From Gammaproteobacteria bacterium (lineage in GTDB: Bacteria; Pseudomonadota; Gammaproteobacteria; Steroidobacterales; Woeseiaceae), in NCBI GenBank assembly GCA_013151645.1, contig JAADHU010000009.1:1-63383 (forward strand): 63,383 nucleotides of DNA, read 5' to 3'. Under the pieces are notes generated by a model. That model was not told the DNA's origin, made no database searches, and worked only from the letters and a program-made list of their open reading frames with translations. Positions 1-63,383 of the stretch are shown piece after piece. Position 1 is the first letter of the stretch. Each line of letters starts with the position of its first letter. The position numbers and the translations under genes are program-made.

Positions 1-27
1 CGCCGCTGTTCAAGGCGTTGCGTGTTA
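1..27 (+). other. Partial attC-like site (3' end only)
   Basis: The first 20 bases match positions 1015-1034 at 18 of 20 places. Both read as the right-hand end of an integron attC site, ending in a degenerate core (GTTGCGT here). The left half lies outside the window. It sits just before the start codon at 38, where a cassette boundary is expected. Inferred from similarity to the other spacers; the core departs from the GTTRRRY consensus. Confidence 0.4.
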
Positions 28-37
28 GTGACCGCTC

Positions 38-370
38 ATGGCTAAACCATATCTTGAAAAACTATCGGGACTCATCCATGAATTGAATATTCAGAATGAG
101 GTTGGCCGATCTATGCAGGCCAAACATTTTTTCAGCGGGGCGGCACTCTATGTGAATGGCGAGATATGTGCTTCTTGGTCACCTGGCGGGCTCGCTTTCA
201 AATTGCCTGAGAAGGAGGTTGAAAGTTTAATTGGCAGCGGCAGGGCGATACCACTAAAGTATTTTCCCAAAGGGCACATAAAGAAAGGGTATGCACTTTT
301 TGAGAATCCAGATGAGAGCGAGCCGAGCAGGTGGAAAAGATATTTTGTTGCGGCTGCTCGACAAGTGTAG
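38..370 (+). CDS. TfoX/Sxy N-terminal domain family protein
   Basis: A 110-residue cytoplasmic protein that looks like the TfoX N-terminal domain. Supporting segments are FSGAALYVNGEICASW near residues 32-47, LAFKLPEKEV, and YFPKGHIKKGYALFENP followed by a tryptophan-containing last helix. The C-terminal domain of full TfoX/Sxy competence regulators is absent, so this is a stand-alone N domain. Such short TfoX_N proteins are widespread and their function is mostly unknown. The gene is the first complete cassette of the array and is followed three bases after its stop by an attC-like site. A role in competence should not be assumed. Confidence 0.75.
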   Translation: MAKPYLEKLSGLIHELNIQNEVGRSMQAKHFFSGAALYVNGEICASWSPGGLAFKLPEKEVESLIGSGRAIPLKYFPKGHIKKGYALFENPDESEPSRWKRYFVAAARQV

Positions 371-373
371 TGT

Positions 374-444
374 ATTCAACACATAGTCGGGTGATGCAGT
401 TTGGACTTACGGCGCCGGACCGGCGAATCGCCGGCTGCTTATGC
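374..444 (+). other. attC-like recombination site
   Basis: The left end ATTCAAC (374-380) fits the RYYYAAC pattern and the right end CTTATGC (438-444) is one base from GTTATGC. Between them is a self-complementary stretch (GCCGG/CCGGC around 414-435). The site lies directly between two unrelated plus-strand genes. The ATG of the next gene (441) lies inside the right core, a recurrent feature of integron cassettes. Confidence 0.6.
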
Positions 445-953
445 GCGCATCGACTGTCAATATGAATCGTCGCACAGTTCTCGGATACACCGTTCTAGCC
501 ATGGGTGCCATTGGGGTAACGCTTGCCTCGGTGCCGTTTATCGGATCTCTAGCACCGAGCCGCGAAGCTCGTGCCACTCGGCCGGGCGTAGATCTCTCCA
601 AACTGGCACCAGGAACGTTTGTTGAAAAAGAAAATGCACGGTCCCGACTTTTTGTTCTCAAGGATGACTCTGGATTAGTCTATATTTTCGCCGTTCCATT
701 TATCAGGAAAAAATATTGGTTGCCGGACATCCGCTGGGCGCCGTGGGGTATTCCTTGTGAATCATTCGGTCCTGACAATGAAAACGGAATTCTCACGGTC
801 GAAGGAACGTTTCACTGTCGGGATTCCGTCTATGGCGACTACTATGAGCGAGAGCTGCACTGGGCATTCGATGGAAGCAGCCTTGGAGTGCGGACTGAGA
901 ATATGCCGGTTCCGAAGCACGAGGTGGACGGCGACTGGTTGTATCTGGAGTAG
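441..953 (+). CDS. Tat-signal, Rieske-like anchored protein (cassette gene)
   Basis: A 170-residue protein. The N-terminus resembles the Tat anchor of cytochrome bc1 Rieske subunits: NRRTVLGYTVLAMGAIG (9-25), a hydrophobic stretch to about residue 36, then VDLSKLAPGTFVE, which mimics the Rieske neck. The C-terminal part has a CESFGP segment, a second cysteine in FHCRD, and WAFDGSSLG where a Rieske fold would have its cluster loops. The CTHLGC and CPCHGS ligand boxes are absent, so a 2Fe-2S cluster is doubtful. A second ATG (462) is an alternative start, but 441 overlaps the attC core as at other cassettes. Function unknown. Confidence 0.6.
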   Translation: MRASTVNMNRRTVLGYTVLAMGAIGVTLASVPFIGSLAPSREARATRPGVDLSKLAPGTFVEKENARSRLFVLKDDSGLVYIFAVPFIRKKYWLPDIRWAPWGIPCESFGPDNENGILTVEGTFHCRDSVYGDYYERELHWAFDGSSLGVRTENMPVPKHEVDGDWLYLE

Positions 954-1036
954 GTGTAAATGACGGAGAATAAGTCGAAGCAGGCGGATGCCAGACCTGC
1001 TACGCGACTTTGGCGCCGCTGTTCAAAGCGTTAAGG
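951..1036 (+). other. Degenerate attC-like site
   Basis: The right end reads CGCCGCTGTTCAAAGCGTTA, nearly the same as the first 20 bases of the window, and closes with GTTAAGG (1030-1036). The left end around 951-965 does not show a clean RYYYAAC box. The stretch lies exactly between two cassette-like genes, and the Shine-Dalgarno sequence of the next gene (AAGGAG) overlaps its right end. Confidence 0.45.
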
Positions 1037-1047
1037 AGACGAAACAG

Positions 1048-1305
1048 GTGAAATTTCACAAGAAGTCAATTTTGCGTGGCCTGGCAATAGGGATGCTCGT
1101 CACTTTATTGGTGATGGGACCGATTTCTTTCATAGACTGGCGTCAAAATCCAGGCGGCATATTTCGAGATAGCACTGGCACAAACTGGGAGACGGTGTTC
1201 GAAACGCTGTATTCCTGGTTGTAGCCTATATTTTTCCTCACGACGCCAGTCTCTATCTTGATTCTTCAATGGACTTCGAAGATAAGATCAGGCGATGCTA
1301 CCTAA
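1048..1305 (+). pseudogene. Two-helix membrane protein interrupted by an amber codon
   Basis: GTG at 1048 is preceded by AAGGAG at 1033-1038 with good spacing, which decides the start. The frame gives VKFHKKSILRG, a membrane helix (about residues 12-26), a soluble loop, then TAG at 1222-1224 as codon 59. The same frame continues without further stops through a second hydrophobic segment (PIFFLTTPVSILILQW) to TAA at 1303-1305, inside the RYYYAAC box of the next attC-like site, as for another gene of the array. The most economical reading is one 85-residue protein with a tyrosine or similar codon mutated to TAG. A 58-residue product remains possible. Function unknown. Confidence 0.55.
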
Positions 1306-1382
1306 CAAGTGGCAGCGACATTGTCCCTTCGGGCGGCATTCCGCAGGCCGCACCCACTTTGGCGTTGTGCCAAGCGTTATAC
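1300..1382 (+). other. attC-like recombination site
   Basis: This is one of the clearest sites of the array: ACCTAAC (1300-1306) fits RYYYAAC exactly, and the right end GTGCCAAGCGTTATAC closes with GTTATAC (1376-1382), one base from GTTATGC. The length, 83 bp, is usual for attC. The preceding reading frame ends inside the left box and the next one begins inside the right box. Confidence 0.65.
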
Positions 1383-1877
1383 GCCTGGCACCTTACGAAT
1401 CCGGCATCTCGCGGTTTGTCTCATCGGAGGGAAAAGTACTTTGGGTGCTCAGGAAATCGAATGGCCTGAACTTCCCAGCTCTGGGTTTCTCTACGGCCGG
1501 GCAGCGATAACAGCCGATGTAGATTCCGGGATGGCTGTATTCACTCTGAATAATAACGGTAAATACGTCGGAGAGCCTAGCTTTAGTTGAGTGATGAATG
1601 CGATCCTGACTACGGGATCGTGAGGTTGCACCTGGTCGAGAAAACGGAAATCGAGGTTTCAATAAATCGTTCCGGTGCAAGTACGTTCCAAAAATGGTCT
1701 CTTGTCTGGACGCCACAAGAAGAGGTAGTGGTTCTCTACAGCTCCGACGTAGGCGCTATCGGCTATAAAGTGGCAAACGGGCAGCTAGTAGAACTGATCG
1801 AATTGACGCTCGACATACGATACCGTGTGGACGAACTCTATTTCGTGGAATACGGAAAGAATGCCCCAGGCACATAA
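1379..1877 (+). pseudogene. Cassette gene broken by two frameshifts
   Basis: Three overlapping open frames together look like one protein of about 165 residues. Frame one reads RLAPYESGISRFVSSEGKV from the attC core. Frame two takes over near 1440-1490 with ELPSSGFLYGRAAITADVDS. Frame three begins near 1583-1590 with SDECDPDYGIVRLHLVEKTE and runs to TAA at 1877. Each switch corresponds to a net loss of one base. The expected start, ATG in the attC core (GTTATGC), is ATA at 1379. An independent start at TTG 1587 (96 residues) is a less likely alternative. No known domain recognised. Sequencing errors could also explain the shifts. Confidence 0.5.
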
Positions 1878-1885
1878 GAGACGCG

Positions 1886-2003
1886 AACTAACAAATCATT
1901 GAACTTACCGCCGATCAGCATCTGTCACGGAACCCGCAGGTTATTGCCTTGCAATGGCACGGTCCTGGCCAGATACTAGGCGCAAGCTCGCTAAGCGTTA
2001 GGC
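1886..2003 (+). other. attC-like recombination site
   Basis: The right end GCTCGCTAAGCGTTAGGC ends in a perfect GTTRRRY core (GTTAGGC, 1997-2003). The left end AACTAAC (1886-1892) is one base off RYYYAAC. The 118 bp between carry imperfect inverted repeats and no reading frame. It lies eight bases after the stop of the broken cassette and 38 bases before the next start. Confidence 0.6.
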
Positions 2004-2041
2004 GGTTGACCAGATTTAATATCAACGATATGTGAAACACA

Positions 2042-2314
2042 ATGGATGAACACGACCTTATATACTCAAAGCATTGTCAATCGGTAATGAGCGACGGAAT
2101 AACTGTCAAGCTCGAAATCTATAGCTCGGGCGACAGTGACTGGATTTTGGAAGTCGTCGATGAGGAGAATAATTCTACAGTATGGGACAACCCGTTTTCC
2201 ACCGATGACGAGGCGTACCAGGAATTTCAGAGAACTTTGGCCGAGGACGGCATTGAATCAATGATCGGGCTGGACCAATCAGATTGCGGCGGCGATGAAC
2301 CAACTGCCGCCTAA
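2042..2314 (+). CDS. Small acidic hypothetical protein (cassette gene)
   Basis: A 90-residue, strongly acidic soluble protein without signal peptide or membrane segment. The pattern LIYSKHCQSV, then KLEIYSSGDSDWILEVVDEE and a helical tail (DDEAYQEFQRTLAEDGIESM) suggests a small alpha-beta fold. I do not recognise a named family. Its TAA stop (2312-2314) is part of the GCCTAAC box of the following attC-like site, which is strong contextual support for a genuine cassette gene. No good Shine-Dalgarno sequence precedes the ATG. Confidence 0.6.
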   Translation: MDEHDLIYSKHCQSVMSDGITVKLEIYSSGDSDWILEVVDEENNSTVWDNPFSTDDEAYQEFQRTLAEDGIESMIGLDQSDCGGDEPTAA

Positions 2315-2371
2315 CCAGTCGGTGCAGACGGACGGCCAGCAAGCTGGCCGCCACTGACGGAGGCCTTAGGT
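2309..2371 (+). other. attC-like recombination site
   Basis: It starts with a perfect GCCTAAC (2309-2315), then CAGTCGGTGCAGACGGACGG, a typical attC left arm. An almost perfect hairpin ACGGCCAGC-AA-GCTGGCCGCC follows, and the right end CTTAGGT (2365-2371) is one base off GTTRRRY. At 63 bp it is short but within the known attC range. The neighbouring stop (2312) and GTG start (2370) lie inside its ends. Confidence 0.65.
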
Positions 2372-2720
2372 GTCGGTACGAAGCATGACACGTAAGGAGT
2401 TCGCGGCGGCAGCCGAAAAAATGACCAGGCGCGGCAGATGGGCCAATCGATTATGGCTGACCATTTTCTTCGTTATTCTTTTTGGCAACCTCGTCGTAGT
2501 TCGCCTGATTCCGGAGAACTACGCGATCACCTACTTGGTAGGCTTTTTCGTGTTCCTCATCGCTAACATAATATTTACAATGCGCATCGCCAAGAATCGC
2601 AGTCGGCGGGCCGGGGTTATCTGTTCGAAGTGCAAATCGACATTTTCGAAGACAGGGCTTGAACTGGCAATCGCGACGGGGAACTGTAGCAGTTGTAGTG
2701 AAAAGTTCCTGGATGACTAG
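2370..2720 (+). CDS. Two-helix membrane protein with C-terminal zinc ribbon
   Basis: A 116-residue protein from GTG 2370, which overlaps the attC core; ATG 2385 is an alternative. It has a basic N-terminus, two hydrophobic helices (about residues 28-46 and 53-71), and a cytoplasmic tail with two CxxC knuckles (CSKC and CSSC, about 20 residues apart) of zinc-ribbon type. No enzyme motif is visible. The layout suggests a membrane-tethered metal-binding module, but function is unknown. It is the last clear cassette gene before a degenerate attC-like spacer. Confidence 0.6.
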   Translation: MSVRSMTRKEFAAAAEKMTRRGRWANRLWLTIFFVILFGNLVVVRLIPENYAITYLVGFFVFLIANIIFTMRIAKNRSRRAGVICSKCKSTFSKTGLELAIATGNCSSCSEKFLDD

Positions 2721-2728
2721 GCGGTGCC

Positions 2729-2807
2729 ACCTACCAATGCGCTGCAGTGGACGCGGTTAAGCTATGGCCGTCTTCCTTGGCACCATCCACGTTGCTGATG
2801 GGTAAGG
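2729..2807 (+). other. Degenerate attC-like site
   Basis: The left end ACCTACCAATGCGCTGCAGT resembles the common attC left arm, with one change in the box (ACCTACC). The right end GGTAAGG (2801-2807) is a weak core. The 79 bp contain partial inverted complementarity (TGGACGC / GCATCCA-like arms). The position between two plus-strand genes fits a cassette boundary. Confidence 0.4.
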
Positions 2808-2822
2808 GCGCAAGGTGAGAAG

Positions 2823-4091
2823 ATGAACCAACGAGATTCGGATATGAATCAAAACCTGAAGTCGATAATAAGTAGATACAAAGAAGACAAAGAAACGGTT
2901 TACAACAGTTGGTTCGTTAACAATGATGAAAGATTAAAGGCATTTCGTTCTATTAGGCGGGGCGTATTCAATGTAATCGAAGACATAAAAAACGGTGATT
3001 TCGGCAACGATTTTAAAGGCTCATCACTGGAGTTCGTATTGAATTGCATCACAGAACAAAAACAGGTGTTTAAAGGCGCTTCTCACCCGTTTTACTGGAA
3101 GCCGAAACTACGTATACCCGATATATATGAAAATGAAGAAAATAAGGTGGCTTTTGGTCAATTTCTTGAGAAATGTATCAACGCAACAAAAGAAGAACAA
3201 ATACTTAAAGAAATAATATTGTTAGACCAACGAAAAATTAAGGGCTTAGGTCCTGCGGTCGCAAGTATCCTCTATTTTCTCCATCCTACGTTTATTCCGC
3301 CGTGTAATACCGCAATCGTAAATGGGTTTAACGCGTTATTCAATGACAGGGTCAAGCTTGGTTCTTGGTCTGAATATCTCAGAATGAGAGAAGTCATAGT
3401 AGAAAAAAATAACGAGTTCAAATCTGGCCTATCGAATGATTTGGGAGCATTTGCCGGGCTACTTTTTGATATTGGTGAAAATAAGGTAGTAATCCGCGAC
3501 GAACATCTATCTGAAAAGGAACGGCAAAAGATAGAAAAGAAACTTAAAAAGCGGCATATAGAAGTAACCAATGAAATGGAGGAAGAAAACCTTCATACGG
3601 AAATGCAGTTTCACATCATGACTATCGGCGGTTCAATCGGTTACGACGTAATTGCTGCATCAAATGACCGTTCTAAATGCCATGACGGAAAGAGCTTGTC
3701 TTTTTTAGGTTTGGACAAATTTCCAGAACTGGAAGTCGACAGGGAAACGTATAAAACCATTACCTTAATTGATGCGGTTTGGTTTGAAAGAGGAACGGAC
3801 CGAATTGTTTGTGCGTTTGAAGTGGAGAAAAGCACGTCGATATACTCGGGTATTTTAAGGTTGACGGATCTGCACTATTCATTTAGAAATAGTCCGCCGA
3901 CCTTGTACCTTATTATTCCAGATAACAGAGAAAGAGAAGTGCTACGTCAGTTGCAGCGACCATCGATAAAAAATAGCGCGATAGAAATAAACTATATACG
4001 GTTTTCTGAATTGAGAGAGAACTGTGATGCGATTTGTAAATTCGGTGAGGATAAAGAGATACTCAAGAAAATATCGCGAGTTTCCGATTAG
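2823..4091 (+). CDS. HhH-like plus PD-(D/E)XK-like protein, possible restriction-type nuclease
   Basis: A 422-residue soluble protein, visibly more AT-rich than the core genes around it, which suggests transfer. ATG 2823 follows AAGGTGAG at good spacing. The N-terminal half is helical and contains KIKGLGPAVASILYFL (about 137-152), resembling the helix-hairpin-helix of DNA glycosylase-like proteins. The linker is rich in charged residues. The C-terminal half has LIDAVWFERG (about 319-328) and, some 10 residues later, CAFEVEKSTSIYSGILRLTD. This looks like the D-(x)n-ExE/K core of PD-(D/E)XK nucleases seen in restriction-like proteins. No methyltransferase partner is adjacent. A defence role is inference only. 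Confidence 0.5.
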   Translation: MNQRDSDMNQNLKSIISRYKEDKETVYNSWFVNNDERLKAFRSIRRGVFNVIEDIKNGDFGNDFKGSSLEFVLNCITEQKQVFKGASHPFYWKPKLRIPDIYENEENKVAFGQFLEKCINATKEEQILKEIILLDQRKIKGLGPAVASILYFLHPTFIPPCNTAIVNGFNALFNDRVKLGSWSEYLRMREVIVEKNNEFKSGLSNDLGAFAGLLFDIGENKVVIRDEHLSEKERQKIEKKLKKRHIEVTNEMEEENLHTEMQFHIMTIGGSIGYDVIAASNDRSKCHDGKSLSFLGLDKFPELEVDRETYKTITLIDAVWFERGTDRIVCAFEVEKSTSIYSGILRLTDLHYSFRNSPPTLYLIIPDNREREVLRQLQRPSIKNSAIEINYIRFSELRENCDAICKFGEDKEILKKISRVSD

Positions 4092-4136
4092 GGAATCATA
4101 TAGTCAAATGCTGCGCCTGACTGGTCAAAGCGGTAC

Positions 4137-4325
4137 TTGCTCCCGGCCATCGTACTTGCGAGCCAGGCGTTGCCGTCGTGGGGTATTGAAGAGCGCATGG
4201 CGTGCTATCAGGTACCCGGCCTCAGCATCGCCGTGATCAGCGGCGGCGAAATCGCGTGGGCCAACGGCTGCGCAATTAAACTAACCGTTGAAATTAGAAG
4301 GCGTCACTTAGTAACTAAGACGTAG
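4137..4325 (+). pseudogene. N-terminal fragment of a beta-lactamase-family serine hydrolase
   Basis: The frame reads GIEERMACYQVPGLSIAVIS then GGEIAWANG. This is the N-terminal hallmark of class C beta-lactamase/EstB-like hydrolases, where the peptide usually continues into a GYG turn and, later, the SxxK catalytic motif. Here the similarity stops after about 50 residues (near 4272) and neither SxxK nor YxN follows. A few hydrophobic residues upstream (PAIVLASQALP) may be the end of a signal peptide. It appears to be a remnant left by a deletion or cassette rearrangement. Confidence 0.55.
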
Positions 4326-4378
4326 CTTTGATTCGGCGTCTTCGCAGGGTGTTCGCATCTGGTCCAGGAACGAATGAC

Positions 4379-5068
4379 ATGGACAATGAGCCGGTAAGTT
4401 CGACTGAGAACGGTGTCTTTCAGAATGTTGCTGGATGGGCCATTGGCGCCGTTGTGTTTATCGTTTTCTTCCTGGGTGCAAAGTACCTGGTACAGAACGG
4501 CACTTCCTTTGCCCGCCAGACGACAGCGGAGTATGAGGCAGATTCGCTGGTATCCGAAATGGCGGATCAGTTTGAAGAAGCAGAATCAATTGATGACGTT
4601 CTGTCGATAACAAATAGCGTTGAACCCACTAGTTTGCCAAAGCCGCTATCAGCGGATCAGCTTGGTCAAGTTGTGAAGATCACCAATCAAAAATTGTCAG
4701 GGACTTCTATTGGCAACACGACAGTACAAGCGATCAGGGTGCTCAAAGTTGCCGATTCGTTGGGTATCGAGTATGTATATCGTGACCCCTCAGATTATTC
4801 GGAGTGGCTTGATCTAAGAAAGACCGAAGGCCCCGATCTAGCTGATGGACTATTGCGTCAAGCATTTATTAGCACGATGAACTGGTGCAACCAAGTACCA
4901 ATAAATAAATTTCACCAGATCCGTTACAGGTACACATATACAGGGCGTGATGACTTTATACTCGACTTTCCGCCTGGGTGGTGCGGAAGTGTCGCACAAC
5001 TGGAAATGGCGATCCTATACGACGAGCTCGGTTTGGGTGAAACCATCGATACTTCAGCACCGTTTTAG
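4379..5068 (+). CDS. Membrane-anchored hypothetical protein
   Basis: A 229-residue protein when started at ATG 4379, which has AGGA about ten bases upstream; a TTG at 4328 would add 17 residues. One transmembrane helix (about residues 17-36 of the short form, GWAIGAVVFIVFFLGAKYLV) is followed by a large soluble domain. That domain contains an acidic helical stretch and a C-terminal part with FISTMNWCNQVPI, YRYTYTGRDDFILDFPPGWC and a final helix. Two cysteines could form a disulfide if the domain is periplasmic. No family recognised. It stands alone between spacers without readable genes. Confidence 0.6.
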   Translation: MDNEPVSSTENGVFQNVAGWAIGAVVFIVFFLGAKYLVQNGTSFARQTTAEYEADSLVSEMADQFEEAESIDDVLSITNSVEPTSLPKPLSADQLGQVVKITNQKLSGTSIGNTTVQAIRVLKVADSLGIEYVYRDPSDYSEWLDLRKTEGPDLADGLLRQAFISTMNWCNQVPINKFHQIRYRYTYTGRDDFILDFPPGWCGSVAQLEMAILYDELGLGETIDTSAPF

Positions 5069-5200
5069 GGTCAATTCGTTTTTTTTCTAATTGGAATCTG
5101 GACGTGAGTTTGGCGGTTAACCGGCACGAGATGTTCGCACCTGTTGTAAAGATGCCGGTCGGGCGTACCGCCGGCCGCTTTCGTAGGCGCTAAACTTCAT

Positions 5201-5290
5201 ATGAGGCATCTCGTATCGACAATAATCTTCGTTTTGGTTCTGGGACAAGCGTTTACAGCGGAGTCGCGACCAATGGACAATGCTCCTTAG
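5201..5290 (+). CDS. Possible 29-residue secreted peptide or gene remnant
   Basis: ATG 5201 opens a short frame: a basic N-terminus, a hydrophobic core (STIIFVLVLGQAFTA) and a probable signal peptidase site before ESRPMDNAP and the stop. This is the shape of a signal peptide with nine residues left. No Shine-Dalgarno sequence is evident. It may be the 5' stub of a lost secreted-protein gene. It lies in the 285-base stretch 5069-5353, in which I otherwise see only a GC-rich imperfect hairpin near 5153-5180 and a T-tract at 5080. Confidence 0.25.
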   Translation: MRHLVSTIIFVLVLGQAFTAESRPMDNAP

Positions 5291-5353
5291 ACCAAAAGGC
5301 GTCGCCAATGACCTACATCGCGTACGATCACAGATACTCACTGGCCGGTTGAA

Positions 5354-5722
5354 ATGCGAAGATATATCTCACAATTTCGAGCTATTTCGGTCGGTCTCTT
5401 AGTTGTTAACGGTCCTGTACTTCTATTGCTATTCGGTCCGATATGGGTATTTTTGGTCGCAATCGAAAGCGGTGTGATTGATTCCGTCTATAGCTGGGTT
5501 GGATTTGTCGTTGCCATTTTTGGATTTTTTCTCGCTTGGTTATGGTGGTCAATATCAGTGCCACGTTGGCGGATATGGGCCTATGCGAACGTTGAAGACA
5601 TTCAGGCGCTCAAGCAACGTGCTGTCGATGTCGGACTCACTTGGCCGGATGGCCATGTTTTCGGAAAAACAGAGATCAAGACACCGGAAATGAGGGATCG
5701 GGAGCACGAATTGGATCGATAG
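5354..5722 (+). CDS. Two-helix membrane protein with conserved cytoplasmic tail
   Basis: A 122-residue protein with two hydrophobic helices (about 13-36 and 45-66). The tail reads SVPRWRIWAYANVEDIQALK then AVDVGLTWPDGHVFGKTEI. The tail pattern (PRWRxWAY, DIxxLKxxAV, GLTWPDG, TEI) looks strongly conserved in small proteins of many proteobacteria, but I know no function for them. The gene stands alone. The 188 bases after it (5723-5910) hold no gene I can support. Confidence 0.65.
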   Translation: MRRYISQFRAISVGLLVVNGPVLLLLFGPIWVFLVAIESGVIDSVYSWVGFVVAIFGFFLAWLWWSISVPRWRIWAYANVEDIQALKQRAVDVGLTWPDGHVFGKTEIKTPEMRDREHELDR

Positions 5723-5910
5723 TTTCGCTCGTGGAACATGCTCGAAAAACATTGGGCTTGTGACCAGCGGTTTGTCGCTGTAAATTCAAGCGGGCGACGC
5801 AGTTCTTTGGTTACTGGATGAATATGTTTCGCATCAAGGTGTCGCGCTTGATATCGGTGCCGAAAGGCAGCTGCCGACGCTTGCGAGATTCGCTTGCCGG
5901 TAATTGAAAC

Positions 5911-6300
5911 ATGAAAGTAACCAAAATCGACCATCTTGTCCTGACAGTCCGGGATATTGAAGAAACGATAATATTCTATCGAAACGTATTGGGCATGGAA
6001 TCCGTACGTTTTGGGGAGGGGCGTGTGGCATTGAAATTTGGCAATCAAAAGATCAATCTTCATGAGTCAGGTAATGAGTTTGACCCCAAAGCAACACATC
6101 CCGTCCCAGGTTCCGCTGATTTGTGCTTTGTCACCACAACGGTATTGAGCGAGGCCATGAGTCACGTTGAAAGTTACGGTATAGAAATTATTCAAGGGCC
6201 GGTGAGCCGAACCGGGGCGCGTCATCCATTGTTGTCGTTTTATTTTCGGGATCCAGGCGGCAATCTTATTGAGATCGCGAATGAGGTAGAGGCTACCTAA
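5911..6300 (+). CDS. VOC family (glyoxalase/dioxygenase-like) protein
   Basis: A 129-residue single-copy VOC protein. It opens with KIDHLVLTVRDIEETIIFYRN, the usual first beta-alpha unit with a candidate metal histidine (His8). It continues with VLGMESVRFGEGRVALKFG, a middle strand DLCFVT, and a C-terminal FYFRDPGGNLIEIAN whose glutamate is the usual last metal ligand. The length fits the two-module fold that dimerises to form the active site. The reaction cannot be deduced: the family includes glyoxalases, fosfomycin-resistance enzymes and dioxygenases. No partner gene is adjacent. Confidence 0.85.
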   Translation: MKVTKIDHLVLTVRDIEETIIFYRNVLGMESVRFGEGRVALKFGNQKINLHESGNEFDPKATHPVPGSADLCFVTTTVLSEAMSHVESYGIEIIQGPVSRTGARHPLLSFYFRDPGGNLIEIANEVEAT

Positions 6301-6342
6301 GCAATCGCGGCGAGACCAATGTACCAGGCGGAGGAGATAACA

Positions 6343-6645
6343 TTGTCTAAGAAACCAGAAAAACGAATTTATCGTCTGTTTGCGGTCTGCACCTTCCTGG
6401 CATCGGCTTCATTTATCGTTCCACGGTTCATATCGAATCCGGAAGGTGGGTTCGCTGGGGCTGGCTCCGCCGTTCTAGCTTTGCTCATCATGCTTGGGGC
6501 AACCTTGTTATTCTCACTTTACTTGCTCGCCGTGACGGTTCAGGAATACGCTGATCTTTCTACGACAGCCAGGATCACCGGTATTACGCCAAGCCTCGTA
6601 TTGGCAGCAGCATTGTTCGGACTATTCGGCTTTCTAGGCTATTGA
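6343..6645 (+). CDS. Small three-helix membrane protein
   Basis: A 100-residue protein. The start is set at TTG 6343 because GGAGGAG stands seven bases upstream; an in-frame ATG at 6319 would place that ribosome site inside the gene. After a basic head (SKKPEKRIYRLF) come three hydrophobic helices (roughly residues 12-28, 41-65 and 77-99). No conserved motif is recognised. It follows the VOC gene by 42 bases and may be cotranscribed with it. The 214 bases downstream (6646-6859) hold nothing I can identify. Confidence 0.6.
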   Translation: MSKKPEKRIYRLFAVCTFLASASFIVPRFISNPEGGFAGAGSAVLALLIMLGATLLFSLYLLAVTVQEYADLSTTARITGITPSLVLAAALFGLFGFLGY

Positions 6646-6859
6646 TGTGCAGAGAGTGGATTACACGGCCGACGAGAAATAGATTGAACGGGCAGAGCTA
6701 TTTCAGGGGGGGTATTTCTCACCGTCAGAGAAGTCAAAAGACAGTGAGCACAGTCGCAAGAAGTATCCGGGAAACACCAGGAATGACGTGTCACAATGAC
6801 TCATATTCCGAGAGCAAAAGACGCCGTTGCATTCCGCTTCCGGTGATTCGAAATACTGG

Positions 6860-7240
6860 ATGACCATGGAAACCTTGTTATATATAGCCGCATTCTTCAC
6901 CTTTGCCATTGGTGTCATTCATTCTGTACTGGGTGAGCGATACCTGTTGAGCCGATTATTTCGTCAAACCGATTTGCCGGTGCTTTTTGGTGGCACTGAG
7001 TTCACGGCGCTTACGCTGCGGTTTGCATGGCATCTCACAACAATCGCCTGGTGGGGTTTTGCGGCAATACTCGTTTTATTGGCGGAGCGTGCGTTGTCAT
7101 TCCAGGCATTGTCAATGGTAGTAGCGATTACGTTCATGGTTTCGGGCGCTATCGCATTGCTCGCTTCAAAAGGTCGGCATTATTCCTGGCTCGTGTTTTT
7201 GTTCGTCGGTGGGGCAAGCTTGTATGCAGCCGTCGTCTAG
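6860..7240 (+). CDS. Small four-helix membrane protein
   Basis: A 126-residue protein, starting at ATG 6860 or 6866. It is almost entirely hydrophobic with four helices (about 3-25, 52-70, 77-97 and 104-124). The first helix carries GVIHSVLGERYLLSRLFR and the second starts after LRFAWHLTTIAWWGF. This H-S-x-x-G-E-R-Y-L and R-x-x-W-H-x-x-T pattern occurs in many short bacterial membrane proteins of unknown role; the two histidines could bind a metal or haem, which is speculation. No operon partner is obvious. Confidence 0.65.
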   Translation: MTMETLLYIAAFFTFAIGVIHSVLGERYLLSRLFRQTDLPVLFGGTEFTALTLRFAWHLTTIAWWGFAAILVLLAERALSFQALSMVVAITFMVSGAIALLASKGRHYSWLVFLFVGGASLYAAVV

Positions 7241-7405
7241 GCAGGCAATCAGGCGCACTCGCGTTGCTTGCCGGCCGTAGTGGCTCACCGCCATGAAGGG
7301 CGAATATTTTCGTTAGTTCCCGGAGAACCGGTTACGATACACTTTTCGGCATCTGCATCGCGATACAAAGCGAGTCATGCCGTGTGAGTAGAAGAGGAAA
7401 AATTG

Positions 7406-7717
7406 ATGATTAAGGTTAGTGTGTTATATCCAAACAGTGAAGGCAGCAATTTCGATATCGATTACTATTGCGACAGCCACATGCCCATGGTTCAGAAAAA
7501 ACTTGGATCGGCGCTTAAGGGAATCGCGGTAGAGCAGGGACTTGGTGGCGCCGAACCTGGTGCAAGCGCCACGTACGCAGCGATGGGACACTTGTTGTTT
7601 GAGTCTGTGGAAGCATTTCAAACAGCATTCGGCCCCCACGCGCATTCGATAATGGAAGATATCCCCAACTACACCAACGTTCAACCCACGATCCAGATCA
7701 GCGAGATCAGGATCTGA
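7406..7717 (+). CDS. EthD domain family protein
   Basis: A 103-residue protein of the EthD dimeric alpha-beta barrel type. KVSVLYPN, then FDIDYYCDSHMPMVQKKLG (the typical YY-x-x-x-H-x-P motif), then GASATYAAMGHLLFESVEAF and a C-terminal strand VQPTIQISEI. The length is typical. ATG 7406 is preferred over TTG 7403 because GAGGA lies at suitable distance. Family members are named after a component of ETBE degradation, yet most have no assigned reaction. No catabolic partner is nearby. Confidence 0.85.
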   Translation: MIKVSVLYPNSEGSNFDIDYYCDSHMPMVQKKLGSALKGIAVEQGLGGAEPGASATYAAMGHLLFESVEAFQTAFGPHAHSIMEDIPNYTNVQPTIQISEIRI

Positions 7718-7798
7718 CAATAGGCAGTGATTGTGACTCGTCAAAACGAAATCGGCCGGTGTTCTTTGCGCGCGCGCTGCAGCGCATGGGGTGACTAA

Positions 7799-8011
7799 AT
7801 GGTATATGTCTTGTTCGCAGCGATATCGTTTGGTTTCGGTATCCTGCTGCATTCCATGGCCAGGCATAGAAACGGCAACCCCAGGTTATGGTTTGCTCTG
7901 GGTGCCGGTTTTTGGTTTCTTCCGATTCCCTTCCTGCTGATGTTCAAGCGCCACGGAGCGCCTGATGACGCTGGATCAAGTAACGTAGAGAAGCAGGAAA
8001 CCGGATTGTGA
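7799..8011 (+). CDS. Small two-helix membrane protein
   Basis: A 70-residue protein with two hydrophobic helices (about residues 2-17 and 30-48), joined by the polar turn ARHRNGNPRLW, and a hydrophilic tail. Such small proteins are common and have no known function. It lies 82 bases after the EthD-like gene and 42 bases before the next one on the same strand, so a loose operon is possible. Confidence 0.5.
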   Translation: MVYVLFAAISFGFGILLHSMARHRNGNPRLWFALGAGFWFLPIPFLLMFKRHGAPDDAGSSNVEKQETGL

Positions 8012-8052
8012 TCGCGTCAAACAGGACATCAGAGCTAAAAGGATCGAAGTAG

Positions 8053-8721
8053 ATGAAGACGGCTGTTTCGATTCTGTTTCGATTCTTCTTTCGCAGGGTG
8101 CTTCTGGGCCGTTATATTTCTCTTGAGCAACCCAGGCAGGGTCGATACTCAAAACGAAAACTAAAAGCGATACATAGAAAGATAGAAGAAGAAAGGAAGC
8201 AACTGCACCGCAAAGCCGATTTGTCCCAATACAAGAGCCATGGGAATCGCCTCATGGTGTTTTGTGGGGTCGTCAGTCTTGCCGCGTATAGAGTGTTACG
8301 AAAAGAAGGCGTGACACATCAATACGCAACGCTGCTGGTTGCTGACGTTATCTGGAAGTTATACATACTGGGAACGAAAACGTTGTGGCTGGCAACCGGC
8401 CTGATTGCCAGAGAGCCACAAAAACGTTTGAATTATACGTTACGCATTCTCTGCAAATTTCCGTTCAATCCCGACCCGAAAGGTTATCAGTTCGAATTGC
8501 GAACCATGCCGGATCATACTTATACGGGTTTTACTCAATGTGTCGTGCATCAATTCATGAAGTTCGCCGGCACCGAGGAAGAAATGGATTTCTTTCGCAA
8601 CAGTTGGTGCCTGTATGATTTCGCCTTACCCGGTTATCTAAACGAGGGTGGTCACTATGAGCGTGAACATACTCTGTCGCACGGTGATGGTATCTGTGAC
8701 ATGAAGTGGAAAATCCGATAA
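8053..8721 (+). CDS. L-2-amino-thiazoline-4-carboxylic acid hydrolase-like protein
   Basis: A 222-residue protein with a basic, partly amphipathic N-terminal 60 residues and a C-terminal domain resembling the ATC hydrolase family. The domain has a helical core, a TQCVVHQF segment with Cys and His (about 164-171), NSWCLYDF (about 187-194), and a final HGDGICDMKWKI (about 211-222). Cys and His in these motifs are the likely catalytic residues. The original enzyme opens the thiazoline ring in cysteine formation, but most relatives are uncharacterised, so the substrate is unknown. Convergent with dapA, 126 bases away. Confidence 0.7.
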   Translation: MKTAVSILFRFFFRRVLLGRYISLEQPRQGRYSKRKLKAIHRKIEEERKQLHRKADLSQYKSHGNRLMVFCGVVSLAAYRVLRKEGVTHQYATLLVADVIWKLYILGTKTLWLATGLIAREPQKRLNYTLRILCKFPFNPDPKGYQFELRTMPDHTYTGFTQCVVHQFMKFAGTEEEMDFFRNSWCLYDFALPGYLNEGGHYEREHTLSHGDGICDMKWKIR

Positions 8722-8847
8722 GCCCCCCGATCGCCTGATTATCGTTCTTCCCGGTCGGGACCTCGGTGGAGTTGACGACACGGCGGGGCCGATCCTTATT
8801 GAGTTTTCAGGACAAGGAAACATCGGCTGCACGCAAAACTCGGGCCT

Positions 8848-9726
8848 TTAATCTTCAATCAATTCCAGTATTTCCATGGCACCCCGTATTGCATGTCGGG
8901 TACTCTTCGTCAGCGGCACAATCGGCAACCGGCAATTGTCTTCACAACGATCCAGCAGCGAAACCGCATATTTAATGCCGGCTGGACTCGGTTCATCAAA
9001 CAACGCCAGATGCAGCGGCATAAGCCGTTCCTGAATCGCAGCGGCGGTGGTGTAGTCTCCGTTCGTGCAAGCGTTCTGCAACCGGGAGCACAAAGCCGGC
9101 GCAACATTGGCGGTGACCGAAATACAACCGTTTCCGCCCGCGACGTTATAGGAAACCGCGGTGCCGTCCTCACCCGAGAGGAACACGAAGTCACCGTCGA
9201 TCAGCAATCTCTCACGAATCGGGCGAGTCAGATCGCCAGTCGCATCCTTAACACCGGCCACTCGGGGTAACGCTGCGATACGGGCCATGGTTTCGGGAGA
9301 AATGTCGACAATAGCCCGTGGGGGAATGTTGTAGACGATGATAGGTATGCTGCTCGCTTCATGCACGGCTTCAAAATGTCTGAACAATCCCTCTTGCGAG
9401 GGTCGGTTGTAATAACCGGCAACGTGCAGGGTGGCATCGGCACCGAGATCCTGAGCGCTCTCTCCGTAGAATATTGCCTCGCGGGTATTGTTCGAGCCGG
9501 CACCGGCGACGACGGGAAGTCGTCCGGCCGCTTCTTCTACCACCAGTTCGATAACCCGGCAGTGTTCCTTCTCCGTCAATGTTGCCGACTCTCCCGTGGT
9601 TCCGACCGCCACGATGCCGTGCGTGCCTTGTTCGATATGCCACCGGACCAGGCGTCGCAATGCGTCTTCGTCGAGTTCATCGTTGTGAAACGGCGTGATC
9701 AGTGCCACCAGTGATCCTGTTAACAT
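8848..9726 (-). CDS. dapA: 4-hydroxy-tetrahydrodipicolinate synthase
   Basis: Condenses pyruvate with aspartate semialdehyde, the first committed step of lysine and diaminopimelate synthesis, in the cytoplasm. A 292-residue TIM barrel of usual length. GTTGES (42-47) supplies the catalytic Thr44, YNIPPR supplies Tyr132 and Arg137, and GVKDATGD supplies the Schiff-base Lys160. The C-terminal FDEPSPAGIKY is also typical. On the minus strand dapD lies upstream, but a strong terminator and a short independent unit stand between them. Only about 40 bases separate the terminator from the dapA start, so its promoter is not obvious. Confidence 0.96.
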   Translation of the reverse strand: MLTGSLVALITPFHNDELDEDALRRLVRWHIEQGTHGIVAVGTTGESATLTEKEHCRVIELVVEEAAGRLPVVAGAGSNNTREAIFYGESAQDLGADATLHVAGYYNRPSQEGLFRHFEAVHEASSIPIIVYNIPPRAIVDISPETMARIAALPRVAGVKDATGDLTRPIRERLLIDGDFVFLSGEDGTAVSYNVAGGNGCISVTANVAPALCSRLQNACTNGDYTTAAAIQERLMPLHLALFDEPSPAGIKYAVSLLDRCEDNCRLPIVPLTKSTRHAIRGAMEILELIED

Positions 9727-9766
9727 CGTGTGCTCCAGTTATTGCCGAATTCGGCGGTGCGCGAAC

Positions 9767-9808
9767 AAAAAAAATCCCCGGTAGCTATTGCATGCTACCG
9801 GGGATTTT
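9767..9808 (-). terminator. Perfect 15-bp hairpin terminator between dapD and dapA
   Basis: AAAATCCCCGGTAGC (9771-9785) pairs perfectly with 9794-9808 around an eight-base loop. On the minus strand the stem is followed by a run of eight T (with 9767-9770), which makes a textbook intrinsic terminator for transcripts coming from dapD or from the small unit at 9838-9918. On the plus strand the T-run is short, so it works best leftward. Confidence 0.9.
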
Positions 9809-9837
9809 ATGAGTTGAGAGTGGATCTGGCCCGAATT

Positions 9838-9918
9838 TTACATGCGCAAACGTATATTCTCCGGTTTTTCCCCGGCCGGAAATGTTTTGGCAATGAGCTT
9901 GGGCGAGTAGGTGAACAT
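9838..9918 (-). CDS. 26-codon apparently leaderless reading frame (or small RNA)
   Basis: ATG at 9918 opens a 26-codon frame beginning MFTYSPKLIAKTFPAG and ending NIRLRM with TAA at 9838. A strong promoter (9925-9953) predicts a transcription start at or within a base of this ATG, so the message would be leaderless. A perfect terminator follows 30 bases after the stop, giving a transcript of about 150 nt. Three lysines and proline-containing turns are seen; there is no membrane segment. I do not recognise the peptide. The transcript may instead be a noncoding RNA, or a leader controlling dapA. Confidence 0.45.
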   Translation of the reverse strand: MFTYSPKLIAKTFPAGEKPENIRLRM

Positions 9919-9924
9919 GGCGCG

Positions 9925-9953
9925 ATTATGACGAGCCCCTGCGATTCCGTCAA
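9925..9953 (-). promoter_or_regulatory. Sigma-70 type promoter
   Basis: On the minus strand TTGACG (9953-9948) and CATAAT (9930-9925) are separated by exactly 17 bases, close to the sigma-70 consensus. The predicted start is near 9918-9919. It drives the small unit between dapD and dapA. Confidence 0.75.
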
Positions 9954-10001
9954 CAGCATAGGCAACGCGTCGGGCGGTACGGCGACGCTTTGTCAAAACA
10001 G

Positions 10002-10817
10002 CTACCTGAGGAGGTCGTTCAAACTCGTTTTGGCACGCGTCCCGGCGTCGACTTGTTTCACAATGACAGCGCAGTAAAGCGAATGCGAACCGTCCTCGGA
10101 CGGCAGGCTACCGGACACGACCACCGACCCGGCGGGCACGCGGCCGTAGGTGATCTCCCCGGTGCTGCGGTTATATATCTTCGTGCTCTGGCCGATAAAG
10201 ACACCCATTGAAATAACCGAACCCTTTTCCACGATGACGCCTTCGACAATCTCGGAACGAGCGCCGATGAAACAATCATCTTCAATGATGGTTGGACCCG
10301 CCTGGACTGGTTCCAGTACGCCACCGATGCCGACGCCACCGGAGAGGTGCACATTTGCGCCGATTTGCGCACAGGTACCGACGGTCGCCCATGTATCCAC
10401 CAAGGTGCCGCTGTCCACGTAAGCGCCGACATTGATGTAGCTTGGCATGAGAACGACATTGGACGCGATGTACGCACCATAGCGAACCCTCGCATCCGGA
10501 ACCACGCGCACTCCTGCTGCCGCGAATTCTTCGTCGCCGAAACCGGAATATTTCAGCGGGACTTTATCGAAAAAGTTGCTGTCGGCACCCTTGATGACCT
10601 GACTGTCATTCACGTGAAAGCTCAGGAGTACGGCTTTCTTGAGCCATTGATTCACTTGCCATCCATCGTCGGATTGTTCGGCCATGCGCACGGTGCCGCT
10701 GTCGAGCAAGCCTATGGCGGTATTTATCGCCCTGACGAGATCCGCATCACCACGAATCCGGGTGCCGTTATTCTTTCGATCCCAGCCGTCGTTGATGGCG
10801 TCAATCAGTTCTTGCAA
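10002..10817 (-). CDS. dapD: 2,3,4,5-tetrahydropyridine-2,6-dicarboxylate N-succinyltransferase
   Basis: Transfers succinyl from succinyl-CoA to tetrahydrodipicolinate in the succinylase branch of lysine and diaminopimelate synthesis. At 271 residues it has the family length: a helical N-terminal domain, then a left-handed beta-helix of hexapeptide repeats (about 100-230; for example [18 protein letters not shown] and [13 protein letters not shown], then GCARS-like turns with [18 protein letters not shown]). The start is set at TTG 10817; no convincing Shine-Dalgarno is seen, so the exact start is uncertain. Divergent from dapB, with 218 bases between. dapC and dapE are not in the window. Confidence 0.95.
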
Positions 10818-11035
10818 GTCTTTGACTCTACGTAGTTTCGATTCGGGAGCGTTAAATTATCACGCTCAATACAACATTATTTCGGTTTGCGAGTTTTCGA
10901 CAGCCTGGACTGTGGATGACCGCATAAGAAGCTTGCAGCATCGCCGTGCTTTGGGCAACAATCGCTGGCGTAATTCTTAACAAGTAACGCAGAACAGTCA
11001 ATCACTGACGCCAAATAGAAGCCATCAGAGAGACC

Positions 11036-11845
11036 ATGAGTATAAAGATTGCTGTACTAGGCTACGGTCGCATGGGCAAGGAAGTGGAACGTTGCGTTTT
11101 CGAGTCTGAGGAACTGCACGTCGCCGGTGTTTGGGTGCGTAGAGGCGGGGCCGACGACGGCGCTGCCACGAATAGCCAATCCACGGATTTACAAGATGTT
11201 TTGTCGCGCGCCGACGTCGCAATTGATTTCACACTACCGGCCGTCACCGCGCAAGTTCTTGCCGCCGTAGCGGCGGCACGCATCCCGCTGGTATGTGGCG
11301 TCAGCGGACTGACGGCAGCGCATCGTCAGCGTATGACCAGGTCCGTCGAACACATACCGATTTTGTATGACAGGAATATGAGCCTGGGTGTGGCGGTTAT
11401 GCGTCAGCTCGTACACCTGGCCGGCTCCGTGTTTGGCAATGAGTTCGAGGCGGAAATTCACGAAACTCATCACGTGCATAAGGTCGATGCTCCTTCGGGT
11501 ACCGCGTTGTTGCTTGGCGAATCATTGGCAGCCGGTCGCGGCCAGAAATTCGCCGATGTCTATCAGTACGATAAGGACAGCGATAACCCGCTAGAACCGG
11601 GAGGCATACGTTACAAGGTCACCCGTGCCGGCGAGGTTCCCGGTGAACATACGGTATTGTTTCGGAGTGCCGATGAAACGCTTTCATTGAAGCATGAAGT
11701 TGCCGACCGTCGTGTTTTCGCTGCAGGCGGGATCGCCGCCGCCCGCTGGCTGGTCAGCCAGCCGCCGGGGCTGTACAGCATGCAGGATATGATCGTCAAT
11801 GCGGAGTCGTTGCCCGCGGCTTCTTTCGACAAAAAAAACCGTTGA
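11036..11845 (+). CDS. dapB: 4-hydroxy-tetrahydrodipicolinate reductase
   Basis: Reduces the DapA product with NAD(P)H. A 269-residue protein of standard length. The Rossmann motif GYGRMG is at 9-14, the substrate loop ETHHVHKVDAPSGTALLLGE is near 140-160 with the catalytic His-His and the Lys, and the C-terminal dimerisation segment GIAAARWLVSQPPGLYSMQD is present. The gene starts the plus-strand side of the aspartate-family cluster and is followed 139 bases later by the aspartokinase fusion, so lysine and threonine genes may share regulation. Confidence 0.96.
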   Translation: MSIKIAVLGYGRMGKEVERCVFESEELHVAGVWVRRGGADDGAATNSQSTDLQDVLSRADVAIDFTLPAVTAQVLAAVAAARIPLVCGVSGLTAAHRQRMTRSVEHIPILYDRNMSLGVAVMRQLVHLAGSVFGNEFEAEIHETHHVHKVDAPSGTALLLGESLAAGRGQKFADVYQYDKDSDNPLEPGGIRYKVTRAGEVPGEHTVLFRSADETLSLKHEVADRRVFAAGGIAAARWLVSQPPGLYSMQDMIVNAESLPAASFDKKNR

Positions 11846-11984
11846 CAACGCGGTCAATTTTGCCCGGACGGTGAAGACTTCGCTCGCGGTCATTGTCCGA
11901 TTGGTTGCAGATAAAACAGGCGACGTTTGCGCCGTCTGCGGCTATGATGAGCCGCTTTATTTGAGCGAGTAAAGAGCAACGATT

Positions 11985-14477
11985 GTGGCGGCGACACCCT
12001 GGAAAATACATAAATTTGGCGGCACGAGCCTCGCGGATGCGGAATGTTTCAAACGTGTTGCGCAGATTCTGAGCGACGCGCGAAATGACGAGACTGATGT
12101 CAGTCTTGGTGTGATCGTTTCGGCGATGGCCGGCATGACAGACAGCTTGCTTATGCTCGCGGTCCTGGCGGAAAGAGACGATAAGGGGTTTATCCGCGAG
12201 TTACAGGCCATTGGCCATCGTTATGCCGAAACCGCCCGACAACTTGTCGATGACGCTGCATTAGTCGCGGTGCTTGACGCATGGAGCGTCGATTCGACGG
12301 TGTTACAGGAAATGCTGGTCGGCATTGCGAGCGTCAAGTCGGCACCGCAGCGGGCACGGGATATGATTGCGGGATACGGCGAAATCTGGTCGGCCCGGTT
12401 ACTTGCTGCTTACCTGAGTCAGCGATTAGGAGCGAACGTTGCGGGCAGCTGGATTGACGCTCGGGACGTGCTGGTGGTTCGAACGGGCGAATTGGGGCCG
12501 ATCGTTCTCTGGGATGACTCGCAACGCAATCTGGTGCAGCGCAGGGCGCTGGATTATTCCGCCATTACCGTCATTACGGGCTTTATCGCGGCGGACGAAC
12601 AGGGCTTGCAGATGACGCTGGGCCGCAACGGCAGCGATCATTCCGCGGCGATATTCGCGGCTTTGTTCAAGGCGGACAGCTTAACGATCTGGACCGACGT
12701 GGACGGAGTTTTGAGCGGCGATCCCCGGCGGATCCCGGAGGCGCAGGTTATCAATGCGCTTACCTATGATGAAGCGATGGAATTAGCGTACTTCGGTGCC
12801 AGCGTCATCCACCCGCAGACCCTGGGTCCGGCGGTCGCGAACGACATTCCGATTCGTATTCGAAATACCTTTTCCCCGACGAAATCAGGCAGTCGCATCT
12901 CCCTCGACAATAAATCGAAGCGCAGTATCAAAGGTATTACCGCCATTGACGGAATGGCGCTGGTCAACCTCGAGGGTGCCGGCATGATCGGTGTGCCCGG
13001 TACCGCGGATCGATTGTTTGCCGCTCTGAAAGAGGCGGGCGTTTCGGTCACGCTCATTTCGCAGGCGAGTTCAGAGCATTCTATCTGCGTCGCAGTACCG
13101 GATGATCTTGCAGAACGTGCTCAGGCGGTGATTCAAGACGCCTTTGTGGCAGAACTCGACGATGGCCAGATTCAACGTGTCGATATCACAAAGTCGCAGA
13201 GCATCATTGCAGTGGTCGGCGACAATATGACTGGCCATCCCGGTATTGCGGCAAAGTTTTTTGGCACGCTTGGACAGGCGGGAATCAACGTTCGCGCGAT
13301 CGCCCAGGGTTCTTCAGAGCGCAATATTTCTGCGGTAGTCAATTCTGCCGATGCGACGCGGGCACTGCGTGCGGTTCACTCCGGTTTTTATCTTTCCGCA
13401 AAGACAATCTCGATTGGCTTGCTCGGGCCCGGAACGGTGGGTGCGGCGTTGCTGGAGCAGATTCGAGGCCGACGTGAATGGTTGCTTGAGCGCTTTAATC
13501 TGGATTTACGCATTCGCGCCATCGGCCGTTCAGAAACGATGCTTCTCGGCGGCCGCAGAGTCTCGCTGGACGATTGGCAGCAGCAGATGGAAGATGATGG
13601 TGTCCCAATGGATTTCGACGCCTTCGAACGCCATGTGCAGGCTGATCACCTGCCGCATGCGGTTATTATTGACTGCACCTCAAGCGATGACATCGCCGCA
13701 CGCTACGCTGATTGGCTTGCAAAAGGTATGCATGTCGTTACGCCCAACAAGAAAGCATTTAGCGGCTCCCAGGGCCGCTACCGGCAACTGCGAAAGAGCG
13801 CAAAACAGGGCAATGCACACTATTTCTATGAAACGACGGTCGGTGCCGCATTGCCCGTTATCTCGACATTGCGGAATCTGATTGATACCGGTGATCAGGT
13901 GCATTCAATCCAGGGTGTTTTGTCCGGTACGCTTGCCTACCTGTTCAACGCATACGATGGCACGACGCCGTTTTCGGAGATTGTTCGAGTGGCCCGTGAA
14001 AACGGCTATACCGAGCCGGATCCGCGCGATGATTTGTCGGGCATGGATGTGGCTCGCAAACTGACCATCCTCGCGCGGGAGCTGGGTCAGGACCTGGAAA
14101 TTGGTCGCTTTCCGGTTGAAAATCTGATTCCTGAGGAACTGCGCAACGTTGACGCCGCTCAGTTCATGGCAGACTTGCCGCGCCATGACGAACGGATGCG
14201 ATCGCTGTATGCCGAAGCGAAAGCGGAAGGCAAGGTGCTTCGCTATATCGCATCGTTGCAGGCCAGCGGGGAAGCGTCCGTGTCGTTACAAAAAGTCGCA
14301 CGGGACAACGCCATGGCACACATAAATCTGACGGACAATATTGTTCAGTTCAGTACAGAAAGGTATGCGGATAACCCGCTCGTCATCCAGGGGCCGGGGG
14401 CCGGTCCGGCCGTGACGGCAGGCGGTGTATTCGCGGATTTGCTTGGCTTGGCCAATCTCTTGGAAGGAACGAACTAA
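11985..14477 (+). CDS. thrA: Bifunctional aspartokinase / homoserine dehydrogenase
   Basis: An 830-residue fusion catalysing the first and third steps from aspartate to threonine and methionine. The kinase domain spans about 1-290, beginning with KFGGTSLADAECF, with the aspartate-binding LGRNGSDHSAA. Two ACT-type regulatory units span about 315-460 (VNLEGAGMIGVPGTADRLFA and SIIAVVGDNM). The homoserine dehydrogenase is about 470-825, with GLLGPGTVGAALLEQI and VVTPNKKAFSG. The length equals enteric ThrA/MetL. GTG 11985 is the start. A TATGAT box at 11943-11948 could be a -10 element but lacks a good -35. Threonine feedback is likely from family knowledge; methionine-type MetL cannot be excluded, but thrB and thrC follow directly. 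Confidence 0.95.
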   Translation: MAATPWKIHKFGGTSLADAECFKRVAQILSDARNDETDVSLGVIVSAMAGMTDSLLMLAVLAERDDKGFIRELQAIGHRYAETARQLVDDAALVAVLDAWSVDSTVLQEMLVGIASVKSAPQRARDMIAGYGEIWSARLLAAYLSQRLGANVAGSWIDARDVLVVRTGELGPIVLWDDSQRNLVQRRALDYSAITVITGFIAADEQGLQMTLGRNGSDHSAAIFAALFKADSLTIWTDVDGVLSGDPRRIPEAQVINALTYDEAMELAYFGASVIHPQTLGPAVANDIPIRIRNTFSPTKSGSRISLDNKSKRSIKGITAIDGMALVNLEGAGMIGVPGTADRLFAALKEAGVSVTLISQASSEHSICVAVPDDLAERAQAVIQDAFVAELDDGQIQRVDITKSQSIIAVVGDNMTGHPGIAAKFFGTLGQAGINVRAIAQGSSERNISAVVNSADATRALRAVHSGFYLSAKTISIGLLGPGTVGAALLEQIRGRREWLLERFNLDLRIRAIGRSETMLLGGRRVSLDDWQQQMEDDGVPMDFDAFERHVQADHLPHAVIIDCTSSDDIAARYADWLAKGMHVVTPNKKAFSGSQGRYRQLRKSAKQGNAHYFYETTVGAALPVISTLRNLIDTGDQVHSIQGVLSGTLAYLFNAYDGTTPFSEIVRVARENGYTEPDPRDDLSGMDVARKLTILARELGQDLEIGRFPVENLIPEELRNVDAAQFMADLPRHDERMRSLYAEAKAEGKVLRYIASLQASGEASVSLQKVARDNAMAHINLTDNIVQFSTERYADNPLVIQGPGAGPAVTAGGVFADLLGLANLLEGTN

Positions 14478-14478
14478 C

Positions 14479-15432
14479 ATGGCAGGAAATGACTACGTAA
14501 CCGCGTTTGCACCGGCATCAATCGGAAATGTTGCGGTTGGCTTCGATATGCTGGGCCTGGCTATTGCGGGCGCCGGCGACAGAGTGTCGGCCCGGCGGGT
14601 GTCGGCAGAGGGGGTCTCGATCGCCGAAGTACGAGGGCTGGATGGAAACATTCACCCCACGCTGTCCAACAATCCGGCGGAGAATACCGCATCCGTTGCG
14701 GCGGCCGCCCTGTGGGATGCGGCGGGCCAGCCCGGCGGTCTCGAGCTGATCATCCGCAAAGGCGTGCCATTGCAATCGGGAATGGGAAGCTCGTCGGCAT
14801 CCGCGGTCGCCGGTGCGGTCGCTGCAAACGCGCTACTGGATACACCGCTGGAGATTGAGGCGTTGATGCCGTTCGCACTGGAAGGCGAAAAAGTGGCCAG
14901 CGGCGGCATTCATGCGGACAATGTCGCGCCCAGTTTGCTGGGTGGATTGGTGTTGTGTCCGCCGGCGTTATTGCCGCGCATGGTGCGTCTGGCGACGCCG
15001 GAGGGGCTTGGCAGCGTACTCCTGCATCCCGAACTTCTGGTGGATACGGCGGAGGCGAGGAAAAAACTTGCCCGCGGGTATTCGATGGACCAATGGCTGA
15101 CCCAGCAGGGGTATCTTGCGGGTTTTATGGCCGGAATGGCGACGAATGACATCGAATTGATCCGCGATTGTTTGCAGGACGTCATTATCGAACCGCAGCG
15201 CCAGTCTGCGGTGCCCTGTTTCGATGCAGTGAAAGAAGCGGCCCTGCGTGCGGGCGCATTGGGTTCGTCCCTGTCGGGGAGCGGTCCAAGCCTGTTTGCA
15301 TTGTGCGAAAGTAATATCGCTGCCAATGTTGCGATCGCGATGGAGCAGGCATGTCGTAGCTGTGGATACGATTGCCAGTCCTGGGTCAGTTCGCTGACCG
15401 CCGAGGGCGCCTATGTGGAGGAGGCGGCATGA
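14479..15432 (+). CDS. thrB: Homoserine kinase (GHMP family)
   Basis: Phosphorylates homoserine with ATP. A 317-residue GHMP kinase. PASIGNVAVGFDMLGLAI at the N-terminus, the ATP-binding loop PLQSGMGSSSASAVAGAV (about 98-115), and the C-terminal motif GALGSSLSGSGPSLFAL. ATG 14479 overlaps nothing and lies one base after the thrA stop; the longer upstream frame is inside thrA and is rejected. The stop overlaps the thrC start (ATGA), so the two are translationally coupled. Confidence 0.96.
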   Translation: MAGNDYVTAFAPASIGNVAVGFDMLGLAIAGAGDRVSARRVSAEGVSIAEVRGLDGNIHPTLSNNPAENTASVAAAALWDAAGQPGGLELIIRKGVPLQSGMGSSSASAVAGAVAANALLDTPLEIEALMPFALEGEKVASGGIHADNVAPSLLGGLVLCPPALLPRMVRLATPEGLGSVLLHPELLVDTAEARKKLARGYSMDQWLTQQGYLAGFMAGMATNDIELIRDCLQDVIIEPQRQSAVPCFDAVKEAALRAGALGSSLSGSGPSLFALCESNIAANVAIAMEQACRSCGYDCQSWVSSLTAEGAYVEEAA

Positions 15433-16760
15433 AATACCGAAGTACGCGCGGGTCTTCTCTGTACACGCTCGATGAGGTGTTGTTGCGTGGAATCGCCGAA
15501 GACGGCGGGCTTTATGTGCCGGAATCTCTACCGTCATTCAACATTGACGAATTTTCCGCGGGCGATTCGATTCTCGATACTGCTCGCGTGGTTTTGACGC
15601 CTTTCTTTTCGGGTTCATCGCTCACCGAGCGGCTCGAGGAAATTATCGCGCAGACTTTTCGCTTCCCGATTCCAGTCAGCAAACTCAGTGTCGAAAAGGG
15701 CAATGCCTGGATGCTTGAGCTGTATCACGGTCCCACAGCGGCGTTTAAAGATGTCGGTGCGGGTTTTCTTGCCGCGTGTCTGAGCCAGTTGCAACGCCCC
15801 GGCGGGCCGTTGACCATCCTGGTCGCGACCTCCGGTGACACCGGCGGGGCCGTCGCCGCCGCGTTCAATGAACGGCCCAACACCCAGGTCGTTGTGCTAT
15901 TTCCGCAAGGCCGTGTCTCGGAACGGCAGCAAAAGCAGCTGACCTGCTGGGGCGATAACGTACTGGCCCTCGCCGTTGAAGGCTCCTTTGACGACTGCCA
16001 GTCGATGGTCAAAGAGGCGTTCGCGGCACCGCAACTACGTGCGCGCTACCAGCTCAGCTCGGCGAACAGCATCAATATTGGCCGGCTCCTGCCGCAAAGT
16101 ATTTATTACGCCCATGCGAGTCTCGCGCATTTTCGCGATACGGGGCATAAACCGGGTTTTATTATTCCTGTCGGCAACCTGGGTAACTCGCTCGCCTGTA
16201 TTCTTGCCCGTGACATGGGTTTGCCCATTGGTGAAATCATTCTAGCCAGCAATGCCAATCGCCTCATTCCAGACTATCTCGCCGGCGCAGAATGGTTGCC
16301 TCGCGCCAGCATTCATACCCTGGCGTCGGCCATGGATGTCGGCAATCCGAGCAACATGGAGCGATTGCGTGAAATGCACGGTGAGGCGGCAGAACTGAGC
16401 CAGATGCTCACCGCGATCAGCGTCAGTGACGACGAAATCGAGCAACAAATGCGCGACGACATGCGGGAATTCGGCTTCGCAACCTGTCCGCACACCGCTA
16501 CGGCGACCCACGCATATCGCCACCTTTCTGCCGAGAAAAACGCAGCGGACTGGATCATCGTCGCGACAGCGCATCCGGCAAAGTTTGACAGCATTGTCGA
16601 GCCGCTTATCGGCCAGCCGGTTGCTGTGCCGGCCGAATTGGAGGCCATTCTTTCGCGGCCGAATCGATTTCAGTCGATTTCCGCGAGCCTTGATGCCCTC
16701 AGCAACGCGATGGATGAAAAATTTGAGGTTGACGAGGGCACGCCCACGGGCGATAAATAG
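15429..16760 (+). CDS. thrC: Threonine synthase
   Basis: Converts O-phosphohomoserine to threonine with pyridoxal phosphate. A 443-residue protein of the shorter, bacterial and fungal type. MKYRSTRG start, EDGGLYVPESLP, and HGPTAAFKDVG with the PLP lysine Lys107. The phosphate-binding TSGDTGGAVAAAF and PVGNLGNSLA follow, and then a C-terminal domain. ATG 15429 overlaps the thrB stop by four bases, and together thrA-thrB-thrC form the standard thr operon. No leader peptide rich in Thr/Ile codons was found in front of thrA. Confidence 0.96.
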   Translation: MKYRSTRGSSLYTLDEVLLRGIAEDGGLYVPESLPSFNIDEFSAGDSILDTARVVLTPFFSGSSLTERLEEIIAQTFRFPIPVSKLSVEKGNAWMLELYHGPTAAFKDVGAGFLAACLSQLQRPGGPLTILVATSGDTGGAVAAAFNERPNTQVVVLFPQGRVSERQQKQLTCWGDNVLALAVEGSFDDCQSMVKEAFAAPQLRARYQLSSANSINIGRLLPQSIYYAHASLAHFRDTGHKPGFIIPVGNLGNSLACILARDMGLPIGEIILASNANRLIPDYLAGAEWLPRASIHTLASAMDVGNPSNMERLREMHGEAAELSQMLTAISVSDDEIEQQMRDDMREFGFATCPHTATATHAYRHLSAEKNAADWIIVATAHPAKFDSIVEPLIGQPVAVPAELEAILSRPNRFQSISASLDALSNAMDEKFEVDEGTPTGDK

Positions 16761-16810
16761 CGGCTCTGTCAGCGCATTCGATAACGCCGGGGACACGGAC
16801 TTCCTGCATC

Positions 16811-17419
16811 ATGACTGAAATTTTTCCAGACACATCGCTCGGCGTATATCTTCTACCGCTGATTCTCGTTCTGATATTGCTGGTTTTTTGGCTCGTCTAC
16901 CGGAGACGAGGGCATGCCCGTTCGTTTGAGGGGGTGATTAAGTCGATCGCCTTTGAGCGTATCAGCAATCTGATTATTCCGAATGCCGACGAGGGCGAAA
17001 TTCAGATCGACCACTTGCTGCTGACGGCAGCGGGTCTCCTCATCATCGATCTCAAGGAAGTCGACGGGACGGTTTTTGGCAGCGACAAAATGCAGGATTG
17101 GACGGTCATTGGCGCGAACCATCGCTTTACTTTCGCGAATCCCCAGCCGGCACTCTATGACCGCATCGCTGCGGTACGCCAGATTGTGCGCCAGGTTCCT
17201 GTGGCGGGGCGAATCCTCTTCCTCGATGGCGCCCGGTTCACCAAGGGTGTGCCTGGGTTGGTATGCGACCTCGATGAGTTGCTCGCCGAGTTTGGTGATC
17301 ATGACGGCGCTGCAGCCAAGGTGAAGGTTGACGCGTTTCGGCCGCATTGGGGCTTGATCATGGCCAAGGCGCAGGTTGCTGCACCGAAGCGCGATCGACG
17401 GCGGACGCCGGCCGCCTGA
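16811..17419 (+). CDS. NERD domain membrane-anchored protein
   Basis: A 202-residue protein with one N-terminal transmembrane helix (about 10-29, GVYLLPLILVLILLVFWLVY) and a NERD (nuclease-related) domain. The domain pattern is NLIIPNADEGEIQIDHLLLT, LLIIDLKEVDGTVFG, WTVIG, and PLYDRIAAVRQ-like helix PQPALYDRIAAVRQIV. IDH, D-L-K-E and the Q-helix match the restriction-endonuclease-like core that gives NERD its name, but nuclease activity is not demonstrated for most members. It lies 50 bases after thrC and may be read through from it. Convergent with tatD. Confidence 0.85.
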   Translation: MTEIFPDTSLGVYLLPLILVLILLVFWLVYRRRGHARSFEGVIKSIAFERISNLIIPNADEGEIQIDHLLLTAAGLLIIDLKEVDGTVFGSDKMQDWTVIGANHRFTFANPQPALYDRIAAVRQIVRQVPVAGRILFLDGARFTKGVPGLVCDLDELLAEFGDHDGAAAKVKVDAFRPHWGLIMAKAQVAAPKRDRRRTPAA

Positions 17420-17479
17420 AGGGGGAATTTCCCGGCCCGGCGGCGTTCGGGCAGGTTCAATACCGGCGATGGGCTGCTT

Positions 17480-18277
17480 CTATGCCGTATCCAGTTCGAA
17501 GAAACGTCTCGCATTTTGCGTCGCAGCGGTGGCTATTTCTGCCTCAGAGCGACCGCTGCACTGCGCAACCACGCGCAGTACTTCCGTCAGGTAGGCCGGT
17601 TCGTTGCGGCGGGATTTGGGGCGCGGTTTCAGGCTCCTGGGTAACAGATAGGGGGCGTCGGTTTCCAGCATGAGGCGATTCAGCGGAATCTCGCTGACAA
17701 TTTTCTGCAGGTCCGCCCCACGGCGTTCGTCGCAAATCCAGCCGGTAATGCCGATATAGAGTCCGAGATCCAGATACTCGCGCAACATTGTTGCCGTACC
17801 GGTAAAACAATGTGCCACCGCATGCGAAATATGCTGCATCGCGGGTGTGAGGATCTCGAGAAAATCGTCGTGTGCTTCTCGCTGGTGCAGAAAAACCGGC
17901 ATCTTCGATGCGATGGCCAGTTCGAGTTGTGCGGTGAACGCATATTTTTGCGCGTTGACCGGCGAAAAATTGCGGAAATAGTCGAGTCCGCATTCGCCAA
18001 CCGCGACGACCGCGTCTTGCTCCAGCAAACCGGCTAGCGTGTGCTCGACTTGCTGGCAGTACTCGCTGGCGTGATGAGGATGTACCCCGGCGGTCGCAAA
18101 CATGACTCCGGGATAGTGTTCCGCGAGATTGCAGGCGTCGTGGCTGCCTTGTTCACTGCTGCCGGTCACAACGAAGTGGCCGATGCCCGCGTCAATGGCA
18201 CGCCTAACGACGTCGTTCAGATCGTCAGCAAAACTGTCGTGGGTCAAGTTCGCCCCAATGTCGATCAATGCTTCCAC
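17480..18277 (-). CDS. tatD: TatD family metal-dependent hydrolase
   Basis: A 265-residue TIM-barrel metallohydrolase of the TatD DNase family. The N-terminus is LIDIGANLTHDSF, the variant of true TatD (compare the DxHxH of YcfH/YjjV). It continues with TAGVHPHHAS, GECGLDYFRN, PVFLHQREAHDDF, AHCFTG and a final LMLETDAPYLLPR. These carry the metal-binding His, Glu and Asp residues. Family members are 3'-5' exonucleases acting in DNA repair or turnover. GTG 18277 is the start. It is the last gene of a probable three-gene operon after an ABC exporter, with 18 bases between. Confidence 0.92.
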   Translation of the reverse strand: MEALIDIGANLTHDSFADDLNDVVRRAIDAGIGHFVVTGSSEQGSHDACNLAEHYPGVMFATAGVHPHHASEYCQQVEHTLAGLLEQDAVVAVGECGLDYFRNFSPVNAQKYAFTAQLELAIASKMPVFLHQREAHDDFLEILTPAMQHISHAVAHCFTGTATMLREYLDLGLYIGITGWICDERRGADLQKIVSEIPLNRLMLETDAPYLLPRSLKPRPKSRRNEPAYLTEVLRVVAQCSGRSEAEIATAATQNARRFFELDTA

Positions 18278-18295
18278 CGTGACGCTCCTCGAGCC

Positions 18296-19312
18296 CTAAC
18301 GAGGATGCCAGCGAAACATGACCGCCCCAAGCGCAAGAAACACGGCGCTCATGGCGACCAGCGCGAGTATCTGCGGGGCCACGTCAGCCAGTCCTGCGCC
18401 ATCGAGCATAACGGCACGGGCCGCATTCAGGATATGCGTCAGCGGAAATACGGCCGCAACCTGACGTACCCAGTCATCGGCGGCCTCAAGCGAAAACCAG
18501 ACGCCGGAGAGCATCATCATTGGCCACGTAACCAGGTTGAGCAAGCCACCCGCGAGTTCCTCACTCGTGACTCGTGCGGCGATCAGCAGGCCCATCGATA
18601 TCAATGCAGTTGCACCAACGAATGCAATCAGCAGCAATACCAGGTAGCTGCCTTCAAAGCGCGTACCGAGGAAAAACTTGGTGCCGACAAAGACGAACGC
18701 GGTGATGGAGAGAATCAGTACGAGCCGTGAGGCGACCTGGGCGACGATGAATTCGATCGAGCGCAATGGCGTCGCTCGTAAACGCTTGAGGAAGCCGTTC
18801 TTGCGGTAGCGAACGATCACGTAGCCGACACCGAAAAGGCAGCTGAACATCATGTTCATACCCAGTATGCCGGGCAGGACCCAGTCCACGTAACGAATCG
18901 CTTCGCCGCTGATCTGGCCTTTCTCAATCTGACCGTCGAAGGCTTGCAGCAAAGCGAGCTCCGCAAAGTATCCTTTGGGTGAGTCCGGATTAACCCAGTA
19001 ACGCGGCGGGTTATCCAGTTGCACCAGCAGGTCGAGTTGATGTCGTCCGACCTTGCGGAATCCCTCCGACTCGTCATTGACCACTACGAAGTCAATATAC
19101 CGTGTCCGTAAGAACGGATGAGCCGTTTCGTCGATGGTTTCGCCGCTGTGCAGGACACCGATGGTGTATTCCGCGCGATCACCACCGCTGAAGATGAACG
19201 ACAATCCGACCATCAGAACGACCGGCATGATGATATTCCAGCCCAACGAAGAGCGATCACGCACAAATTCGATGTTGCGGGCGCGAAAAATGGCAAAAAT
19301 TCGTTGGAACAT
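18296..19312 (-). CDS. ABC-2 type transporter permease
   Basis: A 338-residue inner-membrane permease. One N-terminal helix (about 25-42, NIIMPVVLMVGLSFIFSGG) precedes a periplasmic loop of around 120 residues with RTRYIDFVVVND. Five more helices follow between about 150 and 335, ending in the typical LVTWPMMMLSGVWFSLE...FPLTHILNAARAVM segment of ABC-2 permeases. It follows its ATPase by four bases and would pair with it as a homodimer. The substrate is unknown; drug, lipid or polysaccharide export are all seen in this family. Confidence 0.9.
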   Translation of the reverse strand: MFQRIFAIFRARNIEFVRDRSSLGWNIIMPVVLMVGLSFIFSGGDRAEYTIGVLHSGETIDETAHPFLRTRYIDFVVVNDESEGFRKVGRHQLDLLVQLDNPPRYWVNPDSPKGYFAELALLQAFDGQIEKGQISGEAIRYVDWVLPGILGMNMMFSCLFGVGYVIVRYRKNGFLKRLRATPLRSIEFIVAQVASRLVLILSITAFVFVGTKFFLGTRFEGSYLVLLLIAFVGATALISMGLLIAARVTSEELAGGLLNLVTWPMMMLSGVWFSLEAADDWVRQVAAVFPLTHILNAARAVMLDGAGLADVAPQILALVAMSAVFLALGAVMFRWHPR

Positions 19313-19316
19313 CTGT

Positions 19317-20201
19317 TTAAGCTCGCAATGAATGCCCGGTCAGATCGAGAAACAGGTCTTCCAGGTTACGTTGGCGAATTTTCAGGCGGTTCAGTCCGTG
19401 TACGTGAATCGCGAGTTCCTGCAGGGTCTTGTTTACGTCGTCTGACTCTATTTCGATGATTCCCTGTGTCTCAAGAATGCGGTGCTGCAGATTGCTTAGA
19501 TCACCGCTGACATCCTCCAGGGGTAATTCAATAACCACGTTGCGGTACTGCTTGCGCAGCAGTTCATCCGGGTTGCCCTGAGCGATGATTTTCCCGCTCT
19601 CCATGATCGCAATTTCGTCGCACAAAATTTGCGCCTCATCCATGTAGTGCGTCGTCAGGATAATCGTCGTTCCCTCCGAGCGAATCTGCTGCACCAGGTC
19701 CCAGAAATTTCGCCGAGCCTGAGGGTCGAGCCCGGTCGTGGGTTCGTCCAGAAAGACCAGCCGCGGTTTGTTGACGAGAGCGACGGCAAGCAGCAATCGT
19801 TGCCGTTGTCCGCCGGAGAGTTTTCGGTTGTCGCGTTCCAGAAGCTCGCCTAACGAACATTCTTCAATGATATGCGGTATATCCGCCTTGCGGTCATACA
19901 AAGTCTGGAACATGTCCAGCGTCTCACGGACGGTCAGGAAGTCTTGTAATGCGGTATTCTGAAACTGGATACCGGCTTCCTGACGGAATTTCTTTCCGGC
20001 CGGCTCGCCGAAATACCAGACTTCGCCGGAGCTGGCGGGTGTCACCCCTTCCATGATTTCCACGGTGGTCGTCTTGCCCGCACCATTGGGGCCCAACAAG
20101 CCGAAGCAAATGCCCTGGCGAACCTGAAAACTGAGATCGTCTACGGCCAGTACGTCAGGATATTGTTTGACCAGGTGTCGGGCTTCTAGTGCTATTTGCA
20201 T
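19317..20201 (-). CDS. ABC transporter ATP-binding protein
   Basis: A 294-residue ATPase of the daunorubicin/ABC-2 exporter type. Walker A GPNGAGKTTT (about 36-45), Q-loop region VSEYR-like FQNTALQDFL, signature LSGGQRQRLLLAVAL, Walker B LVFLDEPTTGLDPQA, and switch histidine TTHYMDEA. After the nucleotide-binding domain (to about 230) there is an extra C-terminal domain of about 60 residues, usual for exporters of this class. First gene of the operon with the permease and tatD. A short spacer (20202-20352) separates it from the divergent secreted-protein gene. Confidence 0.93.
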   Translation of the reverse strand: MQIALEARHLVKQYPDVLAVDDLSFQVRQGICFGLLGPNGAGKTTTVEIMEGVTPASSGEVWYFGEPAGKKFRQEAGIQFQNTALQDFLTVRETLDMFQTLYDRKADIPHIIEECSLGELLERDNRKLSGGQRQRLLLAVALVNKPRLVFLDEPTTGLDPQARRNFWDLVQQIRSEGTTIILTTHYMDEAQILCDEIAIMESGKIIAQGNPDELLRKQYRNVVIELPLEDVSGDLSNLQHRILETQGIIEIESDDVNKTLQELAIHVHGLNRLKIRQRNLEDLFLDLTGHSLRA

Positions 20202-20352
20202 GGAAATTCAGGATGGACCGCCTGCGTGGCTGCGAAACGTAAGGGTACGCGTCCCCCGGGATGAGGGATAGCCCCCGCATCAGCGAAGATTATTGCAACC
20301 ATTTGACCGCGAGAGGTATCAAAAGTTTATTCACGACAATGAGGAGGCCACC

Positions 20353-21075
20353 ATGCCCAGACTTTCGACGTTTAGATTGCTGACCGTACCCCTGTTGGCG
20401 TTGCTGCTGATCGCCCCGGCGCAGGCATTCAATGTCAACAAGAGCATCAGCATTGCTGCCGGCCGCACCACGGAGGGTCATTCGACGGTAAACGGGAGTA
20501 TTTCAGTTGGCAGCGATGTTGTCGTAAACGGCTCCCTGCAGACGGTCAATGGCACGATTCGTATCAGCGACAACGTCACCTTGCAGGATGCGGGGACGGT
20601 AAACGGGGCGGTTCGAATTGGCATTGGCGTCAGGGCCGACGAAATCACCAGCGTGAATGGCGCGATTCGGATCGGCGAGGGGGCCGTGATCAGTGACGAG
20701 GTCTCCGTTGTTAACGGAAAAATCGAGATCGCTTCCGGTAGCACGGTAGCGGGCGATGTGAGCAACGTAAATGGAGAAATTACGATCGAGGGCACCGAGA
20801 TCGGTGGCGATCTGACGACGGTTACGGGTGATGTGCTGCTCACCGATAATTCGCTTCTTCGCGGCAGCCTGATCATCGAAAAACCGGGCGGCTGGAGGTG
20901 GGGGCGCAAGGACCGTAAACCCCGCATCGTTATCGGGCCGGGGTCGCAAGTCGTCGGAATGATCAGGGCGGATCAGGAAATCGAACTCTTTATCAGCGAC
21001 TCGGCAGAAGTGGGCGGAGTCAGTGGCGAGGCGAGTCTGGACCAGGCGGTTCGCTTTAGCGGCGAACGCCCGTAG
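20353..21075 (+). CDS. Secreted beta-helix protein with VNG repeats
   Basis: A 240-residue protein. ATG 20353 is chosen because GAGGAGG stands just upstream. A signal peptide (about 1-25, ending APAQA before FNVNK) is followed by at least seven irregular repeats of 16 to 20 residues built around VNG (STVNGSISVG, QTVNGTIRIS, GTVNGAVRIG, TSVNGAIRIG, SVVNGKIEIA, SNVNGEITIE). The last copy has VTG. This predicts a right-handed or bactofilin-like beta-solenoid. A final domain (about 185-240) contains KPRIVIGPGSQVVGM. Likely periplasmic or outer-membrane; function unknown. Divergent from the ABC operon. Confidence 0.7.
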   Translation: MPRLSTFRLLTVPLLALLLIAPAQAFNVNKSISIAAGRTTEGHSTVNGSISVGSDVVVNGSLQTVNGTIRISDNVTLQDAGTVNGAVRIGIGVRADEITSVNGAIRIGEGAVISDEVSVVNGKIEIASGSTVAGDVSNVNGEITIEGTEIGGDLTTVTGDVLLTDNSLLRGSLIIEKPGGWRWGRKDRKPRIVIGPGSQVVGMIRADQEIELFISDSAEVGGVSGEASLDQAVRFSGERP

Positions 21076-21085
21076 AATAGGTGCT

Positions 21086-21856
21086 GTGCAACGCGCAGCG
21101 CCTCAACTTTCGCTTTTCCCCGACGAACCCGCCGGGATAACGACGGAGCCCGGAAATCGGCCGGGTTATTCCGTGCGTCACAGTAGCCGCGCGCGACGCT
21201 TGTCCATCAAAGTCTACCCACGCGGGCGGGTTGAGGTCGTGGTGCCGCGGCGAACCGGGGCCAATACCGTCGAGGCATTCGTGACTGAACACAGAGAATG
21301 GATTAACCGTTCCCTTGAGTCTTTCGCCGTCAAATACGAGCCGGAGTCTTGCGCGCTTCCCAACCGCATCGGCCTGCCGGGTATCGGCAGGACATTTGTT
21401 GTAGCTTACCGGTCTGACACAAGCCTCAAGACCGTACGTTATCGCGAAAGTGGCGATACCGTGATTGTCTACGGCCCGATACGCGATGAAGAGCAGTGTG
21501 TAAAAGCGTTGCGGCGGTGGTTATCCGGACTCGCACGACGCGAGCTGGTGCCGCAACTGCGCAGGTTGTCCATGCAATTCGATCTGCCCTACAAGAAAAC
21601 CCAGATCCGTGCGCAGCGCACGTGCTGGGGAAGTCGCAGCAGCTCAGGGACGATCAGCATTAATCTGTGTCTTCTGTTCGTGGAGCCGCGTGTTTTGCGC
21701 TATCTCCTGATTCATGAGCTTTGCCACGGTCGTCATATGAACCATTCGCAAAGGTTTTGGCAGTTGGTGGGTCGGTTAGAGTCGGACTATCGCCGGCTGG
21801 ACAAGGCGCTGGGAGAATCCTGGCGTTGTGTTCCGGGTTGGTTCGGCATCTACTAG
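21086..21856 (+). CDS. YgjP/UPF0390-like zinc metalloprotease-type protein (DUF45)
   Basis: A 256-residue cytoplasmic protein. GTG 21086 is used because the longer frame would overlap the upstream gene. The N-terminal domain reads YSVRHSSRARRLSIKVYPRG, then PRRTGANTVEAFVTEHREWI. The catalytic domain has TCWGSRSSSGTISINLCLLF and the gluzincin motif HELCHGRHMNHSQRFW, with two histidines and glutamate plus a third histidine for zinc. This is the WLM/SprT-like domain of YgjP (DUF45). Physiological role unknown in most bacteria. It lies 10 bases after the secreted beta-helix gene. Confidence 0.88.
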   Translation: MQRAAPQLSLFPDEPAGITTEPGNRPGYSVRHSSRARRLSIKVYPRGRVEVVVPRRTGANTVEAFVTEHREWINRSLESFAVKYEPESCALPNRIGLPGIGRTFVVAYRSDTSLKTVRYRESGDTVIVYGPIRDEEQCVKALRRWLSGLARRELVPQLRRLSMQFDLPYKKTQIRAQRTCWGSRSSSGTISINLCLLFVEPRVLRYLLIHELCHGRHMNHSQRFWQLVGRLESDYRRLDKALGESWRCVPGWFGIY

Positions 21857-21900
21857 TTCATTAAAATCCGTCGTTTACGGGCGAATGTTAATCAAAAACA

Positions 21901-22905
21901 TCAGCCCTGGTCGAGAAGTTCGCGAAGGTTAATGATGGCAGCATTAGCGCGTGCCAGGTAGTTCGACATGACGAGTGAGTGGTTCGCGAACAGACCGAAT
22001 CCGCCCCCATTGAGAACCATCGGAGAATTCAGTGGCGCAATACTCGCCTCGAGCTCACGAATAATCTGCCGGACACTTGCCTTCGCATTTTTGTCCTTCA
22101 ACACCTGTGCAAAATCGAGTTCAGCGGCGCGAAAGAAATGCACAAGTGCCCAGGCCGTGCCGCGTGCTTCAAAAAAAACGTCGTCGATTTCGAACCATGA
22201 CGTGCGTACTGACACATTATCGGGCAGCCCGCTATTGGCTTGTGCTGCGGCGTCACCGGCGAGATCGGTATTCACAACCGTTGTGGCCACACTGTCGCCC
22301 AGTCGCCGAGTCAGACTGCCCAGGCGCTTTTCGATTTGTGCCAGCCATTCACGAAGGTTGTCGGCGCGCGCGAAAAAAAGCGCTTCCGGTGTTTTCAATC
22401 CTGCAAGTCGGTCCCGGTAACGGGTGAATCCCTCGATGCCTTCGCGAAAACGAGACTCGCTGGGTGGCAGGATCCAGGAGTTGTTGTCGAAAAAGAATTT
22501 AGGCTCCGCAATTGCGACATCGGCATCTTCACGCGATTGTGACTGGCTGCGACTGTAGTCATTGCGGATGACCCTCGCCAGGTCGCGGACTTGCTGCAGG
22601 ACGCCAAATTCCCAGTTTGGGATGTTGTCCAGGAAAACGCTGGGCGGCATTTTGTCGTTGGTCAGGTAACCGCCCGGTTTGTCCAACAAGGTTTCTGTCA
22701 CGCGGATCAGTGAATCGACCGTGGCATAGCCGACGATGTGGGATTGTCCCTGCTCTGACTGGTTGACCCAGAATACGTCAGGCGTTCGCGACCAGTACCA
22801 GCCAACTCCGAGCATAGCCATCAAAACGGCCACGCTGGCGTAGCCGCTGATCGTTAGCCACAGGGGTCTGTCTGAAAAGTCAAAATTCTGAAAGGGTTTC
22901 CACAC
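21901..22905 (-). CDS. DUF2333 family membrane-anchored protein
   Basis: A 334-residue protein, GTG start at 22905. One N-terminal helix (about 20-37, ISGYASVAVLMAMLGVGWYW) is followed by a large periplasmic domain. That domain has conserved stretches such as TVDSLIRVTETLLDKPGGYL, DNIPNWEFGVLQQVRDLARV, and NDYSRSQSQSREDADV, and ends with GGFGLFANHSLVMSNYLARANAAI. This is the DUF2333 pattern of gammaproteobacteria, whose function is not established. It is transcribed away from aconitase's stop and ends 70 bases after it. Confidence 0.85.
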   Translation of the reverse strand: MWKPFQNFDFSDRPLWLTISGYASVAVLMAMLGVGWYWSRTPDVFWVNQSEQGQSHIVGYATVDSLIRVTETLLDKPGGYLTNDKMPPSVFLDNIPNWEFGVLQQVRDLARVIRNDYSRSQSQSREDADVAIAEPKFFFDNNSWILPPSESRFREGIEGFTRYRDRLAGLKTPEALFFARADNLREWLAQIEKRLGSLTRRLGDSVATTVVNTDLAGDAAAQANSGLPDNVSVRTSWFEIDDVFFEARGTAWALVHFFRAAELDFAQVLKDKNAKASVRQIIRELEASIAPLNSPMVLNGGGFGLFANHSLVMSNYLARANAAIINLRELLDQG

Positions 22906-22974
22906 AGTCGTTCCTTTTGAACCGCACAGGAATGAAACAGTCTAGCAGCTCCGTCATTGTCGGCTAACGATTCG

Positions 22975-25659
22975 TCAGGCGGCGGCGTCCGCTTCCGCCC
23001 GAACCAGTTGACGGAGTACGTAGTGCAGGATGCCGCCGTGCTCGAAATAGTCGCGCTCCTTCGGCGTGTCGATGCGAATCTTCGCTTCGAACGTTTTGAC
23101 GCTGCCGTCTTCTGCCGTCGCGGTGACTTGCACTGACTTGGAATCGGCATCCGACTGGCCTTGAATGTCGTAGGTTTCCTTACCGGTCAGGCCCAGCGAT
23201 GCCGCATTCTCGCCCTCCATGAATTGCAGCGGAAGCACGCCCATGCCGATCAGATTGGAGCGATGGATGCGCTCGTAGCTACTGACGATCACGGCTTTAA
23301 CGCCCAGCAACAGAGTACCTTTTGCGGCCCAGTCGCGTGACGATCCGGTACCGTATTCGCTGCCTGCAATGACAATCAGCGGCGTCCCGGCCTCGCGGTA
23401 TTTCAGCGACGCGTCATAGATCGACATTTCCTCGTCATCCGGCTGATGGCGTGTCCATCCGCCTTCGGTGCCGGGTGCGAGCAGGTTGCGCAGGCGAATA
23501 TTGGCGAACGTGCCGCGCATCATGACTTCATGATTGCCGCGACGCGAACCGTAGGAATTAAAATCCTTCGCCGCAACGCCAAGATCGCGCAAATACTCGG
23601 CCGCCGGGCTGTCGGCCGCAATATTACCGGCCGGCGAAATGTGGTCGGTGGTGACGGAGTCGCCGAGCAATGCGAGTACACGCGCGCCTTTTATCTCCTC
23701 TACGGCCGCCGTGTCGAGCGTCATGCCCTCGAAGTACGGCGGGTGTTTGACGTAGGTTGATGCCGGGTCCCAGGTGTAGTTTTCGCCCTTGGGAACGTCC
23801 AGGCTGTTCCAGTTTTTGTCACCGTCGAAGACGCCTGCATAGCTGGACTTGAACATGCCGGAATCGATATCGGCGGCGATTAGCTCGTGGATTTCCTTTT
23901 GACTCGGCCAGAGATCGCGCAGGTAGACGGGATTGCCTTGTGCATCGTTGCCGAGCGCGTCGTCGTACATGTTGAAATCAAGCGTACCGGCGAGCGCATA
24001 GGCGACCACGAGAGGCGGCGATGCGAGAAAGTTCATTTGCACCAGCGGATGAATCCGGCCCTCGAAATTTCGATTGCCGGACAGGACGCTGCAGCCAACG
24101 ATATTGCCGTCCTGCACCGCGGTGGCAATTTCGTCCTTTAGAGGTCCGGAGTTACCGATGCAACTGGTACAGCCGTAGCCAACCGAATAGAAACCGGTTG
24201 CTTCGAGGTCGTCGAGCAGGCCTGCTTTTTGCAGGTAGTTGGTGACCACTCTGGAGCCCGGCGCAAGGCTGGTTTTGACCCACGGTTTTGACGTCAGCCC
24301 TTTCTGCCGGGCATTTCTCGCTAACAAACCGGCGGCGATCATAACGGCCGGATTCGAGGTGTTCGTGCAGCTGGTGATCGCAGCAATCAGCACCGCGCCA
24401 TCGTTGATTTCGAACGCTTCGCCGTCCAGTGCCGTACTCACGGAACCGCCGGTCTCGCGATTTTCGGTCGCCTTTTGCAGATGCCCGCGAAAGGTAGAAT
24501 CTGCAACCCGCAAACCGATGCGATCCTGCGGTCGCTTCGGACCGGAAATGCACGGTTCAACCGTCCCCATGTCCAGTTCGAGTGAGTCGCTGTAAAGGCT
24601 TTCGGCATCGCCGTCATTGCGCCAGAGTCCTTGCTCTTTGGCGTAGGCTTCGATCAGTTTAATGTGCCCTGCATCCCGCCCGGACAGTTCCAGGTAGCGG
24701 ATCGTTTCCTCGTCGATGGGAAAGATGGCGCAGGTACTGCCGAATTCGGGCGACATGTTGCTAAGCGTTGCCCGGTCGGAAACCGGCATGCCATTGAGTC
24801 CGTCACCGAAAAATTCGACAAACTTGCCGACGACACCGTGCTTTCTGAGCATTTCAGTGACCGTCAGGACCAGGTCGGTTGCTGTCGTGCCTTCGCTGAG
24901 CTTGCCCGTCAGCTTGAAGCCGACAACCTGCGGGATCAGCATGGTGATGGCCTGCCCCAGCATGGCGGCTTCGGCTTCAATACCACCGACGCCCCAGCCA
25001 AGAATGCCCAGGGCATTAATCATGGTGGTGTGTGAATCGGTGCCGACCACGGTATCCGGGTAGGCATGGTGGACGCCGTTTGTTTCCGTATCGAAGACGA
25101 CCCGGCCGAGGTATTCGAGGTTCACCTGGTGCACGATGCCGGTATTTGGCGGTACCACGCGGAAGTTTTCGAACGCGTCCTGACCCCAGCGCAGGAACGA
25201 ATACCGTTCCTTGTTTCGCTGGAATTCAATCCTGGTGTTGAGATCCAGCGCATCGGCACTACCGTAGTGATCGACCTGCACCGAATGATCGATGACCAGT
25301 TCGGCCGGTGACAGAGGGTTGATGCTGTCGGCGGAACCGCCAAGACTGACGACGGCATCGCGCATCGCGGCCAGATCTACGACGGCCGGTACACCGGTGA
25401 AGTCCTGCAGAATGACTCGTCCGGGCGTAAATGAAATTTCAGTGCTCGGCGCCGCTTTCGGGTCCCAGTTCGCCAACGCAAGAATGTCTTCGCGAGTGAC
25501 ATCGCGACCGTCTTCGTGGCGCAGCAGATTTTCAAGCAGTATCTTGAGCGAGTAGGGAAGTCGGTTTACGTGACCGTCCTTGATGGCGTCCAGACGGAAC
25601 ATGTCATGTTTCTGGCCACCAAGCTCTAGCGTTGAATGGGCGCCGAAGCTGTCCTTCAT
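22975..25659 (-). CDS. acnA: Aconitate hydratase A
   Basis: Interconverts citrate and isocitrate in the TCA and glyoxylate cycles with a 4Fe-4S cluster. A 894-residue enzyme of AcnA/IRP type. The start is ATG 25659 ([15 protein letters not shown]); the frame runs 164 codons farther upstream but overlaps mnmA on the same strand and is rejected. Cluster cysteines sit in [10 protein letters not shown] and [11 protein letters not shown]. The active-site [13 protein letters not shown] and the C-terminal swivel domain [17 protein letters not shown] are intact. It lies 106 bases after mnmA, and the region shows no clear promoter. Confidence 0.96.
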
Positions 25660-25765
25660 GGTTTCTCTCCGCAAAAATAAACAGGCAGTGCCAAGGGTGT
25701 CCTGGCGGGGCGGCATTATACCGGATGCCAACCGTGAATGATGCCTCGAACCAGCATCCGTTTGC

Positions 25766-26902
25766 TCAGACAGCGTCCCTGAGCATCGGCTTTTCGTGGA
25801 GCACCTGCTCAATGACGCCACCGCCCAGGCAACGGTCCTCGTCATAAAATACCGCGTACTGGCCCGGTGCAATCGAGCGTTGCTCGGCGTCGAAATCAAC
25901 CCTGACCCGGTCGTTCGTCGTTTGGCGGATACAACATCGCTGATCGTCCTGTCGATAGCGTACTTTTGCCTTGGCGACGAGGCCGTCGTCGCCCCCAATG
26001 TCTGCTCGAGCTCCGATCCAGGATATCTCTCCGACGTCGATCCTGGCGCTAAACATTCTGGGGTGTTCTCCCTGCACGACAAGGAGGGTGTTTGTCTCGA
26101 GTTCCTTGTCCACGACGTACCAGGGGGCATCACCCGCATCCCGTAATCCACCGATGCCGAGACCCTGTCGTTGCCCCAGGGTGTAGTACATCAGTCCTGC
26201 ATGCTCACCAACCGTTTGCCCTGCGAGGGATTTGATCGGCCCCGGGTTAGCGGGCAGGAAACTGGCCAGAAACTCGCGAAACGGCCGCTCGCCAATGAAG
26301 CAAATACCTGTGCTGTCCTTTTTGTCGTGCGTCGCCAGGCCGTGCTCGCGAGCGATTCTCCGTACTTCCGGTTTGTCCAGTTCTCCCAGCGGAAAGACGG
26401 TTTCGGCTAGCGCTTGTGACGTGACGGCGTGGAGAAAATAGCTTTGGTCCTTATTCTTGTCGTGCGCTTTCAGCAAGTGTGTTTCGCCATTGGTCTCACG
26501 GACGCGGGCGTAGTGGCCGGTCGCGATCAATGAGCCGCCGAGTCGATGGGCATACTCGAGGAACACACCGAACTTTATCTCGCGGTTGCACAGAACGTCC
26601 GGATTCGGCGTGCGGCCGAGGCGATATTCCTCCAGAAAGTAGTGAAAAACCCGCTCCCGATACTCGCGGGCAAAGTTAACGTGGTGTAAGGGTATGTCGA
26701 GCTGTTCGCAGAGATGGCGCGCGTCCTGCAGGTCGGCGGCTGCGGTGCAATAGCCGTCATCGTCTTCCCAGTTGGTCATATGCAACGCGTGCACGTCCGC
26801 GCCGTGCTGCTTTAGCAGCAGCGCGGCCACCGCCGAATCGACGCCGCCGGACAATGCAAGAATGACGCGTCGACCGTCGAGTTTGTGATGCGATAAATTC
26901 AT
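25766..26902 (-). CDS. mnmA: tRNA-specific 2-thiouridylase
   Basis: Makes 2-thiouridine at position 34 of Lys, Glu and Gln tRNAs using ATP and a relayed sulfur. A 378-residue protein from ATG 26902 ([10 protein letters not shown]); an upstream GTG-type extension to 27004 is unlikely. The PP-loop motif [16 protein letters not shown] is near the N-terminus, the first catalytic cysteine is in [13 protein letters not shown], and the second is in [16 protein letters not shown]. The C-terminal barrel reads [10 protein letters not shown] through to the tail. In E. coli mnmA also sits near nudJ and purB; hflD is not found here. Divergent from the CDGSH protein, with 241 bases between. Confidence 0.96.
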
Positions 26903-27143
26903 GGCGACGATTTTAGCACCCAGGGCGAAAGCGGGTCGAATTGATGGGCACAGGATCGCGTTCGTTCCGGGGTGGCGCACGCGCGGCTGAAATCGTTTGT
27001 TCACTGCCTGTTCTGCGGTATCCGGTGAAAGTGTTAGTGTCGGCGATGACGGTTGCCTGATGGCATCGTCAGCCCGATTCGCCTGGCAGAATCATGACGT
27101 TGGCGAAACGCGGTTCATCGTCTGTTTTTTTCGGAGAGTTTGT

Positions 27144-28664
27144 ATGTCAGATCCGCTCGTTGCCGCTATCAAACCAATCGGGGTCGACGTTGACGCCGGA
27201 CAGGAGTACCACTGGTGCGCCTGCGGTCGTTCCTCAAACCAACCGTACTGCGATGGTTCGCATCGTGGTACGGGACTGGTACCGAAGGGCTTTACGCCCG
27301 ACGTGGATGGTGAAGTGTATCTTTGCCAGTGCAAGCAGACGAGTACGCCACCGTACTGTGACGGGTCGCATACGAAACTGAGTGCGGAGGATGTCGGCAA
27401 GGAAATGGCTCTCACCGAAGGGGCGGCACTCAAAGCGGAGCCGACTCCCGAAGAACCCACCGTTGCTTACATTCATGAACTGGCCAGGAACGGTTTGTCG
27501 AAAACCGGTCACCACGGCCCGATGGCTGCGATGGGTGTACCACGAGCGCAGTTGCCGCACTGGGACGACATTCAGATTCTGGCGGCGCAATTCGCTCGCA
27601 AACCGCTCATGGAAGACGTTCCGGTTGGCACGGAACTGGTGATCGGTGCCAATGCCAGGCGCCCCCTGATACTGAAAATGCCTTTGTTCGTCTCCGATAT
27701 GAGTTTCGGTGCGTTGTCCGCAGAAGCGAAGGTCGCGCTGGCCATGGGCGCGGAACGTGCCGGCACCGGTATTTGCTCGGGTGAGGGTGGCATGCTGCCG
27801 GAAGAACAGGAGGCCAACAGCCGCTATTTTTACGAACTGGCATCCGCGCGTTTCGGCTACCGTGACGAATTACTCGAACGCGTCCAGGCTTTTCATTTCA
27901 AGGGAGGCCAGGGTGCCAAAACCGGGACGGGCGGACATTTGCCGTCCAGCAAGGTCACGGGGAAAATCGCTGCTGTGCGTCAGCTAGCGGAGGGTACAGC
28001 GGCCATTTCTCCGCCGACCTTTGCCGACCTCAACGTGCCGGATGATTTTCGGCAGTTCTCGGAGCGGGTGCGAGAGATTAGCGGCGGTATTCCGATCGGC
28101 TTCAAGTTGTCGGCCAATCACATCGAGGCCGATATCGACTTCGCACTGGACGCTGGCGCAGACTACATTATTCTCGATGGTCGTGGCGGCGGCACGGGTG
28201 CTGCGCCGCTGATATTCCGCGACAACATTTCGGTACCGACGATCCCGGCACTGGCCAGAGCCCGACGACATCTCGACCAGTGTGCCCGGCCGGAAGTGAC
28301 ACTGATCATCACCGGTGGCCTGCGCACGCCGGCGGATTTCATCAAGGCATTGTGTCTGGGCGCCGATGGTGTCGCCGTGTCCAACTCGGCCATGCAGGCG
28401 ATCGGATGTGTTGCGGCGCGCATTTGCAACACCAACAATTGCCCCGCGGGGATTGCGACGCAAGATCCCGAACTACGCAAACGAATGGATATCGAGACCG
28501 GGGCAACTCGCTTACACAACTTCTTTTCGGCCAGCGTCGAACTCATGCAGGTTATGGCCCGCGCCTGCGGACACAGTCACCTGAATCAGTTCAATCAGGA
28601 CGATATCACTACGTGGAAGAAAACGATGGCCGAGCTGGCCGGTATTCGCTTTGCGGGCGATTAA
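27144..28664 (+). CDS. Double CDGSH iron-sulfur / glutamate synthase-like FMN protein
   Basis: A 506-residue two-part protein. Two CDGSH 2Fe-2S motifs come first: Cys25, Cys27, Cys36, His40 and Cys61, Cys63, Cys72, His76. After a short linker comes a GltB-like (FMN-binding) domain from about 130. This carries LFVSDMSFGALSAEAKVALA, the FMN-site stretch KGGQGAKTGTGGHLP, DGRGGGTGAAPLIF, and the 3Fe-4S cluster segment CVAARICNTNNCPAGIATQ with its three cysteines. Amidotransferase (class II) and alpha domains of full glutamate synthase are absent, so an isolated redox enzyme with unknown substrate is likely. ATG 27144 agrees with GAGAG upstream. Tail-to-tail with nudJ, four bases overlapping. Confidence 0.88.
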   Translation: MSDPLVAAIKPIGVDVDAGQEYHWCACGRSSNQPYCDGSHRGTGLVPKGFTPDVDGEVYLCQCKQTSTPPYCDGSHTKLSAEDVGKEMALTEGAALKAEPTPEEPTVAYIHELARNGLSKTGHHGPMAAMGVPRAQLPHWDDIQILAAQFARKPLMEDVPVGTELVIGANARRPLILKMPLFVSDMSFGALSAEAKVALAMGAERAGTGICSGEGGMLPEEQEANSRYFYELASARFGYRDELLERVQAFHFKGGQGAKTGTGGHLPSSKVTGKIAAVRQLAEGTAAISPPTFADLNVPDDFRQFSERVREISGGIPIGFKLSANHIEADIDFALDAGADYIILDGRGGGTGAAPLIFRDNISVPTIPALARARRHLDQCARPEVTLIITGGLRTPADFIKALCLGADGVAVSNSAMQAIGCVAARICNTNNCPAGIATQDPELRKRMDIETGATRLHNFFSASVELMQVMARACGHSHLNQFNQDDITTWKKTMAELAGIRFAGD

Positions 28665-29152
28665 ACCAGGGATGCTGCAGCAAGTACGGCGTGGACGTTT
28701 TTTTGCAATGGCAGCATGTTGGTGAGAAAACCACTGGCTTGTCGTTGCCCGGCTTTGTAATCCTCGATGCATCGCAGAACCACCGGCGTACGCCAATCGC
28801 GTTTGCGGCGGCGCAGGTCTGCTTCGGTATACCAATGCACGGCGTGTATGCCGTCATCGAGTGGCTTGGAGTGGTGTTGTTTCAGCAACGTGCCGGTATA
28901 GACGATGCGCAGAAATTGCTGGCGCGTCTGTGGGTGTATCCAGAGGTAGACGCCGAGCAATTCGCGAATCGCAATCTCGCAGGCGGTTTCTTCAAAGGTC
29001 TCACGAATTGCCGCCTGTTCCGGTGATTCATCGGTCTCGATATGCCCGCCGGGTTGTGTGACAACGACTATTCCGGTCGAGGTTTCTTCAATAATCAGGA
29101 AGCGGCCATCTTGCTCAACGAGAGCAGATACTGTCAGGTCCGTTGGAAACAC
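28661..29152 (-). CDS. nudJ: Nudix hydrolase, NudJ type
   Basis: A 163-residue Nudix protein resembling E. coli NudJ, a nucleoside tri/diphosphatase also described as a thiamine pyrophosphatase. It opens with TVSALVEQDGRFLIIEETSTG, has the Nudix box GHIETDESPEQAAIRETFEE, and ends with a C-terminal DWRTPVVLRCIEDYKAGQR segment like NudJ. The box ends in ETAC where the consensus has EExG, so one conserved glycine is alanine. GTG 29152 is the start. It is the last gene of the purB-roxA-DUF-nudJ operon on the minus strand. Confidence 0.88.
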   Translation of the reverse strand: MFPTDLTVSALVEQDGRFLIIEETSTGIVVVTQPGGHIETDESPEQAAIRETFEETACEIAIRELLGVYLWIHPQTRQQFLRIVYTGTLLKQHHSKPLDDGIHAVHWYTEADLRRRKRDWRTPVVLRCIEDYKAGQRQASGFLTNMLPLQKNVHAVLAAASLV

Positions 29153-29162
29153 AGCGTCCGGA

Positions 29163-29660
29163 TCAAATGCCTAATTGACGAAATTCGATTTCGACTTCGC
29201 TGGCCAGCCAAATTTCGTCGAACATCTTGCCGTACATTTTGGCTACGGCCGGTTCGTAGGTGTCGGCGATGCCCTCCCAGCGGCTTGCCTGCAAACGATA
29301 GACGAGTGCCGTTTCGTCCGCCAGAAAGAAGGATTCAGCGTGTGTGCGCAGATCCTCACGAACGTGACGAAATTCGATGTAGGTATTCAGCCGCCGACCA
29401 AGATGCACCAGCTTGTTACCGGTTTTGATGGCGCGCGTTGGATTGGCAATCAATACCCGAATGCGGGCGTAGGACTGTGACAAGACAAGGTGTTGAACGA
29501 TCTCCAGGAAATCCGGGTCGTCGTAGATGCCGGGTTCGAGATCGTGCGTGAATATCGACAGTTTACGCGTCGCGGCATTGGCCACTTCAATAGCAGCAAG
29601 GCGCATTTCTTCTTTCGTTGAAATGACCCATCGGCGACCTTTTGTTCGTACTGCTTCCAT
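29163..29660 (-). CDS. DUF7931-like conserved protein (possible PLD-like fold)
   Basis: A 165-residue soluble protein starting at ATG 29660. A longer frame would run back into roxA; a TTG just upstream is possible. Segments: EEMRLAAIEVANAATRKLSI, FTHDLEPGIYDDPDFLEIV, SQSYARIRVLIANPTRAIKT, then HLGRRLNTYIEFRHV. The pattern of a beta strand ending in FTHDLEP followed by RVLIANP resembles half of a phospholipase D-like fold, but no HKD motif is seen. Conserved in the purB-nudJ region of other gammaproteobacteria, I believe. Function unknown. Confidence 0.65.
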   Translation of the reverse strand: MEAVRTKGRRWVISTKEEMRLAAIEVANAATRKLSIFTHDLEPGIYDDPDFLEIVQHLVLSQSYARIRVLIANPTRAIKTGNKLVHLGRRLNTYIEFRHVREDLRTHAESFFLADETALVYRLQASRWEGIADTYEPAVAKMYGKMFDEIWLASEVEIEFRQLGI

Positions 29661-29781
29661 TTCCGACCACAATGCCTTAGCTGTGCCAATCTTACCGTTC
29701 GGTATAAGTCCAGCGGTGCTAACTGCGTCACGTTTTTGCAGCTTGTCGCCGTGCTGTGGGCAACTTTTTTTTTGCGTGACT

Positions 29782-30975
29782 TCAGAGGTCGAAAATCCCC
29801 TGCCGGATGAGCCAAAATAGCAGTCCTTGAAGTTCGCTGCTGGCGGGCTCTTTTTGCATCGTCTTTGGTGAGATCTCACGCGTGCGGCACAGAACCCTGA
29901 TGAATGCGACAGTGTTGGGGGCAAACGCCCGATGGAAACCATTGGCGAACACGGTGCAGGCGTCTCCCGAATCAAAATAGGCGAGGCGGGCCATGCCGTG
30001 AACCCGCAGAGTGTCAGCCGACTCGAGAGCGTCCAGGCAGGCTTGGGCTGTTGCGCTGTCCATGACAGCTGGCCTGAGCCACGATTTTGGCTCCGTCACG
30101 ATCGTACCCAGTGCGATCAGCAACTGACCGTCGGAGAACGCGTGGTTTGAGTCCAGAGTATTTCTGAGCCGTCTTATGGAATGCGGTGAAATAAGTCCGG
30201 GAACGGCTTCGGAGGGAGCCAGGTCGGAATCCTGGTAAAAAACCTCGCTCCGGTGCTTATCGTCGAAAGGCGGCGGCGCGCTGGTGGCCTCTGCAGACAG
30301 GAGTTGCGCGAGCAACTCAACCCGGGTCGGTGCGCGCATGCCGATTGAGTAGGTCATACAGGCCGTTTCGGCCACTCCCCAGTGAGGAATACCGGGAGGC
30401 AAATACAGGGCGTCGCCCGATTGCGCTAATACGGCCGCCTGATCCGAAAATGGCATCAATAATTTCATTTCCACAGAGTCCGGATCGGCTTCGACGGTCC
30501 CCCGCTCTGCGAGTTGCCACCGTCGGATTCCCGAGCCCTGACAGAGGAATACGTCGTAGTTATCGAGATGGGGACCGACGCTGCCACCGGGTGCGGCGAA
30601 ACTCACCATCAGGTCATCGACGCGCCAGTCGGGGACGAAGGCGGTTAGTTCGAGATAGGCGCGAAAATCCGGCAGATGCTTTTCAACATCCTGGATCAGT
30701 AAGGTCCAGTCGCGCGGCGGCAGATTTTCCAGTTCGGCGGAGGCAAAAGGGCCGTGTTCAATCCGGTACGAAATACGCTCTCCGCTGCGCTCGGTAAACA
30801 CGAGGCGCGATTCCACGTCATCCAGTGTCGCGAGCCCTCCAAGTTCGTCCGCAGTGAGGGTTGGCAATCCGGCATCGATCGAGCCGGGCATATTGAGCGG
30901 CGTCTCTTGCCAGTATTGGTGCAAGAAATCCCGCGCAGTGAGCGGTTCGGGAAATTTCAAACAGCGGTCAGACAA
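29782..30975 (-). CDS. roxA: Ribosomal protein uL16 arginine hydroxylase (JmjC/cupin)
   Basis: A 397-residue Fe(II)/2-oxoglutarate dioxygenase of the RoxA (YcfD) type, which hydroxylates Arg81 of ribosomal protein uL16. The N-terminal JmjC barrel has HQYWQETPLNMPG and the iron site GPHLDNYDVFLCQGSG (HxD), with a second His in PPGIPHWGVAETACMTYS. The 2-oxoglutarate-binding region comes before the helical middle and a C-terminal winged-helix-like domain (about 280-397). The length equals the E. coli enzyme. It starts directly after the purB stop, one base apart, so the two are coupled. Confidence 0.92.
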   Translation of the reverse strand: MSDRCLKFPEPLTARDFLHQYWQETPLNMPGSIDAGLPTLTADELGGLATLDDVESRLVFTERSGERISYRIEHGPFASAELENLPPRDWTLLIQDVEKHLPDFRAYLELTAFVPDWRVDDLMVSFAAPGGSVGPHLDNYDVFLCQGSGIRRWQLAERGTVEADPDSVEMKLLMPFSDQAAVLAQSGDALYLPPGIPHWGVAETACMTYSIGMRAPTRVELLAQLLSAEATSAPPPFDDKHRSEVFYQDSDLAPSEAVPGLISPHSIRRLRNTLDSNHAFSDGQLLIALGTIVTEPKSWLRPAVMDSATAQACLDALESADTLRVHGMARLAYFDSGDACTVFANGFHRAFAPNTVAFIRVLCRTREISPKTMQKEPASSELQGLLFWLIRQGIFDL

Positions 30976-33844
<2,869 letters not shown>

Positions 33845-33846
33845 CG

Positions 33847-34485
33847 GTGACGAAGTCAATCTTTGAGCTTGCCGCGAACGATATCGGTGAAAGACTGGCC
33901 GCCACGGTGCTGGAGGATGACCCCAGTGGCGTGCACCTGGATACTATCGACCGGGATTGGCCGAGCGGGCTCCGGCAGCAACTTACGGCGAATTTGAAGC
34001 CGGCCGGCGTCCTGATTCCCATTATCGATCGGCCAACGGGTTTGTCCGTTCTGCTGACCCGCCGCTCTGCCGCACTCAAACATCATGCCGGCCAGGTCAG
34101 CTTTCCGGGTGGTCGCATGGAGCCGGAGGATCGGGACATCCGCGAGACCGCCCTGCGTGAAACTCACGAGGAGGTTGGCATTCAAGCGGACAAAGTCCGG
34201 GTGCAGGGATTTCTGCCACCGATGCCAACCATTACGGGTTTCGCGGTTACGCCGGTCGTTGGCCTGCTCTCCGATGACCTGGTGCTTAAAGTCGATCCGA
34301 CGGAGGTGGAGCGTGCGTTCGAGGTGCCACTGCCGTTTTTGCTTGACCCGGCGAATCAAAAAATGAGTACGCGGGAGTTCGAAGGCGTGCCAATAGCGCT
34401 GGCCGAGTTTCATTTCGGCGGCGAGAGGATTTGGGGCGCAACCGCCTCGATGGTGATCGCTTTACGTCAATATTTAATTATATAA
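33847..34485 (+). CDS. nudL: Nudix hydrolase, CoA pyrophosphatase type
   Basis: A 212-residue Nudix protein. Nudix box: FPGGRMEPEDRDIRETALRE then THEEVGI; preceded by the NudL-like stretch VLLTRRSAALKHHAGQVSFP (LLTKRS...HxGQisFPGG). This UPF0035-type stretch is characteristic of coenzyme A/dephospho-CoA pyrophosphatases (NudL, PCD1). GTG 33847 is the start, two bases after the fumC stop, and a later ATG is not evident near. It is likely cotranscribed with fumC and mazG, a pairing of nucleotide-sanitising enzymes. Confidence 0.88.
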   Translation: MTKSIFELAANDIGERLAATVLEDDPSGVHLDTIDRDWPSGLRQQLTANLKPAGVLIPIIDRPTGLSVLLTRRSAALKHHAGQVSFPGGRMEPEDRDIRETALRETHEEVGIQADKVRVQGFLPPMPTITGFAVTPVVGLLSDDLVLKVDPTEVERAFEVPLPFLLDPANQKMSTREFEGVPIALAEFHFGGERIWGATASMVIALRQYLII

Positions 34486-34495
34486 ACAATAGATT

Positions 34496-35284
34496 ATGCG
34501 GACTATCGAGAATTTACTTGAGATAATGGCAACCCTGCGCGATGCACAAAATGGTTGTCCCTGGGATCAGCGGCAAACGTTCGCCAGCATCGCGCCGTAC
34601 ACCATTGAAGAAGCCTACGAGGTGGCCGATGCGATCGCTCGGGAGGATCCGGATGCCTTGCGGCACGAACTCGGCGACCTGCTGTTTCAGGTGGTGTTTC
34701 ATGCGCGCATGGCCGAAGAAGCGGATCAATTCGATTTTTCCGCGGTCGTCGATGCGATTTGCGAAAAGATGCTGCGTCGTCATCCGCACGTGTTTGGCAG
34801 CGAGTCCGAGCGGCAGCAGGGTGCCCAGGCGGGCAGTTGGGAGCGCATCAAAGCGCAAGAACGCGCGCAACAGAGCGGCACAGGGACGGTCAGCGCGGTG
34901 GATGGCATTGCGCTTAGTCTGCCGGCCCTTAAACGTGCCGAGAAGCTGGGTAAGCGGGCGTCCAGAGCGGGCTTCGACTGGCCCGACACGCTCGGCGTTC
35001 ATGCCAAGATCGACGAAGAGTTCCGGGAACTGGACGAAGCCTGTCGGCAGGGCGAGGCCGACGCCATTACGGAAGAGCTTGGGGATGTATTGTTCGCGGT
35101 GGTTAATCTGGCCCGGCACCTTAAGGTGGATCCCGAGCAGGCGCTGAGCAGCGCCAACCGCAAGTTCGAAGGGCGCTTTCGTGGCATTGAAAACGCCGCT
35201 GGGAAACAGGGGAGGTCGCTGGAATCACTGGATCTTGCGGCGCTGGAAGCTTTGTGGCTCGCCCAAAAGCAGACGGAGTCGTAG
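34496..35284 (+). CDS. mazG: Nucleoside triphosphate pyrophosphohydrolase
   Basis: Hydrolyses (d)NTPs to NMP and pyrophosphate. A 262-residue protein, nearly identical in length to E. coli MazG (263). Two MazG helical domains: the first with GCPWDQRQTFASIAPYTIEE and EEAYEVADAI, HELGDLLFQVVFHA; the second, near 170-225, with DEEFRELDEACRQG and EELGDVLFAVVNLARHL. The EExxE and ExxD metal-binding motifs are present in both. Last gene of the fumC operon. Confidence 0.95.
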   Translation: MRTIENLLEIMATLRDAQNGCPWDQRQTFASIAPYTIEEAYEVADAIAREDPDALRHELGDLLFQVVFHARMAEEADQFDFSAVVDAICEKMLRRHPHVFGSESERQQGAQAGSWERIKAQERAQQSGTGTVSAVDGIALSLPALKRAEKLGKRASRAGFDWPDTLGVHAKIDEEFRELDEACRQGEADAITEELGDVLFAVVNLARHLKVDPEQALSSANRKFEGRFRGIENAAGKQGRSLESLDLAALEALWLAQKQTES

Positions 35285-35471
35285 CGCTGCCGCTGTCGCG
35301 ATCAATATCGCTTATGCGTTAGCGGTCCTGCTGCTGGCCGTTCAGTTGAGATTCAGTTTGCCGCGAAAAACACGGTTTCGCGTTCAGCCAGCGTTCATTG
35401 CTCGCCGTCTATGCTTCGTATCAGGCTCAGGGAACAGCCCTGAATTGTTGATTACGACGCGGAGAAGGACA

Positions 35472-36059
35472 ATGAAGACAACGGCTTGGATGACCACTGT
35501 TTTAGGATCTGTCGCGATTGGACTGTCTTTGACGGCCACGACAGCATTTGCCGACCCGGAATACGCGGTGGGCAAGAAAGGGCCGGGCGGAGGCGTTTAC
35601 GACTATGCTCGCGTGGTCAGTGCCGAGCCTGTCGTCCGTTATGTGACGGTAAGAACGCCCGTTCAGGAGTGCTGGGAGGAGACCCAGCGATACACTGAAG
35701 TACGTCGGCCGAATACGGCGGGCGGCAGCATCCTTGGCGCCATCATCGGCGGCGTGGTGGGCAACCAGTTTGGTGGCGGTCATGGCAACAAGGCCGCAAC
35801 GGTGGCCGGGACCTTGATCGGCGCGGCAATTGGTGGCGATGTCTCGCGCAGGAAGGCGTACGCCAACGGTGACTACGGCAGTACACAGTACTCAAGGCCG
35901 GTACAACGCTGTCAGACAACGTACCGCCAGCAAGAGGAAGAACGTATTGACGGTTATCGGGTGGTCTACAAATATAACGGTCAAAAGTATGCGACTCAGA
36001 TGCCTTACGATCCGGGTAACCGTCTTCGAATTCGGGTGGACGTCCGCCCGGCGGGTTAA
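35472..36059 (+). CDS. Glycine zipper 2TM outer-membrane-type protein
   Basis: A 195-residue secreted protein. ATG 35472 follows GGAGAAGGAC. The signal peptide (about 1-27) ends before DPEYAVGKKG. The centre carries a glycine zipper of about 30 residues (GGSILGAIIGGVVGNQFGGG and AATVAGTLIGAAIGGDVSRR), as in Rickettsia 17-kDa antigen-like lipoproteins. The tail has cysteines (PVQRCQTTYRQQEEERI) and GYRVVYKYNGQKYATQMPYD, the usual C-terminal motif. No lipobox cysteine is seen, so it is probably not a lipoprotein. Probably envelope-associated. Confidence 0.8.
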   Translation: MKTTAWMTTVLGSVAIGLSLTATTAFADPEYAVGKKGPGGGVYDYARVVSAEPVVRYVTVRTPVQECWEETQRYTEVRRPNTAGGSILGAIIGGVVGNQFGGGHGNKAATVAGTLIGAAIGGDVSRRKAYANGDYGSTQYSRPVQRCQTTYRQQEEERIDGYRVVYKYNGQKYATQMPYDPGNRLRIRVDVRPAG

Positions 36060-36183
36060 CGGACCCGGTCGCTAAGCTGCCTGGACCGATTGTGACTGAT
36101 CACGTTGCAATCGGTCCGCTGGCATACCACACTTGGCACGTTATCCAGGTTAACTGACCCGATGGGCCGAGCAGGAATTCAAA

Positions 36184-36522
36184 ATGCGCCGTTTGCTACC
36201 GACATTGCTGGTTTCTATTGCATTGCTTGTCGCTTTGCGCGGCCATGCGGCGGACTTGCAAAATGGCGCGATTCTGACCATTGAGCCCGCGACCTTTAGC
36301 GGCGTTACGAGTCCACGCAAGGATTTGCATACCGTCCAGAGCAACGGTATTACGCTCAGCCAGGCGGTCGCCCAGGTGCGGCGACAATATCACGGACGTA
36401 TCGTCAGTGCGGTAACCAAACGCCAGGGCAATCGCGAGGTACACCAGATCAAGGTGTTGCTGGACGATGGCAAGGTAAAAACAGTCCGCATTCCGGGCCG
36501 TAGCCTGGGCAACAAAAGGTAA
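36184..36522 (+). CDS. PepSY-like small periplasmic protein
   Basis: A 112-residue protein with a signal peptide (about 1-22, ending RGHAA before DLQNG). A PepSY-type domain follows: ITLSQAVAQVRRQYHGRIVS (helix plus strand), then REVHQIKVLLDDGKVKTVRI. PepSY proteins often inhibit peptidases or act as periplasmic sensors next to two-component systems. It lies four bases before the response regulator gene, so a shared operon and a role in signalling by that system are inferred. Confidence 0.75.
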   Translation: MRRLLPTLLVSIALLVALRGHAADLQNGAILTIEPATFSGVTSPRKDLHTVQSNGITLSQAVAQVRRQYHGRIVSAVTKRQGNREVHQIKVLLDDGKVKTVRIPGRSLGNKR

Positions 36523-36526
36523 GCTT

Positions 36527-37213
36527 ATGCGTCTGCTGGTTATCGAAGACGACGACACCCTCCGTGAGGCACTTTGCAGCCAACTTGTCGACGCCGGCTT
36601 TGGCGTCGAGCAGGCGGCGGACGGACGCGAAGGTCTGTATTTTGCGACTGAATATCCCATCGACCTGGCGATCATCGACCTGGGACTGCCGGAATTATCC
36701 GGCCTCGATGTCATCAAGGAATTGCGGGCCCATGGCAAGACGTATCCCATCCTGATTCTTACAGCGAGAGATCGCTGGCAGGACAAAGTGGATGGACTGA
36801 GTGCCGGCGCTGATGACTACGTGGTCAAGCCCTACCATTTTGAAGAAGTGTCAGCGCGGGTGAATGCATTGCTGCGGCGCAGTGGAGGATGGTCTTCCGC
36901 CGTTTTCAACGCGGGCCCCGTATCGCTCGATACCAGCCGGCAAGAATTGAAAGTAAACGACGTCGTCGTCGATTTGACCAGTTACGAATACCGGATTATC
37001 GAGCACCTGATGATGCGCGCCGGTGAAGTGATCTCGAAAACCGATTTGACGGATCGGCTCTACGATCAGGATTTCGAACGCGACAGCAACGTCATTGAAG
37101 TATTCATCGGCCGGCTGCGCAAAAAGATGGATCCCGAAAATGTCTTCAAGCCGATCGAGACATTAAGAGGTCGTGGCTATCGATTTGCGCTCGAGCGCAA
37201 CCAGGGCGAGTAG
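36527..37213 (+). CDS. OmpR/PhoP-type response regulator
   Basis: A 228-residue transcription regulator. Receiver domain 1-120 with the acid pocket at Asp8-Asp9 (VIEDDD), phosphoacceptor Asp51 (AIIDLGLP), and conserved Lys101 (VVKPYHFEEV). The DNA-binding winged helix (about 130-225) has TSYEYRIIEHLM and a C-terminal TLRGRGYRFAL. Overall closely resembles PhoP, including WQDKVDGLSAGADDY. It is followed by a kinase gene 11 bases downstream and preceded by a PepSY gene. Regulatory targets cannot be read; the name phoP would be by resemblance only. Confidence 0.9.
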   Translation: MRLLVIEDDDTLREALCSQLVDAGFGVEQAADGREGLYFATEYPIDLAIIDLGLPELSGLDVIKELRAHGKTYPILILTARDRWQDKVDGLSAGADDYVVKPYHFEEVSARVNALLRRSGGWSSAVFNAGPVSLDTSRQELKVNDVVVDLTSYEYRIIEHLMMRAGEVISKTDLTDRLYDQDFERDSNVIEVFIGRLRKKMDPENVFKPIETLRGRGYRFALERNQGE

Positions 37214-37224
37214 GTTCTCGCCGG

Positions 37225-38583
37225 GTGTCTTCGCTTAGCGCAAGATTGCTGCTCGCCGTTGGTGTGCTGTTGCTGTTTTTTTTCGGTGCCACCATCGTCG
37301 TTCTTGAGATCGCATTTCGCGATTCCGCCGAGCAGGCACAACGAGACATTCTCGACGGTCACCTGATGGCATTGCTGGCTGGCGCGGAACCCAACGACGC
37401 CGGTGAGCTACTCATGCTTCATGATCTTCTGGAACCGCGACTGGGTGCCGTCGGTTCAGGTTTGTACGGGGTCCTGACCGATAGCGGTGGCGAACCGGTT
37501 TGGGAATCGCTGTCGTTACTGGGTCTCGAGATACCCTTCGGTCCGGCGCCCGAACCGGGCGTACGCGTATTTTCGGAGGTCGAACTCGAGGACGGCACGC
37601 CGGTAATGACCCTAAGCCTCTCGGTGGAATGGGAACTGGCCAACGGCGACTTGCGACCGTATACCTTTAGCGTTGCAGAAAGTCTCGATTCCTTTAATGC
37701 GCAACTGGCGCGTTATCGCCGGCAATTGTTTGGCTGGTTTGCGGCGATCGCGTTGTTTATGTTGCTTTCGATGTCCCTGGTCATGCGTGGCATTTTGAAA
37801 CCGTTGCGACAGATTGAGGAAGAAATCGGCGAAATCGAAGAGGGCAGGCGAGCGGAGCTGACCGAAGGATTGCCCACTGAACTGGACAGCGTGGCGCGGA
37901 ATATGAACGTGCTTATCGGCAGCGAGCGGGGCCGTGCTGAGCGTTACCGGCACACGCTGGATAATCTGGCACACAGCCTGAAAACACCGCTGGCCGCTAT
38001 ACGCGCGGTATTGTCGGAACAACCGGCGAATGTTTTGACGGGCAAAATAGAGCCACAGATTGAACGAATGAACGACATTATTCGCTATCAGCTTCGAAAG
38101 CCCGCGTCGCTCGTGACGACGGCTTCACTCGGTGTTTCGCGAGTGGTGATTGAAGAACAATTGTTGCGACTGGTCGATGGATTAAGAAAGGTTTATAAGG
38201 ACAAGAAGCCGGAAATTACACTTTCTGTTGATCGACGCGCAGAGTTTCGCGGCGATACCGGCGATTTTCTCGAGCTCAGCGGTAACCTGCTCGACAACGC
38301 CTGCAAATGGTGCAAGTCGCTCGTCGATGTCAGAGTTCGCCCCTGCGAGGGCGGTGGCATGCATCTGACGGTCAGCGATGACGGGCCGGGTATACCGGAA
38401 GAGGTCGCCGGTCTGATGCTTGAGCGGGGCATGCGCCTGGACGAATCCGCACCGGGGCACGGGATTGGTCTTGCCGTTGTCAGGGAAATCGCCGCATCTT
38501 ATGGGGGTGAGTTGAGCATCAGCGCATCACCGCACGGTGGCGCTGAGATGAACGTCATTATTCCCGCGAAAAACGAAAGTTAA
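37225..38583 (+). CDS. PhoQ-like sensor histidine kinase
   Basis: A 452-residue inner-membrane kinase. Helix one (about 7-28) and helix two (about 169-189) bracket a periplasmic sensor of around 135 residues, which is acidic and could bind cations. A HAMP segment (about 190-240) follows. The dimerisation domain has HTLDNLAHSLKTPLAA with the phospho-accepting His250. The ATPase domain has SGNLLDNACKW, SDDGPGIPEEV and GHGIGLAVVREIA (N, G1 and G2 boxes). GTG 37225 is the start. With the response regulator it forms a pair resembling PhoPQ, which in E. coli also neighbours purB. Confidence 0.9.
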   Translation: MSSLSARLLLAVGVLLLFFFGATIVVLEIAFRDSAEQAQRDILDGHLMALLAGAEPNDAGELLMLHDLLEPRLGAVGSGLYGVLTDSGGEPVWESLSLLGLEIPFGPAPEPGVRVFSEVELEDGTPVMTLSLSVEWELANGDLRPYTFSVAESLDSFNAQLARYRRQLFGWFAAIALFMLLSMSLVMRGILKPLRQIEEEIGEIEEGRRAELTEGLPTELDSVARNMNVLIGSERGRAERYRHTLDNLAHSLKTPLAAIRAVLSEQPANVLTGKIEPQIERMNDIIRYQLRKPASLVTTASLGVSRVVIEEQLLRLVDGLRKVYKDKKPEITLSVDRRAEFRGDTGDFLELSGNLLDNACKWCKSLVDVRVRPCEGGGMHLTVSDDGPGIPEEVAGLMLERGMRLDESAPGHGIGLAVVREIAASYGGELSISASPHGGAEMNVIIPAKNES

Positions 38584-38602
38584 GGCGCGACCTCGATCTT
38601 GT

Positions 38603-39379
38603 TCAGGCGTCACGCTTGCTGGCTAACTTCGACTTCAAGAACGGCTCAATCAAATCCAGTGGTAGCGGAAACACAATCGTGTTGGTTCTTTCGTTGGCGA
38701 TTTCCTTCAGCGTCTGCAGATAACGCAGTTGCAATGCCTGCTCCTCCTTCGCGAGCGTGTTGGCCGCTTCCGCCAGCATACTGGCCGCTTGTTTCTCACC
38801 TTCAGCGTTGATGATTTTGGCGCGCCGCGCACGTTCGGCCTCCGCCTGCTGGGCAATGGCCCGAATCATGCTCTCGTCAAGGTCGACATGTTTGATTTCG
38901 ACGTTGGCGACCTTGATGCCCCAATTGTCGGTGCGCTGGTCCAGCAGGCCCTGAATGTCACTGTTCAGCTTCTCGCGTTCGGCGAGCATGTCATCCAGTT
39001 CATGTTGACCCAGGACCGAGCGTAATGTCGTCTGAGAAAGTTGACTGGTGGCTTCAAATACATTGGCGACCCGAATGACGGCTTTCTCGGGATCGACAAT
39101 ACGAAAATAGATCACGGCATTAACCTTGACGGAGACATTGTCGCGGGAAATAACGTCTTGCGTCGGAACATCCATCACGATGACGCGCAGATCGACTTTA
39201 GTCATTGTCTGGATGGCCGGGAAGAGAAGGATCAGGCCAGGACCTTTGACACGCTGAAAACGACCCAGAAAGAAAATGACGCCGCGCTCGTATTCTTTCA
39301 GAATCTTGACGGTATTCCAAAGCAGGATGAGGACGAATACGAGGCCGATTGCGAGCGTGGGCAATGTTGGTAATGTCAT
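38603..39379 (-). CDS. Slipin / SPFH (stomatin-like) membrane protein
   Basis: A 258-residue protein with an N-terminal membrane hairpin or helix (about 5-27) followed by an SPFH domain: [56 protein letters not shown], and a C-terminal coiled-coil segment ([20 protein letters not shown] and [17 protein letters not shown]). The coil matches stomatin/slipin proteins rather than HflK/HflC. It lies directly downstream of nfeD on the minus strand (27 bases), the classic NfeD-stomatin partnership, thought to organise membrane microdomains. Confidence 0.92.
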
Positions 39380-39406
39380 TGGAGTTCCTCTCTGTTCATT
39401 CTTGTA

Positions 39407-40852
39407 TCAGGGGTACGATTGGGATTCGGTCATTGCGGATGCCCGCAAAGGCTCGACGTGAAGTGTCAGGCCGTCGAGCGCGGTGACCCGGAGTTCCTGG
39501 TCTTTCTGAATGGGCACGCTGCTTTCGGCTTGCCACGACTCGCCTTCGAGCCAGACCATGCCGGTATGCGTGAAGGCTTCCAGTGCGACAGCGGTGCCGC
39601 CGATGATCGATGCTTTGCCACTCACGGCTCCGCGCCGCTGCAGTTTGACGATGAAACTGGCGAGCCATAAAAGTACAAGGCCCATGATCGTACTGAACGT
39701 CACGACGAAAGTCGTCGAAATGCCGAATCCCGGGATACCACTATCGAACATCATGATCGAACCGAACATAAACGCAACGATGCCACCGAGCCCAAGCGCA
39801 CCGAAGCTCGGAACAAACGCTTCTGCGATAATCAGCACGAGGCCAACGACAATCAGTGCGAGGCCGGCGTAATTGACCGGTAACACTTGCAGTGCGTAGG
39901 CCGCCAATAACAGACAGACGACACCGACAACACCCGGCACGATGGCGCCGGGATTCCATCCTTCAAATACCAGTCCGTACACCCCTACCAGCATAAGCAG
40001 CAGCGCTATTTGAGGGTTGGCAATCATACTGAGAATCTTGATTCGCCAGCTTGGTTCGACGGTCTCGATGACGAGCGATTCTGTCTTAAGCGTCACGGTG
40101 CGATTGTTGACCTGAACCTCGCGACCGTCGATTTCAGACAATAAGTCCGCGCGACTGGCGGCGACGATGTCGATGACGTTCTGTTCAAGTGCCTCGGCGG
40201 CGGTGAGGGTCGCGGCGTCCCGAACGGCCGCCTCGGCCCAGTCCGCATTGCGGCCGTAGGTGTCCGCGAGACTGCGGATATAGGCGATCGCATCATTCAA
40301 TACTTTGCGTTCCATTGCCGAACCCGTCGGCTCAGCCTGATCATCGCTATCGCCAGGTTTATCGGCCGTGTCTTCGTCTTGCGCATCGTTGTCAACTTCG
40401 GGGACGCGTCGGTCGAGTGGCAATGGCGGGCTCGGCGTATCTTCGCCGGACAATGAAACCGGTGTAGCCGCGCCCAGGTGGGTCGTTGGTGCCATCGCGG
40501 CAATGTGGCTGGCCAACAGGATATAGGTGCCGGCGCTCGCGGCACGCGCGCCACCTGGCGATACGTAGGTGATCACGGGGACCTCCGAACCCAAAATCGC
40601 CTGGATGATGTCGCGTGTTGGCTCGACCAGTCCGCCGGGCGTATCCATGCGAATGATAATGAGATCGGCGTCGCGTTTTTCTGCGTCCTCGATGCCCGCA
40701 ACAATGTAGTCAGCCGTGGCGACACCAAGGGGGCCATTGAGTTCGAGTTGTACACCCGTGCCGGCGTTGGCGGGAAACGCCGCTACCGTCAGCATGCCAG
40801 CGAACAGCATTCGTCCGACGGCCCTCAGTCCCGCGAATCGACGTTTACTCAT
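39407..40852 (-). CDS. NfeD family membrane-bound serine protease (long form)
   Basis: A 481-residue protein. Signal peptide about 1-29. A ClpP-like serine protease domain follows (about 30-240): MDTPGGLVEPTRDII and SPGGARAASAGTYILLAS with the catalytic Ser in ASAGTY, Lys expected later. It contains an acidic, proline-rich insertion near 140-180 (DNDAQDEDTADKPGDSDDQA). The membrane part has four to five helices (about 265-385), and the C-terminal OB-fold (SGKASIIGGTAVALEAFTHT) is typical of NfeD. Its partner stomatin-like protein is encoded next. Archaeal relatives cleave stomatin C-termini; here this is family knowledge only. Confidence 0.9.
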   Translation of the reverse strand: MSKRRFAGLRAVGRMLFAGMLTVAAFPANAGTGVQLELNGPLGVATADYIVAGIEDAEKRDADLIIIRMDTPGGLVEPTRDIIQAILGSEVPVITYVSPGGARAASAGTYILLASHIAAMAPTTHLGAATPVSLSGEDTPSPPLPLDRRVPEVDNDAQDEDTADKPGDSDDQAEPTGSAMERKVLNDAIAYIRSLADTYGRNADWAEAAVRDAATLTAAEALEQNVIDIVAASRADLLSEIDGREVQVNNRTVTLKTESLVIETVEPSWRIKILSMIANPQIALLLMLVGVYGLVFEGWNPGAIVPGVVGVVCLLLAAYALQVLPVNYAGLALIVVGLVLIIAEAFVPSFGALGLGGIVAFMFGSIMMFDSGIPGFGISTTFVVTFSTIMGLVLLWLASFIVKLQRRGAVSGKASIIGGTAVALEAFTHTGMVWLEGESWQAESSVPIQKDQELRVTALDGLTLHVEPLRASAMTESQSYP

Positions 40853-40965
40853 GCACTAATCATAGCAGGGCCGGTCGCGTAAAGAATTAGGTATATGTAA
40901 CAGGCATTTGTCGTGAAATGCGGTGATTAGTGGCATGCTTGCGGCAAAATTCAGGAAAAGTGTCC

Positions 40966-41454
40966 ATGTTCATACGTTTTATCTCCACCGGCGGTACGAT
41001 TGATAAAGTTTATTTCGATGCCCTGAGTCAGTTCGAAGTAGGCGATTCCCAGCTTGAATACATTCTCTCCGAGGGCCTGGTTGCGTTCGACTACGACGTC
41101 GTGCCCCTGTTTCGCAAAGACAGCCTCGAACTCACCGATGCGGACCGTCAGGCGTTGAGAGCCTTCATTGAGGAGAACGACGCCACCCGTTTCGTCATTA
41201 CTCATGGCACCGACACGATGGTAGAAACGGCCGCCGCGATCGCGGGGATCGCCGGCAAGGCCATTGTGCTGACGGGATCATTGAGTCCGGCTCGGTTCAA
41301 AGGCACGGATGCGATTTTCAATGTAGGTCTTGCGGCGGCGGCCGCACAACTGGTGGAACCGGGCGTCTACATTGCAATGAACGGACAGGTGTTCGCTGCC
41401 AATCAGGTACGCAAGAATCGCGCGGAGAATCGCTTCGAGGCGATCGCCGGATGA
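40966..41454 (+). CDS. Single-domain asparaginase-like protein
   Basis: A 162-residue protein covering only the N-terminal domain of type I/II asparaginases. ISTGGTIDK (6-14) provides the first catalytic Thr, THGTDTM (79-85) the second Thr-Asp pair, and LTGSLSPARFKGTDA is the usual following segment. The C-terminal domain (another 150 or so residues) is missing, and the frame ends cleanly at TGA 41454. ATG 40966 has AGGAAAA upstream; an earlier start is possible at 40930. Such short homologues exist as stand-alone proteins in marine gammaproteobacteria, but a truncated enzyme cannot be excluded. Activity unknown. Confidence 0.7.
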   Translation: MFIRFISTGGTIDKVYFDALSQFEVGDSQLEYILSEGLVAFDYDVVPLFRKDSLELTDADRQALRAFIEENDATRFVITHGTDTMVETAAAIAGIAGKAIVLTGSLSPARFKGTDAIFNVGLAAAAAQLVEPGVYIAMNGQVFAANQVRKNRAENRFEAIAG

Positions 41455-41573
41455 CGTCGCCTGCATCGACCTGGGGTCGCGCCTCAGGTGAAGCTCTTAC
41501 AATCTATCGAATGGTACTCCTGTAAGAGGTTGACCTGACACGCGACCAATATCCGTTAGCGCGTTTGTCTCGA

Positions 41574-43091
41574 CTAGAGATCGAAATTGATACCTTGCGC
41601 CAGCGGCAAATCCTTACCCCAGTTAATCGTGTTGGTCTGGCGGCGCATGTAGGCTCGCCAGGAATCGGATCCGGCTTCGCGCCCGCCGCCGGTTTCTTTT
41701 TCGCCGCCAAACGCACCACCAATCTCGGCACCGGACGTGCCGATGTTGACGTTGGCGATACCGCAGTCGGAACCGACACTCGAGAGGAATTTTTCGGCGT
41801 TCTGTAAGTTGTCGGTAAATATGGAGGAAGACAAACCTTGCACCACGCCATTTTGTTTGGCGATAGCGTCGTCCAGGTCTTTGCACGGAATCAGGTACAG
41901 AATGGGGCCGAACGTCTCTTCCTGTACGACATCCCACTCGTTTTCTGCAACGGCAATTACGGGTTCAATGAAATTGCCCGGGCCCTCAATACGATTGCCG
42001 CCGCAAAGAATTTCACCGCCGGCATCGCGGACTGCCTGAGCGGCCGTCTGCACGCGTTCGATGGCACTTTCGTCAATCAACGGGCCCATTAATGTCGTGG
42101 TATCCAGAGGATTGCCAATACGTACCTGGCCATAGGCCCTGACGAGGCGTTCTTTGAGTTCCTCCATGCGCGATTCCAGTACCAGGACGCGCCGAGTCGT
42201 CGTACAGCGTTGTCCTGCGGTACCCACTGAGCCGAATACGATACCGGGAACCGCGATATCCAGATTGGCGGATTCATCGATAATAATTGCGTTGTTACCG
42301 CCGAGTTCGAGCAGCCATTTGCCGGATCGGGATGCGACTGCCTGGCCGACCTGTTTACCCACCGCACAGGAGCCGGTGAAAGAAACGAGGTCGATGCGCC
42401 GGTCATCGACAAACTGCTGTGCGAGTGTGTTTTCGCCGTCGTTGAAGAGATGAAAAATATCCGGCAGGCCGGCATCCGCGAGTGCGTCAGAGCAAATCTT
42501 ATGCACGGCGAGACCGCAAAGCGGCACTTTGGGAGAGGGCTTCCAGATGTTGACGTTGCCGCAAATCGCGGCGATCAACGCGTTCCAGGACCAGACGGCC
42601 ACCGGAAAGTTGAATGCCGAAATGGTGCCGACCACGCCGAGTGGGTGCCATTGTTCGTACATGCGATGCAGCGGCCGCTCTGAATGCATGGTGTTGCCGT
42701 AGAGCATTCTCGACTGACCGACGGCGAAGTCGGCGATGTCGATCATTTCCTGCACCTCGCCATCGCCCTCGGCCTTGATCTTGCCCATTTCCAGACTGAC
42801 CAGGCTGCCAAGCGCATCCTTTTTATCGCGCAGGGCATTGCCAACACGCCGAACGGCATCGCCGCGTATCGGTGCAGGGATCGTGCGCCATTCCAGGAAT
42901 GCCTGCCGGGCGGCGTCGACGATTTGTTCGTATTCTTCGGACGTCGTGCTGCGGACGCTGGCGATCAGTTCACCCGTGGCCGGATTTATTGACTCAATCA
43001 GGGGGGCGGAATCGGATTGCAGTGCGCGGCTACCGGACCAACTACCGGGGTTGACGCTTTCCAGTCCAAGATTGTCCAGAATATTCTTCAT
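41574..43091 (-). CDS. amaB: ALDH7-type aldehyde dehydrogenase (piperideine-6-carboxylate dehydrogenase)
   Basis: A 505-residue NAD-dependent aldehyde dehydrogenase, ATG 43091. The C-terminal motif [20 protein letters not shown], then [24 protein letters not shown], is the signature of antiquitin/ALDH7A1, which oxidises alpha-aminoadipic semialdehyde. The catalytic cysteine is in [12 protein letters not shown] and the general-base Glu in [24 protein letters not shown] is the NAD-binding loop. In bacteria such enzymes (AmaB) serve lysine degradation; lysine aminotransferase partners are not nearby, so the substrate is inferred from the family only. Confidence 0.85.
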
Positions 43092-43272
43092 TGTTGGCTC
43101 CCATGCCAGAATGTGTTGTTGCCGACGGCGGCAGGCGCGCATTGTGCCAAGGCTGCGTGGCGCTTTCCAGAATCATTTCACGAGAGTCCGTTGGCGGATC
43201 GACGGGCCAAAAAACCGCCTTTTACGAGCGCCACTCATTCGTTCCAGCCGTATTTTCGGTGTCTGGCGTAAA

Positions 43273-43288
43273 CTACTGATTACAGTAG
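43273..43288. repeat. Short perfect inverted repeat upstream of DAHP synthase
   Basis: CTACTG-ATTA-CAGTAG is a perfect 6-4-6 palindrome in the 284-base gap between amaB and the DAHP synthase gene, about 90 bases before the latter's GTG. It may be an operator. No known regulator box is matched. The rest of the gap holds no gene I can support. Confidence 0.35.
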
Positions 43289-43375
43289 AAACTTTTGCAC
43301 TGCTCGACACCCTCATGGCATAGTTCGGCGGTCAGGCGCACGACCCACTGTGCCGATTATTCCCCAGGAGTAGAA

Positions 43376-44734
43376 GTGACCAGAAACATAACCAGCGCCG
43401 ACTGGCATCCCGCCAGCTGGCAGGGGCGCGAAGCTGCGCAACAACCCACCTATCCGGACAAGGAAAGACTGGATCGTGCCGTGGCCGACTTGAGTCGTTT
43501 GCCGCCGATCGTGACATCGTGGGAAGTTGACGCATTAAAAGATCTCATTGCCAAGGCACAACAAGGCGAGGCTTTCGTGCTGCAGGGGGGGGACTGTGCG
43601 GAAACATTTTACGATTGCGCCTCCGAAAGCATCGTGGCGAAGCTCAAGATCCTCCTGCAAATGAGCCTTGTCATGGTTCACGGTCTCAAGAAACCGGTGG
43701 TTCGAATAGGCCGCATGGCCGGACAGTATGCGAAACCACGTTCCGCCGATATGGAGACTCGTGACGGACAGTCATTACCCAGTTTTCGTGGCGATTTGGT
43801 CAATCGAATTCCGTTTACACCCGCGGATCGAATTCCGGACCCCGACTTGCTCTTGCGTGGCTACGAACGTGCCGCATTGACACTGAATTTCGTACGCTCA
43901 CTGATCGATGGCGGCTTTGCCGATCTGCACCACCCGGAGAACTGGAACCTGGACTGGGTCCGGCATTCGAAAATGGCTGAGCGCTATCACGAGATCGTCA
44001 CGTCGATCTCCGGTTCACTGGATTTCCTGGAATCCGTATCCGGCCGGCAGTTTCATCAAACACAGCGGGCTGATATTTACGCAGCCCACGAAGGTCTGCA
44101 CCTACTTTACGAGCAGGCGCAGACACGTTTTCTGGAGCGGCGCGACCGCTGGTATGACCTGACCACCCACTATCCCTGGATTGGCATGCGCACCGCGCAA
44201 ATCGACGGCGCGCACGTCGAATTTTTTCGCGGTATTGCCAATCCCATGGGCATCAAGATCGGTCCGGGCATGACCTCCGAGTGGTTGCAAAACCTGATTC
44301 AGACACTGAATCCGAACAATGAGCCCGGACGCATCAGCCTGATCCATCGTTTCGGTGCAAAATCCGTGGAAGAGTTATTGCCCGACATGATTCGGGCCGT
44401 AAAAGCGACCGGTTCGCCGGTGCTGTGGATCTGTGATCCCATGCATGGCAATACAGAAAGTACCGCGGATGGCACCAAGACCCGGCGCTTCGACAATATT
44501 GTTGCGGAACTGGAATCGGCCTTTCGGGTGCACGAAGAAATGGGCAGCTATCTCGGCGGTGTCCATCTTGAGCTGACCGGCGAAGATGTCACGGAATGTA
44601 CCGGCGGAGCGCGTGGACTGACTGAAGGCGATCTCGCACGCGCCTACAAATCCACGGTCGATCCGCGACTGAACTACGAACAGGCGATGGAAGTTGCGAT
44701 GCGCATTGCCGGCCTTCGCCACAACGGTGGCTAA
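43376..44734 (+). CDS. aroG: Class II 3-deoxy-7-phosphoheptulonate (DAHP) synthase
   Basis: Condenses phosphoenolpyruvate and erythrose 4-phosphate, the first shikimate-pathway step. A 452-residue class II (plant-like) enzyme; the E. coli AroFGH type I proteins are shorter and unrelated in sequence. Motifs: FVLQGGDCAETF, KPVVRIGRMAGQYAKPRS, NLDWVRHSKM, GIANPMGIKIGPGM, ICDPMHGNTE, and GGVHLELTGEDVTECTGGA. The Cys, His, Glu and Asp metal ligands typical of the class are in these blocks. GTG 43376 is preceded by AGGAG seven bases earlier, which decides the start. The symbol is given by function and is not E. coli aroG's orthologue. Confidence 0.9.
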   Translation: MTRNITSADWHPASWQGREAAQQPTYPDKERLDRAVADLSRLPPIVTSWEVDALKDLIAKAQQGEAFVLQGGDCAETFYDCASESIVAKLKILLQMSLVMVHGLKKPVVRIGRMAGQYAKPRSADMETRDGQSLPSFRGDLVNRIPFTPADRIPDPDLLLRGYERAALTLNFVRSLIDGGFADLHHPENWNLDWVRHSKMAERYHEIVTSISGSLDFLESVSGRQFHQTQRADIYAAHEGLHLLYEQAQTRFLERRDRWYDLTTHYPWIGMRTAQIDGAHVEFFRGIANPMGIKIGPGMTSEWLQNLIQTLNPNNEPGRISLIHRFGAKSVEELLPDMIRAVKATGSPVLWICDPMHGNTESTADGTKTRRFDNIVAELESAFRVHEEMGSYLGGVHLELTGEDVTECTGGARGLTEGDLARAYKSTVDPRLNYEQAMEVAMRIAGLRHNGG

Positions 44735-45291
44735 ACCTCCAGGGCGGACCATGCGTCCTGGTTAGAAAGTTGCCGGGACTCACCGGGGGACAGGTCGGCC
44801 AGATTCCAGGGGCCGATTCGATGCCTGATCAGGCGCAGGGTCGGTAAGCCTGCGGCCGCCGTCATGCGTCTGACCTGCCGGTTGCGGCCTTCGTCGATGG
44901 CAATATCCAACCAGCTGGTCGGGATTGACGGGCGCTTTCGGATGGGTGGCTCGCGTTGCCACAATGCCCCGGGTTCAGCAATCCTTTCGACGCTCACCGC
45001 GCGTGCGGGTCCATCTTTCAGTGTTACGCCGTTACGCAGTTGAGTGAGCTGGTCTGCATCCGCAATGCCTTCTACCTGGACCCAGTAGTACTTGGGCAGC
45101 TTGTTCTCGGGTTGACTGATGCGTGCCTGCAGGCGGCCATCGTCGGTCAGTAGCAACAGGCCTTCGCTGTCGCGATCGAGGCGGCCGGCGGGATAAACGT
45201 GCGGCTCGCCGACGTGGTCGGCTAGCGTACCGTTCCCGCCGGAGAACTGGCTCAGCACCTTGTAGGGCTTGTTGAGAAGGATCAGCGGCAT
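44731..45291 (-). CDS. rluE: 23S rRNA pseudouridine synthase, RluE type
   Basis: A 186-residue RsuA/RluB/E/F family enzyme starting at ATG 45291 (MPLILLNKPYKVLSQFSGG); an in-frame start at 45321 would add 10 residues. The catalytic motif is GRLDRDSEGLLLLTDDG with the aspartate, and there is the C-terminal IDEGRNRQVRRMTAAAG. No S4 domain is present, as in RluE, which modifies U2457 of 23S rRNA. In E. coli rluE adjoins icd and nudJ; here icd lies just past aceB. Convergent with the DAHP synthase, overlapping by four bases. Confidence 0.88.
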   Translation of the reverse strand: MPLILLNKPYKVLSQFSGGNGTLADHVGEPHVYPAGRLDRDSEGLLLLTDDGRLQARISQPENKLPKYYWVQVEGIADADQLTQLRNGVTLKDGPARAVSVERIAEPGALWQREPPIRKRPSIPTSWLDIAIDEGRNRQVRRMTAAAGLPTLRLIRHRIGPWNLADLSPGESRQLSNQDAWSALEV

Positions 45292-45408
45292 GCACGCCAG
45301 TATATAGACTGGCCGCGACATCTTCCCGATTGCGCAGCGGGCAACGGTGCTATCATTACGCAGCGGCTGAAGACCGCCGGTGCAAGTTAGAAATCTTCTC
45401 AGAAAACA

Positions 45409-45433
45409 TTAATAACCACTTGTTTATTAACAA
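45409..45433. promoter_or_regulatory. AT-rich overlapping inverted repeats before malate synthase
   Basis: TTAATAA (45409-45415) and TTATTAA (45424-45430) form an inverted repeat around eight bases, and TTGTT-TATT-AACAA (45420-45433) a second, tighter one. They lie 20 bases before the aceB ATG (45454), where an operator would block initiation. A plausible binding site for an unknown regulator; no regulator gene is adjacent. Confidence 0.4.
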
Positions 45434-45453
45434 ATACGGATAGAAATACGATC

Positions 45454-47046
45454 ATGACCGACGGGCAGGAAGACGACCTGAAGATGCTGGGCACAATGGA
45501 GGTGGGCTTCGATGAAATCCTGACGCCGGAGGCAACCGGCTTTATCGCGGCACTGGCCCGCGAGTTCACGCCGCAGGTGGCCGAACTCATGCAACGTCGC
45601 GGGCAGCGACAGGCGCGTATCGATGCCGGAGAACGGCCGGATTTTCTGGCCGAGACGAAACATATTCGCGAGTCTGACTGGACCGTTTGTGCGGTACCGG
45701 CGGATTTGGACGACCGGCGTGTTGAAATAACCGGGCCGACGGAGCGGAAAATGGTGATCAATGCGCTGAATTCCGGCGCGAAAGTCTTCATGGCCGATTG
45801 TGAAGATTCGATGACACCCACCTGGCGCAATGTTATTCACGGCCAGATCAATCTTCGCGATGCGGTAAACCGGAGCATCGAGTTAACGTCCGGTGGCAAG
45901 CAATACCGCTTGAACGATGACACGGCGACGCTGATCGTTCGCCCACGAGGTTGGCACCTGCCGGAAAAACACCTTCTGGTCGATGGCAAGGCCGTACCGG
46001 GCGCGCTGGTCGATTTCGGACTGTACCTGTTCCACAACGCGGCTGAGCTGAAGAAACGCGGCTCCGGTCCCTATTTTTACCTTCCCAAGTTGCAGTCACA
46101 TCTTGAAGCGCGACTTTGGAGTGACGTATTCAAGTTCGCGGAGAAGCGTGGCGTGGTTGGCGAGGGCGAGATCAAGGTCACGGTGTTGATCGAGACCATC
46201 CTCGCCGCATTTGAAATGGATGAGATTCTGTACGAACTAAAAGACCACATTGTCGGTCAGAATTGCGGGCGATGGGATTACATCTTCAGTTTTATCAAGA
46301 CCTTCAACAAGTATCCGGAATTTACCTTGCCCGATCGCAGTGAAGTGACGATGACGAGCCATTTCCTGCGCTCCTATTCACAACTGGTAATCAAGACCTG
46401 TCACCGGCGCAAAGCCTATGCCATTGGCGGTATGGCCGCGCAAATTCCCATCAAGAACGACGCCGCTGCCAATGATGCGGCGATGGCCAAGGTGCGCGCC
46501 GACAAAGAACGGGAAGTCCATGACGGACACGACGGCACGTGGGTGGCGCATCCGGGACTTGTGCCCTTGGCGATGGAGATTTTTGACGCACACATGGCGG
46601 GTCCGAATCAACTGGATCGACTGCGCGACGATGTGCAGGTCTGTGCCGAGGACATTTTGCAGGTCGTGAAAGGCAAGATTACCGAAACAGGTCTGCGCAA
46701 CAACATCAATATCGGTGTCCAGTACCTTGCAGCGTGGCTGGACGGCAACGGTTGCGTTCCGCTGAATAACCTGATGGAAGATGCCGCTACCGCGGAAATT
46801 TCCCGGGCCCAGGTATGGCAGTGGGTGCATCACGAGACCGGTGTTCTGGACGACGGTCGTAACATCACCTACGCCTGGTTCAAGGCTCTGTTACGCGAGG
46901 AAATGGATTGTATTCGTGAACAGGTCGGTGATGAAGCCTTCGAGAACGGCCGGTTCCGCAAGGCGGCCAAATTGATGGATGAAATAACCGGACAAGATGA
47001 GTTCGTGCCGTTTCTGACTTCCGTTGCGTACGAATATATTGACTAG
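45454..47046 (+). CDS. aceB: Malate synthase A
   Basis: Condenses glyoxylate with acetyl-CoA in the glyoxylate shunt. A 530-residue type A enzyme (type G is about 720). Key blocks: SGAKVFMADCEDSMTPTWRN, RPRGWHLPEKHLLVDGKAV, ETILAAFEMDEILYELKDH, and the C-terminal GRNITYAWFKALLREEMDCI. Catalytic Arg, Glu and Asp lie in these conserved blocks. No isocitrate lyase gene is in the window, though icd, the competing enzyme, follows 48 bases downstream. The two thus sit together at the isocitrate branch point. Upstream inverted repeats suggest local regulation. Confidence 0.94.
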   Translation: MTDGQEDDLKMLGTMEVGFDEILTPEATGFIAALAREFTPQVAELMQRRGQRQARIDAGERPDFLAETKHIRESDWTVCAVPADLDDRRVEITGPTERKMVINALNSGAKVFMADCEDSMTPTWRNVIHGQINLRDAVNRSIELTSGGKQYRLNDDTATLIVRPRGWHLPEKHLLVDGKAVPGALVDFGLYLFHNAAELKKRGSGPYFYLPKLQSHLEARLWSDVFKFAEKRGVVGEGEIKVTVLIETILAAFEMDEILYELKDHIVGQNCGRWDYIFSFIKTFNKYPEFTLPDRSEVTMTSHFLRSYSQLVIKTCHRRKAYAIGGMAAQIPIKNDAAANDAAMAKVRADKEREVHDGHDGTWVAHPGLVPLAMEIFDAHMAGPNQLDRLRDDVQVCAEDILQVVKGKITETGLRNNINIGVQYLAAWLDGNGCVPLNNLMEDAATAEISRAQVWQWVHHETGVLDDGRNITYAWFKALLREEMDCIREQVGDEAFENGRFRKAAKLMDEITGQDEFVPFLTSVAYEYID

Positions 47047-47094
47047 GCAAATCGGCGCAGCGACACCCTGATTCCATTCTGAAGAGAGAAACCC

Positions 47095-48435
47095 ATGCAC
47101 TACGAAAAAATTGCCATTCCCGTTAATGGCGACACGATTTCGATTAATAACGATCATTCGATCGTTGTACCGGACAAGCCCATCATTCCCTACATCGAGG
47201 GCGACGGCATTGGTGTAGACGTGACACCGGTCATGTTGGACGTCGCCAATGCGGCCGTTCAGCATGCCTACGACGGTAAGCGCAAGATTGAATGGATGCA
47301 GATTTACGCCGGCGAGAAAGGTGCGGAGATCTATGGCAACGACCAGTATCTACCCGAAGAAACGCTGGATGCATTGCGACGATTCGTCGTCTCGATCAAG
47401 GGGCCGTTGACCACGCCGACGGGTGGCGGAATCCGATCCCTCAATGTGTCGATTCGGCAAACACTCGATCTGTATGCCTGCGTGCGACCCATTCGTTATT
47501 TCCCTGGCGTCCTGACGCCGATGAAGGATTCGGATCTCGTTGATATGATCGTGTTCCGGGAAAATACAGAAGACATATACGCAGGCATTGAGTATCCGGC
47601 GGGTTCCCAGGAAGTACAGAAGCTGATTCATTTCCTGCAGACCGAACTTGGTGTCAATGAAATCCGTTTTCCGGCCAGTTCCGGTATCGGTATCAAGCCG
47701 GTTTCGAAGGAAGGTTCACAGCGACTTGTGCGCAAAGCGATCCAGCATTGCGTGGATCGGGATCAGGGCTCGGTGGCGCTGGTCCATAAGGGCAATATCA
47801 TGAAGTACACGGAAGGTGCTTTTTGTCACTGGGGCTATCAACTGGCGAAAGACGAGTTTGGTGCGACAGAAATAGACGGCGGGCCTTGGCTGAGCTTTGA
47901 AAACCCGATCAGCGGACGTGAAATCATCGTCAAGGACGTCATTGCCGACAATTTCCTGCAACAGATCCTGATGCGGCCGGAAGACTATGACGTTATTGCC
48001 ACGCTTAACCTTAACGGTGACTATATCTCCGACGCGCTGGCGGCACAGGTGGGGGGCATCGGCATTGCTCCGGGCGGCAATATCGGAGAGGGCGTCGCCG
48101 TGTTCGAGGCGACCCATGGCACGGCGCCGGGTTTCGCGGGTAAAGACCGGGTAAATCCGGGTTCGCTTATTTTGTCGGCAGAGATGATGCTGCGCTACCT
48201 CGGCTGGAACGAAGCGGCCGACAACATCATGAAAGGCGTGGCCAACACCATCGCGAACAAGGAACTGACCTTTGACCTGGCGAGACTACGGACGGCAATC
48301 CGTGCACCGATACGCAAGGAGAATCCGCACGACAAGACGGAAGTAGAAGATCAGCTTGAAGAATTAATTCCGGGTGCGACCCTGTTAGGCACAAAAGGTT
48401 TTGGCGAAGCCGTAATTCGTCATATGGATGACTAA
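47095..48435 (+). CDS. icd: NADP-dependent isocitrate dehydrogenase
   Basis: Oxidises isocitrate to 2-oxoglutarate. A 446-residue enzyme of the E. coli type. GDGIGVD near the N-terminus, and [20 protein letters not shown] with Ser115, the equivalent of Ser113 that AceK phosphorylates in E. coli to divert flux to the glyoxylate shunt. Further on are [26 protein letters not shown], and [20 protein letters not shown]. aceK was not found in the window. It lies between aceB and the uracil-DNA glycosylase gene, which overlaps its stop by eight bases. Confidence 0.96.
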
Positions 48436-49078
48436 GCCAGCCTTACAACCCGTCTTCGATCGGGACTGTCGCCAGTGCCCGCGACTGGCCGGTTTCCTTG
48501 ATGCGGTCAAAGACAAGCATCCCGACTACTATTGCGGACCCGTACCGCCGTTTGGCGATCCCGATGCGCGATTTCTGATCGTCGGTCTTGCGCCGGGCAT
48601 GCACGGTGCCAACCGAACATCCCGCCCGTTTACCGGTGACCACGCGGGTATTCTTTTGTACGAGACGATCTACGATTACGGTTTCAGCACGGCGGCCTGC
48701 TCCGAGTCAGCCGACGACGAGTTACAACTGCTCGATTGTCGGATTACCAATGCCGTGAAGTGTCTGCCACCGGATAACAAACCGGTCGGTGCGGAAATCA
48801 ACACCTGCAATACTTTTCTGGCCAATGAACTGGAGACGCTTGAAGAAGGTTCGGTGGTGCTGGCGCTCGGTGGCATTGCTCACCGGGCCATCATCAAGGC
48901 CCTGGGCCTGCGTCAGGCGGACCATGTTTTCGGCCATGCTGCTGAACACGCTGTCGATGACCGCTTCCTGCTGCTGGATTCCTATCACTGCAGTCGTTAC
49001 AACACTAATACGCGCAGGCTGACCACGCCCATGTTTCGTGATGTCTTTGCGCGCGTAAAGCAGTATCTGGAGCCGTGA
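48428..49078 (+). CDS. Uracil-DNA glycosylase, family 5 (UDGb-like), Fe-S type
   Basis: A 216-residue glycosylase. Four cysteines fit the iron-sulfur ligands of family 4/5 enzymes: Cys14, Cys17, Cys112 and Cys127. Motif one is [20 protein letters not shown], as in family 5 (compare GLAPG-x-x-GANRTG). The final motif is [16 protein letters not shown], with His187 where the family has SYHPSRxNTxTGRLT; the proline is replaced by Cys188. Removes uracil or related damaged bases from DNA. It overlaps the icd stop and its own stop overlaps the uvrC start, so the repair genes are coupled. Confidence 0.88.
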
Positions 49079-50910
49079 CCGGAAACGAAAAGCCGTCCTT
49101 CGATTCCAAATCATTCCTGACGGGACTGACGCATCGTCCCGGTGTCTATCGGATGCTGAACGCAAAGGGCAGCGTGATCTACGTCGGCAAGGCGCGCGAT
49201 CTGAAAAAGCGCGTATCGAGTTACTTCCACAAGACTCACAACGAGCCAAAGACGGCATTGATGATGCAGCGTGTCGCCGGCGTAGAGGTGACGGTGACCA
49301 ATACGGAAGCTGAAGCGCTGATCCTCGAATACAACCTGATCAAACGAAACAAACCACGTTTCAATGTTGTGCTTCGGGATGACAAGAGTTATCCGTATAT
49401 CTATGTTTCAACGCAACATGCATTTCCGAGATTGCAGTTTCACCGTGGCGCAAGAAAAGGCAAGGGTCGGTATTTTGGCCCCTATCCGAATACCGGCGCA
49501 GTTCGCAAGACGCTCAACGAGCTGCAAAAGTTATTCCTGGTAAGGCAATGTAAGGACAGCTTCTTCAGTCACCGGACACGACCCTGTCTGCAGTATCAAA
49601 TCAGGCGTTGCACGGCGCCGTGTGTTGGCTACATTGAGCGGGATCAATATGCTCGCGATGTGGGTGCCGCAACGCTCTTCCTGGAGGGCAAGAATCGCAA
49701 CGTGATCAACTCGTTCGTGGAGCGCATGGACAGTGCTTCGGCGTCACAGGACTACGAACAGGCGGCACGTTTGCGCGATCAGATCGTGAAACTCAAGAAA
49801 GTGGAAGCCGAACAACTGATTTCTCGTAGCACCGCAACGGATCTCGACGTCATTGGCGTGGCATCCGAGGCCGCCATGCATTGCGTGACGGTATTTTTCA
49901 TTCGCAACGGTGCGGCGCTCGGCAGTCGCAATCATTTTCCAAAAACCAGCGGTGATGCCTCGATGGCAAGGATCCTCAGCGGCTTCCTGTCGCAGTATTA
50001 TCTCGGCCGAGACGCACCGGGTGAGATCATCATTGCGACGGATTTTGAAGACCGGGAATTGCTCGAGGCGAGTTTGAGCGAGCGTGCCGGTCACGCGGTC
50101 CAAATTCGTTACCGCGTGCGTGGAGACCGACTGCGCTGGCGTGATTTGGCACACACAAATGCAGAGCAGGGCATGCGCCTTCAATTGGCCAGTAACGCGA
50201 CCATCCGGCGACAATTCGAAGCGCTGGGGCAGGTTCTGAAAACCGACACGCCGCCTGAACGCCTCGAGTGCTTCGATATAAGCCATACATCGGGAGAAGC
50301 AACGGTCGGTTCGTGTGTCGTATTCAATCAGGCCGGCCCGTTGAAGAGCGACTACCGGCGGTTTAACCTGAAACCGCCCGCGCCGGGCGATGACTACGCC
50401 GCGATGGCCGAAGCGTTGCGTCGGCGCTATGCCCGTATCAAGAAAGGCGAGGTGCCGATGCCGGACGTGCTTTTTGTTGACGGCGGCAAGGGGCAACTCG
50501 CCGCGGCCATGGCGGTGCTCGAAGAATTGGGACTCGATTGGCTAAATGTGGTCGGTGTAGCCAAAGGACCGTCCCGTAAACCGGGTATGGAGCAGCTTTT
50601 CTTGGCAGGCAAACCAACGCCCACTATACTGCCGGCGGACTCACCGGCATTGCTGCTGATTCAACAAATTCGGGACGAGGCACATCGTTTCGCGATTACA
50701 GGCCATCGCCAGCGACGCGCCAGGGCGCGGACGACATCTAGGCTGGAAGAGATTGAAGGACTGGGCCCGAAACGTCGCCAGGAGTTGCTTAAGCAGTTTG
50801 GCGGATTGCAGGGGGTTCGTGGTGCAGGCGTCGACGATCTGGTAAAAGTACACGGCATCAGTCGCTCGCTCGCGGAGCGAATCTACAATGATCTGCACGC
50901 AGAAAACTGA
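49075..50910 (+). CDS. uvrC: UvrABC excinuclease subunit C
   Basis: The nuclease that cuts both sides of a lesion in nucleotide excision repair. A 611-residue protein of typical length. GIY-YIG domain at the N-terminus (RPGVYRMLNAKGSVIYVGKA and RDLKKRVSSYF), cysteine cluster CLQYQIRRCTAPCVGYI, UVR motif for UvrB (SQDYEQAARLRDQIVKLKKV), an RNase H-like nuclease (ECFDISHTSGEATVGSCVVF and VDGGKGQLAAA), and C-terminal tandem HhH. GTG 49075 overlaps the glycosylase stop by four bases. In E. coli uvrC is followed by pgsA, exactly as here. Confidence 0.96.
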   Translation: MTGNEKPSFDSKSFLTGLTHRPGVYRMLNAKGSVIYVGKARDLKKRVSSYFHKTHNEPKTALMMQRVAGVEVTVTNTEAEALILEYNLIKRNKPRFNVVLRDDKSYPYIYVSTQHAFPRLQFHRGARKGKGRYFGPYPNTGAVRKTLNELQKLFLVRQCKDSFFSHRTRPCLQYQIRRCTAPCVGYIERDQYARDVGAATLFLEGKNRNVINSFVERMDSASASQDYEQAARLRDQIVKLKKVEAEQLISRSTATDLDVIGVASEAAMHCVTVFFIRNGAALGSRNHFPKTSGDASMARILSGFLSQYYLGRDAPGEIIIATDFEDRELLEASLSERAGHAVQIRYRVRGDRLRWRDLAHTNAEQGMRLQLASNATIRRQFEALGQVLKTDTPPERLECFDISHTSGEATVGSCVVFNQAGPLKSDYRRFNLKPPAPGDDYAAMAEALRRRYARIKKGEVPMPDVLFVDGGKGQLAAAMAVLEELGLDWLNVVGVAKGPSRKPGMEQLFLAGKPTPTILPADSPALLLIQQIRDEAHRFAITGHRQRRARARTTSRLEEIEGLGPKRRQELLKQFGGLQGVRGAGVDDLVKVHGISRSLAERIYNDLHAEN

Positions 50911-50939
50911 GGGGGCTCCGGGAGAACCGGGACGACAAC

Positions 50940-51512
50940 TTGAAATTTAATCTGGCCACCATCCTGACCCTCGTGCGGATCGCTGCAATTCCGGTGATCG
51001 TCATTTGTTTTTATTGGCACTCGCCCCAAGCCAGGCCGATTGCCGGTATTGTGTTTGGGGTGGCGGCCATTACCGACCTTCTGGACGGGTATATCGCACG
51101 TAAATACGGACAGACGTCCCGATTTGGTGCTTTTCTCGATCCGGTGGCGGACAAGCTGATGGTATCCATCGTGCTGGTGTTGCTGGTGCAAGGCGACCCC
51201 GACTGGTACGTAGACATCATTGCGATGCTCATCATCGGCCGTGAGATCACCGTATCGGCACTCAGGGAATGGATGGCCACTGTCGGTGCCCAGGGCGTGG
51301 TCGCCGTCTCGTGGGGCGGTAAGCTCAAGACGACATTGCAGATGTTCGGCATCGCTTTCATGGTCTACCGGGAACCGCTTTTTGGTGTGGATCTGTACCA
51401 TATCGGCTTCGTGTTGCTGGTTGCCGCCGCTGGCATGACGCTTTGGTCGATGTTTATCTATTTGCGCGCCGCCTGGCCAACGATGCACTCGGGGGCACAA
51501 CCGGGCGATTAA
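50940..51512 (+). CDS. pgsA: CDP-diacylglycerol-glycerol-3-phosphate 3-phosphatidyltransferase
   Basis: Makes phosphatidylglycerol phosphate, the committed step to phosphatidylglycerol and cardiolipin, in the inner membrane. A 190-residue protein with about six hydrophobic helices. The CDP-alcohol phosphotransferase motif is complete: DGYIARKYGQTSRFGAFLDP then VADK. Start TTG 50940. The uvrC-pgsA-tRNA-Gly order is the same as in E. coli (there with a tRNA cluster), and is conserved in gammaproteobacteria. Confidence 0.94.
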   Translation: MKFNLATILTLVRIAAIPVIVICFYWHSPQARPIAGIVFGVAAITDLLDGYIARKYGQTSRFGAFLDPVADKLMVSIVLVLLVQGDPDWYVDIIAMLIIGREITVSALREWMATVGAQGVVAVSWGGKLKTTLQMFGIAFMVYREPLFGVDLYHIGFVLLVAAAGMTLWSMFIYLRAAWPTMHSGAQPGD

Positions 51513-51535
51513 GTCGTTTATTTGTCCCCAAGACC

Positions 51536-51563
51536 TTGACTCTCGGCGCACCGGCCCTAAAAT
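51536..51563 (+). promoter_or_regulatory. Sigma-70 promoter for tRNA-Gly
   Basis: TTGACT (51536-51541) and TAAAAT (51558-51563) are 16 bases apart and end ten bases before the tRNA 5' end. It is a strong match for a stable-RNA promoter. A GC-rich discriminator is not obvious (CCTTCCCTCT). Confidence 0.8.
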
Positions 51564-51573
51564 CCTTCCCTCT

Positions 51574-51649
51574 GCGGGAATAGCTCAGTTGGTAGAGCGC
51601 AACCTTGCCAAGGTTGAGGTCGCCAGTTCGAACCTGGTTTCCCGCTCCA
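51574..51649 (+). tRNA. tRNA-Gly (GCC)
   Basis: The 76 bases fold as a cloverleaf: acceptor GCGGGAA with TTCCCGC, D arm AGCTCAGTTGGTAGAGC, anticodon stem CAACC/GGTTG around TTGCCAA (anticodon GCC), and the TTCGAAC arm. The CCA end is encoded. It lies after pgsA as in many gammaproteobacteria. Confidence 0.97.
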
Positions 51650-51665
51650 ATTAAAACAACGGATT

Positions 51666-51691
51666 AGGCGGCTTTGAAAGGCCGCCTTTTT
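51666..51691 (+). terminator. Intrinsic terminator after tRNA-Gly
   Basis: AGGCGGC (51666-51672) pairs with GCCGCCT (51681-51687) across an eight-base loop, extended by a partial TTT/AAA pairing, and runs into TTTTT (51687-51691). It ends the tRNA-Gly transcript. Confidence 0.8.
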
Positions 51692-51718
51692 CGTTTATGG
51701 GACATTGGTATACCACCG

Positions 51719-51997
51719 CTATTCGTTCCCGCCCGCGTTGTAGGGGTCAACGCCGGTCGTCTTGATGTTGTTGACCGTTGTGGAGAACTCGTCATCGAGG
51801 CTTACCTCGCCTTCACTGACATTGTAACCAGCGACATAGGTATCGGCGGGTTTAAGCTCTGCGGCTTCAGTCGGGCGAACCCTGACCCCGACAGGCGCAA
51901 AATCTTCTTCGCTCTCATCTGCGTCGCTCGCAAACTCGACCTCGAACTCGTCTTCCTGGGTAACGCTCGAAAACTGTTTTTTTAGCCATTTCAACAT
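51719..51997 (-). CDS. Small acidic hypothetical protein
   Basis: A 92-residue, strongly acidic protein starting at ATG 51997. It opens with MLKWLKKQFSSVTQEDEFEV, a short amphipathic basic helix that could touch a membrane, then a low-complexity acidic stretch rich in D, E and A (FASDADESEEDFAPVGVRVR) and a polar tail with GYNVSEGEVSLDDEFST. No domain recognised; partly disordered by appearance. The 245 bases upstream on the minus strand (51998-52242) hold no gene I can support. Confidence 0.55.
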   Translation of the reverse strand: MLKWLKKQFSSVTQEDEFEVEFASDADESEEDFAPVGVRVRPTEAAELKPADTYVAGYNVSEGEVSLDDEFSTTVNNIKTTGVDPYNAGGNE

Positions 51998-52242
51998 TGC
52001 GTAGCCTCGCAAAAACGTGATTCGTGACGGAGCGAAGCTGAATCGAGGGCTATTGCGACCACGCTTGATCGTCAACAGGCCGTAAATACAGCTTCACTAA
52101 CTCATGTTAAACACGCTGACGGCGGGCAAAAGGTTGCTGCAAAGAGACGGGGCGTTCGCGAACTGATTATTCGATCACAAGGCAAAAAGAGAACCGGGTC
52201 ACATTTTTCGCAAGCGTGCCCGGTAGCGTGCAGGCGCGGCAA

Positions 52243-52401
52243 TCAATTGGACGCGGTGTCTGCTGCTTCGTTATAAGCGTAAGGCCGATCGAGTGTCTCA
52301 GAGGCAAAGGTGTGATGTGAGACAGAGCCGGCTACTGCGCGGCCGGCGCAGAGACAGAAGGTAACGGCGAGCACGCCAAGAAAACAGCAACGTAAGAACA
52401 T
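52243..52401 (-). CDS. Small secreted protein (52 residues)
   Basis: Below usual length cutoffs, but coherent. ATG 52401 gives a short basic head, then a hydrophobic core with cysteines (CCFLGVLAVTFCLCAG), a likely signal peptidase site after RAVA or AVAG, and a polar mature part (SVSHHTFASETLDRPYAYNE) to TGA at 52243. A weak GAGAG lies upstream. It follows the AI-2E family gene by 30 bases on the same strand. Possibly exported; function unknown. Confidence 0.5.
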   Translation of the reverse strand: MFLRCCFLGVLAVTFCLCAGRAVAGSVSHHTFASETLDRPYAYNEAADTASN

Positions 52402-52431
52402 AAGTCAGCTCTCTGAAAACCGCCCGAAGGC

Positions 52432-53505
52432 CTAAATACTCTCAGCTTCCGGCGTTGCCGATTCATTGCTGATTTCGTCGATCCAGGCAATCAGGAGATC
52501 GTAAGCGATGACCAGCACGACCGCGCCGAAAAACAGACCGAGAAATCCGAAACTGATGAAGCCGCCGATTGCACCGACAAAAATGACCAGCATGGGTGCG
52601 TCGACCCCACGCCCCATCAGGATGGGTTTTAATACGTTATCGAGTGTAAGAACGGGCACGTTCCAGGCAATAAACAGTATCGCCGTCAGTAGTTCGTGGC
52701 CGGAAAAAACATAGATCGCGATGGGGATGATGACGACGGCCATGCTGATTTGTACGATCGCAAGCACGAGGCAGATGGCGGCCCACAGCGCGGCCGCGGG
52801 CACGCCGACGACGGCGAATCCGATACCGGCGAGAATGGCCTGTAATATGGCAACACCGACCACCCCCATCGTGACCCCGCGGACGGTATTTTCGGTCAGC
52901 GACAGATAGCGACCCCGTGAATCGGGCACGATGCGCTGTGCGAGTTGACTGGCGAGTGCGGCGGCCCCTTCGTGATGTGCGAGTATCACGCCGGCCACGA
53001 TGACGGCGGCAACGAACTGCAATATTGCAAGGCCGACGGCGGCAATCGACGACAGCACCGACACGCTGGCGCCACGCAGCTGTGGTTGAAAGCGCGCCAG
53101 CAACTCGGTGAGGTTGGTCGCCGCCTGTTGCCAGAACAGGAATAGCGGCTCACCGATTAACGGCCACTGCCGCACGGATTCAGACGCTTGGGGTATTGCG
53201 AGTGAGCCGGATTGAACCTGGCTGGCAAGCGCTCGAATGGAATCGGTGAGACCGGGAATGGATGCCGCGATCGGACCGATAATGAGGGCGAACATCAGTA
53301 CCACGAAAATCGTTGCGGCCAAACCGGCCCGACCGCCCAGTTTCCCGGCCAGCCAGACGAAAGCCGGGTAGGCCGAAACGGCGATGATGATGCCCCAAAG
53401 CAAGACCCCCACAAACGGCGTAATGATCATGATTGACCAGACGATAATCAACGCGATCAATGCAATCCGGATAATATTGTCGATCGTATTTTGCCTGCTA
53501 CTCAT
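52432..53505 (-). CDS. AI-2E family transporter / permease
   Basis: A 357-residue inner-membrane protein of the PerM/TqsA (UPF0118) family. An N-terminal pair of helices (about 14-55), a helix around 60-80, then a long loop with the coiled segment IPGLTDSIRALASQVQSGSL. Four to five helices follow between about 155 and 345. FFGAVVLVIAYDLLIAW and the LGLFFGA stretch near the C-terminus are typical. Members export autoinducer-2 or sodium, among other suggestions; the substrate here is unknown. Confidence 0.85.
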   Translation of the reverse strand: MSSRQNTIDNIIRIALIALIIVWSIMIITPFVGVLLWGIIIAVSAYPAFVWLAGKLGGRAGLAATIFVVLMFALIIGPIAASIPGLTDSIRALASQVQSGSLAIPQASESVRQWPLIGEPLFLFWQQAATNLTELLARFQPQLRGASVSVLSSIAAVGLAILQFVAAVIVAGVILAHHEGAAALASQLAQRIVPDSRGRYLSLTENTVRGVTMGVVGVAILQAILAGIGFAVVGVPAAALWAAICLVLAIVQISMAVVIIPIAIYVFSGHELLTAILFIAWNVPVLTLDNVLKPILMGRGVDAPMLVIFVGAIGGFISFGFLGLFFGAVVLVIAYDLLIAWIDEISNESATPEAESI

Positions 53506-53704
53506 TGCGCATCCTCGAACGGTGGCCGTGGCTCATTCCAGAGCGTAACAAAAACCGCTGGAGAACATCGTCTCCGGACTACAGGCGGGATACGGTATGG
53601 CGCCGACAGACGAGCCAACAGGTGCTAAAAGGTATTGGCTAAGTCCCACCGGGTGGTATTCTTCAGGCCGTTCGGGAAACTCAATTCGGATCGGGTACGA
53701 AATT

Positions 53705-54748
53705 ATGTTCTCGCGGAGCCGCGCGTTTTGGCTGGTTGTCTTTGCCCTGCTGTCGGGCTCGACGGTGGCGCGCGGTAGTGGGGCACCCGACCCGCTGTTT
53801 CAGGATAATGGCGTTCTGGACGTTACGTTGACAGGTCCACTGACTACGCTCATCAGGGAACGATCAGCGGACGAGAATCTGCCTGGCGTATTCGAGTACC
53901 GGCAGGGCGATGGCGCGGTGGTTCGACTGGATATCAAAATCCGCACACGTGGCCATTTTCGTCGTGACAACTGCAAGTTTCCGCCGCTGCAGCTGAATTT
54001 TCGAAAATCGCAAACCGATGAGACGCTGTTCGATAAGCAGGACAAGCTTAAACTGGTGGTGCATTGTGATCGGTCGGGGCGCTATCAACAGTCACTTCTG
54101 CGAGAGTACCTGGCGTATCGAGTCCTGAATACACTGACGGATTGGAGTTTTCGCGTCAGGCTGTTGCGCGTGACCTATGTGGACAGCGAAGAGCACAGAC
54201 CGGATCAAACCCGCTTCGCTTTTTTGATCGAGCACAAGAACCGGCTTGGCAAGCGGCATGGGATGAAGGAGGCGAAAGTCGAGGAGGCGACGGTTGACTC
54301 GATACAACCCGGCCCGTTGAACCTGACGTCGTTGTTTCAGTTCTTCATTGCCAACACCGATTTTTCACCCATTCGCAGCGCGCCGGATCGAGACTGTTGC
54401 CATAACTACGTCTTGTTCGAAAAGGACAGCGAGCAGATGATCCCGGTCCCCTACGACTTCGATCTTTCCGGCTTCGTTAATGCGCAGTACGCAAAACCCG
54501 ATGTGCGCTTCGGATTGCACAATGTACGTCAACGCCTCTACCGGGGGCGCTGCGCGAACAATGACTACGTCGCGGATTCGTTGCAACAATTCCGCAACAA
54601 CCGGGAAGCCATCTTTGAGCTGGTCAACCAGCAGGTAGGCCTTTCGTCCGCCGTACGTAAAAGTATTTTTCGGTCAATGGAAAGTTTCTACAAGGTGATT
54701 GACGAGCCCCGGGAAGTTGAACGACAACTGCTTGGCAAATGTATCTAG
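53705..54748 (+). CDS. Secreted CotH-kinase-like hypothetical protein
   Basis: A 347-residue protein. A signal peptide (about 1-24, ending VARGSG) is followed by a beta-rich part (about 35-150) with KIRTRGHFRRDNCKFPPLQL and a helical C-terminal part. The latter has IANTDFSPIRSAPDRDCCHN then YVLFEKDSEQMIPVPYDFDL. A histidine-asparagine pair followed 20 residues later by PYDFDLSG resembles the atypical kinase sites of CotH (N...h.gN, then DxD). Several cysteines (DNCKFP, DRDCCHN, GRCAN) suggest disulfides. Homologues I recall are of unknown function. ATG 53705 is the start. Confidence 0.5.
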   Translation: MFSRSRAFWLVVFALLSGSTVARGSGAPDPLFQDNGVLDVTLTGPLTTLIRERSADENLPGVFEYRQGDGAVVRLDIKIRTRGHFRRDNCKFPPLQLNFRKSQTDETLFDKQDKLKLVVHCDRSGRYQQSLLREYLAYRVLNTLTDWSFRVRLLRVTYVDSEEHRPDQTRFAFLIEHKNRLGKRHGMKEAKVEEATVDSIQPGPLNLTSLFQFFIANTDFSPIRSAPDRDCCHNYVLFEKDSEQMIPVPYDFDLSGFVNAQYAKPDVRFGLHNVRQRLYRGRCANNDYVADSLQQFRNNREAIFELVNQQVGLSSAVRKSIFRSMESFYKVIDEPREVERQLLGKCI

Positions 54749-54894
54749 GCCTGCGGTACGGCTTGCATCGACGGCCGTCGGAGGGAATGTGGCACGGCTG
54801 TGATGAGCCCCTCCATTGCGGACATCTTGTGACTGGCCTGCGCGTGTGATTGTGCGTATTCTCACGGCTAATCAGGGATCTGGCGCAACCGTGC

Positions 54895-56700
54895 ATGTCA
54901 CTTTTCGATGAATTGAAACGACGTAATGTCATTCGTGTCGGCGCCATGTACGCCGTCATCGCCTGGCTGATACTGCAGATCGCCGATGTTGTGCTGGGCA
55001 ATATTGTTGCGCCGGACTGGGTTTTCCGGGCGGTGTTGTTGCTGGTGATTCTCGGGTTTCCCCTGGCATTGCTTTTCGCATGGGCTTTTGAGCTGACCCC
55101 GCAAGGATTGAAGCGCGAAAAAGACGTCGAGCGCTCCGAATCCGCAACGCAACAAACCGCCCGCGCTTTGGATAGAACCATTATCGCCGTTCTGGCGGTT
55201 GCGCTGGTTTATTTCGCCTACGATAAATATTCCAGCTACAGGGTGTCTGCCGAGGAGCTGGCGGCGGCTGGCCGTCAGGCCCTGACAGAGGAAACGGTGA
55301 ATATCAGCGATGCGGCCGCGAGCAATGTTGACGGCATCGCGTCAATTGCAGTGTTGCCGTTCGTCAACATGAGCTCCGATCCCGAGCAGGAATACTTCAG
55401 CGATGGAATTTCCGAAGAGTTACTCAATTTGCTGGCGAAGATTCCACAGTTCCGCGTCGCCGGGCGGACCTCTTCCTTCGCGTTCAAAGGTAAGGATATG
55501 GATCTTCGCGAAATCGGCAGTAGCCTCGGCGTCAGCAGCATCCTGGAAGGCAGTGTACGCAAGGGTGGTGTTCGGGTCCGGATTACCGCGCAGCTGGTGA
55601 ATGCCGAGGATGGATTTCACCTTTGGTCAGAAACCTACGATCGCAAACTCACCGATATTTTCGCCGTTCAGGATGAAATCGCTGCGGCCGTGGTCGCGCA
55701 ACTGAAAGTGACCCTCCTCGGTACGCCCATGCCGCGCGGGGGAGATGAGTCGCTGGCGGCGAATGTGGCGGCTTACGACCTCTATCTTAAGGGGATGGCC
55801 GCCCTGAGCAAGCTGGGGCCCAGCAATTTCCAACAGGCGGCGGCATTTTTCGAGCAGACCGTGGCACTGGCGCCGGAATCCGCACTGGCCTGGGCAAGGC
55901 TTGCCGACGCCAATACCCGCTTTGCCAGCCAGGCACAGGACGGCGTCGATGCCGCACTGGCACGTGCACGTGAAGCGGTCGCAAAGGCGTTTGAACTGGA
56001 CGATAAGGTTCCGGAGGCTTATATCGCGGCGGCGCACATCAAGCTGGCGTTCGACTGGGACTGGAAAGGCGCCGAAACATCGATTCAACGAGCGCTGGAG
56101 CTTCGTCCTGGCGATTTAGCGGCGAAAGACCTTTCGTCCTTACTCTATTCCATCCATGGTGATTTGAAACGGGCGATCGTCATCAGTCGCGAGCTTATCG
56201 CTCAAGACCCTCTGAATCTTCGCATTCTGTCTCGTTTGATCGTTGATTTGATCGACAGCGGTGAACCTGCCGAGGCAGAGGCCATCGTCCGCGCGCGGCT
56301 CTCGCAGGCGCCGTCAATGAGTTTTCTGAATGGCTATCTGGCTTTTAGCCTCAGCGTACAGGGACGATCAGAGGAAGCCGCGGAAGCCGCTGCAAGAGAA
56401 CCGGTTGGGTTCATACGGCTGGTGAGCCTCGCGATTTCTCAGCACAGTCTCGGCAATGCGCGATTGGCTGAGGCGGCGCAGCAGCAGTTATTACAGGACT
56501 ACGGCGATCGCGCCGCCTATCAACAGGCCATGCTGTACAGTATGTGGGGCGATCATGAGAAAGCGATTGCGTGGCTGGAACGCGCCTACGCGGCGCGTGA
56601 TCCCGGGCTGATCGGCTTGAAAACGGCAATAGCATTCAGACCATTACGAGCGCTACCGGGATACCTGGCCATTTTGGAGAAAATGAATCTGGCCGACTAA
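54895..56700 (+). CDS. TPR protein with N-terminal membrane anchor and FlgO-like domain
   Basis: A 601-residue protein, start ATG 54895. The N-terminal about 80 residues form two to three helices with MSLFDELKRRNVIRVGAMYA and LLFAWAFELTPQGLKREKDV; then a transmembrane helix near 95-115. The central domain (about 150-285) reads SIAVLPFVNMSSDPEQEYFS, then FSDGISEELLNLLAKIPQ and SSILEGSVRKGGVRVRITAQ, a FlgO/TolB-N-type fold common in adenylate cyclase-like proteins. The C-terminal half carries TPR helices (about 300-580). No nucleotide-cyclase domain is present. Likely a membrane-linked scaffold or signalling protein. Confidence 0.75.
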   Translation: MSLFDELKRRNVIRVGAMYAVIAWLILQIADVVLGNIVAPDWVFRAVLLLVILGFPLALLFAWAFELTPQGLKREKDVERSESATQQTARALDRTIIAVLAVALVYFAYDKYSSYRVSAEELAAAGRQALTEETVNISDAAASNVDGIASIAVLPFVNMSSDPEQEYFSDGISEELLNLLAKIPQFRVAGRTSSFAFKGKDMDLREIGSSLGVSSILEGSVRKGGVRVRITAQLVNAEDGFHLWSETYDRKLTDIFAVQDEIAAAVVAQLKVTLLGTPMPRGGDESLAANVAAYDLYLKGMAALSKLGPSNFQQAAAFFEQTVALAPESALAWARLADANTRFASQAQDGVDAALARAREAVAKAFELDDKVPEAYIAAAHIKLAFDWDWKGAETSIQRALELRPGDLAAKDLSSLLYSIHGDLKRAIVISRELIAQDPLNLRILSRLIVDLIDSGEPAEAEAIVRARLSQAPSMSFLNGYLAFSLSVQGRSEEAAEAAAREPVGFIRLVSLAISQHSLGNARLAEAAQQQLLQDYGDRAAYQQAMLYSMWGDHEKAIAWLERAYAARDPGLIGLKTAIAFRPLRALPGYLAILEKMNLAD

Positions 56701-56748
56701 TACGCATCGGGCATCCGGACGAATTTGTCGTTTCGATTCCCTATGACG

Positions 56749-59442
56749 CTATTGATCCGGGTGAGGTGTTACCGGCTTTGGCGGTCGCGGCGCGAAATAA
56801 CCAACGACCATTAACAGGCCACCGACTCCCAGGAAGGAAATAATTCGGGCAATCGTGCCCGTGTTGCCGAGGTCGACGAAAAACAGTTTGAGTACGACGA
56901 CGACCATCAGGCCGACACCCGTCATCCATATCCAGTAACGGGCTTGTCGAGTGCCGACGATCATGCTGCCGAAGCCGAGGGCGGCCCAGTAAATGGACAA
57001 AGCCGACTGCACTGAAACAGAGCGGCGCAGCGCAAATTCGTCCCAGATGACGTTGCCGAATTGATGCACACCGCGCACGACCATCAGGGTCGTCAGACAA
57101 AATGCCATGCCAGCCAATGCGACCATGGCGACCTGCTGCTGGCGCACGGGCACGTGCGAGTCTTCGGATGGCCATAGGCGATAAATCCAGTAGCCGGATG
57201 CAAGCCCGATGAGCGTCAGCAGGTCGAAAGGGTTCAGAATCGGAATGTAGGTCATTGGCGCCGGATCGCCCGGGTTGGTAATGACGTTCCCCAGCAAGAG
57301 CAGCAATTGGCCTCCTGTCATGATGGCGGCCGCGGTGAAATACGCAGGTCCGTGAGGCCGCAAGGGCCAGAAGGTCCGCTTGCGCGCCGCCAGAAGGCCC
57401 AAACTGCCTAACAGGGGTACGAGCAGGGCAGCACTGTCTCTCCAAACCTCTCCGCGCACCATCGCTCTGACTTGCCAAAACGCTTCATGGCTGAATAACG
57501 CAACGATCAATAGCGCACCGCCGACGTGCCATATAAACAGCGTGCGCTGGTTCGCGTTTTCGGCCAGCCGCAGCAATAGAAAATGTGCCGCCAGTGCCAG
57601 TAGCCAGATGAGAGGGCCCCAGCCATCGAAAATATGGTCGTTTTCCAGCAGAAAACCCAATGCCAGTGGCAACAACAGCGGCGAGTACAGGAACGTGAGT
57701 CGGCGCGCCGCCAGCCAGTTTCGATAATGGCTGAGTAAACCGAGCAAGGAAAAACTGGCGGCAACGAAAACGATGAACGAGTTCAGCAGGAGGTCGCCGT
57801 GTGCACGATCGCCGATTTCCATCGCACCGGTACCCAGCCACCATGATGCGCCCCACAGCAGTAACGCAGCGGAGATCAGTGACTGCTGTGGCATCTTTCG
57901 CACGTCGGTCGCCAGTAGTCTTGCCGCAAAAATCGCAGCACAGGCAATGATCAGTCCGCCCAGCACATTGCCGTTAAAAACGGCCAGCCCCTCGTCGTAC
58001 CGCCAACCGTGCTCTGCATAAAAATATCCACTGCCAAAGATGAGCACGGCGCCCGTCAATCGCGAGAGCGAGCTGGTTTGTCGAACGCCGAGCCACACGA
58101 CACCTGCACCTTCCAGTGCCCAGGCGATCGCACTCCAGCGATCGTCCAACGCGAGCGGCACCGCGATGGTCGCGAATCCCACCGCCAGCACGAGCATCGA
58201 CTGCGTCAGCAATTGCATGAGTTGCTGGTGTCGGTGACGCAACCAGGCAGCAACACTCACGTAGTAGAGCGCGATCACTCCGGCACTAATGGCCAGTCCC
58301 CATTGGGTGTCCGCGACGAGTTGCGTTTGCAAGGCGAAAACGATGGCCGGCGTGCCGAAAATTAGCGAACCGTCAACCAGGCCCCGTAATTTAGGCGGTT
58401 GTCGAAATGAATAGAGAATCGCGATGGCCTGGTAAAAAAGAAAATTGAGAATCAGGAACGGTTGTACGCTGGCATAAAGCTCGGGCGTGTAGTACTGAAA
58501 CCCCCAATAGGTGCCGACAACGAAGGTAAAGACGAAACCGATCAGATTTAAGCTGCGCCACGCACGAAACCAGGAGATACCGAGAATGGCGGTGTTAATG
58601 AGCAGGTAATAGCTGAACAACGCGACGTGACTGCCCTGTCCCGTTGACGCAAGCAGTGGTGCCAGGAATCCGCCGATACTCGCGAACGCCGCCAGGCCGC
58701 GCGAATTCTGTTTCACGGCGAGGGCGCCGCTGGCGAACGTAAGCAGCACCAGCAACGCAAACGCAAACGTAGCCGGCAGCACAGAATACAGTCGAAACGC
58801 TGCATAGATGGTCAGGTATAAGACACCGATGCCGGCGCCCTGCAGATTGAGCGCATAGACTCGGGACTTGGCACGAAGTCTCCAGCCGAAGATGAAGATT
58901 GCGCCGGCCAACACGACGACCGCCAGCAAACGAAGTTCGATGGGGAGTACCAGAACGCGATGTTCCACCGCGTATTTGAACAGGAAGGCGACGCCGAAGA
59001 ACAGAATAATAATGCCGACTTTGACGGGCACATTGCCGCTGGTTAACCAGTGCTTTGCTGCGGCGAGCAGTTTGTCCAGTGGGGAAGGACGGCGCGCCTG
59101 CGGTGCTGCGGCCTGTTGCTCCTGTTCGTCTTGAGGCGCGAACAAGCCAGCGTCCGGCGGTTTCACATCCTCCACAGGGCTTGATTGCAACGCCTTGGCC
59201 GCCCATTCGTCCGGCGCTTCGGTTTTTTCTCTTTGCGCGGATGCGGGCGCCGTGGCGGCCGAGCTACTGAGTCGGGAAGCCGCGTGTGTTGAACGGAGCT
59301 CGTCGATGCGAGTCTCAAGCGCACGTATTCGGGTTAAGAGAAAGCCCACTGCTGCGCCGGTTGCCAGTCCCAGCAGCGCCTGTCCTGACTGTGCCAGGAT
59401 AACCCCGAAGAATGCGGCAACAATGATCGGAAGGAATTGCAT
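56749..59442 (-). CDS. DUF2339 giant polytopic membrane protein
   Basis: An 897-residue inner-membrane protein, ATG 59442 (MQFLPIIVAAFFGVILAQSG). One helix is at the N-terminus, followed by a soluble coiled and acidic/alanine-rich segment (about 35-130, RIRALETRIDELRSTHAASR), then more than twenty predicted helices to the C-terminus. The first of these, with VKVGIIILFFGVAFLFKYAV, matches the DUF2339 start, where KYAxEH is conserved. Function unknown; suggestions in the literature link the family to envelope or stress roles. Opposite in direction to the TPR protein, tails 48 bases apart. Confidence 0.85.
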   Translation of the reverse strand: MQFLPIIVAAFFGVILAQSGQALLGLATGAAVGFLLTRIRALETRIDELRSTHAASRLSSSAATAPASAQREKTEAPDEWAAKALQSSPVEDVKPPDAGLFAPQDEQEQQAAAPQARRPSPLDKLLAAAKHWLTSGNVPVKVGIIILFFGVAFLFKYAVEHRVLVLPIELRLLAVVVLAGAIFIFGWRLRAKSRVYALNLQGAGIGVLYLTIYAAFRLYSVLPATFAFALLVLLTFASGALAVKQNSRGLAAFASIGGFLAPLLASTGQGSHVALFSYYLLINTAILGISWFRAWRSLNLIGFVFTFVVGTYWGFQYYTPELYASVQPFLILNFLFYQAIAILYSFRQPPKLRGLVDGSLIFGTPAIVFALQTQLVADTQWGLAISAGVIALYYVSVAAWLRHRHQQLMQLLTQSMLVLAVGFATIAVPLALDDRWSAIAWALEGAGVVWLGVRQTSSLSRLTGAVLIFGSGYFYAEHGWRYDEGLAVFNGNVLGGLIIACAAIFAARLLATDVRKMPQQSLISAALLLWGASWWLGTGAMEIGDRAHGDLLLNSFIVFVAASFSLLGLLSHYRNWLAARRLTFLYSPLLLPLALGFLLENDHIFDGWGPLIWLLALAAHFLLLRLAENANQRTLFIWHVGGALLIVALFSHEAFWQVRAMVRGEVWRDSAALLVPLLGSLGLLAARKRTFWPLRPHGPAYFTAAAIMTGGQLLLLLGNVITNPGDPAPMTYIPILNPFDLLTLIGLASGYWIYRLWPSEDSHVPVRQQQVAMVALAGMAFCLTTLMVVRGVHQFGNVIWDEFALRRSVSVQSALSIYWAALGFGSMIVGTRQARYWIWMTGVGLMVVVVLKLFFVDLGNTGTIARIISFLGVGGLLMVVGYFAPRPPKPVTPHPDQ

Positions 59443-59704
59443 TGGATTTCTGCCGTGTTTTCTCAATCGCGCAATAGTGACTCATTGGGCCGCAACAAAA
59501 CAACGACTGGTGACCGATTTCCGGCAATCGAAGGGGCGGGGCAGGCCGCGTGCCATCTTGGGGCTATCGGTCGGCCAGAACAAAAGACATAATTACTAAT
59601 CGTTGTAGGTAATAGTTCTTATTCGCATTGAAACAGGGTAGGTGGACTATTCCGACAATTCCTGGGAGCTCCCATAAATTCAATTGCGACAAGGATTTGA
59701 CGAC

Positions 59705-60985
59705 ATGAAAAAGACAACCATAAGAAACCGCTGCGGGTTTCTGGCGCTAGGCGCGAGCATGATGCTACCGGGCATCGCGCTGGCGCAAACGGACTACGAG
59801 GTTTTGCAGTCCCAGGTACAGGAATTGGCTGCCCAACTCGCGGCCGTGCAGCAGGCACTCGCCAAATTACAGCAGGGTCAGGCAGAGGCGCCGAGCACAA
59901 CCGCGGCCGACATAGCCGAACTCAAAGACGACGTTGCAACTGCGCTGGAATGGCGAACACCGAGTTCTTTGATTCACATGGCGGGCTACACCGATGTCGG
60001 ATACGTCAATGCAAAGAACAGCGATGGTACGTTCGTCCTCGGCTCCTTCGCGCCGATTTTCCATTTTCAGTACCGGGACAAGGTCATGTTCGAGTCCGAG
60101 CTGGAATTTGAAATATCGCCTGACGGCGAAACCGAAGTGGGCATGGAATACCTGACCATCGACTATTTCCTGAATGATTACGTGACAGTGGTTGCCGGAT
60201 CGTTTCTGAGTCCAATCGGTCAGTTCCGGCAAAACCTGCATCCGTCCTGGATCAACAAGCTGGCCTCGGCACCGCCGGGATTTGGGCATGATGGTGCAGC
60301 GCCGACTGCGGACCTTGGTTTGCAGCTACGTGGCGGCTTTCCGCTGGGAAGCGTTCGCAGCAACTATGCCGTTTACGTGGGTAACGGTCCGGAGCTAAAT
60401 GCTGTTTTCGATGACGGCGAGTTCGAATTGGAAGGAATCGCCGCGGAGACCTTTGGCGTCGACCGCGATGGCAAGAAAGTGGTCGGAGGGCGGTTCGCAA
60501 TACTGCCTGTCGCGAGACTTGAGATTGGTGTGTCGGCCTTGACAGGCAAGGCAACGGTCACTGGCTTGGAGGATGAGGTGAGCGGCGCGATTACCGAAGT
60601 AGATGGTGCGTTCGCACGTGACTACGACGTCATTGGTGCCGATTATGCCTGGGCGTGGAATGACTTCAGCCTGCGCGGTGAATACGTTCGGTCGAAAGTC
60701 GGTGCGGCGTTGAGTGGACCGACGGCATCCGATGGCGGTACCTGGAAGTCCTGGTACTCGCAGGCTGCCTGGCGTATTCCTTCGACAAACTATGAGGCCG
60801 TTATGCGCTTTGCGGATTTTGATACACCGAACGTCATTGGCGATCAGACGCAATGGGCGATTGGTCTCAATTATCTGATTACGAACAGCTTCATCGCCAA
60901 AGGTACCTATGAATTCAATGACGGATTCACGGGAAGCAATGCGGACAGCAATCGGCTAATGCTGCAACTGGCCTACGGATTCTAA
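59705..60985 (+). CDS. Outer-membrane porin-like beta-barrel protein
   Basis: A 426-residue protein starting at ATG 59705. A signal peptide (about 1-27, ending IALA before QTDYEV) is followed by a coiled-coil stretch (about 30-90, QSQVQELAAQLAAVQQALAK). Then comes a beta barrel (about 90-426): alternating strands such as FEISPDGETEVGMEYLTIDY, GAPTADLGLQLRGGF, and a C-terminal LMLQLAYGF ending in an aromatic, the hallmark for outer-membrane insertion. The trimeric coil plus barrel resembles phosphate- or succinate-type porins, but the substrate is unknown. The next gene is a cytochrome c, 11 bases after, so the two likely share a transcript. Confidence 0.8.
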   Translation: MKKTTIRNRCGFLALGASMMLPGIALAQTDYEVLQSQVQELAAQLAAVQQALAKLQQGQAEAPSTTAADIAELKDDVATALEWRTPSSLIHMAGYTDVGYVNAKNSDGTFVLGSFAPIFHFQYRDKVMFESELEFEISPDGETEVGMEYLTIDYFLNDYVTVVAGSFLSPIGQFRQNLHPSWINKLASAPPGFGHDGAAPTADLGLQLRGGFPLGSVRSNYAVYVGNGPELNAVFDDGEFELEGIAAETFGVDRDGKKVVGGRFAILPVARLEIGVSALTGKATVTGLEDEVSGAITEVDGAFARDYDVIGADYAWAWNDFSLRGEYVRSKVGAALSGPTASDGGTWKSWYSQAAWRIPSTNYEAVMRFADFDTPNVIGDQTQWAIGLNYLITNSFIAKGTYEFNDGFTGSNADSNRLMLQLAYGF

Positions 60986-60996
60986 GGAGAAAACTC

Positions 60997-61617
60997 ATGC
61001 TAGGCAGACAAATCAAACAAATTTCTTCTGTGTGGAGCCAATACGCATTGTTGCCAGTACTGGTATTTGGCCTGTTGTCCGTCGCCAATGCGGCCGACTA
61101 CCCGGAACCGGGCGATTTCGCCAATGGCTCGAAACTGTGGGCTGAAAACTGCGGTCGTTGCCACCAGGTCAGAAATCCGCAGGACCTTCGTGATGACCAG
61201 TGGATTACCACCGTTTTTCACATGCGCATACGGGCCGGGCTGACCGGTGGCGAAGCTCGGGACATCCTGACCTTCCTGCAGGCATCCAACCGGGTGATCG
61301 AGCCGACTAAAGTGGCGGCCGTGTCTGCGGCGGCAACGACGGACGTAGCCGCGCAATCGGGGGAGGAAATTTACGCCGGGACCTGCATTGCGTGCCACGG
61401 CCCCAATGGCAAAGGCGCGTTGCCGGGAACACCCGACTTCAGTGCCGCAGACGGGCCACTATCGAAGTCCGACCTTGAGCTGATGCAGAATATTCTGTCC
61501 GGTTACCAAAGCCCGGGCTCGCCGATGCCGATGCCGCCCAAAGGTGGTAATGCTGCGCTGACGGAGTCCGGTGTTGCCGCCGTTGTTCAGTATCTTCGGG
61601 ATACGTTTTCGAATTAG
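60997..61617 (+). CDS. Periplasmic diheme cytochrome c
   Basis: A 206-residue secreted protein; ATG 60997 has AAGGAG upstream. The signal peptide ends near residue 32 (VANAA). Two c-type heme sites: CGRCH (52-56) and CIACH (130-134), separated by a low-complexity A/T-rich linker (VAAVSAAATTDVAAQSG). The N-terminal heme domain is short (about 34-100). The C-terminal domain (about 118-206) is a standard small cytochrome c, with a likely axial methionine in PMPMPPKGGNAALT. An electron shuttle; the partner reductase is not known. Encoded directly after the porin gene. Confidence 0.88.
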   Translation: MLGRQIKQISSVWSQYALLPVLVFGLLSVANAADYPEPGDFANGSKLWAENCGRCHQVRNPQDLRDDQWITTVFHMRIRAGLTGGEARDILTFLQASNRVIEPTKVAAVSAAATTDVAAQSGEEIYAGTCIACHGPNGKGALPGTPDFSAADGPLSKSDLELMQNILSGYQSPGSPMPMPPKGGNAALTESGVAAVVQYLRDTFSN

Positions 61618-61636
61618 TGCCCCATTGACGGAGCAT

Positions 61637-61670
61637 GGCGCCAGAATGGCTGTTACTGCATTCTGGCGCC
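61637..61670. terminator. Perfect 12-bp hairpin between convergent genes
   Basis: GGCGCCAGAATG (61637-61648) is perfectly complementary to CATTCTGGCGCC (61659-61670) with a ten-base loop. It lies between the cytochrome stop (61617) and the convergent BNR gene end (61688). No clear T-run follows on either strand, so it may be a weak terminator or RNA stabiliser. Confidence 0.6.
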
Positions 61671-61687
61671 GTTGTCTCTGTTCTGGA

Positions 61688-62935
61688 TTACTGCGGCGAT
61701 GGCAACTCGATCTTCGCGGTGACGACGTGCGTTTCGCCATAGCCGCCCTCCGTCCAGGCCACGATGAGGTCATTTCCATGGATCGCAATCTGTGGCACGC
61801 TGAATGAGGTTACCTCACCTTTCTCGACCAACGTATGCACGGGGCCGAGTTCGTTGCTGGCGCTAACGCGGCGCAGTTTGATTTCTACCAACCCCTCACC
61901 GGCACTCGCATGCCATGTCACCCACGCGTTGTTCGCCGAGTCGAGCGTCATGCCCACGTGCCCCAGCGATTTACTGTTCGACACGATCACAGGTTCCGAC
62001 AGAGTCTTGCCGGAGTCCGATGAACGCACCAATTGAACTTTCGGTGTTTCGTTGGCACCGCTAAACCAGGCGATGGCAACGTCGCTGCCGTTGGCGAAAA
62101 CTTCCGGTCCGTTGACCGGGCAGCCGTAAATTTCCCAGTTGTCATCGCTGACCGGTTTGCCCTCGGTCCACTGACCGTCGACCCGGCGTGTCACGTAGAT
62201 ATCGCGAATTTCCTTTTCGGTACGATTTCGGTAAACGGCAATCGGTCCCTCGGCGGTCATCGCAACGTCAGTTTGGCAACAATCACAGATGAGATTATCG
62301 ACCAACTGCTCATCGGCGAGCACGCCTTCGCTGGTCACCGTGGCGGCCCTTAGCGTCATGCCGGTTTCGTTGGGGTCCTCGGTGTATTCGTTCACTTGCT
62401 TGCGCCCGTCGAGATAAACGAATCCAACCCCGTCGTCCAGTGGATAAAAACTGACGAAACCGTGCTCGGCTTCGCTGTTATCACTATGGCCAAGAACCGG
62501 CTTCGACCAGCTTTCCCCGTTGTCGTGTGATAACGCCACGTTCACGTCATAGGCGTAACCGCCGCCGGCTTGCTGGACCATCCAGTAAGCGGCCCACAAT
62601 TTCTCCGAGATGGGGACAACGGCCGGAAAGTCTGCCCAGTTTATGAACCAGCCATCACCTTTTGCGACCGTTCGAGGCTCACCCCAGCCGTTCTCCGCCA
62701 ACACCGCGTATTGCAGCAGGTGATCGTCACCGCGCGGCTCAAGCCAGCTTATGACGATGGACCCGTCCGCTCCTCGCGCAAGAAACGGCGCCATGCTGCC
62801 CGCAACGCCAAGAGCCTGCAGCGGTTTGAGTGTCGGCTCGAAAGCAACGGGCTTCGCATCTTGTGCACAGCCGGTGAATAGTGTTGTCAGGCACAGCAGG
62901 CCGACAGAGCATATTGTCTTTTCTAAGATTTTCAT
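61688..62935 (-). CDS. BNR-repeat (sialidase-like) lipoprotein with cysteine cluster
   Basis: A 415-residue protein from ATG 62935. A lipoprotein signal peptide ends in LFTGC, so the N-terminus is likely lipid-anchored. The rest is a beta-propeller of sialidase/BNR type: repeats such as SHDNGESWSKPVLGHSD and RSSDSGKTLSEPVIVS carry the SxDxGxxW/T motif. Catalytic sialidase residues (arginine triad, FRIP) were not identified. A distinctive LICDCCQTDVAMTAEG (four-residue CDCC cluster) and IYGCPVNGP could bind metal or form disulfides. Possibly linked with the neighbouring porin and cytochrome; this is inference. Confidence 0.7.
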   Translation of the reverse strand: MKILEKTICSVGLLCLTTLFTGCAQDAKPVAFEPTLKPLQALGVAGSMAPFLARGADGSIVISWLEPRGDDHLLQYAVLAENGWGEPRTVAKGDGWFINWADFPAVVPISEKLWAAYWMVQQAGGGYAYDVNVALSHDNGESWSKPVLGHSDNSEAEHGFVSFYPLDDGVGFVYLDGRKQVNEYTEDPNETGMTLRAATVTSEGVLADEQLVDNLICDCCQTDVAMTAEGPIAVYRNRTEKEIRDIYVTRRVDGQWTEGKPVSDDNWEIYGCPVNGPEVFANGSDVAIAWFSGANETPKVQLVRSSDSGKTLSEPVIVSNSKSLGHVGMTLDSANNAWVTWHASAGEGLVEIKLRRVSASNELGPVHTLVEKGEVTSFSVPQIAIHGNDLIVAWTEGGYGETHVVTAKIELPSPQ

Positions 62936-63072
62936 GGCGGCATTATGCATAGGGCGCTGCGAATATCCAATTTGCACAGGCCGATTGATTCCGGAGAGCA
63001 TGACGGTATACTGCGTCGCCTGCCCAATCAGGTAGAATGACTCCAGCGCCGATAAACCATCGGCTTGTCTCC

Positions 63073-63146
63073 GGCTAGGTGGCAGAGTGGTTATGCAGCG
63101 GCCTGCAAAGCCGCGGACATCGGTTCGATTCCGTTCCTAGCCTCCA
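63073..63146 (+). tRNA. tRNA-Cys (GCA)
   Basis: A 74-base cloverleaf: acceptor GGCTAGG with CCTAGCC, anticodon stem GCGGC/GCCGC around CTGCAAA (anticodon GCA), the TTCGATT loop, and an encoded CCA end. Some T-stem pairs are weak. It probably provides the attachment site of the element whose integrase gene starts just downstream. Confidence 0.95.
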
Positions 63147-63261
63147 TTACCTCGTTTCAAGACTTCCAGTAAGGTCTAGGAAAGTTCTGTAAACGACTGA
63201 AAAACGACAAAAGGTTGTCCAGTCGAGTTTAATACGGTTTTTTGACTGCAGGGGAGTTTCG

Positions 63262-63296
63262 GGGGGTATGTCACCTCCTGGAAATCGCATACCCCC
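63262..63296. repeat. Perfect 9-bp inverted repeat before the integrase gene
   Basis: GGGGGTATG (63262-63270) and CATACCCCC (63288-63296) are exact inverted copies 17 bases apart. The spacer contains CACCTCCTG, equal to the anti-Shine-Dalgarno sequence. Twenty-one bases before the integrase start, it could be an operator or an RNA hairpin acting on integrase expression. No gene lies in 63147-63317. Confidence 0.5.
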
Positions 63297-63317
63297 ACTC
63301 GGAATCGAACCCATTCC

Positions 63318-63383
63318 GTGCTGACCGATACCGAAATTCGTGCGCTCAAGCCCCGTGAGAAAGTCTTCCACATTAGGGAGCGA
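63318..63383 (+). CDS. Tyrosine recombinase (P4-type integrase), N-terminus only
   Basis: Twenty-two codons from GTG 63318 to the end of the window: LTDTEIRALKPREKVFHIRE after the initiator. This is the conserved start of P4-family integrases (DUF4102 arm-binding domain, LTDTxIRALKPxEKxxKxxD). The catalytic part lies outside the window. It stands 171 bases after tRNA-Cys, the classic setting for an integrative element that uses the tRNA end as attachment site. The body of the element must extend rightward. Confidence 0.75.
   Translation, partial: MLTDTEIRALKPREKVFHIRER

Follow-up and report, generated by a model that had tools for sequence, protein, structure and literature searches.

The dapD and dapA genes in the window (the whole stretch of 63,383 nucleotides analyzed here) are separated by a compact unit (9767-9953) on the minus strand, the strand of all features described below. 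The question raised by this locus is whether the unit is a gene in its own right or belongs to one of its neighbors. The original prediction described a leaderless small gene or sRNA; the leaderless start, the short frame, and the terminator gain support from comparison with related loci, but the independence of the unit is not, since it follows dapA and not dapD. The interval is probably the 5′ leader of dapA, acting as a ribosome-mediated transcription attenuator that encodes a leaderless peptide and probably senses lysyl-tRNA.

Layout of the unit and its link to dapA

The promoter is of the sigma-70 type and agrees with the consensus at 10 of 12 positions. A promoter scan places the −35 box, TTGACG, at 9948..9953 and the −10 box, CATAAT, at 9925..9930, 17 bases apart; six further bases (CGCGCC) lead to an ATG at 9918. 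Transcription would start at the A of this codon or at an adjacent base. The frame (MFTYSPKLIAKTFPAGEKPENIRLRM, 9838..9918), predicted to be leaderless, extends over 26 codons from ATG 9918 to a stop at 9838. Its proposed control codon is the AAA of K18 (9865..9867), nine codons 5′ of the stop, a distance at which Lys is found in 15 of the 19 leaders. An in-frame hairpin is formed by TCCGG (9876..9880; columns 106-110 of alignment A6) and CCGGA (9860..9864), and its pair 109:123 covaries.

An intrinsic terminator stands between the leader frame and the gene. Its hairpin (9771..9808), identified by terminator scan and by covariation, has 15 perfect pairs and a loop of eight, and the sequence continues into a run of eight T (9767..9774). 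A Shine-Dalgarno-like GGAG of dapA is visible by inspection at 9733..9736. The perfect palindrome GCCGAATTCGGC (9744-9755) lies between the terminator and this GGAG. By inspection, L042 has TCGCAAAATTTTGCGA in its place, and L043 and L044 have other hairpins at the corresponding position (GTTGC/GCAAC and GTTGGTG/CATCAAC), i.e., the hairpin is retained and the sequence changed.

Scanning of a 3,001-base region yields two promoter sites against a mean of 2.0 in shuffles, so that the promoter by itself is not above chance; the same scan yields four terminators against 3.2 in shuffles, and the hairpin of the window leader has 15 pairs. A combined unit was defined by a promoter with at least 9 of 12 matches, an ATG 4-9 bases after the −10 box, 10-60 codons, and a terminator of at least 8 bp. 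The window contains one such unit, and 20 shuffles that preserve dinucleotides contain none. The whole arrangement is not due to chance.

Promoters placed directly at a start codon are found elsewhere in the same genome, where the pattern TTGAC...A...T-N6-ATG occurs 12 times and its reversed form three times. These 12 sites (L072-L083), two of them in the window, fall on contigs C21, C24, C25, C38, C51, C53, C62, C66, C75, C78, and C82. Several of the 12 frames, from a reading of their sequences, presumably encode proteins resembling rubredoxin, aspartyl-tRNA synthetase, and ArsR-, CopG-, and BlaI-like proteins. Leaderless starts are therefore probably not rare in this genome, and to judge from such patterns, leaderless transcripts may be common in the lineage.

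The neighboring genes are identified by NCBIfam equivalog models, none of which matches the leader peptide. The gene proposed to be controlled, dapA (8848..9726), encodes 4-hydroxy-tetrahydrodipicolinate synthase (TIGR00674, 308.5 bits with a cut-off of 206.15), and the upstream neighbor dapD (10002..10817) lies outside the unit (TIGR00965, 441 bits with a cut-off of 375.4). The apparent start codon of dapD is TTG, and the TIGR00965 match begins at residue 4. A fused aspartate kinase/homoserine dehydrogenase gene (11985-14477) adjoins dapB and is divergent from dapD.

Comparison of gene order across 28 loci of the same dapA subfamily argues that the unit tracks dapA and not dapD, because dapD is near only three of the 28 subfamily genes within the fetched stretches (window, L003, and L004) and near only two of the 19 that bear the unit (window and L003). 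No dapD is found in the fetched stretch of L042, whose upstream gene matches Pfam Usp (91.3 bits) and encodes a universal stress protein. In L003 and L104, only 21 bases separate the end of the terminator hairpin from the start of dapA. This gap leaves no space for a separate promoter, and dapA must therefore be transcribed through the terminator, which is thus either conditional or leaky. A conditional terminator is preferred because the Lys codons are placed.

Distribution and shared features of the leaders

The DapA subfamily of the window is present in 6 of the 107 genomes of its family (E ≤ 1e-85), and the unit is present at three of these six loci, i.e., the window, L042 (Woeseiaceae bacterium OFTM126; leader peptide MTGPSLELVAITFPAGNKPEVNRLRM), and L003 (leader peptide MSQAFAKRDKQLKPDNYRPDGVFVR). 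All three have TTGACG, 17 bases, a −10 box, six bases, and ATG. The near-consensus promoter, predicted leaderless ATG, 26-codon frame, and 15-bp terminator with T8 of the original prediction are present as described, and relatives show the promoter spacing, the start codon, the frame, and the terminator again. That prediction had staked itself on the frame and promoter being conserved in close relatives; they are, though the subfamily loci L004, L043, and L044 of the same family lack the unit.

A search of the class (369 genomes) adds two further subfamily genes from more distant relatives, L087 and L088. Both are preceded by short Lys-rich frames (MFVFLATVAKKNKRCILCGDG and MFCNVPVKVKVKKRFLCGMARWFVAE, with AKKNKR and VKVKVKKR, respectively) and, directly 5′ of dapA, by a terminator with nine T. 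These frames share KR..LCG and have a leader; they may represent this control in its classical form. Among 115 relatives of a second genome, 17 more loci (L089-L105) were found, of which 15 satisfy the fixed leaderless-unit rule and one, L105, was added by hand (−35 box TTGCAT).

In total, the 28 subfamily loci comprise 19 with leaderless units, in two bacterial families, two with leadered Lys-rich frames, and seven with neither (L004, L043, L044, L059, L060, L061, and L095). L087 and L088 are kept outside the 19, as their frames do not begin at the promoter, and L056-L058, the same places as L042, L043, and L044, are counted once. The unit is absent from the three f5 loci (L059, L060, and L061) and from the 1,000 bases scanned upstream in L095. 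All three f5 loci carry a tRNA-Ser gene (anticodon GGA) upstream of dapA and in its orientation.

The fixed rule is satisfied by 18 of the 28 subfamily loci, plus L105 by hand, and by 0/31 other dapA loci. Adding an automatic terminator test gives 13/28 versus 0/31, although that test overlooks hairpins found otherwise (L087, L088, L096, and L097 among them). A locus is assigned to the subfamily here by the search that recovered it, which was either a comparison with the window DapA at a cut-off of E ≤ 1e-85 or 1e-95 or one further search. Among the 31 other loci are two Palleronia genes (L045 and L046) whose identity of 57% is as close as that of some of the 28 (L105, L088, and L099, 56-58%); moving them into the subfamily changes the comparison to 19/30 versus 0/29.

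Searches with the leader itself return few convincing matches. The peptide matches 1 of 40 relatives, which is the window itself. With the two-row alignment A1, 8 of 296 order genomes match at E ≤ 0.05. The matches in the window and G274 alone are convincing, the other six matching over 10-21 residues, three of them with an internal stop. A DNA search of 99 relatives gives 15 matches at E ≤ 0.1, all short except the window itself. The covariance model R1, made from the three own-family leaders, was applied to family and order genomes, with f160 outside this set. It matches 8/107 family genomes at E ≤ 0.05 and 6/396 order genomes at E ≤ 0.005; of these 107 and 396 genomes, none but the three sources of the model exceeds 100 bits, and the weaker matches (at most 30.1 bits) resemble bare terminators.

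The 19 leaders have a common plan. The −35 box is TTGACG in the window, L042, and L003, TTGACA in 15 of the 16 f160 units, and TTGCAT in L105. The distance from the −10 box to the start codon, the start site being predicted, is six bases in 12 leaders and 8-9 in the other seven. The frames encode 24-41 residues (25 in 10/19), and their stop codons fall at corresponding places in the alignment. Frame 0 is free of stops in all 19 by construction; the other two are open in 5/19 and 6/19. Aligned, the peptides have a Pro in 19/19, a Lys before it in 16/19, a Lys again five residues on in 17/19, and an Arg near the C-terminal end in 18/19.

Codons for the pathway product stand at a fixed place, as Lys is found nine codons 5′ of the stop in 15/19 leaders and 14 codons 5′ in 12/19. 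Lys makes up 73 of 517 leader residues (7/77 in the own family and 66/440 in f160) compared with 3.4% for the long frames in the window and 3.0% for the long frames in L089-L105, an enrichment of about fourfold. AAA accounts for 64 of the 73 Lys codons, and the three reading frames across the leaders contain 73, 23, and 37. The window leader has three Lys codons, one at nine codons from the stop (K18) and none at 14, with no Lys run; L042 has a single one. The two peptides share the C-terminal ...TFPAGxKPExxRLRM.

The comparison of the window with L042 separates constraint on the RNA from constraint on the peptide. At fourfold sites of dapA, 80/131 differ between the two. Identity amounts to 40/48 bases over the second half of the frame and to 19/36 over the first 12 codons, and conservation extends beyond the stop (TCGGGCCAGAT in both). 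In-frame differences number 7, 7, and 10 by codon position, with 4 synonymous and 10 non-synonymous codons; the 14 closest, overlapping leader pairs give 83, 112, and 125. No excess of synonymous changes is found in either comparison. The conserved bases past the stop and the 7/7/10 pattern therefore indicate constraint on nucleotides and not mainly on the peptide. In view of this codon-position pattern, conservation of the peptide for its own sake was rejected. Alignment had been proposed as a means to decide between a coding sequence and an sRNA, but it returns no strong third-position bias, together with paired RNA that covaries. That choice is a false one, because weak third-position bias with covarying pairs is what is expected of an attenuator leader.

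Paired RNA, the proposed switch, and its alternatives

The alignment of the 19 leaders (A6) was made without structure. Changes on both sides are found in 13 of the 23 pairs of the in-frame hairpin and terminator, i.e., in 10/15 terminator pairs and 3/8 in-frame pairs. The covariation score is 0.237 versus 0.116, no shuffle of 500 reaches 0.237, and slid structures remain at or below 0.121, with two provisos: the comparison with shuffles can be inflated by relatedness, and a structure derived from the same sequences tends to outdo slid ones. The in-frame hairpin is the less regular, with pairing in 70.9% of cells, and roughly half of the leaders do not keep its three inner pairs. By inspection, a second in-frame hairpin follows the second Lys codon in L094, L096, L098, L100, L101, L102, and L105; its strands (GCAGT/ACTGC, GCAGG/CCTGC, and GCAGC/GCTGC) have changed and still match.

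All 19 leaders have a hairpin between the frame and dapA. The T run has at least five T in 14/19, four in L096, and none in L100, L101, L102, and L105, which are perhaps decaying copies or under another mode of control. In L101, the frame end is also shifted.

The predicted antiterminator has two segments. Segment 1 (GCATGT, 9840..9845) lies at the end of the frame, overlaps the stop codon, and pairs in folding with GCATGC at the terminator loop (9790..9795). Segment 2 (TCGGG-CCA-GAT, 9824..9834) lies 3′ of the stop, is identical in L042 at 11/11 bases, and has ATCCCCGG in the 5′ arm of the terminator as its predicted partner. The frame end or stop codon has corresponding partners at the terminator loop in part of f160 (TGTAGG:CCTACA) and in L042 (TGTAAGT:GCTTGCG), as does the post-stop segment with the 5′ arm in L092 (AGGTTT:AAACCT).

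Nascent transcripts without the terminator 3′ arm were folded with the ribosome A site at the control positions or at the stop. Upstream pairing of the terminator 5′ arm has a mean probability of 0.53 and 0.50 at the two control positions and of 0.08 at the stop, and the probability exceeds the stop value in 19/19 leaders at the first position and in 18/19 at the second (L003 being the exception); this contrast is partly trivial because a ribosome at the stop always covers the partner. Shuffled post-stop segments give a mean of 0.41 versus 0.50 for the native ones, and at most 5 of 60 shuffles are as high as native in only 6/19 leaders, the window included. Native upstream segments form 11.2 pairs, compared with 9.8 for segments exchanged between leaders (for L003, the exchange used the first and not the second control position) and 7.8 for shuffled ones. 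At most 10 of 200 shuffles are as high as native in 9/19 leaders, again including the window; in L094, L100, L101, L103, and L105, the native segment is no better than exchanged ones.

The helix at the stop codon scores 5.03 (3.80 shuffled, 4.15 exchanged) and the post-stop helix 3.99 (3.34 shuffled, 3.78 exchanged). The stop-codon helix is not seen in L094, L096, L098, L100, L101, L102, and L105, and in the window alone GCATGT:GCATGC is not significant (p 0.12). The folding thus predicts an antiterminator dependent on ribosome position, which the controls support in part. In the full window transcript, the terminator prevails whichever of the tested positions the ribosome occupies (P about 0.975), and the switch would therefore have to be kinetic. 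With no ribosome, the predicted antiterminator reaches 0.55 in the window and 0.04 in L042, which suggests that the protecting helix is weak in the window, unlike in L042.

According to the proposed mechanism, transcription would begin with the A of ATG 9918 or an adjacent base, and the leaderless message would be translated from its first codon. A ribosome that reaches the stop at 9838 would cover the last part of the frame and the bases immediately 3′ of the stop, whereupon the 15-bp hairpin with T8 would fold and RNA polymerase would halt, yielding a transcript of about 150 nt. A ribosome waiting at the Lys codon nine before the stop (in other members, also at the one 14 before) would leave the frame end and the post-stop segment free to pair with the terminator loop and 5′ arm. 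No terminator would then form, and dapA would be transcribed. The enzyme would be made only when translation of the peptide slows, plausibly from a shortage of lysine. Alternative pairing set by ribosome position is the logic of an amino-acid attenuator. A more specific formulation can be advanced only tentatively, namely a leaderless, lysine-sensing dapA attenuator with one or two placed Lys codons and with the stop codon within the antiterminator, such that a ribosome resting on that codon masks the switch directly. Its terminated product may in addition act in trans, as RNA or as peptide, in the manner of the Sinorhizobium trp system.

The principal alternative keeps the dapA attenuator and changes the signal to the general rate of translation, a codon for proline or arginine, or an arrest caused by the nascent peptide at its conserved K-P...R end. 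It draws on the constancy of Pro after the first control position (19/19, where Lys is found in 16/19) and of Arg near the end (18/19), as well as on the paucity of Lys codons in the window and L042 and their shared ...TFPAGxKPExxRLRM. However, Lys is the pathway product, is enriched about fourfold at fixed distances from the stop, and abounds in the leader peptides 5′ of dapA in L087 and L088, while the constancy of Pro and Arg may stem in part from RNA pairing in CCNG. A signal other than lysine is therefore unlikely, if still a serious contender. A metabolite-binding riboswitch, e.g., a lysine L box, would fit a structured leader and terminator 5′ of a lysine gene. It is highly improbable, as the Lysine riboswitch model (RF00168) has no match in the window at gathering or relaxed thresholds or in 10 related loci at gathering, and the candidate domain overlaps the shared reading frame. 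Apart from its terminator, the leader is more stable than shuffles in L042 only (z −3.55), with no such gain in the window (z +0.49) or in L003 (z −1.24).

A trans-acting sRNA made from the dapA leader would be consistent with the expected terminated product of about 150 nt, and the attenuator RNA rnTrpL of the Sinorhizobium meliloti trp operon is described in PMC7298713 as acting in trans; against it, cis pairing and control codons account for the conserved positions, and no Rfam family matches at its gathering threshold here or in 10 related loci, which makes this reading quite improbable. Very improbable as well is a free-standing leaderless small gene, with a peptide active in trans and with expression of dapA through leakage past the terminator. 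The frame is open to corresponding stops in the 19 leaders and ends in a short conserved C-terminal motif, but the codon-position counts (7/7/10 and 83/112/125) and the 4 synonymous versus 10 non-synonymous codons speak against conservation of the peptide body, nucleotide conservation runs past the stop, and strong R1 matches are confined to the three source genomes among 107 family and 396 order genomes. A chance promoter and frame before an ordinary dapD terminator would agree with a promoter score that alone is at chance level. The recurrence of the unit in 19 loci, 17 of them with no dapD in the fetched stretch, and the covariation of its hairpins refute this reading and leave it a negligible probability. 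The lysine-responsive dapA attenuator is thus retained as the probable explanation. If it is true, lysine synthesis too would be under ribosome-based control, and on leaderless messages, which differ from textbook attenuators in initiation and timing, and the 19 leaders would be natural variants for testing how few control codons are enough.

Relation to known attenuators

Enterobacterial leader-peptide attenuators have a ribosome-binding site 5′ of the leader frame and many control codons. The dapA leader has one or two placed Lys codons and a predicted leaderless start, and unlike in the enterobacterial systems, the region of the stop codon is itself predicted to lie inside the antiterminator. 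As far as these systems are described in PMC12925634 (thr) and PMC2659441 (leu and others), the thr, his, leu, ilv, and trp attenuators share with the dapA leader the codons for the pathway product, an alternative antiterminator, and an intrinsic terminator. The Rfam His_leader model (RF00514) matches the right strand weakly over its full length (23.5 bits with a gathering threshold of 49); the opposite strand scores a similar 23.4, which suggests the terminator as the source. The hairpin also gives sub-threshold matches to NsiR1 and MIR2629.

PMC12925634 describes the control of lysine synthesis in gammaproteobacteria in terms of the L-box riboswitch of lysC and, in Escherichia coli, the regulator ArgP. 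The L box likewise places lysine synthesis under control of a leader RNA; in contrast, the dapA leader has no RF00168 match and carries a reading frame in the place of the aptamer. No dapA leader-peptide attenuator was found among the titles and starts of abstracts listed in a literature search of open-licence papers, and the word dapA is absent from the main text of PMC2965389 and PMC2659441. The nearest case is SEP5 of S. meliloti, an sORF for a putative leader peptide that contains six Thr codons and three Lys codons and lies in the 5′-UTR of an aspartate dehydrogenase gene (PMC10117765). It differs in preceding a gene other than dapA, and its regulatory role is only suggested in that source.

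The original claim that the unit has no described counterpart was too strong. For dapA, none was found described, but a leaderless leader peptide in an attenuator is already known from Sinorhizobium trpL. In the S. meliloti trpLE(G) attenuator (trpL/rnTrpL/peTrpL), as described in PMC7298713 and PMC10117765, the transcript begins with the ATG of the leader peptide. The dapA leader, as proposed, would resemble this system in its start at the ATG, in a ribosome-dependent attenuator, and in a short terminated RNA. The S. meliloti attenuator responds to tryptophan through several consecutive Trp codons in a 14-aa peptide and belongs to the alphaproteobacteria, whereas the dapA leaders have spaced Lys codons in peptides of 24-41 aa and belong to the gammaproteobacteria.
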